Source: Bacteroidota bacterium (GTDB taxonomy: Bacteria; Bacteroidota; Bacteroidia; UBA7662; CANHCV01). Taken from it: a stretch of 64,000 nucleotides of DNA. Shown piece after piece: positions 1 through 64,000 of this stretch. Each line of letters begins with the position of its first letter. Position 1 is the first letter of the stretch. The notes beneath the pieces are model-generated. The model made no database searches, was not told where the DNA came from, and saw only the letters and a list, made by a program, of their open reading frames with translations. Location: positions 124,001 to 188,000 of the forward strand of contig CANMVY010000001.1 of assembly GCA_947501265.1 (NCBI GenBank). Reading direction: 5' to 3'. The translations under genes were made by a program, and so were the position numbers.

Positions 1-393
1 GCTACTCCCAAAGCGGCACCATTCAATGTTGATGGAAAAAAAGCTGAAAAAACCGCTTCCGGTTTAGAATACATCGTTTTAGAATCAGGAAAAGGTGCGA
101 AAGCAGAAGCTGGTAAAACCGTTTCTGTTCATTATACCGGTTACCTTTCTGAAAATGGAAAATGCGGAAAGAAATTCGACTCTTCTGTCGAGCGTGGCGA
201 ACCCATCGACTTCCCATTGGGACAAGGTTACGTGATCAAAGGTTGGGACGAAGGAATTGGAATGATGAAAGTGGGCGACAAAATGCGCCTGATTATTCCT
301 TCCAACTTGGGTTATGGCTCAGCAGGCGCAGGTGGCGTAATTCCACCCAATGCTACCTTGATCTTCGATGTTGAACTGATCAACGTGAAGTAA
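1..393 (+). CDS. FKBP-type peptidyl-prolyl cis-trans isomerase, C-terminal part
   Basis: The window opens inside this gene; 130 codons are readable before TAA. The visible part is a complete-looking FKBP domain: the strand VSVHYTGYL near residue 42, the active-site stretch VIKGWDEGIGMMKVGD, and the family C-terminus with LGYGS and IPPNATLIFDVEL. The family isomerises Xaa-Pro peptide bonds and often acts as a folding helper. The N-terminus is outside the window, so a signal peptide or lipobox cannot be judged. Periplasmic location, as for FkpA/Mip-like proteins, is inference. lptC begins 3 nt after the stop, so the two are probably co-transcribed, which suits a role in the envelope. Confidence 0.93.
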   Translation, partial: ATPKAAPFNVDGKKAEKTASGLEYIVLESGKGAKAEAGKTVSVHYTGYLSENGKCGKKFDSSVERGEPIDFPLGQGYVIKGWDEGIGMMKVGDKMRLIIPSNLGYGSAGAGGVIPPNATLIFDVELINVK

Positions 394-396
394 TTC

Positions 397-951
397 ATGT
401 TTTTAAAAACCTACCAAAGCGGAATTTATTCCGCTTTTTTATTGTTCATACTGGGCTGTAAAAACTCCCCAGACGAGTTAACGCCCTTCACCAATAAGGT
501 CGATTGGCTAGCCGAAAAAGCAAAAAATGTGGTGGTGAATTATTCCGACTCGGGTGTGGTTCGCGTAGAGGTTATTGCCCCAGAAATGATTCGAAAGTGG
601 GATCAAACCGATTACAAAACCACCCTTCCCAAAGGTGTAACCGCTCATTTTTTCGATTCAAACGGAAATAAAACCTCTACCCTAACGGGAAAATATGCAA
701 CCCTGGATTCAAAAACTGGGCTCATGAATGTAAAGGGCGATGTTCAAGTGATTAATTCGGATGGTGATACGCTTCTTACCGACCACCTCATTCTCGATGA
801 AAGCAAAGATCGACTGGCCACTAACGGTGCGGTAACGGTTCGCAGATCCAACCAAATCATCATGGCAGATGGTTTGGAATCCAACCGCGATTTTACCAAA
901 TACACCTTTACCAAAGTAAGAGGAACGCTTTCCGTTAAAGGAAATTTATGA
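397..951 (+). CDS. lptC: LptC-like LPS export ABC transporter periplasmic protein
   Basis: A 184-residue protein with an N-terminal hydrophobic segment ending FILGC, which reads as a lipobox in Bacteroidota style, followed by a beta-rich domain. The segments GVTAHFFDSNGNKTSTLTGKYA, LMNVKGDVQV and LTDHLILDES match the repetitive beta-strand pattern of the LptC/OstA family. LptC links the inner-membrane LptB2FG transporter to LptA and carries lipopolysaccharide across the periplasm. The gene starts 3 nt after the FKBP stop and ends at a bidirectional terminator. No other lpt gene is visible. Assignment to LptC rather than another OstA-fold protein rests on length, lipobox and motif pattern. Confidence 0.85.
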   Translation: MFLKTYQSGIYSAFLLFILGCKNSPDELTPFTNKVDWLAEKAKNVVVNYSDSGVVRVEVIAPEMIRKWDQTDYKTTLPKGVTAHFFDSNGNKTSTLTGKYATLDSKTGLMNVKGDVQVINSDGDTLLTDHLILDESKDRLATNGAVTVRRSNQIIMADGLESNRDFTKYTFTKVRGTLSVKGNL

Positions 952-965
952 TGATTCCCCCCAAT

Positions 966-998
966 AAAAAAGCCCCGAATGTTCTCGGGGCTTTTTTA
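966..998. terminator. Bidirectional intrinsic terminator between lptC and gapdh
   Basis: Perfect 8-bp arms AGCCCCGA (971-978) and TCGGGGCT (985-992) enclose a six-base loop. An A-run precedes and a T-run follows, so the hairpin works for the plus-strand lptC and for the convergent minus-strand gapdh. Confidence 0.9.
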
Positions 999-1015
999 TT
1001 GGATACGTTGATGGA

Positions 1016-2461
1016 TCAATAGTACGTAAAGCGGATAACATCGCCCAAGTATTTTGCCAAACGCATGACTTGACGGGTATAACCGTATTCGTTATCGTAC
1101 CAAACGTAAACGATAGCTCCTTTTCCGTTGGGTTGAACAATGGTAGCTGGACCATCAACGATGGATGCGTGTACATTTCCAATGATATCAGAAGAAACCA
1201 ATTCGTTGTTCAAGCTGAATTCAATTTGCTCTACCAAACCGCCTTTCAAACTGGCTTTTCGAAGCGCTTCATTGAGCGATTCTTTGGTAACATCGGTATT
1301 CAAGGTTAAGCTCAAAACGGCCAAAGAACCATCTGGTGTTGGAACACGGATGGAGTTACCGGTAATTTTTCCTTTCAATTCGGGAAGTGCTTTCGCCACT
1401 GCAGAACCGGCACCGGTTTCGGTAATAACCATATTCAAAGTAGCGGCACGGCCACGACGATTGCTTTTGTGGTAGTTATCGATCAAATTCTGATCGTTGG
1501 TGTAAGAGTGAATGGTTTCCACGTGCCCTACTTCCAAACCAAAAACATCGTTAACCACTTTCAAAACAGGAACAATGGCGTTGGTAGTACAAGAAGCTGC
1601 AGAGAAAATTTTATCGTTTAGATCGATGGTTTCGTGATTCACACCATAAACCACATTGGGAATATCTCCTTTTCCTGGAGCCGTTAACAACACTTTGTCA
1701 ATTCCTTTGGCTTTCAAGTGTTGGCCTAATCCTTCAGCATCGCGCCAAACACCGGTATTATCCACCAACAAAGCATTTTCAATGCCGTATTGGGTATAAT
1801 CAATATCCATTGGGTTCCGAGCATCAATCATTTCAATGCGGTGACCGTTTACGATCAGACAATGATTGGCATAATCTTCAACGATGGTCCCTTGGAATTT
1901 CCCGTGAATGGAATCGGTGCGGAGCAATTCTGCGCGCTTTGAAATTTCATTCTCTGAATTTCCACGGGTAACGATGGCGCGTAAACGAAGCTGCGTTCCG
2001 TTTCCAGCCTGATAAATCAGTTCACGAGCCATCAAACGGCCAATGCGACCGAATCCGTACAACACCACATCCTTTGGAGTCATCTTGTTGTTATCGGCTT
2101 CAATGCATCCAGCTAATTTTGAGCCAATGAACGATTTTACGGAAGAAAAATTTCCCTTTTCTGCATTCCATTCGGCCAATAAACGACCTAAATCAATTCG
2201 AGCTGGAGAAAGATCGGCATTCATCATTTCCTTCACAAGCACCAAAGAATCGTCCATGTTGAACACTTCTCCCATCACTTTTGCCGCCTCTTGATGGCGA
2301 TTGATGATGTCGGTTGAAGCACGGTTCATCAATTGCTTGCGCAACATGATCACCTCAACCGATTTTTCCAAGGAAAGTTGATTCACCAAAAAAGAAATTT
2401 CGTTGGCAACCTTTTCTTCATTGATCCAGCTATGCAGCTGTTGATTATAGGAATTCTGCAT
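1016..2461 (-). CDS. gap: Glyceraldehyde-3-phosphate dehydrogenase, long form with N-terminal extension
   Basis: A 481-residue NAD(P)-dependent glyceraldehyde-3-phosphate dehydrogenase of glycolysis/gluconeogenesis. The Rossmann motif GFGRIGR lies at about 136-142 and the catalytic cysteine at about 291 in SAASCTTNA. The C-terminal NEYGYTRQVMRLAKY is typical. About 125 residues precede the Rossmann motif; ordinary GAPDHs have almost none, but long forms are known in Bacteroidota. The reading frame stays open to a TTG at 2491. That TTG overlaps the -7 element TATCTTTG, so it cannot be transcribed; the ATG at 2461 is chosen. The gene follows mtaB but has its own promoter, consistent with high expression. 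Confidence 0.95.
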   Translation of the reverse strand: MQNSYNQQLHSWINEEKVANEISFLVNQLSLEKSVEVIMLRKQLMNRASTDIINRHQEAAKVMGEVFNMDDSLVLVKEMMNADLSPARIDLGRLLAEWNAEKGNFSSVKSFIGSKLAGCIEADNNKMTPKDVVLYGFGRIGRLMARELIYQAGNGTQLRLRAIVTRGNSENEISKRAELLRTDSIHGKFQGTIVEDYANHCLIVNGHRIEMIDARNPMDIDYTQYGIENALLVDNTGVWRDAEGLGQHLKAKGIDKVLLTAPGKGDIPNVVYGVNHETIDLNDKIFSAASCTTNAIVPVLKVVNDVFGLEVGHVETIHSYTNDQNLIDNYHKSNRRGRAATLNMVITETGAGSAVAKALPELKGKITGNSIRVPTPDGSLAVLSLTLNTDVTKESLNEALRKASLKGGLVEQIEFSLNNELVSSDIIGNVHASIVDGPATIVQPNGKGAIVYVWYDNEYGYTRQVMRLAKYLGDVIRFTYY

Positions 2462-2478
2462 TTGAGTTAAATTTTGCG

Positions 2479-2486
2479 CAAAGATA
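2479..2486 (-). promoter_or_regulatory. Promoter -7 element of gap
   Basis: TATCTTTG on the minus strand fits the Bacteroidota -7 consensus TAnnTTTG. It lies between the mtaB stop (2498) and the gap ATG (2461), leaving a leader of roughly 10-15 nt. No clear -33 element was found. Its position decides the start codon of gap. Confidence 0.75.
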
Positions 2487-2497
2487 TTCAAAAAGAA

Positions 2498-3835
2498 TCA
2501 ATTCCCGTTAAACGCGTAAAGGGTTTCTGGAAGCAAATTGTCCAAATTGACCAACATTAACGAATTAGCAACCGACTTTTCATCAGGCACTTGCACTTTG
2601 ATGTAATTTTCTGTAAAACCGAAACGGAACCCGTTTTTCACTTCGTGTTCAACCAAAATGGTTTTTCTGCTTCCTTTTTGACTTTCGTAAAAGGCGCGTT
2701 TCTTTTTTTCGCTGAGCGATTGCAATTGCCGGGTTCGCTCTTCCCGAATGGGATAAGGCACCGATTCCGGCAAATTCGTAGCTTCGGTATTGGCCCTTTC
2801 CGAGAACGTAAAGGCATGAATGTAGCTGATGGGCAAGCTATGTAGAAAATCGAAAGTAGCTCGAAATTCCGCTTCCGTTTCACCCGGGAATCCGGTAATC
2901 ACATCAACGCCAATGCACGCATCGGGCATTTTTTCTTTGATCTGTTCGATGCGGGAGCGGTACAGCGCCGTTTTGTAACGACGGTGCATCTTCTTTAAAA
3001 TAACATCACTTCCGCTTTGCAAGGGAAGGTGAAAATGTGGGACAAACTTTTTTGATGAGGCCAACCAATCGATGATTTCTTCTTTCAACAAATTGGGTTC
3101 GATGCTGGAAATTCGGAATCGATCAATTCCTTCGACCTGATCGAGCGCTTTTACCAAATCGAAAAAAGTACCGTGCTCCCGATTGCGCTCGCCCACTTCC
3201 CCATTTAATCCAAAATCGCCAATATTAACGCCTGTAAGCACAATTTCCTTGACTCCTTTTTCGGCGATTTCGCGCGCTTGTTGCAGTACGCTTTCAATGC
3301 TTGAACTTCGACTGTTTCCGCGCGCAAGGGGAATGGTACAAAAGGCGCAATGGTAGTTGCACCCGTCTTGAACCTTCAAAAACGTTCGGGTGCGATCGCC
3401 CCACGAATACGAAGGAACAAATTCTTTCACTGTTTCAATCTTGGAATCGAGAATTTTTCCTTGTTCGGGATTCGAACTCAAGGATTCTACGTGTTGGTAC
3501 AAATTGAACTTCTCCCCCGCCCCTAAAACCAAATTTACGCCCTCAATTTTCGAAATTTCTTCCGGCTTGAGTTGGGCGTAACAGCCAATCACGGCCACAA
3601 AAGCGTTGGGAGAAAGGCGCTTGGCCTGTCTAACAATGTTTCTGCATTTTTTATCGGCTTGGTCGGTAACGGAACACGTATTGATGACCACCACATCGGC
3701 CCCTTGTTCAAATTCAACTTTTTGGTAGCCTTTTTCGATGAAGGTTCGCGCAATTCCACTGGTCTCAGAGAAATTGAGTTTGCAACCCAACGTGTAAAAG
3801 GCGATGGTTTTATCGGAACAGACCGGGTGAATCAT
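2498..3835 (-). CDS. mtaB: tRNA threonylcarbamoyladenosine methylthiotransferase MtaB
   Basis: A 445-residue radical-SAM methylthiotransferase that converts t6A37 to ms2t6A37 in tRNAs reading ANN codons. Cysteines C18, C54 and C85 would hold the auxiliary iron-sulfur cluster of the UPF0004 domain. C159, C163 and C166 form the radical-SAM CxxxCxxC motif in DGCNYHCAFC. The C-terminal part from about residue 375 is TRAM-like. The motif NTCSVTDQADKKCR and the absence of a MiaB- or RimO-type signature favour MtaB. It is the last gene of the leuS-menG-porT-SDR-mtaB set, and its start overlaps the SDR stop by 4 nt. Confidence 0.93.
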   Translation of the reverse strand: MIHPVCSDKTIAFYTLGCKLNFSETSGIARTFIEKGYQKVEFEQGADVVVINTCSVTDQADKKCRNIVRQAKRLSPNAFVAVIGCYAQLKPEEISKIEGVNLVLGAGEKFNLYQHVESLSSNPEQGKILDSKIETVKEFVPSYSWGDRTRTFLKVQDGCNYHCAFCTIPLARGNSRSSSIESVLQQAREIAEKGVKEIVLTGVNIGDFGLNGEVGERNREHGTFFDLVKALDQVEGIDRFRISSIEPNLLKEEIIDWLASSKKFVPHFHLPLQSGSDVILKKMHRRYKTALYRSRIEQIKEKMPDACIGVDVITGFPGETEAEFRATFDFLHSLPISYIHAFTFSERANTEATNLPESVPYPIREERTRQLQSLSEKKKRAFYESQKGSRKTILVEHEVKNGFRFGFTENYIKVQVPDEKSVANSLMLVNLDNLLPETLYAFNGN

Positions 3836-4584
3836 GCTTGTCGTTTTACCAACTGACTGCTTCCTTGAGCTTTGGGGAAAATCACCACGTCGGCAATCAC
3901 CACGTGTTCGGGTGCGCTCACCACGTATCCCAACGTATCGGCGATATCCTCGGCCGTGAGGGGTTGAAATCCTTCGTACACTTTCTGAGCGCGTTCTTCA
4001 TCCCCTTTAAATCTTACCAAACTGAATTCCGTCTCTACCAAACCGGGAGCAATGGAACTCACTTTGATGCCATGGGGATACAAATCGGCCCGCATTCCGC
4101 GCGTAATGGCATCGGCAGCGTGTTTCACACCGCAATACACATTTCCATTCGGATAAACTTCTTTTCCAGCGATGGACGTGATGTTGATGATGTGTCCTTG
4201 GTTTCGACTCACCATGACTTCCATGATAGGTTTAGATACCAACAGCAATCCTTTTAAATTCGAATCGATCATGGCCACCCAATCAGTGGTTGATCCTTGA
4301 TGGATGGGCTCCAATCCGTGTGCACCACCGGCATTATTGACGAGTACATCCACGTTTTGCCAATCTGAGGGGAGGGAATTCCAAGCTTCTTGAACTTGGC
4401 TTTCCGATGCCACATCAAAGACTAAAACTTTTGCTTTTCGGCCTAGGTTTTCAATTTGATGTTGAAGGGAGATGAGCCGCTCCTCACGACGTCCGCATAC
4501 AATGCAATCGTATCCAAGAGCGGCCATCTTCAATGCAGAAGCCCTGCCAATTCCAGAGGAAGCACCGGTAATGAACGCAATCAT
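3832..4584 (-). CDS. Short-chain dehydrogenase/reductase, YdfG-like
   Basis: A 250-residue SDR oxidoreductase. It shows the dinucleotide-binding TGASSGIG at 6-13, a basic pair after the second strand (GRREER, suggesting NADP(H)), NNAGG, and the catalytic Ser (ITSIAG) and YxxxK (YCGVK) residues. The pattern DWVAMIDSNLKGLL and PGLVETEFSLVRF resembles the YdfG branch, which reduces 3-hydroxy acid/serine-type substrates. The true substrate cannot be read from sequence. It starts 3 nt after porT and overlaps mtaB by 4 nt, so it belongs to that operon without an obvious functional link. Confidence 0.9.
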   Translation of the reverse strand: MIAFITGASSGIGRASALKMAALGYDCIVCGRREERLISLQHQIENLGRKAKVLVFDVASESQVQEAWNSLPSDWQNVDVLVNNAGGAHGLEPIHQGSTTDWVAMIDSNLKGLLLVSKPIMEVMVSRNQGHIINITSIAGKEVYPNGNVYCGVKHAADAITRGMRADLYPHGIKVSSIAPGLVETEFSLVRFKGDEERAQKVYEGFQPLTAEDIADTLGYVVSAPEHVVIADVVIFPKAQGSSQLVKRQA

Positions 4585-4586
4585 GA

Positions 4587-5276
4587 TTATTGGAAAATAA
4601 ACGTTAGAAAAATGGTTCTTGCACCTAATTTACTCAATGAAGAGCTATAAACGTTGTTCTCTGGAACCAAAATATTCCCCATCAATTGTTGAACTTTAAT
4701 TTCGGGAGATAACTTAAAATAGGGAAAGTAAAAGTCGAAACCTAAGCCGTATTCGATGCCAATGTTCTGTCGGGTAATTTTCAAACGATCAATCTCGTCA
4801 CGAACTCGCTCCTCGCTCGACATATCGATGTTGAAGCTGCCGCCCGCAATTGTGTACAAACGGTAATTCCCAACGCGATTGCCGCGGTATTTCAAGGATA
4901 TAGGAAAGGATAGATCAATGGTTTCCAACTGTTTATTGGCATTCATAGACGGGTTAGCAAAGTTGTAAAACATGCCACGGTTGATGAAATTCAACGAAGG
5001 AATAAAGCGAGCCGTGAATGCATCATTCAAACGAACTTCGGATACCACCCCAAACTGAAATCCGGGACGATGATCGGGTTCGATCGATAATAAAGAATCG
5101 TTCTTGGCAAATCCTGCACTGAAGGTAGGTTGCAATACCGATGTATTGAAACCGAAATGAAATCCCCAATGCAACAACCCATCGTCGTATTTCGGATTGT
5201 TTTGTTGGGCATTGGACTGGGAAAAAACGGCAATACTGCCGAAGATAAAAAGAGTGAAAAGGATTATTTTTTTCAT
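4587..5276 (-). CDS. porT: PorT/SprT-like type IX secretion outer-membrane beta-barrel protein
   Basis: A 229-residue exported protein: signal peptide MKKIILFTLFIFGSIAVFSQ, then a small beta-barrel pattern with alternating hydrophobic residues (LHWGFHFGFNTSVL, FQFGVVSEVRLN, YRLYTIAGGSFNID, IGIEYGLGFDFYFPYF) and a final strand ending in FIFQ. PorT (SprT in gliding Flavobacteria) is an outer-membrane protein required for the T9SS. Recognition rests on size, barrel pattern and the adjacent menG/ubiE, a neighbourhood I recall from Flavobacteriia. It overlaps menG by ATGA. T9SS cargo proteins occur elsewhere in this window, which fits. Confidence 0.82.
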   Translation of the reverse strand: MKKIILFTLFIFGSIAVFSQSNAQQNNPKYDDGLLHWGFHFGFNTSVLQPTFSAGFAKNDSLLSIEPDHRPGFQFGVVSEVRLNDAFTARFIPSLNFINRGMFYNFANPSMNANKQLETIDLSFPISLKYRGNRVGNYRLYTIAGGSFNIDMSSEERVRDEIDRLKITRQNIGIEYGLGFDFYFPYFKLSPEIKVQQLMGNILVPENNVYSSSLSKLGARTIFLTFIFQ

Positions 5277-6004
5277 TTTTGACCGATGTAAAGGGTACTT
5301 ATTCCAAAGGTAAGTCGATTTTGTTGATTTTCACGAAATCCAACCTTGTTCATGATGTTGAGGAAGTTTGGACCTTCGGGGAAGGCTTGTACGCTTTCGG
5401 GCAAATAGGCGTAAGCGGATTCATCTTTGGAGATGAGTTTCCCCACCGTTGGAAGAATAAAACGAGAATAGAAACCAAACAATTGCTTTACGGGAAAAAC
5501 CGTGGGTTTGCTAAATTCGAGAACGACCAATTTCCCGCCTGGCTTCAATACGCGCAACAACTCGCTCAATCCTTTTTCTAAATTTTCGAAGTTGCGAACC
5601 CCAAAAGCCACCATGGCTACATCAAACGTTTCATTCGGATAATGAATGTTCTCACTATCGCCTTGCTCCAAACGAATGATGGTGGAAAGCCCTTCTTTCT
5701 GAACTTTTACTCGCCCAAATTGCAGCATGCCTTCGCTCAAATCGATTCCAACAATTTCTTTCGCACGATTTTCTTTTCCGGCTGCAATGGCCAAATCGGC
5801 CGTGCCGGTAGCCATATCCAAAATGATTGAAGGTTGACCTTTCATCACTTCCCGAATGGCTTTCTTTCTCCAAGAAATATCAATTCCAAAGGAAAGAAGT
5901 CGATTCAACAAATCGTACTTTGGCGAAATGTGGTCGAACATGTCGGAAACCTGTTGTTTTTTGGTTCCGTCTTGGGTGGGGTATGGTTTTACAGGTGTGC
6001 CCAT
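5273..6004 (-). CDS. menG: Demethylmenaquinone methyltransferase (UbiE/MenG)
   Basis: A 243-residue SAM-dependent C-methyltransferase that makes menaquinone from demethylmenaquinone, the final step for the quinone used by Bacteroidota. Motifs include VSDMFDHISPKYDLLNR near the N-terminus, the SAM site LDMATGTADLA, EQGDSENIHYP, and AFGVRNF plus LKPGGKLVVLEFSKP. The frame is open further upstream, but the ATG at 6004 (MGTPVKPYP) gives the family length. It overlaps the leuS stop by one base as TAATG, so the upstream codons are leuS shadow. Its TGA overlaps the porT ATG. Confidence 0.95.
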   Translation of the reverse strand: MGTPVKPYPTQDGTKKQQVSDMFDHISPKYDLLNRLLSFGIDISWRKKAIREVMKGQPSIILDMATGTADLAIAAGKENRAKEIVGIDLSEGMLQFGRVKVQKEGLSTIIRLEQGDSENIHYPNETFDVAMVAFGVRNFENLEKGLSELLRVLKPGGKLVVLEFSKPTVFPVKQLFGFYSRFILPTVGKLISKDESAYAYLPESVQAFPEGPNFLNIMNKVGFRENQQNRLTFGISTLYIGQK

Positions 6005-8751
6005 TAGAGTACAATATTGATGATTTTTCCAGGAACAACGATCACATTTTTGGGAGCATTTCCTTCCGTCCATTTTTGAACTTCTGGCAAGGCCAAAGCC
6101 AAATCGCGCGCTTCTTCTTTGGAAACATTTTTTCCAACTAAAAGTTCTGCTCGTTTTTTCCCGTTGATCATAATCGGATACAGAACGTTACTTTCTTCCA
6201 AAAATTTGGATTCAAATTGTGGCCAAGATTGCTGATGTACGCTCTCGGGATGCCCCAACAAATGCCACAATCGCTCCGCGATGTGAGGCGCAAAGGGGGC
6301 CAATAAAATGGTTAAAGGTTCCAATACAGAACGTTTACGGCATTGTTTATCGCCCAATTCATTGGTGGCAATCATGAAAGCCGCCACGCTGGTGTTGTAA
6401 CTGAATCGCTCGATATCTTCGGTAATTTTTTTGATGGTTTTATGAAGCGTTTTCAATTCGGCTTCGGTTGGGGTTTCATCGGTAACCGAGAAAACGCCTT
6501 CATTTCCGTGGAACAACCTCCAATACTTCTTCAAGAAACGGGAAACCCCTTCAATCCCTTTGGTGTCCCAAGGTTTCGACATTTCGATGGGGCCCAAAAA
6601 CATCTCGTACAAGCGAAGCGTATCGGCTCCGTATTGGGCCACAATATCATCGGGATTCACCACGTTGAACTTGCTCTTCGACATTTTCTCCACCACAGAA
6701 TCTGTGCGAATAGGTCCGTTTTCGGGAATAAACTTGGCTGAAGCCAAATCCGGACGCCACTGTTTGAATCCTTCAACATCAAGGATTTGGTTGTCGGTTA
6801 AGGCAATTTCAACGTGCATGGGATCAGCATTGTACTCGTCTTTCAGCTCGGAACTTACAAACGTAAGCTCTCCTGGAATTCGGTAAACCAACTGACTCAC
6901 GCCTTGAATCATTCCTTGATTGATCAACTTTTTGAACGGCTCGTCAAAAGGAACGATGCCCATGTCATGAAGAAACTTCGTCCAAAAACGAGAATACAAC
7001 AAGTGTCCGGTCGCATGCTCCGAACCTCCTAAATACAAGTCTACCTGACCCCAGTAGTTCAGTTTTTCTGGATCTACCAACGCCTCGGCGTTATTTGGAT
7101 CCATGTAACGAAGGAAATACCAGGAAGATCCAGCCCATCCGGGCATAGTGTTCGCGTCGAAGTTCCAATTTTCGGCACGGGCCAACGGCGGTTGCCCATC
7201 TTCCGTTGGAAGAAACGCGTCGATTTCGGGAAGAATAAGTGGCAGTTCGGAAGCTTCAAGCGGATGAGGAACTCCATTTTCAAATCGAATTGGAATCGGC
7301 TCTCCCCAATAACGTTGGCGGGAGAAAATGGCGTCGCGCAAGCGGTAATTGGTTTTTCCTTTTCCCATGCCTTTGGCCTCAATCGCCTCGATGGCTTTTT
7401 TGATACCTTCGTATCCGGTTAATCCATTGAGGAAATCGGAATTGATGATTTTGGCTTCTTTGCTTGGATTAGCGGCAACTTCAATATCGGTCCCTTCGCA
7501 GGTTGCGATGATGGGAAGTTGAAAATGTTGGGCAAATCGAAAATCGCGCTCATCGCCACCGGGAACACCCATGACCGCACCCGTTCCATAACCGGCCAAC
7601 ACGTAATCGGCCAACCAAATAGGAACCTCTTGGCCGGTAAACGGATGAAGTACCGTTCTTCCGGTGAACACACCCGAAACGGATTTGGTTTCGGCCATTC
7701 GATCGATTTCGCTTTTGGCGGCTGAAGCTGCGATGTAGGATTCTACTGCATCTTTCTGTTCGGGAGTAGTGAGTTCCAACGCCCATTCGTGTTCGGGGGC
7801 AAGAACCACAAAACTCACCCCGAAAATGGTATCAGGGCGGGTGGTAAATACTTCTATTTGATGATTGGAATCTTTCACTTGAAAACGAACCGAAGCTCCT
7901 TCCGATTTTCCGATCCAATAACGTTGCATTTCTTTGATGGAATCGCTCCATTCAATTTCCTCCAAACTCTCCAACAAACGTGGAGCGTAAGCAGAAATGC
8001 GCATGCTCCATTGTTGCATTTTTTTTCGTTCCACCGGATGATTTCCGCGTTCTGAGCGGCCATTGATGACCTCTTCATTCGAAAGAACGGTTCCCAAGGC
8101 CGGACACCAGTTCACCTCGGCTTCGCTGAGGTAAGTCAATCGGAAATGTTGCAGAATCGCTTCTTTCTTATCTTCTGAAAAACCTTTCCAATCGGCTGCC
8201 GAAAACGATTCTTCCAAAGTACCAAATCCGGAATGTCCTTCGCTTCCTTGAGCTTCAAAATGAGCAATCAATTGGTCAATGGAACGTGCTTTTTGTTCTT
8301 TCTGATCAAAATAAGCATGAAAAATTTGCAAGAAAATCCATTGCGTCCAACGGTAATAATTAGGTTCACAGGTGCGCACTTCCCGATTCCAATCGAAAGA
8401 AAATCCGAGTTGATCGAGTTGTTGGCGGTAGCGTGCAATGTTGGTTTCGGTGGTAATGGCGGGATGTTGCCCGGTTTGAATGGCGTATTGTTCGGCTGGC
8501 AATCCGAACGCATCGTACCCCATGGGATGGAGAACATTGAACCCGTTCAATCGTTTGTATCGGGCGTAAATATCGGAAGCGATGTACCCAAGTGGATGTC
8601 CCACGTGCAATCCTGCTCCCGAAGGATAAGGAAACATATCGAGGACGTAAAATTTAGGTCGATTGGGGTCTTCTGTTACTTGGTAAAGGTTGGTTTTCTT
8701 CCACCATTCCTGCACCTTTTTTTCAAACGATTGGGGTTGATATTCAGCCAT
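6004..8751 (-). CDS. leuS: Leucyl-tRNA synthetase
   Basis: A 915-residue class I synthetase charging tRNA-Leu. The HIGH-type motif lies in PYPSGAGLHVGHPLGY (about 42-57). The KMSKS motif is EKMSKSKFNVVNPDD. The editing CP1 domain is present (TTRPDTIFGVSFVVLAPEH and GYGTGAVMGVPGGDERD). The C-terminal IMINGKKRAELLVGKNVSKEEA domain is complete. An insertion of about 60 residues (DQLIAHFEAQGSEGHSG and following) near residue 160-200 is longer than in E. coli LeuS. It heads the operon leuS-menG-porT-SDR-mtaB, and the -7 promoter element ends only 4 nt before the ATG. Confidence 0.97.
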   Translation of the reverse strand: MAEYQPQSFEKKVQEWWKKTNLYQVTEDPNRPKFYVLDMFPYPSGAGLHVGHPLGYIASDIYARYKRLNGFNVLHPMGYDAFGLPAEQYAIQTGQHPAITTETNIARYRQQLDQLGFSFDWNREVRTCEPNYYRWTQWIFLQIFHAYFDQKEQKARSIDQLIAHFEAQGSEGHSGFGTLEESFSAADWKGFSEDKKEAILQHFRLTYLSEAEVNWCPALGTVLSNEEVINGRSERGNHPVERKKMQQWSMRISAYAPRLLESLEEIEWSDSIKEMQRYWIGKSEGASVRFQVKDSNHQIEVFTTRPDTIFGVSFVVLAPEHEWALELTTPEQKDAVESYIAASAAKSEIDRMAETKSVSGVFTGRTVLHPFTGQEVPIWLADYVLAGYGTGAVMGVPGGDERDFRFAQHFQLPIIATCEGTDIEVAANPSKEAKIINSDFLNGLTGYEGIKKAIEAIEAKGMGKGKTNYRLRDAIFSRQRYWGEPIPIRFENGVPHPLEASELPLILPEIDAFLPTEDGQPPLARAENWNFDANTMPGWAGSSWYFLRYMDPNNAEALVDPEKLNYWGQVDLYLGGSEHATGHLLYSRFWTKFLHDMGIVPFDEPFKKLINQGMIQGVSQLVYRIPGELTFVSSELKDEYNADPMHVEIALTDNQILDVEGFKQWRPDLASAKFIPENGPIRTDSVVEKMSKSKFNVVNPDDIVAQYGADTLRLYEMFLGPIEMSKPWDTKGIEGVSRFLKKYWRLFHGNEGVFSVTDETPTEAELKTLHKTIKKITEDIERFSYNTSVAAFMIATNELGDKQCRKRSVLEPLTILLAPFAPHIAERLWHLLGHPESVHQQSWPQFESKFLEESNVLYPIMINGKKRAELLVGKNVSKEEARDLALALPEVQKWTEGNAPKNVIVVPGKIINIVL

Positions 8752-8755
8752 GCCG

Positions 8756-8763
8756 CAAAGATA
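8756..8763 (-). promoter_or_regulatory. Promoter -7 element of leuS, probably leaderless
   Basis: TATCTTTG (TAnnTTTG consensus) on the minus strand is followed by CGGC and then the leuS ATG. The transcript should start at or within a base or two of the start codon. No convincing -33 element was seen. Confidence 0.7.
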
Positions 8764-8790
8764 GGCTGAAACCCCCGAATCGCTTGCATT

Positions 8791-9846
8791 TTATCGGTAC
8801 TTTGGATTGTTCAAATAGGTTTGATCGGTAAGTGTTTTCATGAAGTTGATCAAATCCCGTTTTTCGCTGGCGGTGAGCTGCAAACCTTGACGAATGGTGT
8901 GCATATTGGGGTCCAAAGTGGAACTAAACCGAATCCCTGAATTGTAATGTTCTACCACCTCTTCCAGCGTTTTAAATCGGCCGTCGTGCATGTAGGGCCC
9001 AGTAACTTCCACGTTGCGCAAGGAAGGCACTTTGAATTTGCCTTCGTCGTTGGCTCGTCCGGTAACAAGGGCCCGACCTTTATCTGTAAAAATCGAGTCA
9101 AGGCCGTTGTTCAGGTATTCGTTGTTGGTAAAATTGATATCGCCGTGGCAGTGGAAACAATCGGCCCCGGTGATTCCGGAAGCGGGATTAAATTCGGTAT
9201 TGAAAAGAATTTGTCCTTTCTTTTCGGAAATGGAAAAAGTATCCAAACCGCGTTGCACCCGATCAAATTTAGAATCGCCGGAAACCAAGGAATACATGTA
9301 TTGTTCCAAGGCCAAGCCGATTCGTTCGGGAGTAATTTCCTTGTTAGCAAACGCAGCATCGAACATCAAGCGGTAGGTACGAACATCGTTCAATTTAGAA
9401 ACAACGTTGGGTAGGTTTTCATTCATTTCCAAGTGATCTTGAATGGGTACCAAAGCTTGCTCTCGAAGTTTTACGGACCTTCCATCCCAAAAGAACCCGT
9501 TGTTGTGCAACAAAAGATTGAACAAGGGCATGGAATTTCGAGTGCCCAATTGCCCGAGAACTCCTTTACTGAAGGCGTTTTTACGGTCGGTAAATCCATC
9601 GGGTTGACGATGACAAGAACCGCAACTTTGGGTGAGGTCGGAACTCAGAATAGGATCAAAAAACAACTTTTTCCCGAGGGCCACCCCTTGTACGGTGAGC
9701 GGATTATCTGCACGAAGCGGTGGGGGTGGAAAATGAGCGGGCCATTCCAAAGAAAAAGGCTGAATGGGGCCACGAATCACTTCTTCATCCCTGCAAGAGG
9801 CCAAACCAACCAAGATAAAAATCCAAATTCCAATTTTCTTCATCAT
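8791..9846 (-). CDS. Di-haem cytochrome c peroxidase/MauG-family lipoprotein, MbnH-like
   Basis: A 351-residue exported lipoprotein: MMKKIGIWIFILVGLASC gives a lipobox. Two haem c sites, CGSCH (about 76) and CFHCH (about 232), define the bacterial CCP/MauG family. The N-terminal haem region contains GKKLFFDPILSSD and the C-terminal part MHDGRFKTLEEVVEHYNSG. Classical members reduce H2O2; MauG and MbnH instead use the high-valent di-iron state to oxidise amino acids of a partner protein. The gene overlaps the MbnP-like gene by 4 nt, so modification of that partner is the likely job. An ordinary peroxidase remains possible. Confidence 0.9.
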   Translation of the reverse strand: MMKKIGIWIFILVGLASCRDEEVIRGPIQPFSLEWPAHFPPPPLRADNPLTVQGVALGKKLFFDPILSSDLTQSCGSCHRQPDGFTDRKNAFSKGVLGQLGTRNSMPLFNLLLHNNGFFWDGRSVKLREQALVPIQDHLEMNENLPNVVSKLNDVRTYRLMFDAAFANKEITPERIGLALEQYMYSLVSGDSKFDRVQRGLDTFSISEKKGQILFNTEFNPASGITGADCFHCHGDINFTNNEYLNNGLDSIFTDKGRALVTGRANDEGKFKVPSLRNVEVTGPYMHDGRFKTLEEVVEHYNSGIRFSSTLDPNMHTIRQGLQLTASEKRDLINFMKTLTDQTYLNNPKYR

Positions 9847-10598
9847 TCAATTCGTTTGATGCTAAAAACATCTTTGGCATTGTCCATCAAGCGGTTCGAC
9901 AAACCACCGTCGAAGGAGCTATGGGTAGTGAGGGGTTCACGACGAAAATCGTGCAAATGTGGATTCTTGAACATTTCTGCAACGTTCATGCGAAGCACCA
10001 CTTTTTTAGAAACGGAATCAACCGAAAAGGGAGATAAACAAATGACTTGACGCAAATTTTCATCGTTGGCGAGGTGATAGGAAAAACCTCTAGGCACCCC
10101 GAGGGAATCTTGAACCAATCCTTCCATGGAGATGAAAATATAGCCTCCACTCCATCCCCAGTGCAACTGATTCACCGATGGACTTAAAGGATGAGTGGTA
10201 GAATATCGGTTGGGATCACCGTGGTTAACAACGGAATCCAACCCGATGAAAAACTTCATTCCAGAATAATTTCCAGCAGGAATGTTTGGAAAAGAAAAAG
10301 AATCGCGACCGGTTTTCAAATTAACGAAAGCATAAGAAGAATCCAACTTCACCTCTGTTCCATCGGTTTTGATGAGGATGAAATTGGAGAGGAGGTATTT
10401 CAAGTTGGAAAACTGCATAACGTTTCCGACTGCGTTGGTAAAATTCGTTCCGTTGTAATCGAAATCAGAGCCATCGAAATCTTGTTCCACCACAAAATTC
10501 AACGCCGGTTTTTGAGGTTGATTAATAGGTGGCTTTGGATTTTTATCGCCGCAACCGAGAAGCAAGAAAGCAAATGCAACAATTCCAAGATACTTCAT
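9843..10598 (-). CDS. MbnP-like periplasmic/outer-membrane lipoprotein
   Basis: A 251-residue lipoprotein with signal MKYLGIVAFAFLLLGC. The mature part has family marks of MbnP proteins: an N-terminal beta strand LNFVVEQDFDG, the phrase FSNLKYLLSNFILIKTDG, FPNIPAGNYSGMKFFIGLD and the Trp/His-rich THPLSPSVNQLHWGWSGGY. MbnP of methanotrophs binds copper after its partner MbnH converts a tryptophan to kynurenine. Here the partner is the overlapping downstream di-haem gene. Copper binding in this organism is inference. The divergent neighbour is lgt, which supplies the lipid anchor step for such proteins. Confidence 0.8.
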   Translation of the reverse strand: MKYLGIVAFAFLLLGCGDKNPKPPINQPQKPALNFVVEQDFDGSDFDYNGTNFTNAVGNVMQFSNLKYLLSNFILIKTDGTEVKLDSSYAFVNLKTGRDSFSFPNIPAGNYSGMKFFIGLDSVVNHGDPNRYSTTHPLSPSVNQLHWGWSGGYIFISMEGLVQDSLGVPRGFSYHLANDENLRQVICLSPFSVDSVSKKVVLRMNVAEMFKNPHLHDFRREPLTTHSSFDGGLSNRLMDNAKDVFSIKRIE

Positions 10599-10602
10599 AG
10601 GG

Positions 10603-10610
10603 CAAATGTA
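10603..10610 (-). promoter_or_regulatory. Promoter -7 element of the mbnP-mbnH-like operon
   Basis: TACATTTG on the minus strand fits TAnnTTTG and ends 4 nt before the ATG at 10598, predicting a leaderless mRNA. It sits back to back with the lgt promoter. Confidence 0.65.
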
Positions 10611-10632
10611 AAGATAGGTTCGTAAAAAACAC

Positions 10633-10640
10633 TAACTTTG
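10633..10640 (+). promoter_or_regulatory. Promoter -7 element of lgt, probably leaderless
   Basis: TAACTTTG fits TAnnTTTG and is followed by CCCC and then the lgt ATG at 10645. No good -33 element was found. The geometry equals that at leuS and at the MbnP-like gene. Confidence 0.7.
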
Positions 10641-10644
10641 CCCC

Positions 10645-11454
10645 ATGAGTTTTGTCAGTTTATTCGTTCATTGGAACGTTGATCCCGAAATTTTCAATAT
10701 TGGTGGATTTGCCATTCGGTGGTATGGTTTGTTGTTCATGTTGGGATTTGTTTTGAGTTATCAAATTTTAAAACCCATCTTCAAAAAGGAAAATGTCTCG
10801 GTAGAGTTGCTGGATAAGCTCTCGATGTACATTGGAATTGGCACCATCGTTGGGGCCCGTTTGGGCCATTGTTTGTTTTACGAACCCGATTATTATTTGG
10901 CTCATCCAGTTGAAATTTTGATGATTCAACAAGGAGGTTTGGCCTCTCACGGAGGAGCGATTGGAATTATTTTGGCTTTGTGGCTCTTTGTTCGCAAGTA
11001 CAAGATTGATCAGTATGCGTGGTGGATCGATCGTTTGGCCATCGTTATTCCCCTTTCCGGCGCATTGATTCGATTAGGGAATTTGATGAATTCCGAAATT
11101 TTTGGATTGCCCACCGAAAAACCTTGGGGATTTTATTTCGAACGACTGCCTTTGGAAATTGCTTCGGTTCCGCATCATCCCACCCAAATTTACGAAGCCA
11201 CTTTTTACTTCCTTTGTTTCGGAATCATGGCATGGTTATTCTTCAAGAAGAAGGCACAAGAGAAGCCCTGGTTCATGTTTGGTGTTTTGTTGGTTTTGAT
11301 CTTCGGTTTCCGGATCGTTGTGGAATTCTGGAAGGAAGATCAAGAAGGACAACAAGCTACTGCATTTTTCAATTTAGGACAGCTGTTGAGCTTCCCTTTC
11401 ATGCTTGTAGGCTTCTATCTCATTTTCAAAGCATTAAAAAGAAAGTCGAACTAA
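10645..11454 (+). CDS. lgt: Prolipoprotein diacylglyceryl transferase
   Basis: A 269-residue polytopic inner-membrane enzyme that transfers diacylglycerol from phosphatidylglycerol to the lipobox cysteine, the first step of lipoprotein maturation. Visible marks are FAIRWYGLLFMLGF near the N-terminus, GARLGHCLFYEPDYY, the signature GGLASHGGAIG, GALIRLGNLMNSEIFG and HHPTQIYEA. At least six membrane segments are apparent. Several putative lipoproteins in this window (LptC, the MauG-like and MbnP-like proteins, the redoxin) would be substrates. Confidence 0.97.
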   Translation: MSFVSLFVHWNVDPEIFNIGGFAIRWYGLLFMLGFVLSYQILKPIFKKENVSVELLDKLSMYIGIGTIVGARLGHCLFYEPDYYLAHPVEILMIQQGGLASHGGAIGIILALWLFVRKYKIDQYAWWIDRLAIVIPLSGALIRLGNLMNSEIFGLPTEKPWGFYFERLPLEIASVPHHPTQIYEATFYFLCFGIMAWLFFKKKAQEKPWFMFGVLLVLIFGFRIVVEFWKEDQEGQQATAFFNLGQLLSFPFMLVGFYLIFKALKRKSN

Positions 11455-11569
11455 TTAATATCGATTTTCTTCCATCTTTACACTATTGTTAATAACTTTT
11501 TTGACAAATAGGGTCACGAAATTTTTAGACTTGGGATAGAATGCTGAACTTGGTGTTGAAGCTACGTTT

Positions 11570-12421
11570 ATGCACAACCAAAACAAAATTTTTCGGGTAT
11601 TGCAATTGATTCAGTTATTGCAAGAGCAACCGAATGCCATTTCTCAGATTGCAGAATCTTTGGAAGCTACGGAACGAACGGTTTATCGTTATTTGGATTT
11701 ACTGCGGGAATTGGGTTATGTCATTCGAAAAGACCTGGTTGGGAGGTATTTTATTCATCATCCCGACAAATCGTACTTTTCACCGGAAGAAGTTCAATTC
11801 TTGTTGCAACTGCTTCAAAATACGGCTAAAAAAAGCATCTTAGCCCGAGCTGTTTTAAGAAAAATTACGGTTCGATTTGTTGATCAAGACCACGACATTG
11901 AAGACCATCACTTCCGATCGGGCCACAATTTGGTTCAATTGATGGAGGCCATTAAAAAGAAAAGGCAAGTTGAATTGATCAATTACCATTCGGCAAGTTC
12001 AGAAAGCATTTCCAACCGATTGGTTGAGCCGATTCGATTTACCCCCGACCTTCAGTGCATTGCCGCTTATGAAATCAAATCCAAAACAACCAAGTATTTC
12101 CATCTTAATCGCATAGAAGCTGTACGAATTTTGGATCAGCGCCTCAAGCACGAAGTCCTTCACCGCTTTGTTGCCCCCGATTTATTTGGATTCAACGAAA
12201 CGGGAGTAGAATTGTCCATCGATTTGGCGCTTACGTTCAAAGCGCAAATTTGGATTCGAGAGGCCTATCCGCAATCGGCGTCCATGATATCAGAAATTCA
12301 AAAAGGGAAGTTTTATCGATTAATAACCACCATTTACGACGAACGTCCGCTACGTCGTTTGATGGAAGGATTGCCGGAAGACATCTTTTTTTATTCGGAT
12401 TGGAAGAAAGGTAAAAAATAA
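11570..12421 (+). CDS. HTH-WYL transcriptional regulator
   Basis: A 283-residue regulator. Residues 8-60 form an HTH_11-type winged helix (QEQPNAISQIAESLEATERTVYRYLDLLRELGY). The middle and C-terminal parts match the WYL ligand-sensing domain: a first strand LMEAIKKKRQVELINYHSAS, VEPIRFTPDLQCIAAYE and FHLNRIEAVRIL, then a WCX-like tail. WYL proteins sense nucleic acids or nucleotides and often control defence or DNA-damage genes. Nothing next to it is an obvious defence operon; the neighbours are a broken RAYT and mazEF. TACGTTTA directly before the ATG resembles a -7 element, but I do not rely on it. Confidence 0.92.
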   Translation: MHNQNKIFRVLQLIQLLQEQPNAISQIAESLEATERTVYRYLDLLRELGYVIRKDLVGRYFIHHPDKSYFSPEEVQFLLQLLQNTAKKSILARAVLRKITVRFVDQDHDIEDHHFRSGHNLVQLMEAIKKKRQVELINYHSASSESISNRLVEPIRFTPDLQCIAAYEIKSKTTKYFHLNRIEAVRILDQRLKHEVLHRFVAPDLFGFNETGVELSIDLALTFKAQIWIREAYPQSASMISEIQKGKFYRLITTIYDERPLRRLMEGLPEDIFFYSDWKKGKK

Positions 12422-12447
12422 TCCCGCCATTAACACGATTTCAATGG

Positions 12448-13005
12448 ATGTCGGAAAAATTTCAAAATAAATATCGTAATGGCACTTTTCGTGCACAATG
12501 GTGGGATTATGGATGGAATGCCGCCTATTTTATTACGATTTGCACCCAAAACCGAGAAAATTTTTTTGGCCACAAAGAAAACGGTAAAATGATTTTATCA
12601 AAAACCGGTGAAATCGCTGCCGCCTGGTGGAATGACATACCCAATCATCATCAATTCGTTGAATTGGGGAAATTTGTTATCATGCCCAACCATATTCACG
12701 GTATTTTAATCATCAATAAACCCAACATGGTAGGATCAGGGCAATCGAACCCGGTAGGATCAGGGCATGCCCTGATCCTACCGGGTCCCGGCACAAAACG
12801 ATTTCAAAATATCGGAAAAAATACCGTTTCATCCATGGTGTTATCGTATAAATCTGCCGTTACCAAATACGCCAACCGATTGGGATATCCAAATGGATGG
12901 CAAAAATAGTTTCACGAACGGATTATTCGCAACGATGAGGAATTTCAACGGATTACTAATTACATCATTGCAAATCCCCAAAAATGGGATGAAAATTCAA
13001 AGTAA
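12448..13005 (+). pseudogene. REP-associated tyrosine transposase (RAYT/Y1_Tnp), interrupted by an in-frame TAG
   Basis: The first 153 codons encode a Y1-type HUH transposase: NGTFRAQWWDYGWNAAYFITICTQNR, the HUH motif in FVIMPNHIHGILII, and a C-terminal SSMVLSYKSAVTKYANRLG. Translation meets TAG at 12907-12909 just after NGWQK. The same frame then continues without a further stop as FHERIIRNDEEFQRITNYIIANPQKWDENSK and ends with TAA at 13003. That tail is exactly the normal RAYT C-terminus, so one nonsense change has split the gene. The HUH active site and first part are intact. A GC-rich insert (about residues 94-115) is encoded by a palindromic repeat. Confidence 0.85.
12729..12786. repeat. 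REP-like palindrome inside the RAYT coding sequence
   Basis: A perfect 38-bp palindrome spans 12749-12786 (arms ACCCGGTAGGATCAGGGCA and its complement). A direct extra copy of the 15-mer GGTAGGATCAGGGCA lies at 12729-12743, 24 bp (eight codons) before the copy at 12753. The inverted copy is at 12768-12782. All copies are read in frame as VGSGQSNPVGSGHALILPG. RAYT enzymes normally bind REP palindromes placed outside the gene. Confidence 0.9.
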
Positions 13006-13013
13006 AAAGAAGA

Positions 13014-13337
13014 TCAATCCACAAAAATCTCCCGAATAATTTTCTTGCATTCCTTCATCTCTTTTTCCGTCAGTCTCCCCAATTTTTTTATGGCTCGCCG
13101 CTGATCAATCGTTCTTATTTGATCCAAAACCACCCACACTAATTTGCATTGTAAAATAACTTGCAGCCGTGTTGGAAAAGGATGATTCTGTGTCGTCATC
13201 GGGGCAATGGTGACCGTTTTTAAGGATTGATTCATCTCGTTGGGAGAAAGTACAACACAAGGTCTCGTTATTTTAATTTCGCTACCCTGGGTCGGATCTA
13301 AATTCACCAAAATGATTTCGTATTGGTTTAATTCCAT
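13014..13337 (-). CDS. mazF: MazF/PemK-family toxin endoribonuclease
   Basis: A 107-residue protein of the PemK/MazF fold: it opens with QYEIILVNLDPTQGSEIKITRPCVVLSPNEMN, where the conserved arginine and the PTxGSE turn form the catalytic face. It continues TVTIAPMTTQNHPFPTRLQV and VVLDQIRTIDQRRAIKKLG. MazF toxins cut single-stranded RNA at short motifs. The start overlaps the upstream antitoxin gene by 10 nt, the usual coupled order with the antitoxin first. It ends 9 nt from the RAYT remnant on the opposite strand, so the module may have arrived or been retained in an unstable spot. Confidence 0.92.
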   Translation of the reverse strand: MELNQYEIILVNLDPTQGSEIKITRPCVVLSPNEMNQSLKTVTIAPMTTQNHPFPTRLQVILQCKLVWVVLDQIRTIDQRRAIKKLGRLTEKEMKECKKIIREIFVD

Positions 13338-13573
13338 TCCTCGAAATTTTCATCATCAAACACATCACCCATCAATTCTTCATTTCGCTGAATCAGATCT
13401 ACAGATTCAAAGGCTTCTTTCCAACCTTTCCGAGGATTAGCGATGGGCCTAAAAACGATTTGAGTAGGCTCCTCCACAAGTTCAAGTTTTTCCCCAATTT
13501 GATATTTTTCCAAAATCGATTTCGGAAGACGTACCCCTTTTGAATTTCCAATTTTTATCACTGATACTTTCAT
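13328..13573 (-). CDS. mazE: MazE/AbrB-family antitoxin
   Basis: An 81-residue protein. Residues 1-48 are a SpoVT/AbrB swapped-hairpin DNA-binding domain (VIKIGNSKGVRLPKSILEKYQIGEKLEL). The acidic tail (FESVDLIQRNEELMGDVFDDENFEEWN) would wrap and block MazF. It is the first gene of the pair and should autorepress; three TTTGTAAT half-sites overlap its promoter. Confidence 0.92.
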   Translation of the reverse strand: MKVSVIKIGNSKGVRLPKSILEKYQIGEKLELVEEPTQIVFRPIANPRKGWKEAFESVDLIQRNEELMGDVFDDENFEEWN

Positions 13574-13581
13574 GATGCAAT

Positions 13582-13621
13582 TTTGTAATTACAAAGTTAT
13601 TACAAAACATTTTTCTTCCAA
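13582..13621 (-). promoter_or_regulatory. mazEF promoter with candidate autoregulatory operator
   Basis: On the minus strand the -7 element TAACTTTG lies at 13592-13599, with a TTG at 13619-13621 and a 19-nt spacer. Three copies of the half-site TTTGTAAT/ATTACAAA lie at 13582-13589, 13588-13595 and 13599-13606. The first two make a perfect 14-bp palindrome (13582-13595) across the expected transcription start. AbrB-type antitoxins bind such AT-rich dyads. Confidence 0.7.
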
Positions 13622-13669
13622 GTGATTTGCCGAAAATTTTCATTTCACCTTTTTTTCATTGAAATTCCT

Positions 13670-14263
13670 TCAAAAAAGCTTGCGAAACGTCAAATTGATC
13701 CTCCCCTCCCCTACTTTGGGGTCCTTCAGCAAAGCATGTTTCCAGTTTTCTTGAAAATGATGCATCAACAACAGGCTTCCCGACTCCAACCCAACTTTCC
13801 CGCCTTCCGATCCGTCTTTTTTCTTCCAAGCGAATCGGCGGGAAGCCCCCAACGAAATGCTTGCAATCAAACTTCCATCGATCTCCGGCTCATCGTCGGA
13901 ATGAAAGCCCATGTGCTCCTCCCCATTTCGGTACCAATTGCATAAAACGCCGTTGAACTCCACACCCGTTTCAGCCGATAATCGATTCATTTCCCGTTGA
14001 ATCATTTCGGGAATTTCCTTAGGCTGATGCCGCTTTCCGCTGTACCCATACCCCTTTTCACCGTACCAAACCACCAAACGAGGCACCCGAATTTCCTTTC
14101 CAAACATCCGAATGTGCTCTTCCTGCCAATCCAACGCTTCTGTTAATTCATCGTAGTTCAATTCCGACCATTGGGAAATCAATTCCAATCGTTCTACCGT
14201 ATTTTCAACGGGGGAGAACAACTGCTCTTGCGGATGTAGGGTAAGTTTTTTCAAGGGTATCAC
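13670..14263 (-). CDS. alkB: AlkB-like 2-oxoglutarate/Fe(II) dioxygenase
   Basis: A 197-residue protein of the AlkB/ALKBH2-3 type, which repairs alkylated bases by oxidative demethylation. Iron ligands are H and D in GFHSDDE and H in WKHALLKD, and the 2-oxoglutarate arginines are in GRINLTFR. The substrate-side motif PRLVVWYGEKGYGYSG and NGVLCNWYRNGEEHMGFHSDDE match the short AlkB homologues. The start is GTG at 14263; an ATG 5 nt upstream is out of frame. It is divergent from the LiaF-like gene, with the -7 element TATTTTTG at 14292-14299. Confidence 0.92.
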   Translation of the reverse strand: MIPLKKLTLHPQEQLFSPVENTVERLELISQWSELNYDELTEALDWQEEHIRMFGKEIRVPRLVVWYGEKGYGYSGKRHQPKEIPEMIQREMNRLSAETGVEFNGVLCNWYRNGEEHMGFHSDDEPEIDGSLIASISLGASRRFAWKKKDGSEGGKVGLESGSLLLMHHFQENWKHALLKDPKVGEGRINLTFRKLF

Positions 14264-14276
14264 ACCATTTTTTCGT

Positions 14277-14299
14277 TATCTTCGTTCCATTCAAAAATA
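14277..14299. promoter_or_regulatory. Divergent -7 elements for alkB and the LiaF-like gene
   Basis: On the minus strand TATTTTTG (14292-14299) fits TAnnTTTG and points to alkB. On the plus strand TATCTTCG (14277-14284) differs by one base and points to the gene starting at 14307. The two elements face each other's direction and overlap in territory, so the promoters may exclude one another. Confidence 0.5.
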
Positions 14300-14306
14300 G
14301 GAACTT

Positions 14307-14996
14307 ATGTCGAAATCACGTTCATCCGCCGTCCTCATTTCTGGAATTGCCTTTCTTTTGTTAGGCGTTACTTGGTTGCTCCGTCGATTGGATATCGATA
14401 TCCAACTCCCCGATTGGGTTCTTTCGTGGCAAATGTTCCTGATTCTTTTGGGAGCCGTCCTTTCTTCAAATTCCGAAAAAAAATCAACCGGATTAATCCT
14501 CATGGGCCTCGGATCCTTGTTCCTCGCTTTGGATTTACTCAACATCTCCTATGAATTTTGGAGATTACTCTGGCCCATTCTACTCATTGCCCTGGGGTTG
14601 AGCATGCTCATCAAATACTTTAGGCCGAAATCGATAGGTCAAGCTGAATCGTTAAGAGGCCCTTTGAATTGCACGGCCATTCTCTCTGGTGTGAAGAAAG
14701 CTCCCACCATGGAGGTTTTTGAAGGGGGCGATTTTACCTGCATCATGGGAAGAGTTGAGGTTTCCCTTTTAGCCACCCGTTTGAACAATGGCACCGCAGT
14801 GATTGAGGTTTACAACCTGATGGGTGGAATTAAAATCATGATTCCCGCCTCTTGGTCGGTTCGCTTCGAAACCAAAAACATTTTGGGCGGGGCCGAAGAA
14901 AAACGTCGAAATCCGGGAGTTTCTGCCGACCCCAACCAAGTTTTGGTATTGAAAGGATTGAATTTGATGGGCGGCATTGAGGTGATTAGTTATTAA
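14307..14996 (+). CDS. LiaF-like membrane protein (LiaI/LiaF transmembrane plus LiaF C-terminal domain)
   Basis: A 229-residue protein. The first half holds about four hydrophobic helices in two LiaI-like hairpins (VLISGIAFLLLGVTWLL, MFLILLGAVL, GLILMGLGSLFLAL, LLWPILLIALGLSML). The second half is a beta-rich soluble domain with the repeated phrases NLMGGIKIMIP and LNLMGGIEV, typical of the LiaF/DUF2154 family. In Firmicutes LiaF regulates the envelope-stress LiaSR system; in Bacteroidota related proteins occur without LiaSR and have no assigned role. No two-component genes are nearby. The O-antigen-ligase-like gene follows after 1 nt. Confidence 0.8.
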   Translation: MSKSRSSAVLISGIAFLLLGVTWLLRRLDIDIQLPDWVLSWQMFLILLGAVLSSNSEKKSTGLILMGLGSLFLALDLLNISYEFWRLLWPILLIALGLSMLIKYFRPKSIGQAESLRGPLNCTAILSGVKKAPTMEVFEGGDFTCIMGRVEVSLLATRLNNGTAVIEVYNLMGGIKIMIPASWSVRFETKNILGGAEEKRRNPGVSADPNQVLVLKGLNLMGGIEVISY

Positions 14997-14997
14997 A

Positions 14998-16467
14998 TTG
15001 AATCAAGCGCAATCCATTGGCAAATCTTTGCAGGGCTGGGGCTTGGTCCTCATGGCCGTATTCCTGCCGTGGTCGAAAGCGGGTCTAGGAATTTCGGAAG
15101 GCCTAGCAGCTCTCGGCATCCTTCTCCAATGGAAAGAAGTTTCACAATCGCTCCTCCCTCTTTTCAAAAAATCTTGGCCCTTTTGGGGATTGTTTGGTTT
15201 GTATTTGTTCGGAATCTTCTTTTCGGAACTAACCGATGAAGGTTGGAAGCAATTGAACATCAAACACCTGCTTTTTACCTTCCCCGTTTATTGGTTTATC
15301 GTTCCTTTGGAAACGAATTTCAAAAAATACATCCGAATCGGGCTCATCCTTTCTACCTCGGTGTGGTGTTTGTTGGCGTTGAGTTCGTTGGTCCTTCCCG
15401 ATCGAGCCTACCCCTGGCTGAACCAAGAATCGGGATACCGCGGTGGCGGAACCTACTTTTTGAACAACGAGCATCCCTTCGCCTACACCCACGAGCAAGG
15501 ATTGAACTCCGGCGATTCCTTGCACGTATCGGTTCGAGGAAAAAACCTCACTTTCTGCTTAGATTCCAAATCTTTTTCAAACTACATTTCCTTCACAGTC
15601 GCATCCGACACCTCTTTTTCATTCGTATTCAACCAAAAAACGTCAGCGCTTTGGTTTTTCAAAAACAACGAAACCCCTGGAGAAATACAGCAAGTCGATT
15701 ACCGAATCAATGGAACTTCGGTGCAAATCAATCATGAATTTCAACATTCCAAAATTCCGTCACCTTTAACAAGGCGTCCGCTTGCGGGATTGATTTTGGC
15801 TTCCATTTTTTTATGGATGATGTTGGAAATTTACGAACGAAAAACATGGTTGATTCCGGTTTTGGTTGGTTCGTTAACGTTACTCACCCTCCTCTTTTTG
15901 GAAGCCCGATTGGGACTGATTGGAGCTGGAATTGGTTTCATTTGGATGACTGCCCAACACCGTTCTCGAAGAAATTTCATAGCATTTGCACTCGTTTTAT
16001 CGTTGGGAATTCTCGGATTCTCGCTCTTATCGGATGCTTTTGGAAGATTATTCTCCGAAATTAAATCGTTCCAAGGGATCGATTCCGAATTGGTTTACGG
16101 TTCGGCCAACAAACGTTTGGCTCTTTGGGAAGTTTACTGGAATGTAGCGAAAACAAATTCCTGGGTTGGCACAGGAGTTGGAGATGTTCTGATGGATGCC
16201 CAACGTTGGTTAAGGGAGCAACAACAACCGTGGGAATGGGCACACTGGCCTCACAACCAGTACCTTACAGCCTTGGTTCAATTCGGATGGTTGGGAGGAT
16301 TGTTCTGGTTGTTCTTCTTGGGCCACATGTTCTTTGGAAAATCGAACAAAGCGTGGTGGCCTATTCTCTTTTTAGGATTGCTCAGCTTTTCTACCGACAA
16401 TACCATGGATACTCAGCAAGGAATGACTTGGTTGATGTGGGTGATATTTTTAGGGAAGAAGCATTAA
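14998..16467 (+). CDS. O-antigen ligase-like (Wzy/WaaL) membrane protein
   Basis: A 489-residue polytopic membrane protein with about ten hydrophobic helices. Residues about 160-255 form a soluble loop (NNEHPFAYTHEQGLNSGDSL and following). The C-terminal half carries the Wzy_C/O-antigen-ligase pattern: LFLEARLGLIGAGIGFIWM, the long periplasmic loop with GSANKRLALWEVYWNV, VGTGVGDVLMDA and WAHWPHNQYLTALVQFGWLGG with the conserved H and Q/NxY. Such enzymes ligate or polymerise surface polysaccharide. The start is TTG at 14998; the first downstream ATG is inside the first helix. Coupling to the preceding stop (TAAATTG) supports TTG. Confidence 0.85.
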   Translation: MNQAQSIGKSLQGWGLVLMAVFLPWSKAGLGISEGLAALGILLQWKEVSQSLLPLFKKSWPFWGLFGLYLFGIFFSELTDEGWKQLNIKHLLFTFPVYWFIVPLETNFKKYIRIGLILSTSVWCLLALSSLVLPDRAYPWLNQESGYRGGGTYFLNNEHPFAYTHEQGLNSGDSLHVSVRGKNLTFCLDSKSFSNYISFTVASDTSFSFVFNQKTSALWFFKNNETPGEIQQVDYRINGTSVQINHEFQHSKIPSPLTRRPLAGLILASIFLWMMLEIYERKTWLIPVLVGSLTLLTLLFLEARLGLIGAGIGFIWMTAQHRSRRNFIAFALVLSLGILGFSLLSDAFGRLFSEIKSFQGIDSELVYGSANKRLALWEVYWNVAKTNSWVGTGVGDVLMDAQRWLREQQQPWEWAHWPHNQYLTALVQFGWLGGLFWLFFLGHMFFGKSNKAWWPILFLGLLSFSTDNTMDTQQGMTWLMWVIFLGKKH

Positions 16468-16736
16468 TTTTTCAACGCTGTAATTTCTACCGTTTCCCCC
16501 ATCATGCAAATGCTCATGACGGGTTTTGAAACAAATTTCAATCTAACTTTCTGTCCCTCCCTTGGATTTGGAACAAACGATGACAAATTGGTTGGCTCCA
16601 ATAAAGTTCCGTTGCTTTTCTGAAGCATCCACGTACACCCATCCACTTGTTTGTACACCAATTTCACCGACTCGAAACCATCTTTCTGGCAAGAAACGAG
16701 AAGAAATAAGGTTGAGATGAAGAGAATCTTTTTCAT
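16464..16736 (-). CDS. Small predicted lipoprotein of unknown function
   Basis: A 90-residue protein starting MKKILFISTLFLLVSC, a clear lipoprotein signal. The mature part has four more cysteines or near-terminal motifs (VDGCTWMLQ, SICMMGETVEITAL) and reads like a small beta-barrel (SSFVPNPREGQKVRLKFV). I do not recognise a family. The frame is open to 16796, but the lipobox fixes the start at 16736. It overlaps the O-antigen-ligase-like stop tail to tail by 4 nt and is divergent from sppA. Confidence 0.75.
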   Translation of the reverse strand: MKKILFISTLFLLVSCQKDGFESVKLVYKQVDGCTWMLQKSNGTLLEPTNLSSFVPNPREGQKVRLKFVSKPVMSICMMGETVEITALKN

Positions 16737-16754
16737 TCCTTTTTGCTTATGTTT

Positions 16755-16762
16755 TATCTTTA
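16755..16762 (+). promoter_or_regulatory. Possible -7 element of sppA
   Basis: TATCTTTA is one base from TAnnTTTG and would leave a leader of about 35 nt before the sppA ATG at 16800. The open frame begins at 16743, upstream of this element, which argues for the later start. Confidence 0.45.
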
Positions 16763-16799
16763 CTTCCAACGAGATGTTCAACGTTTTCATTTGCAAATT

Positions 16800-18554
16800 A
16801 TGAAAGAATTTTTAAAATCAACCATGGCCAGTTGTTTGGGTGTTTTCTTGGCCTTAATCGCACTGTTTTTAATTTTTGTGGTGATTTTGGGAGCAGCCAT
16901 TGCCGGTGCTACCGGAAGCAAAGAGCCGGTAAAAGTGGCCGACCACTCCATTCTCAAAATCGCTTTTAACCGCCCCATCATGGATCAAGAGAAAAACGAT
17001 CCGTTTTCGGGATTGGATCTCGGTCCGCTATCGCGGGAAGCAAGCCTCAGCTTACGACAAATCACCCACTCCATTCGGGCTGCGAAGACCGATCCCGACA
17101 TCAAGGCGTTGTACTTGGATTTTTCGGCGGCGGGGCAATATCCCGGAATGGCTTCGTTGAACGAAATCAAATCAGCTATCGAAGATTTCAAGCAATCGAA
17201 GAAAAAAGTCATTACCAACGGCGCCATCTACACCAAAAAAGAAACCTACCTCTCGGCCGGCGCCGATCACATCATCCTTCATCCCAAAGGAAATTATATT
17301 TTGCAAGGCATGACCTCCAACGGAATGTTTTACAAGGGGTTACTGGATAAACTCGACATTCAAGTGGAGCTGATTAAAAAAGGAAATTACAAAGGTGCTG
17401 GCGAGGTATTTACCCGTGAAAATTATTCGGATTACAACCGCGAGCAAGTAGAATCCTTCCTTGGAAACATTTACCAAGATTACTTGCAATCGGTTTCAAA
17501 AGGAAGAAAAATTCCCGCTGAAAATTTGGACCAATGGGCAAAAAACCTCAGCATATCCAATCCAGAAATGGCTAAAAAGATGGGATTGGTGACAGATTTA
17601 CTGTACCAAGATCAAGTTGATTCGCTTTTGGGGAAAATCGCCGGAGAATCCGATCCCGACTTGGTTGAAGTTCATGATTATGCATTTAAAATAGCCCAAG
17701 AAGAAGAGAGATCGGATGCAAAAATTGCGGTTATTTACGCCGAAGGCGAAATTGTTTCCGGCAAAAACTCGGGCGGCTATTTGGGAGATGAAACCTTGGT
17801 GGAAGCGATTCGGGAAGCCGCCGAAAACGACCGCATCAAAGCGGTGGTGTTGCGGGTGAACTCCCCGGGCGGAAGCGCCCTCGCCTCCGATGTGATGGAG
17901 CGGGAATTGGAAATTTTGAAGAAAAAGAAAACCTTAATCGTATCGATGGGCGATGTTGCGGCTTCGGGCGGATACATGATTGCCGCTCCGGGAGAAAGAA
18001 TTTTTGCAGAACCCAACACCATTACCGGTTCCATTGGCGTTTTTGCTACCGTTCCGCATACCGGTAATTTCTTCAAAAACAAACTTGGAATTACCTTCGA
18101 CCGAATTTCTACCGCTCCAAATAGCGACATCGGAAACCTCAATCATCCTTTGACCGATGCCCAGCGCGCTTGGTTTCAGAATTCGGTAAATCAAACCTAC
18201 GACGATTTCGTGGGCATGGTGGCCAAACACCGAAAAATGCCGCTGAAAAAGGCGTATGAAATTGCAGAAGGACGCGTTTACAGCGGAATTGAAGCCAAAC
18301 AAATCGGATTGATTGACGAGTTTGGAGGATTGGAAGAAGCCATTCGGTATGCCGCTAAAAAAGCAGGAATATCCAACTACGAAATCAAATCATTCCCCGA
18401 AGTAACGGAGGGATTTGCGGCGTTTCTCGAAGAAATTTCCACCTCCGCAAAAATGGCTTGGAAAGGTCCCGAAGTTTGGATGGTGGAACGGGTACAAACC
18501 CTTTTCCGCACTCCGGTACAAACCCGAATGCCCATGGATATCACCATCGAATGA
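16800..18554 (+). CDS. sppA: Signal peptide peptidase SppA, 67K type
   Basis: A 584-residue membrane-anchored serine protease of family S49 with two tandem SppA domains. One N-terminal transmembrane helix (about 10-38) is followed by the first domain with the general-base lysine at about 198 (LIKKGNYKGAGE). The second domain carries the nucleophile serine at about 389 (GDVAASGGYMIAAPG). VNSPGGSALASDVM forms the oxyanion region. It digests cleaved signal peptides in the inner membrane. MKEFLKST is taken as the start because the preceding codons overlap promoter-like sequence. Its TGA overlaps the next ATG (ATGA). Confidence 0.95.
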   Translation: MKEFLKSTMASCLGVFLALIALFLIFVVILGAAIAGATGSKEPVKVADHSILKIAFNRPIMDQEKNDPFSGLDLGPLSREASLSLRQITHSIRAAKTDPDIKALYLDFSAAGQYPGMASLNEIKSAIEDFKQSKKKVITNGAIYTKKETYLSAGADHIILHPKGNYILQGMTSNGMFYKGLLDKLDIQVELIKKGNYKGAGEVFTRENYSDYNREQVESFLGNIYQDYLQSVSKGRKIPAENLDQWAKNLSISNPEMAKKMGLVTDLLYQDQVDSLLGKIAGESDPDLVEVHDYAFKIAQEEERSDAKIAVIYAEGEIVSGKNSGGYLGDETLVEAIREAAENDRIKAVVLRVNSPGGSALASDVMERELEILKKKKTLIVSMGDVAASGGYMIAAPGERIFAEPNTITGSIGVFATVPHTGNFFKNKLGITFDRISTAPNSDIGNLNHPLTDAQRAWFQNSVNQTYDDFVGMVAKHRKMPLKKAYEIAEGRVYSGIEAKQIGLIDEFGGLEEAIRYAAKKAGISNYEIKSFPEVTEGFAAFLEEISTSAKMAWKGPEVWMVERVQTLFRTPVQTRMPMDITIE

Positions 18555-19465
18555 AAATCCTGATCATTCGTTTTTCCGCCATCGGCGATATTGTTTTAAC
18601 CACCCCCGTGATGAGGGCGTTGAAGCAATGGAATTCTGATGTTGAGATCCATTACATCACCAAAAAACAAAACATCGGACTATTGGAAGGCCACCCGAGC
18701 GTTGATCATTTGCATGCTTGGGACGATGGCGTTCCAGCCGCCCTTCAGCATCAAACGTTCGACCTCATTCTCGATTTGCACAACAATTGGAGAAGTTGGA
18801 GAATTCGTTGGGCCCTGAAAGGTCCGGTAAAAACCTTTTACAAAGCCAACTGGGAACGATTTCTTTGGGTTCATTTGGGAATTAAAAAAAGGTTTCCTAC
18901 GGCCGTTGACCGATATTTAAAAACGATACTTCACTTGGGAATCGAAGGAAATTTTCCGTTGTTTTTCCCGAACACCTTGGAACCCCAAAATCTCCATGAA
19001 CCCACCGAATGGAAGGGCACGTACCAAGTCATGGTTTTGGGTGCCGCACACGCTACCAAGCGAATTCCTGAAGATAAAATGCTTCTATGGATGAATCCCC
19101 AAGATCGATGGATTTTTGTGGGGGGACCTGGTGAACAAGAACAGGGCGAGCGATTAGCAGCGAAAAATCCGACAACGTGGGTGAATGCCGCTGGGCTTTG
19201 TTCGTTTCGGGAGTCGGCGTGGATTTTAGAACATGCCTCGCACATCATCGCTGGAGATACGGGCATGATGCATTTGGCGTGTGCGTTTCCCGTGCCGTTA
19301 ACGGTGGTATGGGGAAGCACTTCGGGCGATTTGGGCATGCCGGCCCTTTCTCAAGCTGCGGTAACGAATAAAATTGTCCCCAACTTGGACTGTTGGCCTT
19401 GCACCAAAAGAGGAAAAGATCGCTGTCCCAAAGGCCACTTCCGTTGCATGACCGAGCAAGTGTAA
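18551..19465 (+). CDS. Glycosyltransferase family 9 (heptosyltransferase-like)
   Basis: A 304-residue protein with the GT9 opening MKILIIRFSAIGDIVLTTPVMRAL. It has the mid-domain HLHAWDDG and DLILDLHNNWRSWRI, the C-terminal nucleotide-sugar site VMVLGAAHATKRIPEDKM and HIIAGDTGMMHLACAFPVPLTVVWGST, and a cysteine-rich tail (LDCWPCTKRGKDRCPKGHFRCM). GT9 enzymes add heptose or related sugars to the lipopolysaccharide core from the cytoplasmic face. The exact sugar is not readable. It overlaps sppA by 4 nt, so both are co-transcribed, and ends tail to tail with oxyR. Confidence 0.9.
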   Translation: MKILIIRFSAIGDIVLTTPVMRALKQWNSDVEIHYITKKQNIGLLEGHPSVDHLHAWDDGVPAALQHQTFDLILDLHNNWRSWRIRWALKGPVKTFYKANWERFLWVHLGIKKRFPTAVDRYLKTILHLGIEGNFPLFFPNTLEPQNLHEPTEWKGTYQVMVLGAAHATKRIPEDKMLLWMNPQDRWIFVGGPGEQEQGERLAAKNPTTWVNAAGLCSFRESAWILEHASHIIAGDTGMMHLACAFPVPLTVVWGSTSGDLGMPALSQAAVTNKIVPNLDCWPCTKRGKDRCPKGHFRCMTEQV

Positions 19466-19466
19466 C

Positions 19467-20408
19467 TCAATCCATCTTGGCGATTAAGAGATCACTGTTT
19501 TTCAGCGTTGCCGTGGAAAGCAGAGGTTTGATGGCTTGCTTAATCTCATTTTCAATCGCTTGAATGATGCGTAACTTGGCATACGGCCGATGAAAAACCA
19601 TGCTGATTTCTCGAACCGGAAACGGGGCTTCGAAGTCGTGAAATCGTTCTTTTCGATCTGTAGGAGCGTCGAGGAAAAACAACTCAGGCAAGAGGGTTAA
19701 TCCTTGAAAATGATGCACCATATTCATCAAACTTTCGAACGTATTCGGTTTAAAATGGAAGTTTTTGGCCGACTTTTTCGGATTCAGGGCACACAAATTG
19801 ACCACTTGATCGCTGAGGCAATTGCCTTCTTCGAGAAGCCAAACCGATTCGTTTTGCAAGTCCTTTGGACTGGAATAGCGTTTCGGTTTGGAATGCATGG
19901 GACCGTAAATCTTCAGTTTTTCGTAGTACAAAATGCGTTCTTCCAAATCGGAGTTGGGCAGAGGAGTAGAAAGGATGCCCAAATCCAACTCATTGGATTT
20001 AATTTTTTGAAGAATGGTGGGCGTGGTATATTCGAACACGTGAAGCTCCAAAGCTGGATACTTTTCTTGTATTATCGGTAAAATGCGATGTAGTAGATTG
20101 CCAGCCACAGTTGGTATGACTCCTAGAGTTAATTTGCCTTCAATGGTATCGTTAATTTGAGATGCCGTTTGCTTCAGCAACTTGCCCAAAAACACCATTT
20201 CCTTTGCAATATCAACAATTTCACGTCCTGCATCGGTCGTTATTGTTGGAATTGTTTTTCGATCGAAAAGGACCACGTTCAACTCTTCTTCCAACTTCTT
20301 CACCATGGTGCTTAACGTGGCTTGGGTAACAAAACACACCTCGGCTGCTTTGCTAAAACTTCGGTGTTGATCCAATGCTACGATGTACTCCAATTGTTGC
20401 AAATTCAT
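19467..20408 (-). CDS. oxyR: OxyR-type LysR hydrogen-peroxide regulator
   Basis: A 313-residue LysR regulator. The N-terminal winged helix is MNLQQLEYIVALDQHRSFSKAAE to about residue 60. The C-terminal sensing domain contains C197 and C206 in GNCLSDQVVNLC, the same spacing and context as the redox cysteines of E. coli OxyR (GxCLxDQ...C). Oxidation by H2O2 to a disulfide switches the activator on. It is divergent from katG with 91 bp between them, the classic arrangement. The open frame runs to 20456, but the longer N-terminus is not family-like and crosses its own promoter. Confidence 0.95.
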   Translation of the reverse strand: MNLQQLEYIVALDQHRSFSKAAEVCFVTQATLSTMVKKLEEELNVVLFDRKTIPTITTDAGREIVDIAKEMVFLGKLLKQTASQINDTIEGKLTLGVIPTVAGNLLHRILPIIQEKYPALELHVFEYTTPTILQKIKSNELDLGILSTPLPNSDLEERILYYEKLKIYGPMHSKPKRYSSPKDLQNESVWLLEEGNCLSDQVVNLCALNPKKSAKNFHFKPNTFESLMNMVHHFQGLTLLPELFFLDAPTDRKERFHDFEAPFPVREISMVFHRPYAKLRIIQAIENEIKQAIKPLLSTATLKNSDLLIAKMD

Positions 20409-20415
20409 GATATAG

Positions 20416-22791
<2,376 letters not shown>

Positions 22792-22837
22792 GATTTCAAT
22801 TTTGGTGTTTGTGGTCCCTGAGTTGAATCGAAGGGTG

Positions 22838-22866
22838 GTCCCGACGAAAGTCGGGACTTTTTTTTT
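22838..22866 (+). terminator. katG intrinsic terminator, first repeat copy
   Basis: Perfect 8-bp stem GTCCCGAC/GTCGGGAC with a GAAA tetraloop (22838-22857) followed by nine T. It lies 47 nt after the katG stop. Confidence 0.85.
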
Positions 22867-22992
22867 GGGAAAGGGTGGAGTTCGAGCCGGCCTCTCGGTA
22901 CTTTTCTCACGATGTTCGAAAAACTCGAGGACTGGAAGAGGACCGGATGGCGGTCCCTGTGTTCCTTGAGGATTCTCGAAGGGAGAAGGATG

Positions 22993-23020
22993 GTCCCGAC
23001 GAAAGTCGGGACTTTTTTTT
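22993..23020 (+). terminator. Second copy of the same intrinsic terminator
   Basis: An identical stem-loop at 22993-23012 followed by eight T, 155 bp downstream of the first copy. Confidence 0.8.
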
Positions 23021-23169
23021 GGGGAAACAGTGGAGTTCGAGCCGGCCTCTCGATACAATTCTCCCTTCGGTCGAATCACTCGAGGACCGGGAGAGGCCCT
23101 ACCCGTTTTTAAACGTTTATAAACGTTTCATTTACGGCTCTGCCCAGCATCCCAACCGAATTTCGCGGC

Positions 23170-24687
23170 ATGAATCGGAAAATTCGAGCTATACAATGGG
23201 GCGAAATCCCCTTTTTCTTCATCACCACCCCGCTGGCCATCGCCATCACCATCGCCTATTTCTATCCCCAAACCCATTTCTCGGCCCTTGCTCTGTTTTC
23301 TACCGCAACACTTCCCCTGCTCTCTTTCTTCATTCCCCTTTCGCCCTTCCATTTCCTCTATCCCATTCGAAACGCCCTTGTTCCCCTTCTTGCCCTCACC
23401 GCGGTTTTCTTGCTTTGGATCCTTTCCCAACAAACTTGGAGGAAGTACTCCGTAAAATCGGGCAACACTCACCACTTAACCATTGTGGAAGTGAAGAAGA
23501 AATCGTCCTTTGCGAAGTTTAACGATGGGGAAGTGGTGTTCCTGCGGTCCAACCAATTCCAAGCGGGCGACCAAATTACCGTGGAAGGCACCCTCCGACG
23601 TATTCGCCCGAAACGCTTATCCGACACTTCCGATTTCGATTTTTACACCTATGCCACCCGAAAAAACATCCGTTACTCCCTAAAACCTCATCGGGTGGCG
23701 CTCGTTGGTCGCGCGCCGTGGACCAGCATTCACCTGCACGCCCTTCGATGGCGCGACCACATGGGCCAATCCCTCACCCAAGGTTCCCGCTACGGTGGAT
23801 GGGTAAAAGCAATTTTGTTTGGGGACGATCGGGAAATTGAGGGCGATGCCCTCACCCTATTTCAACAAACGGGAACCCTGCACGTGCTGGCGGTTTCGGG
23901 CATGCATGTGAGCGTCCTTTTCACCGTGGTGGATGCCCTTCTTAAACTTCTTCCGGGCTTTCGGCGCTGGCCATGGATTCGATTTTTGGCGGGAAATGGA
24001 ACGCTCTGGATGTATGCGTTGGTTTCCGGATTCACGCCCAGCATCGCCCGATCGGCGTGGATGTTCAGCCTCGGTAGCCTCGGCAAACTGATCCATCGCG
24101 AAGGAATTGCGCTCAACCATTTGTTTGCCTCGGCCTTTTTCATCCTCCTGCTCGAACCCACTCACCTGTTTCACCTCGGCTTTCAACTGAGTTTCATCGC
24201 CGTGGGATCCATCCTCCTGTTTGAGCCCTGGTTTACGCACCTTTTTTCGTGGAATTCGTGGATTGGGAAAAAGTTGGGAGCTGCCCTAGGCGTTTCCACC
24301 GCAGCCCAATTCGGAACAGCTCCACTCGGATTTTTCTACTTTCACTCCTTCCCCATTTGGTTTTTGCCGGCCAACCTCATCGCTGTTCCCCTGAGTTCAT
24401 TCCTCCTATTGCTCTTCCTTGTCCTTCTACCGCTTCACCTCTTCCTCCCCAACACCATCCGACTTTTCCTTCTCGATCAACCCATTCACACCTTCATTCG
24501 CATCATGTCGGTCTTTGAAAACCTTCCCTTTGCTTCCCTCACGGGAGAAATTTCTTGGGAACAAGTTTGGATATTTTTTCTGGGCATCCTCCTATTTCGA
24601 AATGCCATCATCTTTCCATCCATTCAACAGGGAATCATGATTTTGCTCATTTTTCTGGCAGGAATCTTGTGGCCTTTTTATGGATAA
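23170..24687 (+). CDS. ComEC/Rec2-like DNA-uptake membrane protein without metallo-beta-lactamase domain
   Basis: A 505-residue polytopic membrane protein. The first 80 residues hold hydrophobic helices. A soluble OB-like domain follows (about 95-175, KFNDGEVVFLRSNQFQAGDQITVEGTL, the DUF4131 position). The Competence domain then carries the hallmark LHVLAVSGMHVSVLF and SGFTPSIARSAWMF. ComEC forms the inner-membrane channel for transforming DNA. Many ComEC proteins carry a C-terminal metallo-beta-lactamase nuclease domain; this one stops after the membrane part at WPFYG. Lack of that domain is seen in some Bacteroidota, so loss of function is not implied. A promoter was not recognised. Confidence 0.9.
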   Translation: MNRKIRAIQWGEIPFFFITTPLAIAITIAYFYPQTHFSALALFSTATLPLLSFFIPLSPFHFLYPIRNALVPLLALTAVFLLWILSQQTWRKYSVKSGNTHHLTIVEVKKKSSFAKFNDGEVVFLRSNQFQAGDQITVEGTLRRIRPKRLSDTSDFDFYTYATRKNIRYSLKPHRVALVGRAPWTSIHLHALRWRDHMGQSLTQGSRYGGWVKAILFGDDREIEGDALTLFQQTGTLHVLAVSGMHVSVLFTVVDALLKLLPGFRRWPWIRFLAGNGTLWMYALVSGFTPSIARSAWMFSLGSLGKLIHREGIALNHLFASAFFILLLEPTHLFHLGFQLSFIAVGSILLFEPWFTHLFSWNSWIGKKLGAALGVSTAAQFGTAPLGFFYFHSFPIWFLPANLIAVPLSSFLLLLFLVLLPLHLFLPNTIRLFLLDQPIHTFIRIMSVFENLPFASLTGEISWEQVWIFFLGILLFRNAIIFPSIQQGIMILLIFLAGILWPFYG

Positions 24688-24747
24688 AATCCGCGAATTG
24701 CATTTTGAATCTCCCCTTTTCGTTTTTACTTTTATTCACCCCAAATC

Positions 24748-27387
24748 ATGATTCGAAAATCCATCTCCGCCCTTCTTTTTTCTTGCATCACCCTGGCCGG
24801 AATCGGCTGTTGGGATTTTGGATACGAAGAAAATCAGTACGTCTCTCCCTTCGATGAAAACATCTTGGTCGCTCCGGATTTAATGCCCTTTTTATTCTCG
24901 GCCCACGATTTTCACTGGAGTTTTGATTCTTTAACGAAGGGAAACTTGCTTTCGTCGGAAGATCGATGGGTGGAGCATTTCCAAAAAAACTATTCGAAAA
25001 AAGACATTGAGCAATTGATTGTTGATTGGAGTAATGAAGATTTTCAGCACGGATTGATGAGCAAGCAAGACACGTTCAACAATCCCTTTCTAACCGATTT
25101 AAGGAATGGAAAGCATCCGTTGGAACGGCGTTATTTGTTGTTGGCCCACCAAAGTTCTTCCTTTAAGCAACGGGACGAATGGGCCAATTTCTTCAGTTGG
25201 TGGGACATCAGCTACAAAATAGAAACCGAAGAAGATGCCCGGGATGTAGATTCGGCAACCACCTCCGATGGAACAGAAAATGGAATTAACGTTGTAGGAC
25301 TGGAACGAGAAAAAAAGAAAGAAGCCGAAGCGGCGAGGTTGCAAGATTCGCTTTTGGTTTCCCGGACTCGGGCGCGAGAAGAACTGATTCATCAATTCGA
25401 ACAGCTTCGAGGAAAAACCAGCAGCAAAGAATTGCAGGAACGCATCGATTATCAAATTTTAGTCCTGAATTTCTACCAGCCGCTGGGTGGGAAATTCGAA
25501 AAGATTTTCAAAAAAACCTATCCGCAGCCCCAACCCAAATCCATTTTTTATTGGATGGCCTACGATCACTGGGCAGGAACCCCCACCCGAGAAATGCAGG
25601 AAGATCATGCCTTGGATTGGGTTCGCATCTTTCTAAATGCGCCCTCCCTTCGAAAAGGAGCCATGGCTTCTTTCCCCGAGCAAAACGACGATTCGTGGGA
25701 AGGGCTAATGAATTGCACCCAAAACAAAGAGGAAAAAGTAGGTTTATGGCTGATGTTGGCAACCCAACAACCCGAAATTACCGCTTACGCCTTCGAACAG
25801 GCTTTTCACATTTCACCCCATTCTCCGCTCACCGATTTATTGATGGTTCGCAAAATCCAACTCTTGGAGGGTCAATTTCATCTCCAAGAAAATCGTTTGG
25901 AAACCTATCCCTACACTCCGGGAATAACGTACGAATACCAAGGTTGGGAAGTAAAACAGCAGTTGAAGGAGTTGGCTTTTCGGTGGAATGCCCTATTTAG
26001 GAAACAGGAAAACAACCTCACCGAAACCCAGCATTTGGGATGGGCTTATCTGCAACATTTAGCAGGAAATGACGAAGATGCGTTGGAAACCCTCCAAGAC
26101 TTTCACCCCAAAAATGGGAACATTCAACGCTCGAAAAAGGTATTCCAGATTTTGGTTCAGCAACAACTGAATTACCGGGAAGGGTGGAACGAAAAACAAG
26201 ATCAACAAACGGCAAAGGATTTGGAATGGCTTTCTCAATTCCCAGAATTTGATCGCATTTCGATGAAAAAAGGATGGTCGTATGCAGCATGGGAAAACTC
26301 AAATGGGATGTCTGATGTGCCCTACGATGGCCGCATTTTCGAGTCGAATGAAACCTATCCTTATGCGGCTATGCGGGATGGATTGCGCATTTATCTGTAC
26401 GAATACATGCGCCACCGAAGCGAGGAAGAAGATCCATTCGAAAACCCATCTGCACCCAAATCGCTGGCCATGTGGTTTCTATCCCCCCATTTTAACGTGT
26501 ACGATTACCCCGAGAATTGGGATGCGGCGGGAATCGTGGAGCTCATCCATCACCCCGAACATCAATCCAAAACCGATCGGTGGTTTTTTCAACACCTTCC
26601 TTCTTCCATCTCACAAACCGTTTCTTTGGGTGAAGCCCGAAATTGGGAAGATTCAACGTTCTCCCTACCCATCAATGCCGATTTCTGGAATGAAATTGCC
26701 GGGGAATTGGCGCTTCAACGCCGGGATTACCTTTCGGCAAATACCTTTTTCAACAACATCCAACACCCTGAACGCTTTCCCCGGTTGAAGTTGAATTCCA
26801 ACCCCCTACTCCTTCCCTCCATGGATGTTTCTGATTTGGCGAATTCCTGGTTCAACATTCGCCCCATTACCGATAAAATCGCCTTGGCTGAAGCCTTAGC
26901 CCAGCTTTCGCAACGAACTGATCAAACCGAAATGTCCGATAAACAGGCGATGGCCTGTTGGATTCAAGGAATTCTAGAATTCAACACTTCCTATGCCGGC
27001 AATTCTTGGAATGCGAGTCGGTACGCGTGGAGTTACAACGATCCCGAAGTTTTTCAAACGGACGGTTATTGGCGAAAGAACAATTTACCCGACGAGAAAT
27101 ATTTCGACAGCGAACATCCGAAAAAATTGGTTTTCACTGCCTATCAGTATTTTGAATCCCAAAAGAAAGGAAAAGAATTTGCTGCCGGATGCGCCATCAG
27201 CTTACTTCAAATGAATATTGATGGAAACGACTTTTATTGGTCGTACCGCAGCAATACCCCTGCAAATCACCAATCAGCGATGATGATTGAGTGGTTGCAA
27301 ACGAAATTTTCCAAAACAAAAACCTTCCGAACCTTTGAAAAAAACTGTCCTGAATATGAAGTTTACGCCCTTTCGAATTGGGATTAA
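24748..27387 (+). CDS. Large predicted lipoprotein of unknown function (879 aa)
   Basis: A lipoprotein with signal MIRKSISALLFSCITLAGIGC. I recognise no family. The mature part is largely helical, rich in Trp, Tyr and acidic residues. A Lys/Glu/Arg-rich stretch near 185-235 looks coiled-coil. A region near 420-520 (LTETQHLGWAYLQHLAGNDEDALETL) suggests TPR-like repeats. The frame is strongly coding over its whole length and has no competing frame. It overlaps the downstream S9 peptidase by 32 nt, so the two are probably co-expressed and both exported. A scaffold or substrate-binding role in the periplasm is only a guess. Confidence 0.85.
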   Translation: MIRKSISALLFSCITLAGIGCWDFGYEENQYVSPFDENILVAPDLMPFLFSAHDFHWSFDSLTKGNLLSSEDRWVEHFQKNYSKKDIEQLIVDWSNEDFQHGLMSKQDTFNNPFLTDLRNGKHPLERRYLLLAHQSSSFKQRDEWANFFSWWDISYKIETEEDARDVDSATTSDGTENGINVVGLEREKKKEAEAARLQDSLLVSRTRAREELIHQFEQLRGKTSSKELQERIDYQILVLNFYQPLGGKFEKIFKKTYPQPQPKSIFYWMAYDHWAGTPTREMQEDHALDWVRIFLNAPSLRKGAMASFPEQNDDSWEGLMNCTQNKEEKVGLWLMLATQQPEITAYAFEQAFHISPHSPLTDLLMVRKIQLLEGQFHLQENRLETYPYTPGITYEYQGWEVKQQLKELAFRWNALFRKQENNLTETQHLGWAYLQHLAGNDEDALETLQDFHPKNGNIQRSKKVFQILVQQQLNYREGWNEKQDQQTAKDLEWLSQFPEFDRISMKKGWSYAAWENSNGMSDVPYDGRIFESNETYPYAAMRDGLRIYLYEYMRHRSEEEDPFENPSAPKSLAMWFLSPHFNVYDYPENWDAAGIVELIHHPEHQSKTDRWFFQHLPSSISQTVSLGEARNWEDSTFSLPINADFWNEIAGELALQRRDYLSANTFFNNIQHPERFPRLKLNSNPLLLPSMDVSDLANSWFNIRPITDKIALAEALAQLSQRTDQTEMSDKQAMACWIQGILEFNTSYAGNSWNASRYAWSYNDPEVFQTDGYWRKNNLPDEKYFDSEHPKKLVFTAYQYFESQKKGKEFAAGCAISLLQMNIDGNDFYWSYRSNTPANHQSAMMIEWLQTKFSKTKTFRTFEKNCPEYEVYALSNWD

Positions 27388-29710
27388 TCTAATCCTTGGA
27401 TTGGCCAGCTTGGCCGCATTTGCGCAACCCCTCACCTTGGAAAAAATCATGAGCGGCCAGGATTTTGTCGGTTATTGGCCCGAAAATCCGCGTTGGAAAC
27501 AAAACGAAAACGGATTTTTGTACGAGCACCGGGTGTTGGGCGATTCGGTGAGTCGAACGTGGTGCTACGATGTAAAGAACGGAAAAACCCGTTTAGCTAC
27601 CGCAACCGATTTGTCGGAAGTTCTCCCCTTTTTGGTTTGGAATCCTTCCTTTTCCAAAGCCCTATACACCAAAAAGGGAAACGTTTATGTTTGGAATGAA
27701 ATCGCCAAATCCGGACAACTCGTTTTGGATTTGGAATCGCCTTGCTCCAACCCACAATGGGTGGAAGGCGGATTCGCCTTCCAATGCGATCAAAGCATTT
27801 ATGTTTTTCGGAATCAGCAGTTGCAGGTATTGGGAAAGTTTGGGGACGAGCGAAAAGCGTCGCCTTCCAACGATTTAACGGCGAAAAACGAGTGGCTCAA
27901 AAACCAACAGAAAGAGTTGTTTTTGGTGTTGCAAGACCGCGCTCGCAACCAAAAGCTATCCAAAACTACGCAAATCAACGAGTCGAACAGCACCTCCGGT
28001 TTATTCCCCTTGGGAGGTAAAAACCTTGAGAACTGGAACATTTCGTGGGATGCAAAACAACTTATTTACGTGTGCAGCAGCAACAACACCGATGCCGATG
28101 AAACCAGCATGCCCGTTTGGATCACCGAAAGCGGATACGTTAAAACCCAACCTGCCCGAGCTAAGGTGGGAGAAAAAATCGGAGAAGGCTTTTTGCATTG
28201 GGCCACGTTGGATCAAGGAAAATGGTCGTATTCAGTTTTCAACGACACCTTGTCTGGGCAGTGCTCGCATCCAAAAGAATTAGCCATCAAGGACCGTGCT
28301 TCGAAAAAAGCCGTTCAGTTTTTCGGATTGTACCGCTCTCCCATCGGAAATCAATTTGTTGTGGAGGTTCAATCCAACGACAACAAAGACCGATGGATGG
28401 GCGTTTGGAGGAATGGGAAATTTGTGGAGTTAAACCATCAACACGACGATGCCTGGATCGGTGGTCCGGGAATTTCCTCTTGGCGATCCGGAGATTCTGA
28501 TTTTGGTTGGTTCGACGCCAAGAACATTTTCTATCAAAGTGAAAAAACTGGATATTCCCATTTGTATCTGCAAGATGTAGAAACGGGACAAGTGAAAGCC
28601 CTCACTTCCGGAAATTTCGAGGTGATGAATCTGCAGTTTTCCCCTCAGAAAAAGGCATTTTTTGCCAACATGAACAGGGAAGAACCCGGACGATTTTTGC
28701 CTTGCAAAATCGATCCCAAATTGCCCTTGGGATGGGTTTCTCTGCTTCCTCCAAAAAAATTATTCGGAAAAAATCCCGGATTTACTGAAATTTTCCCATC
28801 CCCCAGCGGGGATCAGTTTGCCTTTCGATTCTCCACCATGGAACGGCCATGGGAATTGGCGGTGCAAGAAAAAGGAAAAATGATTTGGAACATCGTCACT
28901 CGCTCGACTTCCCCCGAGTTTGAAAAGTACTCGTGGAATAAGGGGAAAGTGATTTCTTTTCCCGGCATGGATGGCAAATTGGTTTACGCTCGTTTGTACC
29001 AACCGGAAAAGGCGGTGAAGAATTCGGCTGCGGTGATTTTCGTGCACGGAGCCGGTTATTTGCAGAATGCCCATCATTGGTGGAGCAATTACTACCGGGA
29101 ATTCATGTTCCACCACTTTTTAACCGAACGAGGATATACGGTTTTGGACATCGATTATCGGGCTTCGAGCGGCTACGGCCGGGATTGGAGAACGGCCATT
29201 TACCGTCACATGGGAGGTTGGGATTTGAACGATCACCTTTCCGGCCGTTCGTATTTGGTGGAACAAATGGGAATCAATCCGAAAAAAGTTGGGATGTATG
29301 GCGGTAGTTACGGTGGCTTCATGACGTTGATGGCATTGTTCACGACACCCGACTCTTTTGCGTGCGGTGCGGCGTTGCGTTCGGTGACCGATTGGGCGCA
29401 TTATAACCACGGCTACACTTCAAACATCTTGAATACGCCAGAAACCGACTCGCTTTCCTACGCTCAAAGCAGCCCCATCAACTTTGCGAAAAACCTCAAA
29501 AATCCGTTATTGATGTTGCATGGAATGGTGGATGATAATGTTCAATTTCAAGACATTGTACGGTTGTCTCAGCGCTTGATTGAACTTGAAAAAGATCAGT
29601 GGGAATTAGCGGTTTACCCGGTAGAAAACCATGGATTTAAGGAACGGAGTTCTTGGCTGGACGAATACAAGCGTATCTTTAAGCTTTTCGAACAACATTT
29701 ATTGCATTAA
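27356..29710 (+). CDS. S9-family prolyl oligopeptidase-like exported peptidase
   Basis: A 784-residue protein: a signal peptide (IGINLILGLASLAAFAQ), an N-terminal beta-propeller (about 30-520) and a C-terminal alpha/beta-hydrolase domain. The catalytic triad is visible: serine near 650 in GMYGGSYGGF, aspartate near 727 in GMVDDNVQF and histidine near 759 in ENHGF. VIFVHGAGYLQNAHHWW gives the oxyanion side. DPP4/acylaminoacyl-type S9 peptidases remove short peptides in the periplasm. The start MKFTPF at 27356 gives a signal peptide and overlaps the upstream lipoprotein gene by 32 nt. A T9SS cargo gene follows after 3 nt. Confidence 0.93.
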   Translation: MKFTPFRIGINLILGLASLAAFAQPLTLEKIMSGQDFVGYWPENPRWKQNENGFLYEHRVLGDSVSRTWCYDVKNGKTRLATATDLSEVLPFLVWNPSFSKALYTKKGNVYVWNEIAKSGQLVLDLESPCSNPQWVEGGFAFQCDQSIYVFRNQQLQVLGKFGDERKASPSNDLTAKNEWLKNQQKELFLVLQDRARNQKLSKTTQINESNSTSGLFPLGGKNLENWNISWDAKQLIYVCSSNNTDADETSMPVWITESGYVKTQPARAKVGEKIGEGFLHWATLDQGKWSYSVFNDTLSGQCSHPKELAIKDRASKKAVQFFGLYRSPIGNQFVVEVQSNDNKDRWMGVWRNGKFVELNHQHDDAWIGGPGISSWRSGDSDFGWFDAKNIFYQSEKTGYSHLYLQDVETGQVKALTSGNFEVMNLQFSPQKKAFFANMNREEPGRFLPCKIDPKLPLGWVSLLPPKKLFGKNPGFTEIFPSPSGDQFAFRFSTMERPWELAVQEKGKMIWNIVTRSTSPEFEKYSWNKGKVISFPGMDGKLVYARLYQPEKAVKNSAAVIFVHGAGYLQNAHHWWSNYYREFMFHHFLTERGYTVLDIDYRASSGYGRDWRTAIYRHMGGWDLNDHLSGRSYLVEQMGINPKKVGMYGGSYGGFMTLMALFTTPDSFACGAALRSVTDWAHYNHGYTSNILNTPETDSLSYAQSSPINFAKNLKNPLLMLHGMVDDNVQFQDIVRLSQRLIELEKDQWELAVYPVENHGFKERSSWLDEYKRIFKLFEQHLLH

Positions 29711-29713
29711 ACC

Positions 29714-30910
29714 ATGAAGACTTTTTTTCTATTGCTTTCGTTCTTCCTTCTTACTACAGGCAGTTTTGCTCAAGTTGTACCTCCAACATCTTTGCGGGTG
29801 TACAATCAAAATCAAGGAAATTGGGAATTGGGCAATGGATACGAAATGCGGTACCATGGCACTGGGAAATTGGCTTCCATCACCGAAATTGATTCCATCG
29901 CCAATGTTGTTTTATCGACTCGTTTTTTTGAGTACGATAGCTTAGGTCGTTTAATCTTAGATTCTACCCAATTTTTGGTTTCTGTTGGAAGCTACGCCTT
30001 CGAATCGCGTTCTTTTGAGTACGGCCCCAATGGAAAAATCATTCGATTAAAAGGCAAAAGCAATGACCCCAATAATTCGTATCAGAATGAAAAAGAATAC
30101 TGGTACAATCCCGGTTTTCGTGGATTCAGCAGTTCCATTCGAACCATCAACTCAGCCACGTTCGACACCTTAAATCGATACATTCGATCCCCATTTTACG
30201 ATACCCTGTATTATTCCTCCACATCATTGGGGATTTATCAAAAATTTAAAGTCGAAGCCTGGAGAGATTCCGCTGATTTAATTCCATCGGTTTACACGTC
30301 TTTCAATGCTCAAGGATTGCCTTTTGCTCGAGATAGCGGGATTTTCAATTCAGACAAACTGCCGCTAACGAGAAGGGTTTATACGTATCAAAACAATGTT
30401 CAAACGGGGTTTTACGACAATTTCTACAGCTATTTCCCATCCATTCCAAAAGAATTGGTTCATCAACCCAATCCCGAACTCTCCATTCATGACATCAGCG
30501 GTTTAACCTATTTCCGGGGTGCTGTTGCTGTTCAACCGTCCCAAGGAAATTCCGATTCTGATTTTAATCTTCAATACGGCCCCAATAATCGACTGGAATC
30601 TTATGTTCGAAGGAACAACACCCAAGGGGTTGCCACCGACACCAAGATGGTTTTTGCTTATGGAAGATTACAATCCCAGAAAATGGAATCGTTGAATGCG
30701 TTGATTTTCCCTAATCCTTGTCGAGAATTCCTTCAAATTCAAGCGCCGATGGGATCAAGAGTTAGCATTTCCGATTTAGCTGGAAGAACCCTTCAACAGT
30801 TTCAATTTCAGGGAGAAACGCTGAACACCGAAAGCCTTCCAACGGGAATCCTTTTCATTACGATTCAGAAAGAGAATCGAACTCAAGCATTCAAACTCAT
30901 CAAACTATAA
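29714..30910 (+). CDS. T9SS type A sorting-domain protein
   Basis: A 398-residue secreted protein: signal peptide MKTFFLLLSFFLLTTGSFAQ, a middle region of repeated short beta units of the kind LxxxxFxYDSLGRLI (FFEYDSLGRLILDS, SFEYGPNGKIIRL), and a C-terminal T9SS sorting domain (ALIFPNPCREFLQIQ, then ISDLAGRTLQQF, and the end AFKLIKL). The middle resembles YD/RHS-like or MORN-like strand repeats, but I cannot assign a ligand. The sorting domain directs export through the T9SS and surface anchoring. It follows the S9 gene by 3 nt and converges on the flavin reductase gene with a 6-nt overlap. Confidence 0.88.
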   Translation: MKTFFLLLSFFLLTTGSFAQVVPPTSLRVYNQNQGNWELGNGYEMRYHGTGKLASITEIDSIANVVLSTRFFEYDSLGRLILDSTQFLVSVGSYAFESRSFEYGPNGKIIRLKGKSNDPNNSYQNEKEYWYNPGFRGFSSSIRTINSATFDTLNRYIRSPFYDTLYYSSTSLGIYQKFKVEAWRDSADLIPSVYTSFNAQGLPFARDSGIFNSDKLPLTRRVYTYQNNVQTGFYDNFYSYFPSIPKELVHQPNPELSIHDISGLTYFRGAVAVQPSQGNSDSDFNLQYGPNNRLESYVRRNNTQGVATDTKMVFAYGRLQSQKMESLNALIFPNPCREFLQIQAPMGSRVSISDLAGRTLQQFQFQGETLNTESLPTGILFITIQKENRTQAFKLIKL

Positions 30911-31534
30911 TTTTTTTAGCAGCTGATCGGGCTTGGCATACGAAAGCCGAGCGAGTTGACTCGTTACGTGGTACGAATCCAAGCCTGAAACGGTAACCGT
31001 TCCCGCTTTTTCCAAGTCGACCCATCCATCGGTGGAAACACAATCGTTGGGAACGGACACTTCCACGATTTCAGCAATCACCATATGAGTGCCGTTGATT
31101 TTTAAATCGTGAATCTCTCGGCATTCGGCCATCCATTTCACCTGACTTTCTTTAACCAAGGGAGCCGAATATCCGTCCCAATGCTCAGGAGTTAATCCAA
31201 CGGCATCGAACTCGGAAACTTCTCTTGGGTAACGCGCCGAAGTTTGGTGCGCTTTTTCAAAGAACTCCTCGGTAACGTGATTCACCGAGAATTGGCCGGT
31301 AGCCTGAATGTTATCAAAGGTATGCCGATCGGATTTATCGGGGCGAACGATGATTCCAAACAATGCCGGGTTAGCCCCAATATGGAAAAGCGAACTAAAA
31401 ACGGCAAGATTGGCTTGGCCTTCGGCCGATTGGGTTCCGATGAGAACCAAACTTTTGAATCCGCCCAACGCGTTGATGAATGCTGCTCGAACCCGTTGAT
31501 CCATGTCAGCCAACTCGGTTTTTCTTACCTTCAT
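30905..31534 (-). CDS. Flavin reductase-like FMN-binding split-barrel protein
   Basis: A 209-residue protein of the flavin reductase family: [72 protein letters not shown] and the WMAECREI strand are typical of the FMN-binding split barrel. Members reduce free FMN or act as flavoproteins. The start ATG overlaps the photolyase TGA by ATGA, so it is the third gene of the photolyase operon and may supply reduced flavin there. That link is inferred from position only. Confidence 0.9.
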
Positions 31535-33015
31535 GATGCTTTACTTTTTCTTTTTTTGGCCGATGGTCGGACGTGTTTTTCCAAGATGCGTGATTTTTCG
31601 GCTTGCACCGACTGATCTTTCCGCCATCCCCAAATTTTTTCCCGGTGCAAGGGAAGAACCACATCTTGAATAACGATGGGCGCTGGATAATGTTTTCCCA
31701 ATTCAAAACCGAGGTATTCTCCTTCCAAAGCCGTACACTTCCAAGGCTCGTGAATGAGGTGCGGAGGCAAGTCCCGCAATTCGGGAACCCATTTTTTGAT
31801 GAATTCTCCTTGCGGGTCGTGCTCTTGCGATTGCTTCACCGGATTGTAAATGCGGATGGTATTGGTTCCTGTTACGCCGGCTTGCATCTGAAATTGAGGA
31901 AAATGGATCCCCGGCTCGTAATCCAAAAACAAGCGGGCCAAGTGATAAACGCCCAACCGCCAATCCTGAAACAAGTGATGGCACAAAAAACTAACCACCA
32001 TTGCGCGCATTCGAAAGTTAATCCATCCCGTTTGCTGCAAACACCGCATGCAAGCATCCACCAACGGATATCCGGTTTCACCCTTTTCCCAGGCATTCAC
32101 CCAATCCAATCGGTCCTCCCGTTCCAGTTGTTCGTACCCCCGATTCACGCACAAACTTTCGTACTCCACCTCCATTTCAAATTTTTGAATGAAGTGATCG
32201 TGCCATTTCAGGCGTGTCATCGCTCCCAGCAATCCTTTTTTGTTTCCCCCATTTTTGGCGGATTCGTTCATGGCTTGTACGGCTTGACGGATGGAAAGAT
32301 TCCCCCAGCTGATGTAAGGCGACAATCGCGAACAGGACAATCTGCTTTCGGCCGGTTTAGAAATATGGAAGGAGTAATTTTTTGCGCGATCGGAAAGGAA
32401 AGATTGCAAGTACCGTTGCGCAAAATCCTCTCCCGGCGGCTGAAAGTCGGCCAAATCTTTTGACCATGCTTCCTGTAATTCAGGAGCTACCGGAAACGGA
32501 TTTGGCGGAAAAATCAATTCTTGTTTTTTAAAGGAGGGATGTTGTTGGGGCATGGACATGAATTGGTACCACTGCTGGTCCCAACCTACTCGGTTTTTCT
32601 TTCCTCGAACAACGCCGTCTTTCTGGAATTCTTTCCATTTCACACCCTCGGCTCGAAACAAAGTTTGCACGCTTCGATCCCGCTGCCACGTTTCTTCCAC
32701 CCCCGATTCTTGGTAGCTCACCACTTGCTTCACCTCGAATTCGTTCAAAATCCACGACCAAATTTCGTTGGCTTCGCCCTGCATAATCCATAAGGGAATT
32801 CCAAACTTTTCGGTTTTTTGTTGAACCGCCAAAGCACTTTTCCATTGAAACCAAGCGTGCCGAATTGAAAAATCGGGACGCTGCAACTGAAACGGTTCAA
32901 AAAGGTAAATCAGTAGCAGCGGCCATCCACTTTGGGCCGCCTCGGCCAAAGGTGCATGATCCAATGTTCGGAGGTCTCGCTTCATCCAAACCACGACCAA
33001 CGGTTGTTTTACCAC
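31531..33015 (-). CDS. Cryptochrome/photolyase family protein, full length, atypical FAD site
   Basis: A 494-residue protein. The N-terminal alpha/beta antenna domain starts [19 protein letters not shown]. The C-terminal FAD domain has [30 protein letters not shown] and [31 protein letters not shown]. Where classical CPD photolyases have NNGGWQW, this one reads [10 protein letters not shown], so the Asn near the flavin N5 and the innermost Trp of the electron chain are replaced (ungapped alignment by eye). A basic tail ([10 protein letters not shown]) ends it. The only plausible start is GTG at 33015: the first ATG lies inside the first strand. That GTG overlaps the stop of the upstream gene by 7 nt. 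Confidence 0.88.
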
Positions 33016-34106
33016 GTGGCCATGATTTTTTCTGCCCGCTTCCAAAATCCGAAAAAGGAAGGATAAAAACCAGTAATCTCGGGAAAAATCCAATCTCGTT
33101 CATCGGTTTCGGCACCCCAAAACTTCAAATGCGGATGTTCTTTTTGAAAGATCTTTTTCCCTCGGCAATAGTTAGCTAGATCGTCCCAACTCCCCCAATA
33201 CACTTGCATCCCTGGAATTTTATTCGCCCAAGAAACCACAAAATCAAGGGTGTGATCGGCCATAGGGAATCGTTCAAAAAATGCAGGTTCGAGAACGAGA
33301 ATGCGGTTGTATTCTTGGTCTTGCCGCCAATGAGGATCCAAGTTGTACGCCGTGTACAAGCAAGTAGGTAAATGAGGATTGATGGAAATGGCCTCGGTTT
33401 CAACCGGAGTGGTGATGAGGGAAATTCTTGTTTTGGGCTGTAAAACCGAAGGAATCTCTTTCAATGGAAACGATTCGGTTTCAACTTCGAGAAAGGTATT
33501 TCGATCGCGAGTCGCACAAAAATGATTGATGTTGTCTTGATTAGCGAAATACTTCCGGTCTCGAGATACGCCACAAACCCACTGCCATGAAATGAAGTTG
33601 GAGGCAAAATCGGCATCCAGCAAATGGTAATACATCCATCGCGCGGGAAGAGCCCAATGTGCCAGGGCCACGTTGGTTGCGATGGAGGCCGTGTACATCC
33701 GAACGTGGTTGTGCATGCATCCCGTTTCCAACAAGTGAAGAATTCCCCGATCGAGGGCCGAAATTCCCGTTTTCGCTTCCAAAATCGCCGTAGGCATTTG
33801 CTGATGGGAAACGGGAATTTGTTCTTGGCGCAACGGTTCACGATCTAAGTTCGGACGATGTTGCCCAACGCGTTGGAAGTAATCCCTCCAAGCCAACTGC
33901 TGAATCAGGGGCGTGAGCTGATTGTTGGGCAACCCGCGGGAACGGAGGCTTTCAACAACGTTTTTGGTACTGATGATCCCTCGAGAAATGTAGGGCGAAA
34001 GCTGGGTCACTTTCCCCGATTCAAAATTTCGGGTTTTACCGTAGGCAACGGGATCGATGGAATCTATTCGATCGACAATTTCGGAAAAAGATTGGGCGAG
34101 TTTCAC
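33009..34106 (-). CDS. Antenna-less photolyase FAD-domain protein with a C-terminal alpha/beta region
   Basis: A 365-residue protein that begins directly in the photolyase FAD domain: [14 protein letters not shown] at about 33, [40 protein letters not shown] and [23 protein letters not shown]. The Asn four residues before WQW and both Trp are kept. The usual N-terminal antenna domain is absent; an in-frame stop sits 11 codons upstream, so it is not cut off by a missed start. About 130 extra residues follow (230-365), with strand-like [14 protein letters not shown] and MQVYWGS. The start is GTG at 34106. The downstream full-length photolyase overlaps by 7 nt. Confidence 0.88.
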
Positions 34107-34150
34107 CCAAAGGAAACAGAATAGAAGAAAATTAGTTTACGAATCTTCGT

Positions 34151-36085
34151 TTATTCCCAGATCAATTGCAGCATGAATTGTCGGTAAGGGCCCAAACTAC
34201 CAGGAACCATCATGACCGATTGGTTGAGGGCGTTTCGAACAACCATGCCGAGACTCCAAGCAGAATTCAGTTGCGTTTTCAAGCGCACATCGAGCAAGAA
34301 ATCCCCGTTGGGGTGAAGTTCCCGGTGCGCTTGAATTCCAGGAATCGTTCCCGCCAATTGCTCCACCCATGGCCGATCAATGCTTTCCATAAATCCGTTC
34401 CACCTGAAGTTTCCACCCAGCATCCATTTTCCGTAAGTCAACTGTAAATCGGCTCTTCCCAACCACTTTTGGCGGTATTTGAGGTATTTCCACTGCGTTG
34501 AAGTAACCGTATCGGTTCCGAGGTTGAGCGGTTCGGTTCGGGTAACGCCAGCCAAATAATCCAGCCTCCATTTTCCTCCACTTTGAAAACCCTTGGCTTG
34601 GACATCGAATCCGTAAATCCGGGCTTTCGAAATGTTGGTTGCTCCAAAACCGAACAGCCCGGAATTGAAATTGAATCCGTACGAAAACTCAATCATGTCG
34701 CGGTACTGCTGAAAAAATAAGGCCACATCAAAAACAAACGACTGATTTTCCTTTTCGTACCGGTACCCCAATTCGGAACTATGGGCAAATTCGCTTCGCA
34801 AAGTAGGATTAGGAAAAATATTGATCCCACCGGTATTGTTGCTGGTTTTTACATACATTTCAATCAAGGTCGGAGAACGAAATCCTTGCCCCCAACTGGC
34901 CCTGAAAAAATGGTTCTCCTTCCATCGGTAATTCACTCCACCTCGAAATACAGGCGAAGAAATGGGGGATTTGTTCAAATTGATGAATTGTTCATAGCGA
35001 ACTCCGCCTTGAAAAGCGAACGATTTCCAAGAATAACTCAACTGCCCAAACAACGCTCGATTCACCGAATGAATGGAATCGCGGAACAAGTTCACATTCT
35101 TTTGATGAAATGCTCCAAAAACCGCAGAAAAATGATCTTTCCGATACGCGGAGGTGTATTCGTACAATTCCGATCGGTTCAAATTGTAAAACACCCGATT
35201 CTTGAGTGCATGTCGCCAAACTTTCCCGTTGTACTGAACGTAAGGATCCAAGGTGAAATAACGTAACACCTGACTTACCGTGGTGTCCATGTACTGCGTT
35301 AGCGCCATGGAATCGCTCTTCCAAATGAAGAATACTCCCGCGGAATCGCGCATGGCATTGGCGGAAACGCCCGCTTGAAATCGGCCGTTCGTGTACCGAA
35401 TTTTTGCATTTCCCCGAAGCCGATTCGCAAAATCGGAATTTCGATAACTCTCGTCTTTCAACGCCTGACCCCCGAGCACGAAGTCCCATTTTTTCCATTT
35501 TTGGGCAGAAACCCAAGAAACGGCATTCGTCATCCGCCGATCGTTGGGGAATAAATCAACGTGCTCTTGGGGCGGCCGATCGAACATTCCGTTTTGAACC
35601 CAAACCCGATGGATCGGTTTTTTTTCTGAAGCCCAAAGGGTTTGCAAGTGAATCACCCCGTTCAAAGCCGAAGAACCGTAAACCGCTGAAGCGGCACCTT
35701 TCAACACTTCTACCGATTGAACCTGCTCCATGGGCAAAAAATGCCAGCGAATATCTCCTTCGTAAGCACCCAACATCGGCAAACCATCCACCAACATCAA
35801 CACCCGACTTCCTACCCCAAACGTAAATCCGCTTCCGCCACGAATATTGGCTTGTCCGTTGGTGATGGTCACCCCGGGCACTCGATCAATCACATCAGAA
35901 AATTGCGTTCCACCGTTGAGAAAAACCTTTTTCGAATCAATTTTCTCCAAGGAAACCGTTGATTTTGCAACCAAGCCTAAAGATCGAGACGTGGTAATTT
36001 CGAAGGGGCGCAACAAAAGCGGAATTTCTTGACGCTTCACGGTATCATCGGGCGCAAGAGCAAGGAACAAGAGCGGCAACAACAT
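34151..36085 (-). CDS. TonB-dependent outer-membrane receptor
   Basis: A 644-residue receptor: a short hydrophobic start (MLLPLLFLALA), a plug domain (about 45-160: FSDVIDRVPGVTITNGQANIRGGSGFTFGVGSRVLMLVDGLPML, then EVLKGAASAVYGSSALNGVIHL) and a beta-barrel ending FMLQLIWE. No carboxypeptidase-like N-terminal domain and no SusD partner are present, so a metal-chelate or cofactor substrate is likelier than glycans; the true ligand is unknown. The ATG overlaps the stop of the next receptor by one base (TAATG), so the pair is translated together. Its plug is close to that of the neighbour, which suggests tandem duplication. Confidence 0.93.
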   Translation of the reverse strand: MLLPLLFLALAPDDTVKRQEIPLLLRPFEITTSRSLGLVAKSTVSLEKIDSKKVFLNGGTQFSDVIDRVPGVTITNGQANIRGGSGFTFGVGSRVLMLVDGLPMLGAYEGDIRWHFLPMEQVQSVEVLKGAASAVYGSSALNGVIHLQTLWASEKKPIHRVWVQNGMFDRPPQEHVDLFPNDRRMTNAVSWVSAQKWKKWDFVLGGQALKDESYRNSDFANRLRGNAKIRYTNGRFQAGVSANAMRDSAGVFFIWKSDSMALTQYMDTTVSQVLRYFTLDPYVQYNGKVWRHALKNRVFYNLNRSELYEYTSAYRKDHFSAVFGAFHQKNVNLFRDSIHSVNRALFGQLSYSWKSFAFQGGVRYEQFINLNKSPISSPVFRGGVNYRWKENHFFRASWGQGFRSPTLIEMYVKTSNNTGGINIFPNPTLRSEFAHSSELGYRYEKENQSFVFDVALFFQQYRDMIEFSYGFNFNSGLFGFGATNISKARIYGFDVQAKGFQSGGKWRLDYLAGVTRTEPLNLGTDTVTSTQWKYLKYRQKWLGRADLQLTYGKWMLGGNFRWNGFMESIDRPWVEQLAGTIPGIQAHRELHPNGDFLLDVRLKTQLNSAWSLGMVVRNALNQSVMMVPGSLGPYRQFMLQLIWE

Positions 36086-38307
36086 TACATGGATACATTG
36101 AGTTGAAGATGAAAGCTGCGGGGTTGGCCAATGTTCCCAGGAATAAACAAGTATTCTTCATTCAACAGGTTTTTCACTAGGACTCCCAACGAATATTGTT
36201 TGCTTAATTTGCGAAACAAACGTACATCTATCACCAAATCTCCTCCAGGTTTTTCATCCCGAAACTTCTTTACATCCGGAATATTCTGCAAAAAAACATC
36301 GTCGATGCGAAGCATGAAACTGTTGTACCGAATGTTCGTTCCAACGTCCCATTTCCCAAGGGTTAGATTCACATCTCCTCGGAACAAATGACGGTAACGG
36401 TACTTCAACCATTTGACTTCCGGTGGATCTCCCAAAACAGGGAAATATCCCAAATTGCGTGGGTTCATGTAGGTGTAACCGGGTTGTAGCGAAAGAACGT
36501 TATTTCCCCATTTTTGCTGAACTCCGGCGGTAACTTCAACTCCAGTAATTCGGGAATCGGCCGTTAAATTCTTGGAGGTAAATCCCAATTCTCCATTGGC
36601 CGGATTGGTCCAAGGAGTAAACTCCATCAAGTTTTTGTACGAAGTTCGGAAACCGGCCACATCTACAAATCCTTGCCAATTTTTCCATTTGAACAATTGA
36701 CGCACGCCCAACTCTAACGACGTTCCGCGTTCTGGATTCAAATCGGGATTGGAGAAAACCACGATCGCACCGGCTCGGGTATTGGCGTACCGTTCCGCCA
36801 CCGAAGCCGTGCGGAATCCTTGTCCCGCCGAAGCTCTGAACGTGGTAGCAGGATTCAACTGATAACTCACCCCGCCCCGGAATATGGGGAAAACATTCGG
36901 CTTCTGATCTTCAATTTGAAAATATTCCAATCGGCCACCCACCGAAGCATTCCACTTCCCACTGGTTTGATCCAACTGACCATAAACTGCATAATTATTG
37001 GAGGTTCTATTGCCGTACATGACCTCGCTTCGTACAGCATTATGGATGTACACCGAGCCCAAATTCAACGCGCCATCATCAAACTTAAAAAACTTCTTTT
37101 GCTTTTTAAAATTGTATTCGCTGTACATCACCGAGCTGGTGGATCGGTAGAGAACGTTATCGCTCAAATTAGCGGTGGAGTACCAGCGATTTCGGAAGGT
37201 GTGTGTGGTGGTATTGTTTTGATAAAAAATGAGGTAAGGATCGGCATTCATTCGACGAAGGGACTGCAAAGAAGCCGTGCCCGAGGCGGTAAAATAAGAA
37301 GAATCGTAGTTCTGCCAAAAAATATAATTCCCCGAGGAATCGATCGAGCCATTCAGATTAATTCCGGCCACCCATCGATCGTTGATGGTGTACCTCAAAT
37401 TGGAATTCAATCGGATTCGTTTCGTGAAATCAAAATCGCGATAGCCTGGCAAACGAACGGCATTTCCACCAACCACCGCACTCAGTTTGCCAAATTTCTT
37501 TCCTGCCGAAAAGTTGATCCCCGAATTGGGTTGATAAAATTGGGATGGAAGAGGATGCTCACTCCGCTGGTCATACATCGAAACGAAGGTCGTTGCTTTA
37601 AAAAAACCTTTCTTCGACTCGGGGAATCGGGTTAAAATATTGATCACCCCGCCCAAGGCCGATGAACCGTACATGGCCGAAGATGCTCCTTTGATCACCT
37701 CAATTTGAGCTGCGTTTTCGATCGGCAAATAATCCCAAGAAACCGAACCGGCATCGGCGCTTAACATCGGCAAACCGTCCAACAAAATCATCACGCGTTG
37801 TCCGGCACCGTAACTGAAACCCGCATTGCCGCGAATGTTCGCTTGGGTTCCAACGATGGAAACCCCCGACATGCGGTTGATGGCATCGTCGCCCGTTACG
37901 GAATTGTTTCGGGTCAATTCCGTTGGTTTCATCACCATGGTGGAAATGGTTACACGCTCCAATTGTTGCTGAAACCTTCCGGTAGAAATGGTAACTCCCG
38001 ACTCTTCGTTGGCCTTTTTGATCAAAACCAAAGCCACAAATTTTGGATGAAGCGATTGGAGTGAATCAAACCGCAAGCTCATTGTTTCGTATCCCAAACA
38101 AGAAATTTGCAACTGAGCTGATGAAGGCAAAGAAATCGAGATTCGACCATCTGCATTGCTTATTCCACCGATGCTTGTACCCAATGCAGAAACCGATGCG
38201 CTTCCAACAGGAAGCCCCAATTCATCTTTTAAAATAATGGTGTAGGGATTCTGAGCGTTAACCGCTCCAACTACTCCAAAAAGCAAAACCAATAACCAAG
38301 TTTTCAT
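36085..38307 (-). CDS. TonB-dependent outer-membrane receptor with carboxypeptidase-like N-terminal domain
   Basis: A 740-residue receptor: signal peptide MKTWLLVLLFGVVGAVNAQ, a CarboxypepD_reg-like beta-sandwich (about 22-105: YTIILKDELGLPVGSASVSALGTSIGG), a plug (DAINRMSGVSIVGTQANIRGNAGFSYGAGQRVMILLDGLPML) and a 22-strand type barrel ending SFHLQLNVSM. The family imports siderophores, haem, cobalamin or other large ligands with TonB energy. The frame extends two codons to a TTG at 38313; ATG at 38307 is preferred. It is the first gene of the receptor pair; no TonB, ABC or regulatory gene is adjacent to identify a ligand. Confidence 0.94.
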   Translation of the reverse strand: MKTWLLVLLFGVVGAVNAQNPYTIILKDELGLPVGSASVSALGTSIGGISNADGRISISLPSSAQLQISCLGYETMSLRFDSLQSLHPKFVALVLIKKANEESGVTISTGRFQQQLERVTISTMVMKPTELTRNNSVTGDDAINRMSGVSIVGTQANIRGNAGFSYGAGQRVMILLDGLPMLSADAGSVSWDYLPIENAAQIEVIKGASSAMYGSSALGGVINILTRFPESKKGFFKATTFVSMYDQRSEHPLPSQFYQPNSGINFSAGKKFGKLSAVVGGNAVRLPGYRDFDFTKRIRLNSNLRYTINDRWVAGINLNGSIDSSGNYIFWQNYDSSYFTASGTASLQSLRRMNADPYLIFYQNNTTTHTFRNRWYSTANLSDNVLYRSTSSVMYSEYNFKKQKKFFKFDDGALNLGSVYIHNAVRSEVMYGNRTSNNYAVYGQLDQTSGKWNASVGGRLEYFQIEDQKPNVFPIFRGGVSYQLNPATTFRASAGQGFRTASVAERYANTRAGAIVVFSNPDLNPERGTSLELGVRQLFKWKNWQGFVDVAGFRTSYKNLMEFTPWTNPANGELGFTSKNLTADSRITGVEVTAGVQQKWGNNVLSLQPGYTYMNPRNLGYFPVLGDPPEVKWLKYRYRHLFRGDVNLTLGKWDVGTNIRYNSFMLRIDDVFLQNIPDVKKFRDEKPGGDLVIDVRLFRKLSKQYSLGVLVKNLLNEEYLFIPGNIGQPRSFHLQLNVSM

Positions 38308-38403
38308 ACCCAAAATTTCTATGCTTAGAATCTTTAAAAAATAAATATACGGAGCGAATGAAAATTCAAAAACATCTTGAAAACATTGTCGACAACTTTT
38401 GTC

Positions 38404-38433
38404 ATAAAAAAAGCCCCGAATTTCTTCGGAGCT
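38404..38433 (-). terminator. Intrinsic terminator of the T9SS OB-domain gene
   Basis: On the minus strand AGCUCCGAA-GAAA-UUCGGGGCU pairs with one U-G wobble (38412-38433) and is followed by seven T. It lies 22 nt after the stop at 38455. Confidence 0.85.
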
Positions 38434-38454
38434 TTCATCATCAAAGGAGAAAAA

Positions 38455-40539
38455 TTACTTCACCAACATTTTTTGGGTTGAAACTCGACCGTTGTTTTCC
38501 CAACGAACCAAGTACAATCCGGCTTGAAGATTCGCGTTGATTTCTTGTACCGCATTGGCTACAACCATTTTGGACACCAATACTTTTCCTTGCAAATCGC
38601 AAATGGAAAGGGTTCCCATTCCTAAACCATCCACCTGAAGGGTGAAAGAACCGTTGTTGGGATTAGGATAAATACTCAATTTAGAATCTGCTGTTTTGAT
38701 TTGAACGGCATTCGGAGTAACAAATCCGAAAATATCGGAACGATTGCGTGGCATCAATTTCCAGTTACCGAATCCAAAGGTGAAAATCCCTTGAACGTAA
38801 GCCAAATTCTGACCCAAGCTCACTGAATCGGTATTGAAATTGGCAGGAATATCGTTCGATACGTCGTCGATGCGCAAACCGGTGGTTGAAGGAATCGACT
38901 TCGCAACCAAAAACTCTCCAAAATTCGCTGGAGAATCTGGATTTTCAGAAGCAACGATCACGTTGTTTACACCCATCAACATGCCTTCGAATTGTTCCAA
39001 ATAGGCATTATTACGATTAACAACCGAATCAATGACCATTGGCAAAGCTGCTGGCAAACGATTTCCCCGAGAAACAATGGTGAAGGTTGGAGAATCCAAA
39101 GAGGTAACACCGTTGGTTTCCAAAATGCGAGCAGCAGTGATCAAAACGCTGTCTCCACGTTGAGCATTGTCGATCAAACCGCGACCAGCAAAAATTCCAG
39201 CATTAGGAGCAGAACCTTCCTGAAGAGCAACCAAACCCAAATCGTTATTCGCGGTAGTAGAAGTTACCACAGCGCGAATGCCCATGTTGGAAGAGATGTA
39301 TTTCCCAGCAAAAATGCTATTTCCGTTAGGCAATGCATTGGTTTGAATAAATGAAATGGAATTAACACCCGCATCGCGAACCAAATAATAACTGTTGGTT
39401 GCCAACGTATCTGGAGAGTTCGTTACACTACCGCCATTATCCGTTGCACGGATGTAAAAACTCACTTTTGCTCCATTTGCTTGTGCAGGAACCGTAGCGG
39501 TCCACAAACCAGCATTCAATGCCATGGGAACAGAAGTAAAAGTAAGAGGAGCGGCACCTGTGGCATAAAACAACGTAGCTGATGCTACGGTACCATCAAT
39601 ATCAGAAATATTGGCCGAAATCGTTACCGATTGGGAAGAGGTTGGAACAACTGGATTAACAGTTGGCACGGCAACGAAGGGAGGAGAAGCCAATAGAGGG
39701 CCTAGATCTGAAATGTCCAACGGAGCCAATTGATAATTGGGAACACCACTTAAAATGGTTTCAACGATGGTACCGCGTACATAGGCATAAACTTTTCCTT
39801 GTTGAACAAATACAGGAGCATTCGGATTTGGAGGTGTACTTGCGGAAGATGAAATATTTGCAGCTCCACGGAAGAAAGAACTCAAATCACGAATTTTAAT
39901 TTTGTTACCTTGAGCATCTTGAATGCTCCAATCGATACGTGTTCCACCCGAAAACGTTGATACATCGGTAATGGTTACGTTGTTGAACTGAACGTACATG
40001 CCTTCGTATTGCTCACCGGTTGGATACTGAATGCGATTATTTCCAATGGAATCTCGGCGCATGAATTGATCAATCCCTAAAGCGCGAGCTGGACGTGGTG
40101 TAGCAAATCCTAAAACACGAGTCGCAACCGTAGGAACTAAATTGATTTGCGTTTCACCCGTAATGGTATTTCCAAAATCGTCAACCACACCTTGAACTTC
40201 TACAAAGTTTCCAGGAACCATGTTATCGAAGAAACGAGTGGTCGTAGAATCGGCAACCGCTGCCAAACGAACGTTCAAACCTTTCCAAGTTCCTGCCGCC
40301 GTATCTTCAATGAAGGTAGCTTTCCATGCGCCGCCAGATGCGAGCATGTGGTTACGTGGATTAAAACGAACCACACCTTGAACCTTCACGGTATCACCAA
40401 TGCGCTTGGATTTAGACCAACCGTTCAACAAAGAATCGGGACGAATGTACTGAACCGAATCGATCGGAAGCTGGTACACTTGAGCTTGTAATCCGCTGTA
40501 AATCACAACAGCAAGAACAACCAAAAGAAGTTTTTTCAT
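38455..40539 (-). CDS. T9SS type A sorting-domain protein with OB-like and Ig-like domains
   Basis: A 694-residue secreted protein: signal peptide MKKLLLVVLAVVIYSGLQAQ. Two OB-fold-like regions (GDTVKVQGVVRFNPRNHML and FVEVQGVVDDFGNTITGETQI; later QGKVYAYVRGTIVETILSG) resemble domains often found beside secreted nucleases. An Ig-like segment follows (VTISANISDIDGTVASATLFYATG). The C-terminal T9SS sorting domain reads LSIYPNPNNGSFTLQV, ISICDLQGKVLV-like and ends STQKMLVK. No nuclease catalytic motif is visible. The longer open frame to 40797 runs through its promoter and the end of the next gene, so the ATG at 40539 with a signal peptide is chosen. Confidence 0.9.
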   Translation of the reverse strand: MKKLLLVVLAVVIYSGLQAQVYQLPIDSVQYIRPDSLLNGWSKSKRIGDTVKVQGVVRFNPRNHMLASGGAWKATFIEDTAAGTWKGLNVRLAAVADSTTTRFFDNMVPGNFVEVQGVVDDFGNTITGETQINLVPTVATRVLGFATPRPARALGIDQFMRRDSIGNNRIQYPTGEQYEGMYVQFNNVTITDVSTFSGGTRIDWSIQDAQGNKIKIRDLSSFFRGAANISSSASTPPNPNAPVFVQQGKVYAYVRGTIVETILSGVPNYQLAPLDISDLGPLLASPPFVAVPTVNPVVPTSSQSVTISANISDIDGTVASATLFYATGAAPLTFTSVPMALNAGLWTATVPAQANGAKVSFYIRATDNGGSVTNSPDTLATNSYYLVRDAGVNSISFIQTNALPNGNSIFAGKYISSNMGIRAVVTSTTANNDLGLVALQEGSAPNAGIFAGRGLIDNAQRGDSVLITAARILETNGVTSLDSPTFTIVSRGNRLPAALPMVIDSVVNRNNAYLEQFEGMLMGVNNVIVASENPDSPANFGEFLVAKSIPSTTGLRIDDVSNDIPANFNTDSVSLGQNLAYVQGIFTFGFGNWKLMPRNRSDIFGFVTPNAVQIKTADSKLSIYPNPNNGSFTLQVDGLGMGTLSICDLQGKVLVSKMVVANAVQEINANLQAGLYLVRWENNGRVSTQKMLVK

Positions 40540-40557
40540 AATTTTTTTAATTGGAAA

Positions 40558-40590
40558 CAAAGGTACTATTTTTCCGAATTGGAAAGCAAA
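40558..40590 (-). promoter_or_regulatory. Promoter of the T9SS OB-domain gene
   Basis: Minus strand: TTTG (40590-40587), 21-nt spacer, TACCTTTG (40565-40558), matching the Bacteroidota TTTG/TAnnTTTG promoter. The leader to the ATG at 40539 is about 14 nt. Confidence 0.75.
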
Positions 40591-40625
40591 CTTTCCAAGA
40601 AATTGAAAAAACCTTATTGGTAATT

Positions 40626-42668
40626 TTACTTCACGATGGCGAATTTGCCCGTTTGAATCTTTCCTGTTTTCAAATCTTTTACCGAAAACAAATACAAACC
40701 GGTAGCAATGACTTGTTTGCTGTCGCTTAAAATGTCCCAAGCGTGCTCGCCTTCGGGCATAACGGTTTGGGTTGCAGCACCAAACTCCTGGAACCATTCG
40801 GCATTAGATCCATTCAGAGCAACCGACGCATCGTGGTTTAAAGTGGCTACAATTTCTCCAGCTAGCGTATAAATCCGAATTTGGGCTTTGGCAGGCAAAT
40901 TGTAAAAGTTAATTTTTCGGGAGCGGGACGATTGCCCATCCCAAGCTGCACTCACCACGTACGGATTAGGATAAACACCTACCTTTAAATCGGTCGAATT
41001 CGCTGGAGTTCCAACAAACGTTCGCACCGCATTGGAAATCAATGAGCTTTCCAAGGGTGGTAATTTCAGCTGCACATCTCCTTCATCAAAAGCCGTTAAC
41101 AAAAACAAATACTGCCAACCGTTCAACAAATTTTCGGCATCGTACCGGTACAAATACGTGTTGGTATCGCCTTCAAACTTCACCGGTTGATCCAGCTTAA
41201 TCGCCGAAAATCCGTTGTTGAACCCAATCGAATTTCCGGGTTTGTCCCAAGAGGCTACCAATTCTGCTTTGGCCAATAAATCAAGGGAAAACTCATCCCC
41301 GGGTTTTGTTTTGTACAAACGAAATCCTTCAAAATCTTTCTTCTTGGTGATGGGGTCGATGCTATTCTCCGAGTTTCCCGTCCAATAAATTCGAACACGG
41401 TTGGCTTCCGGCATCACTTTTACTTTGGGCGTCAATGGAGGTTCGGGGAGAATGAATCGGTCCAAGATTCCATCGAAATCCAAATCTTCACCCGGATCCA
41501 AAACTCCATTTTCGTTGGTATCTTCTCCCAAATAGGTGCGCTTGGCCCAACCTAAATTTTCCCGCAATTTGGTTCTCGCCAAAACTGTATTCTTGTTTCC
41601 AGGAATCGAATTATCCTCCACCATTTTGGCCGCTACAAAGGCAATCGTAAACGTTACTGTTTCGCCCGGATCAATGCTTACCCACGGACCAGTAGAAATC
41701 AGTTGAACCCTATTTCCGGGCGCCACCAACGTAGGGTCATTGAAATTCCCGATGGTTTTCATCCGATCGTACCGAAGCACATCGTTGGTAGGAGCTTGGG
41801 TGTTGTATACCCAATACTGGGGCACCACTTGCGGACTCGGAAAGCCTTGATTTACGAAAGTGGTAGAATTGTTGGGATGGAAAAATTTATTTCTCCAACT
41901 TCCGCCCAAAAACTGAATGGCACCGTAACTGTTGGTAAATCCCACATCACCGTTGATGTCGTAGGCGTAAACCGCTTTCAAAGAATCTTCATAACCCACC
42001 GAACCTTTGGAGAAAAATGCGGCACCACGATCGGTCGAAACGTTCACGTTACGAACCACCAAATCACTCCAAAATCCCAAATAAACCGAATCCCAACGAA
42101 AACCGCTGTTGTTCTTGATGGTGTAATTCGCCAAAACGAAGAAATCGGCATAGGCAAAATTCCACGCATACGTTTCCAATCGAACATCGGCGTTCAATGG
42201 CAAGGTATGATCTTGAATGGGCGTTTGCGTACCGGGAACAACGGTGTAAGCGTCGGTAAAATGAAGCAAGTAATCCTGATGGGAAATGGCAGCGGTAGAA
42301 AAATAATTGGAGTTGGTTAAGGATGAACGGGTGGTAACGTTCGTGCCAATTTTGTTAGAGAACTCAAACCCACCCTTTCCGGTGGCATACCCGGAGGCAT
42401 CGTCCAACGAAGCCGTTGAAACGGCGATGTTTCCATTCACCTGAGCCCCAATCCAAAGTCCGCCTTCGAACAAATGTTCGATTCCGGAGTTGATGGGATA
42501 TTCCATGCTGGGAGGGCCCTGAGGATTATTTCGAACATTGGGCAAACCGATGGTGCCGGCATTTGTAACATTCAAACCCATGTTTCCAACTTGAACCGTT
42601 TGCTGCGAAAATTGAGCACTTGCATGAAAGCCCAAAAGACAGCCCATCAACCAACCTAACTTCTTCAT
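40626..42668 (-). CDS. Exported T9SS-type C-terminal domain protein
   Basis: A 680-residue protein: signal peptide MKKLGWLMGCLLGFHASAQ, a long beta-rich part with GIEHLFEGGLWIGAQVNG at the start, an EF-hand-like calcium stretch GEDTNENGVLDPGEDLDFDG (about 380-400), a fibronectin-III-like segment (RVRIYWTGNSENSIDP) and a C-terminal sorting-like domain (KVGVYPNPYVVSAAWDG, IRIYTLAGEIVATL, GLYLFSVKDLKTGK, KFAIVK). I know this architecture only as uncharacterised Bacteroidota exported proteins. It overlaps the redoxin gene stop by one base (TAATG), so it is translationally coupled to it. Confidence 0.85.
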   Translation of the reverse strand: MKKLGWLMGCLLGFHASAQFSQQTVQVGNMGLNVTNAGTIGLPNVRNNPQGPPSMEYPINSGIEHLFEGGLWIGAQVNGNIAVSTASLDDASGYATGKGGFEFSNKIGTNVTTRSSLTNSNYFSTAAISHQDYLLHFTDAYTVVPGTQTPIQDHTLPLNADVRLETYAWNFAYADFFVLANYTIKNNSGFRWDSVYLGFWSDLVVRNVNVSTDRGAAFFSKGSVGYEDSLKAVYAYDINGDVGFTNSYGAIQFLGGSWRNKFFHPNNSTTFVNQGFPSPQVVPQYWVYNTQAPTNDVLRYDRMKTIGNFNDPTLVAPGNRVQLISTGPWVSIDPGETVTFTIAFVAAKMVEDNSIPGNKNTVLARTKLRENLGWAKRTYLGEDTNENGVLDPGEDLDFDGILDRFILPEPPLTPKVKVMPEANRVRIYWTGNSENSIDPITKKKDFEGFRLYKTKPGDEFSLDLLAKAELVASWDKPGNSIGFNNGFSAIKLDQPVKFEGDTNTYLYRYDAENLLNGWQYLFLLTAFDEGDVQLKLPPLESSLISNAVRTFVGTPANSTDLKVGVYPNPYVVSAAWDGQSSRSRKINFYNLPAKAQIRIYTLAGEIVATLNHDASVALNGSNAEWFQEFGAATQTVMPEGEHAWDILSDSKQVIATGLYLFSVKDLKTGKIQTGKFAIVK

Positions 42669-43231
42669 TAAAACTGCTTTTTGTGAGCGTGAACGGTTGA
42701 TAGAATATCTTCGAAATCTAACTCCGTTTCAAAAGTTTGCAACAACTGGTGATCCTCGTTGTAAACCATAACCAAAGGTACTTGCACAATCCCAAAATAA
42801 TTGAAGAAAAGTTGTTTGGGATCTTGGAAGAAATGCACGCCTTCCCTCCCCCAAAGTTTATGATCGGTAGCAAACTTTTTGATGGCATCTTGAGCCACCC
42901 GAGATACAAAAATGAACTCTGTATTCTTCAATTCATCCCTTCGCATGCTGATGGCTAAGGCTGTTTGTTGGCAATGGGCACAACCCGGATTGAAGTTCAT
43001 CACCCAAACCGATTTCCCTTTGGGAATATCCTTTCCCGTAAATGCAAGGGAATCCAAGGGAATAAAAAGAAAGTCAGGCAGTTGCTTTCCATCCTGAACC
43101 GGCAAGGCTTCGGGCGTGAGCGCCTCGTATTCAGCTTTTTGGGCAATCCCGTTGCGCTCACTCGGACCGCAAGAAAAAAGTACACTTAGAACGAAAAAAA
43201 AAGTGGAAAAGAAATGAATTTTTGATTTCAT
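42668..43231 (-). CDS. Redoxin/thioredoxin-fold lipoprotein
   Basis: A 187-residue lipoprotein with signal MKSKIHFFSTFFFVLSVLFSC. The thioredoxin-like fold shows VWVMNFNPGCAHCQQTALAI with a CxxC (CAHC) active site and the cis-proline strand GIVQVPLVMVYNEDHQL. Such AhpC/TSA- or TlpA-like proteins handle thiol redox in the periplasm. It is the first gene ahead of the exported 680-residue protein and is divergent from a second thioredoxin-domain protein, so a shared oxidative-folding role is plausible. Confidence 0.88.
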   Translation of the reverse strand: MKSKIHFFSTFFFVLSVLFSCGPSERNGIAQKAEYEALTPEALPVQDGKQLPDFLFIPLDSLAFTGKDIPKGKSVWVMNFNPGCAHCQQTALAISMRRDELKNTEFIFVSRVAQDAIKKFATDHKLWGREGVHFFQDPKQLFFNYFGIVQVPLVMVYNEDHQLLQTFETELDFEDILSTVHAHKKQF

Positions 43232-43247
43232 GCAACAAAGTTGGACT

Positions 43248-43255
43248 TATTTTTG
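43248..43255 (+). promoter_or_regulatory. Promoter -7 element of the thioredoxin-domain gene
   Basis: TATTTTTG (TAnnTTTG) lies 14-20 nt before the possible ATGs at 43269 and 43275. A TTTG at 43221-43224 could be the -33 element, with a slightly long 23-nt spacer. Confidence 0.6.
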
Positions 43256-43274
43256 TCAATCCACAAATATGATT

Positions 43275-44858
43275 ATGAAAAAAGTTCTGATTTTTGCGTT
43301 TGCTCTGCTTTCCCACTTCGGGTTGATGGCCCAAACCAAACCCCTTAATAAAAAATCCGCTTCTTCTAATTCCATTAAAAAGTCAGCCCCCAAAGCCCAA
43401 CCGAAAACAACTCCTGCTGCACCTAAAATTTCAACTGCCCCTTCAGGGAAAGAGGAATACGATATCACCGTTGCGGTAAAAGGACTTGAAAAAGGAAAAA
43501 ATGCCTACTTAGGCTACTATTTTGGCGATAAGCAATATTTGATCGATACTGTACAAGTTCAAGAAAACGGAGTTGTTCGTTTCAATCGTGCGAAAAAACT
43601 ACCCGGTGGGATGTACTTGTTCGTTACGCACGACATCCAATATTTTGAATTCATCATCGATTCGGTTCAAAAATTTACCTTGAAAACCGACACTTCATTG
43701 GGTATGGTTGGAAACATGCAAGTCATTGGAAGTGTTGATAATGAACGCTTCTTTTCTTATCTCAAATCCATGGAGCTATTCCGAAAAGATGCAGAAGAGT
43801 TAAAAGCTAAAGTGGAACAAGGGAAGGGAAAAGAAAAAGAAACGGCTCAAAAACAATTGGAAGATTTAGATTCAAAAATAAAATCTTACCAAAAGAACTT
43901 TAAAGCGGCACGCCCCGGTGAACTTTTCGTAAAAATGCTCAACGGAAACGAAGACGTTGATATGTCGGGTTTTCCCATCAAGGCCGATGGCAGTTACGAC
44001 ACCGTTGCCCAATTTTATTACTACAAAACCCATTTTTGGGACAAGCTTGATTTTCGGGACGAGCGTTTGTTGTACACTCCGGTTTACCACAAAAAAATGT
44101 CGCGTTACTTTGAGGATTTGGTTTTCCAAACTCCCGATTCCATCATCCCAGAAACGGATTGGTTCATTGGAGAAATTAGTGCGCTTCCCGATCTTTTTAA
44201 ATATACCGTTCATTTTTTGACCAACAAATACGAGAAATCGGAGATCATGGGAATGGATCGGGTATTTGTTCACCTCGGTAAAAAATTCTACTTAACCGGT
44301 CGAGCAACCTGGATGTCTGAAACTGACATGGCCAAATTCAAAGATCGCATTACCACGTTGGAGTACAACCTCATTGGAATCAACGGAATGGAATTGAACC
44401 TGCCCGATAGCTCTGAAAAACTACGCTCTTTGTACGCGGTGAAGGCGCCTATTACCATTTTGGTTTTTTGGAACCCCGATTGCGGTCACTGCCAGAAAGA
44501 AATTCCGATGCTGTATAAACTTTGGAACGGAATCAAAGACAATGGCGTGGCGGTTTATTCGGTGAATACCGAGTTTGATAAAAACTTATGGACCAAGTTC
44601 ATTCGAGAAAAAGGTCTAAACGGTTGGACCAACGTTCACGATATCAAAGTGACTCATAACTTTAGAAAATGGTACGATGTTTACAGCACTCCAGTGGTGT
44701 ATTTGATGGATGCCGATAAAAAAATCTTAGCGAAAAGAATTGCTGCTGACCAAATTGAAGGTTACTTGAAAAATTACTACAGCAAAGAACTTAAAAAGAC
44801 TTGGAAAGATTCTGGAATCGACCCAAAAACTTTAAAAACTGAAGGAGGCGACCATTAA
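43275..44858 (+). CDS. TlpA-like thioredoxin-domain exported protein
   Basis: A 527-residue exported protein: signal peptide MKKVLIFAFALLSHFGLMAQ, a Lys/Pro/Ser-rich linker, a DUF4369-like beta domain (about 60-165: ITVAVKGLEKGKNAYLGYYFGDKQ), a helical middle of DUF5106 type (about 170-370) and a C-terminal thioredoxin fold with CGHC in FWNPDCGHCQKEIPML and a cis-Pro in YSTPVVYLMD. It is presumably a periplasmic disulfide reductase or oxidase. ATG 43269 two codons upstream is equally possible. A terminator follows at 44887. Confidence 0.9.
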   Translation: MKKVLIFAFALLSHFGLMAQTKPLNKKSASSNSIKKSAPKAQPKTTPAAPKISTAPSGKEEYDITVAVKGLEKGKNAYLGYYFGDKQYLIDTVQVQENGVVRFNRAKKLPGGMYLFVTHDIQYFEFIIDSVQKFTLKTDTSLGMVGNMQVIGSVDNERFFSYLKSMELFRKDAEELKAKVEQGKGKEKETAQKQLEDLDSKIKSYQKNFKAARPGELFVKMLNGNEDVDMSGFPIKADGSYDTVAQFYYYKTHFWDKLDFRDERLLYTPVYHKKMSRYFEDLVFQTPDSIIPETDWFIGEISALPDLFKYTVHFLTNKYEKSEIMGMDRVFVHLGKKFYLTGRATWMSETDMAKFKDRITTLEYNLIGINGMELNLPDSSEKLRSLYAVKAPITILVFWNPDCGHCQKEIPMLYKLWNGIKDNGVAVYSVNTEFDKNLWTKFIREKGLNGWTNVHDIKVTHNFRKWYDVYSTPVVYLMDADKKILAKRIAADQIEGYLKNYYSKELKKTWKDSGIDPKTLKTEGGDH

Positions 44859-44886
44859 TTCGGTTGTTTTTTCGGTAAAAAGAATC

Positions 44887-44918
44887 ATATCCCTGGAGAA
44901 ATTCGGGGATATTTTTTT
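44887..44918 (+). terminator. Intrinsic terminator of the TlpA-like gene
   Basis: Arms ATATCCC (44887-44893) and GGGATAT (44906-44912) with a 12-nt loop, followed by seven T. Confidence 0.8.
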
Positions 44919-44922
44919 GTGG

Positions 44923-45201
44923 ATGGTTCAATTTGAAGAAGTGAAGAAACCGGCATGGATTGAGGCCAGCTCCGAACAAGTTATTCATTACTTGGAAGAG
45001 CGGAAATGGGCGGAACGTGCTCAAATTATTCAGTCTACCGATCCGCCCATCATCGAATTCGGAAAATCCGATTGGCCGCCTTTGGAAAGCGTGGATGAAA
45101 TTTGGGAGTTGCTGCCTAAGGGGGAGATTTACGAAAATGAACACGGTCTTTTCACCAAAGACGAGCGGTTCATTTGGAAGAATTATGGGCGGCCCGAGTA
45201 G
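44923..45201 (+). CDS. Small conserved-looking protein of unknown function (92 aa)
   Basis: A 92-residue cytoplasmic protein, [19 protein letters not shown] and onwards, acidic and Trp-rich (six W), with no signal peptide. I recognise no family. The composition looks coding. The start is an ATG four bases after the T-run of the preceding terminator; a TTG two codons earlier is less likely. The last 32 nt overlap the antisense yidD 3' end. No other gene occupies 44859-45169. Confidence 0.55.
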
Positions 45202-45418
45202 GTACCGGATCATGGCCGCTTCCGCCTCGAGGGTGACAACGACCAATGCGTTTGGCGGCCAACCAAGAACCTCGAATGGGTCCCCAAATCTGAATGGCTT
45301 CTATGGCATACCGAGAACACGTAGGCGTGTAACGACACGCTGAAGGGAGAAAAGGTGAGATGGCGATTTGGTAAAATCGAATGAGGGCAATGAGGGGAAA
45401 CGAAAACAAGCGTTTCAT
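45170..45418 (-). CDS. yidD: Membrane protein insertion efficiency factor YidD
   Basis: An 82-residue protein with the whole family signature: [32 protein letters not shown], then [22 protein letters not shown]. It helps YidC-dependent insertion of inner-membrane proteins. It is the last gene of the seven-gene operon and overlaps clpS by 4 nt. It is normally found beside rnpA or yidC, so its place after clpS is a local variation. Confidence 0.95.
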
Positions 45419-45705
45419 TCGATGATTGCGCTTAATCCCTGATCTAACAATGCCTCACAAATGGGTTTTAGGTTTTCAAAAGACCCACCTTTTACCGAAC
45501 ATTTCCCGTTGTAATGAATAACGTAGGCACATTGTTCGGCTTGTACAAATCCATGACCGCAATACTTGACCAAACAAGCAATAACGTGGTCGAAGGTATT
45601 CACGTCATCATTGAAAACAATCAGTTGGTTTTCTGACTTTACCTCTTCAAGAACATCGGTATCTTGTTCTTCTAATGTTTTTGAATTCCAAATTCCTTCT
45701 TTCAT
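45415..45705 (-). CDS. clpS: ATP-dependent Clp protease adaptor ClpS
   Basis: A 96-residue adaptor that delivers N-degron substrates to ClpAP/ClpCP. The family motif is [25 protein letters not shown], followed by [20 protein letters not shown]. The N-terminal acidic tail (about 1-25) is the usual disordered ClpA-contacting part. It overlaps plsY upstream and yidD downstream by 4 nt each. Confidence 0.96.
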
Positions 45706-46379
45706 GCCTTTTGGGGTTTAGCTCGGAAATTGATTTTATTTTCAGTGCCCTTCAACAATCGTTGAATATTCTTTCGATGGGTAATGACCAAAATAAGGGG
45801 AACAATGGTTGCAAAGACGAACATGGCGATGCGGCCTTCATCGCTTCCAAATTTCAATAATTCGCCAATGATGGCGAAGGCCGCAAAGGATAATGCACCC
45901 AACATGCTGCCCAATGAAACGTATTTTTTCCACAAAACCATGGCAACAAACACCAATAATCCGGCGAGTCCTCCACCCCAATGCATGGCCAAAACGACAC
46001 CAAAAATGGTTGCAACACCTTTGCCTCCTCGAAAACCTGCGAAAATTGGATAAATATGCCCCAAAACGGCAAGCAGCCCCAAGGCAATTTTCATCCCAAT
46101 AAACGTGCTGGAATGGGAGTCGGGAGATTCATCAAGGAAATTAATGAGACGCACGGCCATGAATCCCTTGGCAATATCCAAAAGCAAAACGGGCAATGCG
46201 GCCTTAAATCCGAAAACCCTCAGTACGTTGGTGGTTCCCGCATTGCCACTTCCGTGTTCGCGAACATCAATTCCGTAAAACCATTTACCCATCCAAATAG
46301 AAAAGGGCAAGGAACCCAATAAATACGCAACACCTGCGGCTTCTAAAAAAGCAACTTCTGTAAACTTACTCCAATTCAT
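45702..46379 (-). CDS. plsY: Acyl-phosphate:glycerol-3-phosphate acyltransferase PlsY
   Basis: A 225-residue inner-membrane protein with five or more helices. The family motifs are GSLPFSIWMGKWFYGIDVREHGSGNAGTTNVLRVFG, HIYPIFAGFRGGKGVAT and VLVITHRKNIQRLLKGTENK. It makes lysophosphatidate from acyl-phosphate and glycerol-3-phosphate, the first membrane-lipid step. Its ATG abuts the stop of the 1459-residue orphan gene, and it overlaps clpS by 4 nt. Its position in the operon with tpiA (glycerol-phosphate supply) is notable. Confidence 0.96.
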   Translation of the reverse strand: MNWSKFTEVAFLEAAGVAYLLGSLPFSIWMGKWFYGIDVREHGSGNAGTTNVLRVFGFKAALPVLLLDIAKGFMAVRLINFLDESPDSHSSTFIGMKIALGLLAVLGHIYPIFAGFRGGKGVATIFGVVLAMHWGGGLAGLLVFVAMVLWKKYVSLGSMLGALSFAAFAIIGELLKFGSDEGRIAMFVFATIVPLILVITHRKNIQRLLKGTENKINFRAKPQKA

Positions 46380-49300
46380 TTAACGAAATCTCAATAATAA
46401 ATCATCGTAGGTGGTAGAACTTCCCTGCATAAACAACGGATTCCCTTTCTTTATCTTGGCTGCTTTTTCATTCACCAAGGAGAGGTAAGTCAAATCAGAG
46501 CTATAAATTTCAACGGCACCTTTACGATGAGAGAAGAGGAAGTAAAGATCTGACGTAGGTTCCAAATCCAAGTGAAACGACGACCCTTCTACACCGAAAT
46601 TGACATCAAATTTACCTGGGGTTTTCTTGTTCACCTGTTTTCCTCCAAAATTGGCTAATCCGAAATCTCCTTTCGACTTGAAGCTACGGTAGGTATTGTC
46701 CCAAACCAAATTCAATTGGGTAAACACCATTTGTTTCGACAAATTTCCTTTATCGGGAACGCTGGAGTACAATTTGATGTCTTCTTCCACTTTTTCCCAC
46801 TTGTTGGATTCAACAATTTGAGCCAAGTTGGATAAGGTTTGATCTCCATCATTCTGTTGATCGTCCCATTCACCGGAATTTTCTCCTACTTTTTCCTGAA
46901 CGAATTTGGTCAATTCCGAAGGAATGCTAAAATCAACGGTTCCAGATGCTTCAATTCCAAAAGATTTTTTCTCCAAGCCATACGTCATTTTTCCAGCCAA
47001 TCGCATATTCAAACCGGGTTGATTGTTATAGCCCAGGTCAAACGGCCCTTCAGCCACAATGGTTTTATTGTCAAAATCGTATTTGATGTAACTTCCAATT
47101 GGACTTTCATCAACCAATCTGGAAACGTTACCAATGGAATAGATTTTCTTCAACTTATCGTACACAATAACTCCATTGGTGGAAAACAAAACCGAATCCC
47201 CCGGATTGCGCTTCGATAAAATTCCGGGATAAACGATTCCACCGGAAGGCGCTAAGAAAAACCCGGAAACCAAGGTGTCTTTGTTTTCACTTACAAACAA
47301 ATCGGTTTTGATGTAGGTCATGAGTGGATCAACCAAAGTATTGATCACAAAAGGCTCGGCGCGTTGATCCCTTGGTAATTCAGGAAGGGTAACAACACCT
47401 TTGAACAACAGCTCTTTTCGACCACCGTACAAACTAATCGTACCGTTAAAATTAAATCCTGGATTTAAAAAGAACGGCTTTTTCTCTCCAATATTGGCCG
47501 TTGCTTCGGTTACACCAGAGTCGTTGCTGGCTACCAAATTGAAGAAGATTTTCTGAATGGAATCGGTACTGTTTTTATAGGCATAGAATCCATCTCCCTT
47601 GTACTTCAATCGGCTGATAATTTCAACCGAAGATTTGGTGATTTTATGTCGCTCTTCGGCGGTATCCAGCACAATAAGTGCATTCTTTAAAGGTATGATT
47701 TTTCCTGATTTCCCAACGGAAAGGCGCATGGAATCGGGATAAACGTAAGCATCGGCGGTGATGACTTTTTCAACTCCACCGGCATCGATGGTGTAATCTT
47801 TAAGTTTGAAGCTGGCCCATTTGGCATCGAATTCGAAGCCGTGTTGATCCGAATCGGTAGATGCGAAATGGGTCTCTGCTTTCCCAGCTGTTTTTGAACC
47901 CATCAAAACTTCTTTCGTATTCAAATCCCAATAGAATTCCTTCAAAGATGTTTTGTAACTGTTGTATCCCATGAGCACATCGGCCGACTCTCCATTGGCG
48001 CGGAAAACTCCTTTTTTACTTTCAAAGTCGATGGATGAATTGATATCGGCTGAGGCAAATGCAAGGATTTTTTTATCGATGGAAGCGATGCTGATTTGGG
48101 TCTCCGGTGCCGACATTTTGGTATCGGAGAATTTAAACTCTTTGGAGGCCAATTCCTCTTGCCCGAAGGTTACAGAACCATCGGCCGACATTCCTCCTGG
48201 GGTAATGACAATCGTGCCTTTCACACCGGCATCCGAGCCGAAAACTGAAATGGGTTTGGTGGTGGAATGCACCAATAGTGTGTCCTCTTTCGGGTACCAA
48301 TGGGCATCAACTTTTTCACCCTCCACTTTCGGGAACACCCCTACCCCAAATCTTCCTTTGGCCACGTCGAATTTATCAACCATGGCGTCCATGCTATCGG
48401 GCATGAAATAAAAGTTCTTAGAAATCGAGGTTGAACTTAAATACATAAGTTTTCCTTTTCCTTGTAACCCGCGGTTGTTTAGAATAACCGAATCGAAGTA
48501 CCGCCCTTTGTTTCCATACGCAGCATAACCTTCAACCGGCGCTTTTTTAATGAAACCCAAAGAGGTGTCCGGCTGTATCACCAACATCTCTTTGATGTCT
48601 GGGAAAATTCCTGCCGACACCAACGTTCCTGGGAAATCATATCCCCGTTTGGTGTTTACCAAATCCAAGGAGTCCATGGTAAAGGGATCTACCTTAAAAT
48701 AAAATTTATCTTTGGAATAAGCGCTATCGCGCAATTCATCGCGCTCCCAATAAACAAAACAAGATGAATTGCTTTTAAAAATAGGGAACGTGGGTTTGTC
48801 TTTCAATCCAGCCTTATTGTTGGGTTCATCAATCAACAATTCCCCATTGATTTTTTCAAATACCGTTCGAAGATCGTATTGTTGGCGACGCCCATTGATT
48901 CCAACGATATCGGTATAAACCCTAAATTTCAAGGAATCTACGTTTTTCATTTTGATCTTGAACGTTTCGTAATCGAACGTAAATCCATCTCCATAAAAAT
49001 CCAACGGCCCAGCGTGAACGTGGCCCTCGAACGACATGCTTCGGTTTTTCCCGATGGAAATTTTGTTGCCTCGAGGTTCTACATATACCGAATGGCTATC
49101 GGAAAGCAGTACCCGAGTTACTCCGGAAACGATCAACTCATTGGTCGACAGATCCAAAAATCCATTGTCTTTTCGTTTGATCACCGAACGAATATTGATC
49201 ACGTCGTAATCGATTTTTTTATCGTTCGCATCCAAGAAGTTATCCAACTTCTTCTTCACGTAAACCATTTCCAACTGCCGATCGTAGGTGATGTATCCTT

Positions 49301-50759
49301 CCCTGGAAAGGGTAACCAACATTTCTTTAGCCGCTACCTCTGGGAATCCAGAGAACGACACGAATAAATTGGCACTAAAGGTGGTTTGACCGGTCGATTT
49401 GATGAACCTTTTCACCAAACGAAGTGGATGGGTAGAGGTAATTCCACCGATGGCCTCGTACTCTTGTTCTGAGTAAAAATTCACACTTCGGAAATCGGCG
49501 ATTGCTTCCGATAAACCCGATGTTTTACGGAAGGCAATGAAACTGCTGTCGAGGTTCCACTGCAACGACTCTGCGTCGATATCTATTTGGTGGTAAGAAT
49601 CGGTGAACGTGGCACGATTCATGGCTTTTACATCTTGAAAAAGCAATAAACGACGATTATCGACCGTGTAATTGAACGACAAATTGGGGTGGGTGATGGA
49701 ATCTAAATTCACATAAATCACTACCGCTGCTTGATCGGATAGGATGTTTTTTTCACTGAATGAAAAAGAGGTAGCCGATGCTTTTAACACCAATTTTCCA
49801 GCTCTTTTCAACGAGAGAACAGCAGGATTTTCACGTGTTCCCAACGCCAAGTACTTGGAGCCTTGAATGGAGAACTGACCTAAATAATCAATTCCAGGGT
49901 AAACATCTTTGAATACGGTTCGGGTTTCTTTCGCAAAAAACTGAGGATAATTGCTCGTTTGTGTTTTGGAAGAAGAAATAACCCGATCAGAAAATTTCCC
50001 TAAGGTTGACTTTCCTTGAGTGACGTAAAAAACAGAATCAGCATCAAACCCCGGAACATCCAAGTTGATTTTGTAGTCGGTTAAATTAACGAAAAGCGAA
50101 TCTTCCGGATAACCCATTCGTCTCCAATCAATTCGCCCGTTTTTACCCACCCATTCCTTATCAGGAAAAACCGCATAACCGCTGGTCCCTGCAATCACCG
50201 AAGAATCAACGTTGATGCGAGCAATCAGATCGGTTTCTTTCGCAACGATTCGAATCTTTTGATCGGGCATGATTTGAAACTCGTAGTCGTTGGTTGAGAT
50301 TTGCCATCTGTGACGAGGGGAAAAAAAGATGGTATTGTTTTCGAACAACTCGATGGACATTTTGGTAAAATCAGAGAATTCTTTCCCTCCCTTCAACAAA
50401 ATGGTATCCAAAACCAAATGCCAATCATCAAACTTGGTAGCAAAACTTGGGCTTTTAGCCAGCTGAATGTTTGCGTTCATGTAGTTCATGAAATATGGAA
50501 AAACCGTCATTTTTCTCGAAAGCATTCGATTCGTGGTCGAAATCACCTGAACCTGTTGGTCGGGAGACATGTTTTTTTGAAAAACTTGAATGAAGGCTTT
50601 CCCCATTTCGGAGTGTTCCTTCACCTTTGCACGATCCATGAATTCCTGCAATTGCTTGATGTATTCGGCAGGCGTTTCTGAAAAGGATTTTATGGTTTGG
50701 GCATGAGCAAATGCCAACCAAAAAAACGCAACAAAAAAAGTCAGTAATCTACTTTTCAT
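46380..50759 (-). CDS. Giant exported protein of unknown function (1459 aa)
   Basis: Signal peptide MKSRLLTFFVAFFWLAFAHAQ. The first 150 residues look helical (EYIKQLQEFMDRAKVK, LVLDTILLKGGKEFSDF). The rest is a very long beta-rich array of short strands with many Asp, Lys and Ser turns, for example GDGFTFDYETFKIKMKNVD and YSIGNVSRLVDESPIGSYIKYDFDN. Some segments recall OstA/LptA-type beta-jellyroll repeats, and none looks like a T9SS sorting domain. I do not recognise the family. It overlaps prmA by 4 nt and abuts plsY, so it is expressed with housekeeping genes and may serve in envelope biogenesis; the role is inference. Confidence 0.9.
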   Translation of the reverse strand: MKSRLLTFFVAFFWLAFAHAQTIKSFSETPAEYIKQLQEFMDRAKVKEHSEMGKAFIQVFQKNMSPDQQVQVISTTNRMLSRKMTVFPYFMNYMNANIQLAKSPSFATKFDDWHLVLDTILLKGGKEFSDFTKMSIELFENNTIFFSPRHRWQISTNDYEFQIMPDQKIRIVAKETDLIARINVDSSVIAGTSGYAVFPDKEWVGKNGRIDWRRMGYPEDSLFVNLTDYKINLDVPGFDADSVFYVTQGKSTLGKFSDRVISSSKTQTSNYPQFFAKETRTVFKDVYPGIDYLGQFSIQGSKYLALGTRENPAVLSLKRAGKLVLKASATSFSFSEKNILSDQAAVVIYVNLDSITHPNLSFNYTVDNRRLLLFQDVKAMNRATFTDSYHQIDIDAESLQWNLDSSFIAFRKTSGLSEAIADFRSVNFYSEQEYEAIGGITSTHPLRLVKRFIKSTGQTTFSANLFVSFSGFPEVAAKEMLVTLSREGYITYDRQLEMVYVKKKLDNFLDANDKKIDYDVINIRSVIKRKDNGFLDLSTNELIVSGVTRVLLSDSHSVYVEPRGNKISIGKNRSMSFEGHVHAGPLDFYGDGFTFDYETFKIKMKNVDSLKFRVYTDIVGINGRRQQYDLRTVFEKINGELLIDEPNNKAGLKDKPTFPIFKSNSSCFVYWERDELRDSAYSKDKFYFKVDPFTMDSLDLVNTKRGYDFPGTLVSAGIFPDIKEMLVIQPDTSLGFIKKAPVEGYAAYGNKGRYFDSVILNNRGLQGKGKLMYLSSTSISKNFYFMPDSMDAMVDKFDVAKGRFGVGVFPKVEGEKVDAHWYPKEDTLLVHSTTKPISVFGSDAGVKGTIVITPGGMSADGSVTFGQEELASKEFKFSDTKMSAPETQISIASIDKKILAFASADINSSIDFESKKGVFRANGESADVLMGYNSYKTSLKEFYWDLNTKEVLMGSKTAGKAETHFASTDSDQHGFEFDAKWASFKLKDYTIDAGGVEKVITADAYVYPDSMRLSVGKSGKIIPLKNALIVLDTAEERHKITKSSVEIISRLKYKGDGFYAYKNSTDSIQKIFFNLVASNDSGVTEATANIGEKKPFFLNPGFNFNGTISLYGGRKELLFKGVVTLPELPRDQRAEPFVINTLVDPLMTYIKTDLFVSENKDTLVSGFFLAPSGGIVYPGILSKRNPGDSVLFSTNGVIVYDKLKKIYSIGNVSRLVDESPIGSYIKYDFDNKTIVAEGPFDLGYNNQPGLNMRLAGKMTYGLEKKSFGIEASGTVDFSIPSELTKFVQEKVGENSGEWDDQQNDGDQTLSNLAQIVESNKWEKVEEDIKLYSSVPDKGNLSKQMVFTQLNLVWDNTYRSFKSKGDFGLANFGGKQVNKKTPGKFDVNFGVEGSSFHLDLEPTSDLYFLFSHRKGAVEIYSSDLTYLSLVNEKAAKIKKGNPLFMQGSSTTYDDLLLRFR

Positions 50760-51571
50760 ACGGTATATTTTACAGCCAACCAAGGCTCATTCAATTGAAA
50801 TTCAACTTTTCCAGAAGGAAGCAACTTCTCCAATTCTTTCCAATCGTGTTGGTAAAAACCGCTGAAATAAATGCTTCCATTGGATTGCAAAAGGTTAAGA
50901 TACGCTGGAATTTGGTCGATCAGCACGTTTCTATTGATGTTGGCGAGGATAACATCGAATTTCCCGGAAGCGGTTTCACTTCCGCCCAGAACAATTTCAA
51001 AATCGGCAATTCCGTTCCGAAGTGCGTTTTCTTTTCCGTTTTCTACCGACCACGGATCGATGTCGTACCCAAAAATGGAACCTGCACCCAACTTCCGTGC
51101 AGCAATGGCAAGAATTCCGGTTCCAGTTCCTGCATCCAACACCCTTTTCCCCTCCCACGATTCTTTCATCATCAACGAAATGATGCCCGCGGTGGTGGGA
51201 TGGTGTCCCGTTCCAAAACTCATTTGCGGCATGATTTCCAGCATGAGTGGATAGTTTTTTTCTATCGGATGAAAAGGCGCATAAATGTAACAGCGGTCAT
51301 CTACCAAAACAGGTTCAAATTGCGATTCCCATTGCGCATTCCAATTCTCTTTTTCTACCTCTCTCCAGGAAAATGGCAACCCGTTTAGAAATGGGATTTC
51401 CACCATCAAAGCTTCCACTTCGTTGGTAGATATAGATTGGATGGAACCGCAAGCAATGAGTTGGCCGTCTTTTTCTTCAAAAATATCAAAGCCGAAATCG
51501 GCCAACATAGCCACGGCTAATTCCCGCTGTTGAGAGTTGGCCGTGATGGTTAATTCTAAAAAATCAGGCAT
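50756..51571 (-). CDS. prmA: Ribosomal protein L11 methyltransferase
   Basis: A 271-residue SAM methyltransferase that trimethylates L11. The N-terminal substrate domain is about 1-110. The catalytic domain has MPQMSFGTGHHPTT, the SAM site VLDAGTGTGILAIAARKLGA, GYDIDPWSVENG and ILANINRNVL, all family marks. The NPPF-type motif appears as ANIN, as usual for PrmA. It overlaps tpiA by 8 nt upstream, and its TGA overlaps the giant gene ATG. Confidence 0.96.
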   Translation of the reverse strand: MPDFLELTITANSQQRELAVAMLADFGFDIFEEKDGQLIACGSIQSISTNEVEALMVEIPFLNGLPFSWREVEKENWNAQWESQFEPVLVDDRCYIYAPFHPIEKNYPLMLEIMPQMSFGTGHHPTTAGIISLMMKESWEGKRVLDAGTGTGILAIAARKLGAGSIFGYDIDPWSVENGKENALRNGIADFEIVLGGSETASGKFDVILANINRNVLIDQIPAYLNLLQSNGSIYFSGFYQHDWKELEKLLPSGKVEFQLNEPWLAVKYTV

Positions 51572-52319
51572 GCAAACACTCGTCTTGAAGCTGAATAATC
51601 GTTCGGAAGTCTTCGATTTTTAAGGAGGCTCCTCCAACCAATCCACCATCAATGTCGGATTGACTGAATAACTCTTTCGCATTCCCAGCATTCACACTTC
51701 CACCGTAAAGGATGGAGGTTGTTTCGCCTAAACCAACTTGCATTTCATTTAGAACTGAACGGATAAAACGGTGAACTTCAACGGCTTGTTCAACCGATGC
51801 TGTTTTTCCAGTTCCAATGGCCCAAACCGGTTCATAGGCTAAAATTAAATCAGCGGAAATGGGCAACAAGCCATGCAGGGATTCCATCAACTGATTTTTT
51901 ATAACTTCGAAATGACGTTCGTCTTCCCTTTCTTCCAACGTTTCACCTATGCACAAGATGGGAAGAAGTTGGTGTTTCCAAGCAGCAACGATTTTGTCTT
52001 GGAGTTGGGCAGACGTTTCTCCGAATAGCGTTCGGCGTTCGGAATGGCCCAACAATGTAAATTGACCTCCCAAGGCATGAACAAGTTCAGCCGACGTTTC
52101 TCCGGTGAATGCGCCGGAAGATTGGGAGGAAATGTTTTGAGCACCGAATTGCGCCTTTCCCAAATTCCATTGCTGCAGGCAACCCAAAAAAGGCGCTTGA
52201 GGAAAATAAATAACTTGGGTATGTTTCGGAGCCTCTACGGCTAAAGATTCAACCAAATCCTGGGCAGTTGATGGAAAAAGGTTCATTTTCCAATTGCCTG
52301 CCATGTATTTTTTACGCAT
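51564..52319 (-). CDS. tpiA: Triosephosphate isomerase
   Basis: A 251-residue TIM-barrel enzyme interconverting glyceraldehyde-3-phosphate and dihydroxyacetone phosphate. It begins MRKKYMAGNWKMN with the catalytic Lys. The catalytic His is in LLGHSERR and the catalytic Glu in LAYEPVWAIGTGK, followed by ILYGGSVNAGNAKEL. It overlaps the GlmU-like gene by 8 nt and prmA by 8 nt. Confidence 0.97.
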   Translation of the reverse strand: MRKKYMAGNWKMNLFPSTAQDLVESLAVEAPKHTQVIYFPQAPFLGCLQQWNLGKAQFGAQNISSQSSGAFTGETSAELVHALGGQFTLLGHSERRTLFGETSAQLQDKIVAAWKHQLLPILCIGETLEEREDERHFEVIKNQLMESLHGLLPISADLILAYEPVWAIGTGKTASVEQAVEVHRFIRSVLNEMQVGLGETTSILYGGSVNAGNAKELFSQSDIDGGLVGGASLKIEDFRTIIQLQDECLHA

Positions 52320-53487
52320 GTTGTTCTGTTGAAGTTTCTTCAGTAAAAATCTGCTGAAAAAGGTTTACTAAGTTTTCATCAAATTCCATTCCCCTACGTT
52401 GGTAAACAATTTTTGCTGTTTCCAGGAATTTTGGAAATTGGTGAAGAATAAAACCAGAAGATCCTCCCCATGAAAAAGAAGGAATGAAATTACGAGGGAA
52501 TCCGTCGCCAAAAATATTGGAGCCCACCCCCACAACTGTTCCGGTGTTAAACATGGTATTGATGCCCGATTTGGAGTGGTCGCCCATCATTAAACCACAA
52601 AATTGAAGACCGGTATTATCAAAACGTTTGGAAGAGTAATTCCACAGTTTTACCGGGGCATAATTGTTTTTCAAATTGGAGGTATTGGTATCGGCTCCCA
52701 GGTTACACCATTCACCTAAAACGGAATTACCCAAATAGCCATCGTGTCCTTTGTTGGAATAACCCATGATGACCGAATTACCTACTTCACCTCCCACTTT
52801 AGAGAAAGGACCAATGATGCTATCTTCATAAATTTTTGCTCCCATCTTCACTTGAGATTTTTCTCCCAACGAAAATGGTCCTCGAACGATAGCCCCTTCC
52901 ATCACTTCTGCATTTTTTCCGAGGTAGATGGGGCCTGAAGTAGTATTAAAAATAGCACATTCGGCTTTGGCTCCTTCTTCCAAAAATACCAATGCAGGAT
53001 CTCCAATGACCCGATTGGTTGAAGAGAGAACTTGGGAGGAACAACCTCGGGTAAGGGTTTGAAAATCTTGCTGAATCCAAAAACCAGCATTCGAAAAAAT
53101 TTCCCAAGGCTTTCGCAGCACCTTAGCATCGTGCACTTCACGTTTTTTCAAATTGGAAAGATCCTGAAAAGGGTTGGTTTTACAAGCCAATATTTCTTGG
53201 GTGGAACTCACCAAACATTGGCCAATAGTCAAATCCAAAAGCAAAGCAAAATCTTTTTCCGTAGGCAACCAACGACCATTGATAAAAAGATCTCCCTTCT
53301 CCGATTTTCCAAAAACAGGATTCAGGTAACTCTTAAACGGCAAATTGGAAAGAGAGGATGGATTTAACCCCTGTTTCCAACGCTCTACATTGGTAAGAAT
53401 ACCGGTACGCAAATAGGCGGAAGGTTTCGATAAAGTAAAGGGTCGTAAATGCTCCGAAGATGCATCGTCGAATAACACAACGTTCAT
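52312..53487 (-). CDS. GlmU-like putative sugar nucleotidyltransferase
   Basis: A 391-residue protein of the Bacteroidota GlmU-like family. The N-terminal part (MNVVLFDDASSEHLRPFTLSKPSAYLRTGILTNVERW) is a degenerate nucleotidyltransferase without the usual GxGTRM P-loop. The C-terminal part is a left-handed beta-helix of hexapeptide repeats (AIVRGPFSLGEKSQVKMGAKIYEDSIIGPFSKVGGEV). Members are thought to act in nucleotide-sugar or acyl/acetyl transfer, but the reaction is not defined. MNVV at 53487 is the start; the codons upstream overlap the terminator. It heads the seven-gene operon, just after the rpmE terminator. Confidence 0.88.
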   Translation of the reverse strand: MNVVLFDDASSEHLRPFTLSKPSAYLRTGILTNVERWKQGLNPSSLSNLPFKSYLNPVFGKSEKGDLFINGRWLPTEKDFALLLDLTIGQCLVSSTQEILACKTNPFQDLSNLKKREVHDAKVLRKPWEIFSNAGFWIQQDFQTLTRGCSSQVLSSTNRVIGDPALVFLEEGAKAECAIFNTTSGPIYLGKNAEVMEGAIVRGPFSLGEKSQVKMGAKIYEDSIIGPFSKVGGEVGNSVIMGYSNKGHDGYLGNSVLGEWCNLGADTNTSNLKNNYAPVKLWNYSSKRFDNTGLQFCGLMMGDHSKSGINTMFNTGTVVGVGSNIFGDGFPRNFIPSFSWGGSSGFILHQFPKFLETAKIVYQRRGMEFDENLVNLFQQIFTEETSTEQHA

Positions 53488-53529
53488 AGCATAAAAATAA
53501 AACACCCCGAGCGTAAAAACTCGGGGTGT
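53488..53529 (-). terminator. rpmE intrinsic terminator
   Basis: Ten-base-pair perfect stem ACACCCCGAG (53502-53511)/CTCGGGGTGT (53520-53529) with an 8-nt loop. On the minus strand the stem is followed by TTTTATTTTTATG immediately before the GlmU-like ATG. Confidence 0.9.
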
Positions 53530-53553
53530 GTATAAAAACAAAGAAAAGTTTTC

Positions 53554-53802
53554 TTATTTCTTGTTGTACTTGTTACGGAATTTATCGATACGACCAGCAG
53601 TATCTACGAAGGTTTGTTTACCTGTGTAGAATGGGTGAGATTTGTGAGAAATCTCGACTTTAACCACTGGATACTCGTTTCCATCTTCCCAAGCAGCTGT
53701 TTCTTTGGAATCAGCGCAAGACTTGGTCAAAAACATATAATCGTTAGAGATATCTTTGAAGATAACGGTTCTGTACTTTTCTGGGTGAATACCTTTTTTC
53801 AT
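53554..53802 (-). CDS. rpmE2: 50S ribosomal protein L31, type B
   Basis: An 82-residue ribosomal protein with the type B signature [40 protein letters not shown] and FRNKYNKK. It has only one cysteine and lacks the zinc-binding CxxC, so it is the C-minus form, which can replace zinc-L31 when zinc is low. It has its own promoter and terminator. Confidence 0.97.
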
Positions 53803-53822
53803 GAATCCAAATTTTGGGAGTG

Positions 53823-53853
53823 CAAATTTAATAACAAAATCGGAGTAACCAAA
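53823..53853 (-). promoter_or_regulatory. rpmE promoter
   Basis: Minus strand: TTTG (53853-53850), 19-nt spacer, TAAATTTG (53830-53823), a full Bacteroidota promoter. The -33 TTTG is the end of the T-run of the preceding terminator. Confidence 0.8.
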
Positions 53854-53880
53854 AAAAAGCGCCTGAATTTTCAGACGCTT
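53851..53880 (-). terminator. Terminator of the giant T9SS surface protein gene
   Basis: On the minus strand AAGCGUCUGA-AAAU-UCAGGCGCUU pairs with one U-G wobble (53857-53880) and is followed by eight T. The T-run also supplies the rpmE -33 element. Confidence 0.85.
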
Positions 53881-53887
53881 TTTAATT

Positions 53888-56800
53888 TTATTTTGCGATC
53901 ATTAGTTTTTGTGTGGTTTTCAGGCCTTGGTACTGCAAAGTAATGAAGTAAGCACCTGCCGGAATTTGGGTAGTATTTAAATCAATTTGATTTTGTCCTG
54001 CAGTTAGAACTCCCAAATCCTTCACATCAATCACCTTTCCGGTTAAATCCTGGATCTGGTAAACGACACGCCCAGCAAAAGGCAATGCGAAGCTCCAGGT
54101 AGCACGATCGGAAGTAGGATTAGGATAGATTTGGTTCACCACCCAAGATTCTCCTTTTAAGTTGCGAACAGAGGTAGGCTTACAAGCCGAACCCGCGTAC
54201 GACAAACAGAAGCTATCGATGGCCCATCCTTCTTTATCTATGGTAAAGTCGGAAGAGAAACGGAAGCGGAAAATCACAGAATAATTTGGAAGCGTAAATT
54301 TAGTAGAATCCAAGCTGAAGGTGTTTTTACCACGAACCCATCCGTTAGATTTTCCGGTCCAACCACCACCGAATAAGTTAGGGGATGTGGAGAAATCCCA
54401 AAGAGTGGGAATGTAATACTGATTAAACCAACCGGAACCGATGGCTCCGAATTGTTCCCATTTAGTTCCATTATCAACCGTAAACTCCAAGGTTCCTCCG
54501 TCGCCGGTCGTATCCATATCAAACTTATGCATGAAGGTCATGTCGTAGCAACGTCCAGGAAGAATTCCGAAAATGGGAGTAAACAAGGCAGAGCTGGTAT
54601 TCTTAGAGTACAACGTATCCAATTCTGTTACCCATGCGTTTGTACCATTGAAAGCAGCATCCAAGAAATTCTTAGCAGGTGCACCTTCTTGCCAATCGTT
54701 GTTGGTTGGTTGATAGGTTTTAGCGTTCAACGTTACCCACTTCGGTTTCCCAGAATCAAAATCGTTGCAATAAGGTGTAGACAATAAGTTATTGATGGTA
54801 TCGAATGCTGTTGGAGTATAACAAAGGGTATCGTCAAAACGGTTTTGATCAATAGAATCGTTGGGCAACAAGGTCCATACACAGATGTCGTTCAAACCAG
54901 CAATGGGTTGGAAAACGAAAGGATACACGTAATCAAAACTATCTCCGGGCTGAATGCTCAAACCTGTAATGGCTTGGTTGGGCCAAGTTGTACCGTTCAC
55001 TCTAGCACCTGTTTGAACCTTGGTTAAAGGCAATACTCCAGTATTCTTAATGTTGATTTTGATGGAGTCGTTATCGCCAACTTTCAACAACGGTGGAATA
55101 GTAATCACCGCGTTGGCTTTGGCTGAATGTTTTAATTCGTTGTAAACGGTAATGTCATCGATTCGCGTTCCTGCAGTTCCGTTGAAAGTGGCCGGGCTAT
55201 TTTTCGATTCCAAACCGATCACCAAGGGCTTGCCCAGTTGATAGTAAGGTGAAAGATCCACATCAATCAGGTTATTCATGTTCGGATCGTTGTAACACAA
55301 ATACGTTTGGGAAGCTTGTACCCCATTCGCTGTAATTCTGAAGGCAGCTTGTCCACGACCGAATCCTGTTCCCGTACAAACTTGATGCAAACGGAACTTG
55401 ATATGAACGTTTGTTTTGCTGCGAGTATCAACTAAAATAGCATCTTTGGAGCGATAGGCCATGTTGGTATTTCCCCAAACGTTGGCGTTGGTAACACTCG
55501 TCCACGCTGGAGTGTTTGTTCCTGCCGTATATTCCAAACCATCCGTTCCATTGAATCCAACAGCACTTGCAGGCAAAGATGGAGAGGCAGAACCACCTAC
55601 TGTATCTTGGCAAATATCACGTTTGGGATTGGAACCATCGAAATTCCATGTAGTATCAGGAACTACCATTGGAGTTCCCGTGATGGTAATGTTTCCTAAA
55701 CTGTTGTTGGTTGGAACACCATCGTGCAATTGGCCGATATTCAAATAAAAATTATTCGGTCCCGGTGCAATGCGGACAAATTTTCCAGGTACACAAATAA
55801 TGGTATCACGACCGGTTGCCAAATTCATGTTCGCACCAGTAGCAGGAATCACAAAAGAATCCATCGCTGCACCATTAGGCCAAAAGATGGTTAAACTATC
55901 CAAATTAGCGTGACCATTGTTTCGAACCCGAACACAAACATCCGTTTGGTTGAACGCCGGAGTACAAAGTCCGTACATCGGACTAACGAGGCTCAAAAAC
56001 TGAGCTTCACGGCGATAAATTTCTCGAACAGAACGACAAACGGTATCGTTCGACAAATCACCATCGTTGGGAACATCCGTGAATAAACATAAGCTATATA
56101 CACCGAAGAACGAATCCAGGGAAGTGTAACCGGTTACATCATAAATTCCGATTGCTCCAGGAGCTAACGTATCGTTTGGTTTGATGTAATTGGTGGCCAA
56201 CCATTTTGGACCGGAACGACGTACGTAGTTAATAGGCACTTGGTACAAGGTATCCCGACCAAAGTTCTTCACCTGAACCTGAATGGTTACGTTGGTTGGT
56301 TGAGCAGTTGGTGCCGCAGCTGGGCTGAGGATTGAAATAACTCCAGCATCTTTAGCCGGTGGCAATTGAACGGAGAAGTTATCAAAGGCGAAACCTTGAC
56401 CACCTGCAGAAGATGCAACCAGAATGAATCGGAAACGAACCGGTGCCGTTTGATAATCGAAAATAGATGGTAAGCGTAATTCAGATTTTACCCAACCACC
56501 GGAATTACCAGTCCAAGCAGCTTCACCGCTTTGAACAGCATTGTACCAAAACTGACCGTTTGGAGGAACAACGCCTGTGGTTCCAAGATTGAACCAGTTC
56601 AATCCATTATTCAAGGTATACTGCAAACGAACAGCTCCATTACTTCCCATCGCACGATTTTGGTAGAAAGAAACCTTGGTATTCACCGCGGTAGAGAAAT
56701 CAAAATAGGGAGAATAAACAGTAGAAACCGCATTGGGCGAATAGGCATTCGCCGTTTGGGTTACCCAGCTATTGGGAGCTGTAAATGATGAATTGATGTT

Positions 56801-59251
56801 TGATTTCACCGGAGTTCCTAACTGCCATTGAGGAGCAATGGAATTTTCGGTGCGACTTACGAACATGTTTGTAACCGTATCGAAATTATCGAAAAATGGA
56901 AGTGGTAATGAAGGTACACCGTAGGTGGTCACACAAAACGAATCGTTGGAAGAGTTCGGATCGTTTGGATACTGAGTGTAAACGCAAGTATTGAAACTGA
57001 ATCGTGGAGCCGTAAACGTATCAACAAAAATGGTATCAGATAGCGAATAAGGCAGCAAAGGAGCACGGAAAGTTATCGTTTTACTTCCAACTCGGCCCGC
57101 AGCATTGTATCCAACTGGAGTATTTGTGATTGGGAATCCGCTGTTATTTCTGAAAACCGCAAAAACACTGTCAACTGCTCCTTCTTTCAACTCGTTTCCT
57201 GGACGCAAAATGGTGAATACTCCCATATCATCCGAAACAGGACGAGTAACAGCAATATCATCAATGGCTACTCCAGCTCCGTTCAAGGTTGCGTTCGATT
57301 TCAACAAAAATCGCAAACGAACATTTTGCTTGTTATCCAATGGCGTAAGCAAAATCTCACTTTTGATCCAACCGTTGGTTGTTCCATCAAATCCACCAAA
57401 ACTGTAAAGATTGAAGTTATTTCGGTTGTACCAATTGTTCGTAGTTCCGATAGCTGTATTATTCAAGTTCAACCAAGGACCGAAATTCTCGGAATATTCA
57501 ATGGTGAACGCATCCCCTAATCCACGTGTTGCCGTTGGGTTGGTGTTGTTGTTGTTTACATCGCGCCATTGGTAAAACGATAGAGTGGCATTGGTAATTC
57601 CTAAGAAACTTAATACGGGGGAGATCAACTCGTAATTGCTACCGTTTCGGTAATTTACAGCACTGTCGGTGATGTAAACCAAATTTCCACTTCGAGCAGG
57701 ACCGTTAATGGGAGATTTTGCAGTTGCATTGATGCTCGCACGGTGCCATCCTAAATTGGGAGCTACAAATGACCACTGCGATGCAGAATCCACATCATCG
57801 CGGAAGGGAAAACCCAACGCTTGACGAGCGATGAAATACCTTGGGGTATCACCTGCTGGCACATTCGGCATGAAAGTAAAATAACTTCTTGCTGAAGAAT
57901 CTACTGCATAAGCCCAATAGGTAACTGAATCATTCGCATTGATCCCAGTAATACACGCTTCATAAATTTTTCTTCCTACTGGATTCAAACCTTTAAACGT
58001 CATATTCATGGAGTCCAATGGACCATTGTTCTTGCGGTAATAAAGGCGAGCAATACGTAAGCCAGATGCATCGTCCATGGTTACTTCCAAACAAGGAGGT
58101 CCATTCAAGTAGGCATCGCCAGTATATACGGGACCGTTGGGATATTGGGTACCAGGGCCCGGCCACTCAACAAAAGGAGCACCAGATACCCAGTATTTGT
58201 AAAAACCACCTGGAGTTGGTGCATTAACGGCTTCATTCTCACTGAAAGAGGAATCTTGTGCCCACAAATAATATTCTACGGTATCTCCATCTTGAACTCG
58301 CGGACGGGCAACCAAGCCTGCGAAGTTATCGCCGGTAACGCGGGTCATGGAAACCGAATCCAAACCGCCACCGTTGATTTTGTACAATACCCGTGCAGCT
58401 TTAACTCCCGACTTCAATGGAATTCCAGTTCGGTCGATAATTACTGCAGGAATGTTTTGATCAATTCCAAATTGAGCACCGGTTAATGGCAGGTGACTGA
58501 TTACCGGAGGAATGATTTCGGATAAAGAGAAAGTGACGTGAACGGAGTCGATCAACCAACCATAATCGGGGTTGGGATTGGAAACGTCGGAAACCAAAGC
58601 AAAACGAAACTTGACGTTGTAAGCATTGGAGGCCAATCCAGAAATATCAAATTTCTCTCTTTTGTACCAAGAAATTTGCGGATTTACGGTAACTCCCGGA
58701 CGCCAAACGGTCGGATAAGAAGCGGAGTTAATGAAGTTATCTCCGTTTTTGTAGGTAACCATGTCATCTCCATCCAAAACGTATTGCGTATTTCCCTCGA
58801 AAATGTTCGGAGTTGCTGTATTGTCACAAGTAATTTTCACCCAAGGACCTCCATTGGTTGAAATTTCGATGAAACCGGTGTCGAAAGGAGAAATTTTACA
58901 AATGTGGGCAAAATTCAAAAAAACTTCCTGGTTACCGTAAGTGCAAAAAGTATCCGATTCGTAGTAAACCTTCCCTTGAATACCGGAGGTTGCATTGTAG
59001 GTAACTTTACCTAAAATTGCACGGCGGCCTTGAAAGGCATAAGTTGAATCTAACATCCATTTATTCTCAGCTGGAAGGCCAGAACCAAGGTTCACACGAA
59101 ACTTTTGTGCGCCTTCAAAATCATCGAAAAACTTGGAACAAACTTGTGTTCTAGGACATGTAAAACATTGGGGATTATGAAATTGCGCTTGTGCAACGGC
59201 AAAAAATCCTAATAATAGGATTAAAGTAAGAAGTTGTTTCTTCATAGCCAT
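53888..59251 (-). CDS. Giant T9SS surface protein with repeated MAM-like and CARDB-like domains (1787 aa)
   Basis: Signal peptide [23 protein letters not shown]. The body alternates jelly-roll domains that each end in a W/F-x-ID/DN-x(V/F) strand ([36 protein letters not shown]) with CARDB-like units opening [20 protein letters not shown] and [10 protein letters not shown]. The C-terminal T9SS sorting domain reads [26 protein letters not shown] and ends TTQKLMIAK. The architecture is that of a surface adhesin or glycan-binding protein; no catalytic motif is visible. ATG 59251 or 59245 (MKKQLL) may be used. A single gene over 5.3 kb with its own terminator. Confidence 0.9.
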
Positions 59252-59296
59252 GGTTGGAGGTTAGGATTGGCTAAAATAACCAATAAATTCAGAAAA

Positions 59297-61276
59297 TCAA
59301 AAACTCAATAAATTTTCAACCGCCGAAATCAATTTTTTCTTCGGTAAAAAATTCTCTTCAAGTGAAATGGCGAACGGAATGGGAGTATCTAAAGCTCCTA
59401 AACGAGCAACGGGGGCGTCCAAATTCTTGAAACAAGCTTCGCCTATTTCAGCGGCAATTTCAGATGCAATGGAACCCGTTAAAGAGTCCTCAGTAAGCAC
59501 CAAAACCTTTCCAGTTTTCCGAACCGATTCCATGACCGTTTCTTTGTCCCACGGCATCAAACTACACAAATCGATGAGTTCAACTTCTCCTGAAAAGGCG
59601 CCTGAACGAATCAATTCTTGCATCCAAATAACCGGGGCGCCGTACGTTACCACCGTAACATCAGAGCCCTCTGCTACCACCCTAGCCTTCCCAATGGGAA
59701 CATGGTAATACCCTTCTGGAACGTCTCCTTCAATGCTGCGGTACAACATTTTATGCTCGAAAAACATCACTGGATTCGGATCATCGAAAGCCGAAATCAA
59801 CAACCCCTTTGCATCAGCAGGGGTGGATGGGTAAACCACTTTTAATCCAGGAGTATGGAAAAACCAAGCTTCATTGCTTTGGCTATGAAACGGCCCTGCT
59901 CCTACTCCTGCTCCCGTTGGCATCCGCACCACCACATCGGCGTTTTGCCCCCAACGGTAATGCATCTTCGCTAAATTATTTACAATCTGATTGAATCCAC
60001 TCGTAACGAAATCGGCAAACTGCATTTCCACCATGGCTTTGTGCTTCTTGATGGATAAACCCAAGGCGGCTCCAAGGATGGCACTTTCGCAAAGCGGGGT
60101 ATTCCTCACTCGATCTTTCCCAAATTTTTCGACAAAACCTTGGGTAATTTTGAAAACACCACCGTACTCGGCAATATCCTGACCCATCAACACCAAATTG
60201 GAATGCTTTTCCATGGCTTGGTCCAAGCCATCGGTAATGGCGTCGCAAAAGCGTAACGTTTTGGTGTTTGACCCCGGGGAAACCAAGGAAAAATTGGCAG
60301 GCGCATAAACATCTTTTAGTTCTTCCTCCGTGTTCGGAGCCACTTCCGGCAAACCGAAAGCGTAATCGATGGCCGAAAGAATTTCTTCAGAAATTCCCTT
60401 GCGGTAAACTTCTACCATGTCCTGAGAAAGTACTCCTTCTTCGATCAAGAATTTTTGATAGTTTTCAAGGGGATCTTTCTTTCCCCAAAGATCGAACAAC
60501 TCCTGGGGAACGTATTTGGTACCGCTGGCCTCTTCGTGTCCACGCATGCGAAAAGTGATGCATTCCAAAAGAATTGGATGCGGATTTTCCCGCATTTCTT
60601 CGGCCAATTGTTTTACGGTTTGATAAACCTCCAACAAATTGTTTCCATCAACTTGAACGGCTCGCATGCCGTATCCGATTCCCTTATCGATGAATTGTTG
60701 AAAGGCGAACTGCTCGTCGCTCGGGGTGCTTAATCCGTACCCGTTGTTTTCAACCAAAAAGATCACCGGCAATTTCCAAACGGCCGCCACGTTCAAGGCT
60801 TCGTGAAAATCGCCTTCGCTGGAACCACCATCGCCGGTGTACACCAAGGAAATCTTTTTTTCTCCTTTTATTTTATGTGCTAAAGCAACACCATCGGCCA
60901 AGGCCATTTGTGGACCCAAGTGAGAAATCATTCCCACCACATGGTGCTCGTTGGTTCCGAAGTGGAAAGATCGTTCTCTTCCTTTGGAATACCCCTCTTT
61001 TTTCCCTTGCCACTGGGCGATGAGTTTCCCTAATGGAAGCTGACGGCAAGTAAAAACACCCAAATTCCGGTGCATGGGGAAAATGTATTCGTCCTCGTGC
61101 AAAGCCAAGGTTGAACCCACTGCAATCGCTTCTTGTCCAATGCCCGAAAACCATTTGGAAACACGGCCCTGACGCAATAAATTGAGCATTTTCTCCTCAA
61201 TCATGCGGGGCTTTAAAATGGATTGATACAAGAGAAGAAGTTCCTCGTTCGAAAGGTTTTTGCGTTCGAATTGCAT
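59297..61276 (-). CDS. Fused alpha/beta E1 component of a 2-oxoacid dehydrogenase
   Basis: A 659-residue fusion of both E1 subunits of a branched-chain 2-oxoacid or pyruvate dehydrogenase complex. The alpha part (about 1-320) has GQEAIAVGSTLALH, the ThDP motif GDGGSSEGDFHEALN...ENNGYGLST and the phosphorylation-loop-like RGHEEASG. The beta part (about 340-659) has VLMGQDIAEYGGVFKITQGF, the family ESAILGAALGLSI and PVMFFEHKMLYRS. Substrate is not decided by sequence, but the fused form is usual for the branched-chain/2-oxoisovalerate type in Bacteroidota. E2 and E3 are not in the window. It has its own promoter. Confidence 0.93.
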   Translation of the reverse strand: MQFERKNLSNEELLLLYQSILKPRMIEEKMLNLLRQGRVSKWFSGIGQEAIAVGSTLALHEDEYIFPMHRNLGVFTCRQLPLGKLIAQWQGKKEGYSKGRERSFHFGTNEHHVVGMISHLGPQMALADGVALAHKIKGEKKISLVYTGDGGSSEGDFHEALNVAAVWKLPVIFLVENNGYGLSTPSDEQFAFQQFIDKGIGYGMRAVQVDGNNLLEVYQTVKQLAEEMRENPHPILLECITFRMRGHEEASGTKYVPQELFDLWGKKDPLENYQKFLIEEGVLSQDMVEVYRKGISEEILSAIDYAFGLPEVAPNTEEELKDVYAPANFSLVSPGSNTKTLRFCDAITDGLDQAMEKHSNLVLMGQDIAEYGGVFKITQGFVEKFGKDRVRNTPLCESAILGAALGLSIKKHKAMVEMQFADFVTSGFNQIVNNLAKMHYRWGQNADVVVRMPTGAGVGAGPFHSQSNEAWFFHTPGLKVVYPSTPADAKGLLISAFDDPNPVMFFEHKMLYRSIEGDVPEGYYHVPIGKARVVAEGSDVTVVTYGAPVIWMQELIRSGAFSGEVELIDLCSLMPWDKETVMESVRKTGKVLVLTEDSLTGSIASEIAAEIGEACFKNLDAPVARLGALDTPIPFAISLEENFLPKKKLISAVENLLSF

Positions 61277-61293
61277 GCCGAATTATTTTCGAG

Positions 61294-61301
61294 CAAAGAT
61301 A
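61294..61301 (-). promoter_or_regulatory. Promoter -7 element of the E1 fusion gene
   Basis: TATCTTTG on the minus strand (TAnnTTTG), 17 nt before the ATG, giving a leader of about 12 nt. It lies in the 82-bp gap after the methyltransferase stop. Confidence 0.75.
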
Positions 61302-61358
61302 GAAGTAAAAGAAAAGGAAACGGAAAATTAATCCTTAAAATTAGCAGCTCATTTGGGT

Positions 61359-62063
61359 TTATTTTGCCACAATAACCAGGTTGGGCGTCCAAATCTTTCC
61401 CGATGAACCTACACCGTAAGCCAAATGGGTGAGTTTGATTTTCAGTTCGATGATGGCACGCAAGGGCATGGATAAAAAACGTTTCCACCCGCGCGCCATG
61501 GAATAACTGCCCAACACGACAACATCTTGGAAACCGCAGCTTTGGAAAAGCTGCCGAGCAGAAGCCGCATTCAAAAACAGTTCGTGGGTTACATCGCTCC
61601 ACAAATACGAACCGCCCACCGCGGCATCGGCGTTTGGAACCCGAATCACCACCTTCCCACCGGCATTGATTCCACCTCGAATCTGTTTCAACAAGGCCAC
61701 CACTTCGTCTTTTGTGAGATGCTCCAATACATCAATGGCCACTAATGCATCCCAATTTTCGGTTGATTCTACGAACGATTGGGCATCTTGTAAAACCACT
61801 TGGAATCCGTCTTTTTGGGCAATTTCCACCTGTTCTTCGCTCAAATCGCATCCCTTCAAATTCTGAAAACCGTTCTTCTTTAAAAATCTCAACAAGTTCC
61901 CATGTCCGCACCCCAACTCACCAATATGCTTTTGTTCAAAACCTATCAGGTGCGGTAAAATCTCCTTGGAAAAAACGCGATGGGTCCATGCCTCATCGGC
62001 CACGGTAGCCCGAATTTGAGTGGAAAAGTAATTGGAATATAGCGTCTCGCGGTAGTTGTTCAT
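61359..62063 (-). CDS. Class I SAM-dependent methyltransferase
   Basis: A 234-residue methyltransferase: the SAM site IGELGCGHGNLLRFL, CDLSEEQVEIAQ, VAIDVLEHLTKDEVVALLKQIRGGINAGGKVVIRVPN (motifs II-III), and a C-terminal part with YLWSDVTHELFLNAASARQLF. The DVTHExFL and GxxxGRGW patterns are met in methyltransferases of surface-polysaccharide clusters. The adjacent Wzx-like flippase, which it overlaps by 4 nt, supports modification of a glycan or lipid-linked sugar. The open frame further upstream is wzx shadow, so ATG 62063 is the start. Confidence 0.9.
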   Translation of the reverse strand: MNNYRETLYSNYFSTQIRATVADEAWTHRVFSKEILPHLIGFEQKHIGELGCGHGNLLRFLKKNGFQNLKGCDLSEEQVEIAQKDGFQVVLQDAQSFVESTENWDALVAIDVLEHLTKDEVVALLKQIRGGINAGGKVVIRVPNADAAVGGSYLWSDVTHELFLNAASARQLFQSCGFQDVVVLGSYSMARGWKRFLSMPLRAIIELKIKLTHLAYGVGSSGKIWTPNLVIVAK

Positions 62064-63502
62064 GCCGATTTTTTCAAAAATAAAGTAAAGGTTCGAAGAT
62101 CCAATAATCCCAAAATTACAGCGCTCAAGCCCAAAATCAAGAACCAAACCCACAAACCCAATTCAAACACCAATGGATCCCAGTATAAAAAAGCAATCAG
62201 CAAAGAAAAAAAGATTCCAATTTTCCAGCCTTTCTTCAAAAGTTCCTTTTTTAGTCCCGACTTTTTCATGACGCCCCAAAAACAACCCAAAGCCATCCAA
62301 CCGTGTCCAACAGCGGTCGCACATCCTGCTCCTAAAGCACCATAGGTTGGAATGAGGATGACGTGGAGGAAAAGCGAAAGCAATGCCGATCCCATTGCCC
62401 AAAAAATCAACCACTTCATTTCACCCATTGCGGTTAATGTTGCTCCGTACAAAAGAACCACCGAATGAAAGAAAAAAACCAAGCCTACCATGGGAAACAA
62501 CGCTTGAATCAGGTCGGCAGGCAGTGCATCTCCTTGGTAAACGACCTCAAAAATTTCTTGGGGATAGGAAAATAGAGCTCCAACCACTCCAACAGCTGGA
62601 AGCAAAATCCACGATGCACCGGTTTGCAAAACTTCACCAATGGATATTCCGGAACCCAATTGACGGGCAATGAGTGGAGTAAGAACCCCGGCAATAAGGG
62701 TAGGAAAGATGATGCCGGCTTCGTAAAGCCTGAAAAAAGCAGCATAGGCGCCGGCTTCTTTCGGCAATTGAAATACCCGATCCAACATGATTCCATCCAA
62801 ACGAGCATAGAGCGACATGGCCATGACCATCACAAAAAACGGAAAAGAGGATCGGAGGATTTCTTTAAAAATGCCTGGACTTACTCCGAAACTCCAGCGA
62901 AATTGAAATCGGCGCAAGAGTAGAAAAACCAAAAATGCGCTGAGCGCGTAAGAAGCTGCCTGAATCCACGCAAACGACAACGCGCTAATTCGTTGATCCC
63001 ACAAAAGCCAACCCACTCCCAGCATGGCCAATAAACGATCCAAAACCGAAAAGAAAGCATCCCATCCAAACTTCTGAATTCCCGAAAGCACCGAACGAAA
63101 AAACGATAACCAATGGCTGAACCACTGCAACATCATGCCCCCCCAAAACAGCACCAATGCGTCGCCTTTTAATGAAGTAATCAACGACAAACACAATCCC
63201 AAACCCAAAAACAGTAAAGAGAAAAATCCCTTCAAGGTAAAGATGGCTTGTTGGTATTTCCTTTGTTTCGCTTCGTCGAAAGCCAACGCCCGGTTGTTCC
63301 AGTAACTCATCCCAAAATCAAGAACAATGGATACTAAAAAAGCCAAGTTGAAGGCCGAAAAGTAATTTCCATAATCGGCATTGCCCAAGGTAGCTTGTAC
63401 TTTTCGGTCGAAGAGAAATAGCCAAACAGGTTTTACCAACAGATTGAGGACAACCGTTAAACCAGCAAATTTGACCAACGTCTTTTTTCCTTCCAAAACC
63501 AA
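62060..63502 (-). CDS. Wzx-like polysaccharide flippase (MOP superfamily)
   Basis: A 480-residue protein with about 12-14 hydrophobic helices, of the oligosaccharide-flippase/MOP type: FAGLTVVLNLLVKPVWLFLFDR opens it, and the mid-part RSSFPFFVMVMAMSLYARLDGIMLDR is typical of Wzx. It would move lipid-linked oligosaccharide across the inner membrane. The start is TTG at 63502: an in-frame stop precedes it, the promoter sits 11 nt upstream, and no ATG occurs before helix 3. It overlaps the methyltransferase by 4 nt. Confidence 0.88.
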   Translation of the reverse strand: MVLEGKKTLVKFAGLTVVLNLLVKPVWLFLFDRKVQATLGNADYGNYFSAFNLAFLVSIVLDFGMSYWNNRALAFDEAKQRKYQQAIFTLKGFFSLLFLGLGLCLSLITSLKGDALVLFWGGMMLQWFSHWLSFFRSVLSGIQKFGWDAFFSVLDRLLAMLGVGWLLWDQRISALSFAWIQAASYALSAFLVFLLLRRFQFRWSFGVSPGIFKEILRSSFPFFVMVMAMSLYARLDGIMLDRVFQLPKEAGAYAAFFRLYEAGIIFPTLIAGVLTPLIARQLGSGISIGEVLQTGASWILLPAVGVVGALFSYPQEIFEVVYQGDALPADLIQALFPMVGLVFFFHSVVLLYGATLTAMGEMKWLIFWAMGSALLSLFLHVILIPTYGALGAGCATAVGHGWMALGCFWGVMKKSGLKKELLKKGWKIGIFFSLLIAFLYWDPLVFELGLWVWFLILGLSAVILGLLDLRTFTLFLKKSA

Positions 63503-63513
63503 TTATTAGGATT

Positions 63514-63521
63514 CAAAGATA
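63514..63521 (-). promoter_or_regulatory. Promoter -7 element of the wzx-methyltransferase pair
   Basis: TATCTTTG on the minus strand (TAnnTTTG), 11 nt before the TTG start at 63502. It follows directly after the T-run of the thiN terminator. Confidence 0.75.
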
Positions 63522-63580
63522 GGAAAAAATCGGGCGAAGGGCTTAATCCCAATACTCCACCAACAGAACATCGCCCGATT
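63522..63580 (-). terminator. Long-loop terminator overlapping the end of the thiamine pyrophosphokinase gene
   Basis: Arms AATCGGGCGA (63528-63537) and TCGCCCGATT (63571-63580) pair over 10 bp across a 33-nt loop that contains the stop codon. On the minus strand the second arm runs into six T. Confidence 0.7.
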
Positions 63581-64000
63581 GGTAAGCGATCTCCACCCAA
63601 CCCGTTTCGGCCACCCGATTGCTGCTTCCCGTTCGAAAACCCAGCTTCAAATCGATGTTCTCTACCGCCCAAATTAAGTTGGTGGCCGAAAGTCCGCAAA
63701 CTTCCGGAAACGGCATCAAACCCAAACCAACACCTTTTTCGTAAAACTTTTTAAAAGGTTGTGGAACCGGATACAACCGATCTTGCGTGCCAATCCATTG
63801 CCAATTGATTTGAGGGGTGTATTTCATGCAAACGCTTAAATTCTCTAACCAATGGTCGGAACGATCGCCGGAGGCTCCCAAAATATGGCAGGCCGAATGT
63901 CCGTCTTCCACTAAAAAACGAATCCCTTTTTCTAAATCGTTGCAATCTTGATCATCCAATTTCATCATGCGAACATCGGGCTGAAGCACCAACAACTCGT
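63543..64000 (-). CDS. thiN: Thiamine pyrophosphokinase, C-terminal part (partial at window edge)
   Basis: About 150 residues are visible; the N-terminus lies beyond 64000. LDDQDCNDLEKGIRFL and ILGASGDRSDHWLENL match the thiamine-binding and catalytic motifs of the family (DQ..ND and GA.G.R.DH). The C-terminal beta domain (LMPFPEVCGLSATNLIWAVEN and RVAETGWVEIAYQSGDVLLVEYWD) is complete. It converts thiamine to the diphosphate needed by the E1 dehydrogenase nearby, although they are separate transcripts. A long-loop terminator overlaps its stop. Confidence 0.88.
   Translation of the reverse strand, partial: ELLVLQPDVRMMKLDDQDCNDLEKGIRFLVEDGHSACHILGASGDRSDHWLENLSVCMKYTPQINWQWIGTQDRLYPVPQPFKKFYEKGVGLGLMPFPEVCGLSATNLIWAVENIDLKLGFRTGSSNRVAETGWVEIAYQSGDVLLVEYWD

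Follow-up and report, generated by a model that had tools for sequence, protein, structure and literature searches.

The 38-bp palindrome inside a transposase gene in the 64,000-nucleotide stretch of DNA that we analysed (the window) is probably part of a degenerate REPtron: a RAYT gene resembling TnpAREP subclass 2.4 that carries its lineage's double-foot GTAG REP in frame, within a disordered loop of the protein (probability about 0.8). This reading is built on direct results about the anatomy of the palindrome, its homology to other REPs, its location in the loop (as modelled on an intact orthologue), its single-copy status, and the truncation of the gene.

The RAYT gene ends before its tyrosine motif

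The features of the gene and of the palindrome are as follows.

12448..12909, + strand: RAYT/TnpAREP-type HUH transposase ORF, 153 aa, ending at the TAG at 12907-12909
12682..12699, + strand: HUH motif MPNHIH, from the sequence and from alignment A1
12729..12743, + strand: 15-bp REP arm GGTAGGATCAGGGCA, the upstream member of a pair of direct copies spaced by 24 bp
12749..12786, no strand: perfect 38-bp palindrome, in which the perfect arms extend a 28-bp double-foot REP by 5 bp at both ends (ACCCG/CGGGT)
12754..12781, no strand: double-foot REP GTAGGATCAGGGCATGCCCTGATCCTAC (double-foot definition from PMC6006769)
12907..12909, + strand: premature TAG, directly after WQ(K) and upstream of the Y motif
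12910..13005, + strand: remainder of the RAYT frame, left untranslated; it contains the Y motif NYIIANP and finishes at the regular TAA

Judged by its sequence, this is a RAYT-type HUH transposase gene. Past the TAG, the frame stays open through FHERIIRND..ITNYIIANP to the TAA at 13003-13005. The tyrosine codon of the Y motif (12961-12963) is downstream of the TAG; the catalytic tyrosine in the Y---NP motif is absent from the translated protein, and YIIANP is encoded only past the stop. In an alignment with 4ER8, the window tyrosine corresponds to Y115, the established catalytic residue in E. coli TnpAREP. Because the stop precedes this motif, the 153-aa product is expected to be dead, that is, it should be inactive.

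The most similar intact homologue that we found is a 207-aa RAYT from another genome (L037, in G081), which is 61-66% identical to the window gene (61% over residues 4-203, in an alignment that crosses the window TAG). Against NCBIfam REP_Tyr_transpos, the read-through frame scores 61.5 bits, which is below the cut-off of 80 bits; all 29 members of alignment A1 match this family. The window gene also falls short of the cut-off for Pfam Y1_Tnp, which probably reflects a domain that is interrupted by the insert and lacks its end.

We ruled out that TAG is recoded as an amino acid: the genome encodes both RF1 (PAT) and RF2 (SPF), and TAG also terminates other ORFs in the window, which implies that the TAG at 12907-12909 is a genuine stop. 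A single-base error in assembly or sequencing could be behind this lone stop. As it stands, the window gene is a degraded, not an active, member of the TnpAREP/RAYT lineage. The initial annotation of this DNA overlooked both the early stop and the single-copy status of the palindrome (see below).

Anatomy of the palindrome

The two arms of the palindrome (12749-12767 and 12768-12786) are 19 bp each and fully complementary, with no spacer. The 15-mer GGTAGGATCAGGGCA occurs at 12729-12743 (+), 12753-12767 (+), and 12768-12782 (-), and the direct copies are spaced by exactly 24 bp. These coordinates agree exactly with the initial annotation, which placed in the RAYT frame a palindrome of 38 bp and, 24 bp away, a third copy of the 15-bp core. 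Perfect arms of at least 19 bp have a chance expectation of about 3e-6 for the whole 64-kb window. No further match to the 15-mer, with up to two mismatches, was found elsewhere in the window (mean in shuffled sequence, 0.03). The palindrome is the longer of two perfect hairpins in the window with arms of at least 11 bp. The other one, at 961-1002, has 18-bp arms, a 6-nt loop, and a T-rich distal arm, and it resembles a usual terminator.

The palindrome and the third arm copy are all translated in frame within the ORF at 12448-12909 (peptide NMVGSGQSNPVGSGHALILPGPG), and the first direct copy (12729..12743) is probably a tandem duplication of eight codons. Both the GTAG foot and the palindromic stem of a REP element are present in GTAGGATCAGGGCATGCCCTGATCCTAC, which has a double foot. 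By homology to its dispersed relatives, the 28-bp core is a GTAG-footed REP. The initial annotation had called the palindrome REP-like and the likely target of the gene. The first part stands, but a gene that has lost its tyrosine motif cannot now act on the palindrome.

In four of 20 double-foot REPs within RAYT genes (the window's, at 12749-12786, and those in L076, L078, and L227), perfect pairing runs 5-8 bp beyond the feet, and the extended arms enter flanks that are unrelated between genes. The other 16 have an extension of 0 or 1 bp. Some of the REPs at other places in these loci are extended too, 6 of 53 by at least 7 bp. A 5-bp extension has a chance of about 1 in 1000, and arm extensions are commoner than chance allows. 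A candidate explanation for them is that the hairpin folds back and is copied.

The palindrome is at a single locus in its genome

The initial annotation proposed a search of the genome for further copies. There are none outside the gene: across the 2.33-Mb window genome (G000), the palindrome is found at a single locus, and matches elsewhere with two mismatches are at chance level. REPs are described as repetitive and mainly extragenic, and in G000 this one is neither, with a single intragenic locus. Nor do REPs flank the RAYT gene, as there is no other hairpin nearby with arms of at least 11 bp and no flanking GTAG/CTAC hairpin pair. Because the genome has no dispersed or flanking copies, the use of the palindrome as a target by the window RAYT is unsupported.

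The same genome has a second RAYT (L007, G000:C7:84309-84644) with an intact tyrosine motif. It carries its own, different in-frame GTAG double-foot hairpin (GTAGGGACGAACACATAGGTTCGTCCCTAC), and no dispersed copies of that hairpin were found in the genome. During the search for a second REP we also saw a long imperfect hairpin with repeated AACACGGGTAGG units (L142, G000:C1:378786).

The window RAYT is flanked by a WYL-domain regulator on one side and a MazF/MazE-type toxin-antitoxin pair on the other (11570-12421, 13014-13573). We looked in near genomes for an empty insertion site via the WYL neighbour and an AlkB-like neighbour, and none could be demonstrated. The WYL neighbour has no close orthologue in the five genomes G001-G005 (about 30% identity), and the match to the AlkB-like neighbour in G001 spans residues 1-88 only.

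The same stem family in other genomes

The closest orthologue (L037, an intact RAYT) has GTAGAGACAGGGCATGCCCTGTCTCTAC at the homologous site. Of 396 genomes from the phylum, 6 contain the more general pattern GTAGNNNCAGGGCATGCCCTGNNNCTAC, the window's among them. The other five genomes have AGA or AAA where the window has GAT, with both arms altered together. In two of them (G333 and G234) the pattern lies outside RAYTs, and in G244 it is in frame within an oxidoreductase gene. Exact GTAGGATCAGGGCATGCCCTG is found in two Bacteroidetes records, outside RAYTs and in both cases as a single-foot form ending in GACC, and GTAGGATCAGGGCATGCCCTGACC is intergenic in two Bacteroidetes records. Other genomes hold dispersed members of the CAGGGC stem family. 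For example, G624 has 15 REP sites: one inside a RAYT, one on each side of that RAYT, and most of the others outside convincing genes. The dispersed copies in G624 are identical to the copy within its RAYT.

Three genomes (G000, G081, and G533) have their sole real REP copy inside the RAYT. (A second match in G081 is non-palindromic and lies within another ORF; G533 has no second match.) That several genomes have the REP only inside the RAYT suggests that it is inherited there as part of the gene.

Some other occurrences are worth recording. Four IMG/VR viral contigs (L047, L048, L049, and L050) carry GTAGAGACAGGGCATGCCCTGTCTCTAC between ORFs or at ORF ends. In L048 and L050 it is at the same site, and in L047 the REP foot itself provides the stop codon of a 266-aa ORF. 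The L228/L039 RAYT (L228 is at G356:C1:557500-560500) has a five-fold expanded GTAGAGACAGGGC half-unit (VETGHAVETGHA...) with a stop after the insert, and is another decayed RAYT.

The insert in other RAYT genes

We surveyed 65 RAYT genes, mostly from the same class. A palindrome with arms of at least 9 bp lies between the HUH and WQ motifs in 40 of these, and it has double feet in 20. Among the double-foot genes, the GTRG foot is in phase 0 in 13, in phase 1 in 7, and in phase 2 in none. In other words, the foot is read as GTA/G or GT/AG and never as G/TAG, as expected if a TAG were to terminate the protein. The palindromes are concentrated in one part of the gene: for the first 36 genes, we found 32 in the HUH-WQ segment (7.5 kb) versus 4 in the remaining 12.7 kb.

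Aligning the RAYT orthologues reveals the insert, as the initial annotation had anticipated. Its length varies, and the orthologues L009, L013, and L034 do not have it, so this segment is not ordinary protein sequence common to all. The annotation had named two results that would count against it; the genome does indeed hold no further copies, but the segment is not an ordinary part of every orthologue.

In a tree that was built without the insert, the five RAYTs with the CAGGGC stem, including the window's, form a clade (support 97/99). The stem type changes three times on this tree, as compared to a mean of 9.4 and a minimum of 6 in 300 shuffles. In these sequences, then, stem type tracks RAYT phylogeny.

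In an AF2 model of L037, the core has pLDDT above 90 and the insert (residues 106-136) has pLDDT below 50. In this model of the intact orthologue, the insert lies in a disordered loop that follows the HUH strand and precedes the next helix. The best match to the L037 fold in the PDB is 4ER8 (TnpAREP with a REP hairpin), with a Foldseek identity of 18%.

Probable origin and fate of the intragenic REP

In intact relatives, the protein would recognise the GTAG foot and the hairpin on single-stranded DNA and promote multiplication of the REP. A REP within the gene would travel along with it as a ready-made substrate for the gene's product. The frame stays open because the REP is confined to the two phases where GTAG yields no TAG codon. 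In the window genome, a 24-bp unit was presumably duplicated in tandem and a nonsense codon removed the tyrosine motif (we infer the order of these events, as we do binding and mobilisation). The REP may never have spread in this genome, or its copies may have been lost. What remains would be a gene-borne REP fossil, in a system that is dead or dying.

A more specific version of this account is tentative. Rather than a stray insertion, the palindrome might be resident in the gene as a REP seed that is inherited with the protein that recognises it and is kept even where no other REP survives. Fold-back copying would keep the arms perfect, make the double feet, and sometimes copy the flank, which would explain the extensions of 5-8 bp in 4 of the 20 cases.

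It is fairly unlikely that the palindrome is a chance by-product, with dispersed REPs occasionally inserting into any gene, the RAYT loop tolerating them, and the intragenic REP having no role for the RAYT. The loop is predicted to be disordered, and REPs do occur in frame in unrelated genes: many cases are described in PMC3733652, and in G244 a REP of the same family (L036:1501-1528) is translated in frame in a gene for a Tat-type oxidoreductase, just past the signal region. However, chance insertion does not fit with stem type tracking RAYT phylogeny, and with the sole real copy in the RAYT, G000, G081, and G533 hold no current stock of REPs from which an insertion could come.

We consider it still less likely that the palindrome is a regulatory hairpin that folds in the mRNA and tunes or terminates RAYT expression, with selection keeping the arms matched. 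The predicted RNA fold is very stable (-45.1 kcal/mol, z -5.3), and the three arms permit two mutually exclusive hairpins, but any perfect palindrome folds equally well, and an mRNA hairpin needs neither GTAG feet nor a stem that turns over with the protein. Also, there is no match to an Rfam family and no T-run. Least likely of all is that the gene is not dead and that the 153-aa protein works as a non-catalytic DNA-binding derivative, as the intact frame before the stop and the retained HUH, WQ, and helix C would allow: the last helices and the tyrosine are missing, the sequence beyond the stop can still be recognised in frame (consistent with a recent loss), and the window branch is longer, at 0.55 versus 0.18 for L037 (which fits relaxed constraint).

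With the degenerate REPtron as our preferred reading, the window exemplifies a unit made of a transposase gene and its likely DNA target, and it shows that such a unit can outlast both the activity of the enzyme and the dispersal of the repeat. If the palindrome is indeed a resident seed, then the REP specificity of each RAYT could be read directly from the stem in its gene sequence, and the co-evolution of RAYTs and REPs would be easy to test.

Comparison with known systems

In-frame REPs within tnpAREP genes of subclass 2.4 were published in 2018 by Quentin et al. (PMC6006769). The window gene shares with this subclass the HUH and WQ motifs, a variable insert between the HuH and Y motifs, and an intragenic, in-frame double-foot REP of the form GT[AG]G...C[TC]AC. 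The subclass motifs are NH[IFV]H, WQ, and YIxNNP; the window gene has NHIH and WQ, and beyond the stop its YIIANP deviates from YIxNNP at one position (L088 also has YIIANP, and L037 has YIVSNP). The variable insertion of subclass 2.4 between beta 3 and helix C, which is able to hold an in-frame REP, is present as well. Given these motifs and this architecture, the window gene is a class 2 TnpAREP that looks most like subclass 2.4. It differs in that a stop removes the Y motif, that there are no flanking REPs and no other REP copy in the genome, and that the arms run 5 bp past the feet and are accompanied by an extra tandem half-copy.

The intragenic GTAG/CGTC REPs and the Rickettsia palindromic elements (PMC3733652) are also short palindromic repeats that are translated in frame, and such repeats in other genes have been known for longer. 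In the window, in contrast, the gene that holds the repeat is that of the REP-associated transposase, and the site is found again in orthologues. The window system has the fold, the alignment of the tyrosine motif, and the GTAG foot in common with the TnpAREP and REPs of E. coli (PDB 4ER8, subclass 2.2), but the E. coli REP stem is bulged (PMC8266576), the sequence identity is low (18% by Foldseek), and REPs inside the gene are not reported for subclass 2.2. In the TnpAREPs that have been tested, GTAG is important for cleavage, and recognition relies on GTAG together with the hairpin (PMC8266576).

In the TnpAREP literature that we consulted, we found no biochemically tested protein of subclass 2.4, and no mention of the sole-copy pattern, of a formal match between intragenic stem and RAYT phylogeny, or of the arm extensions. 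These last three are modest additions from a small sample. Overall, the window case is a new, decayed example of the published in-frame REP arrangement.
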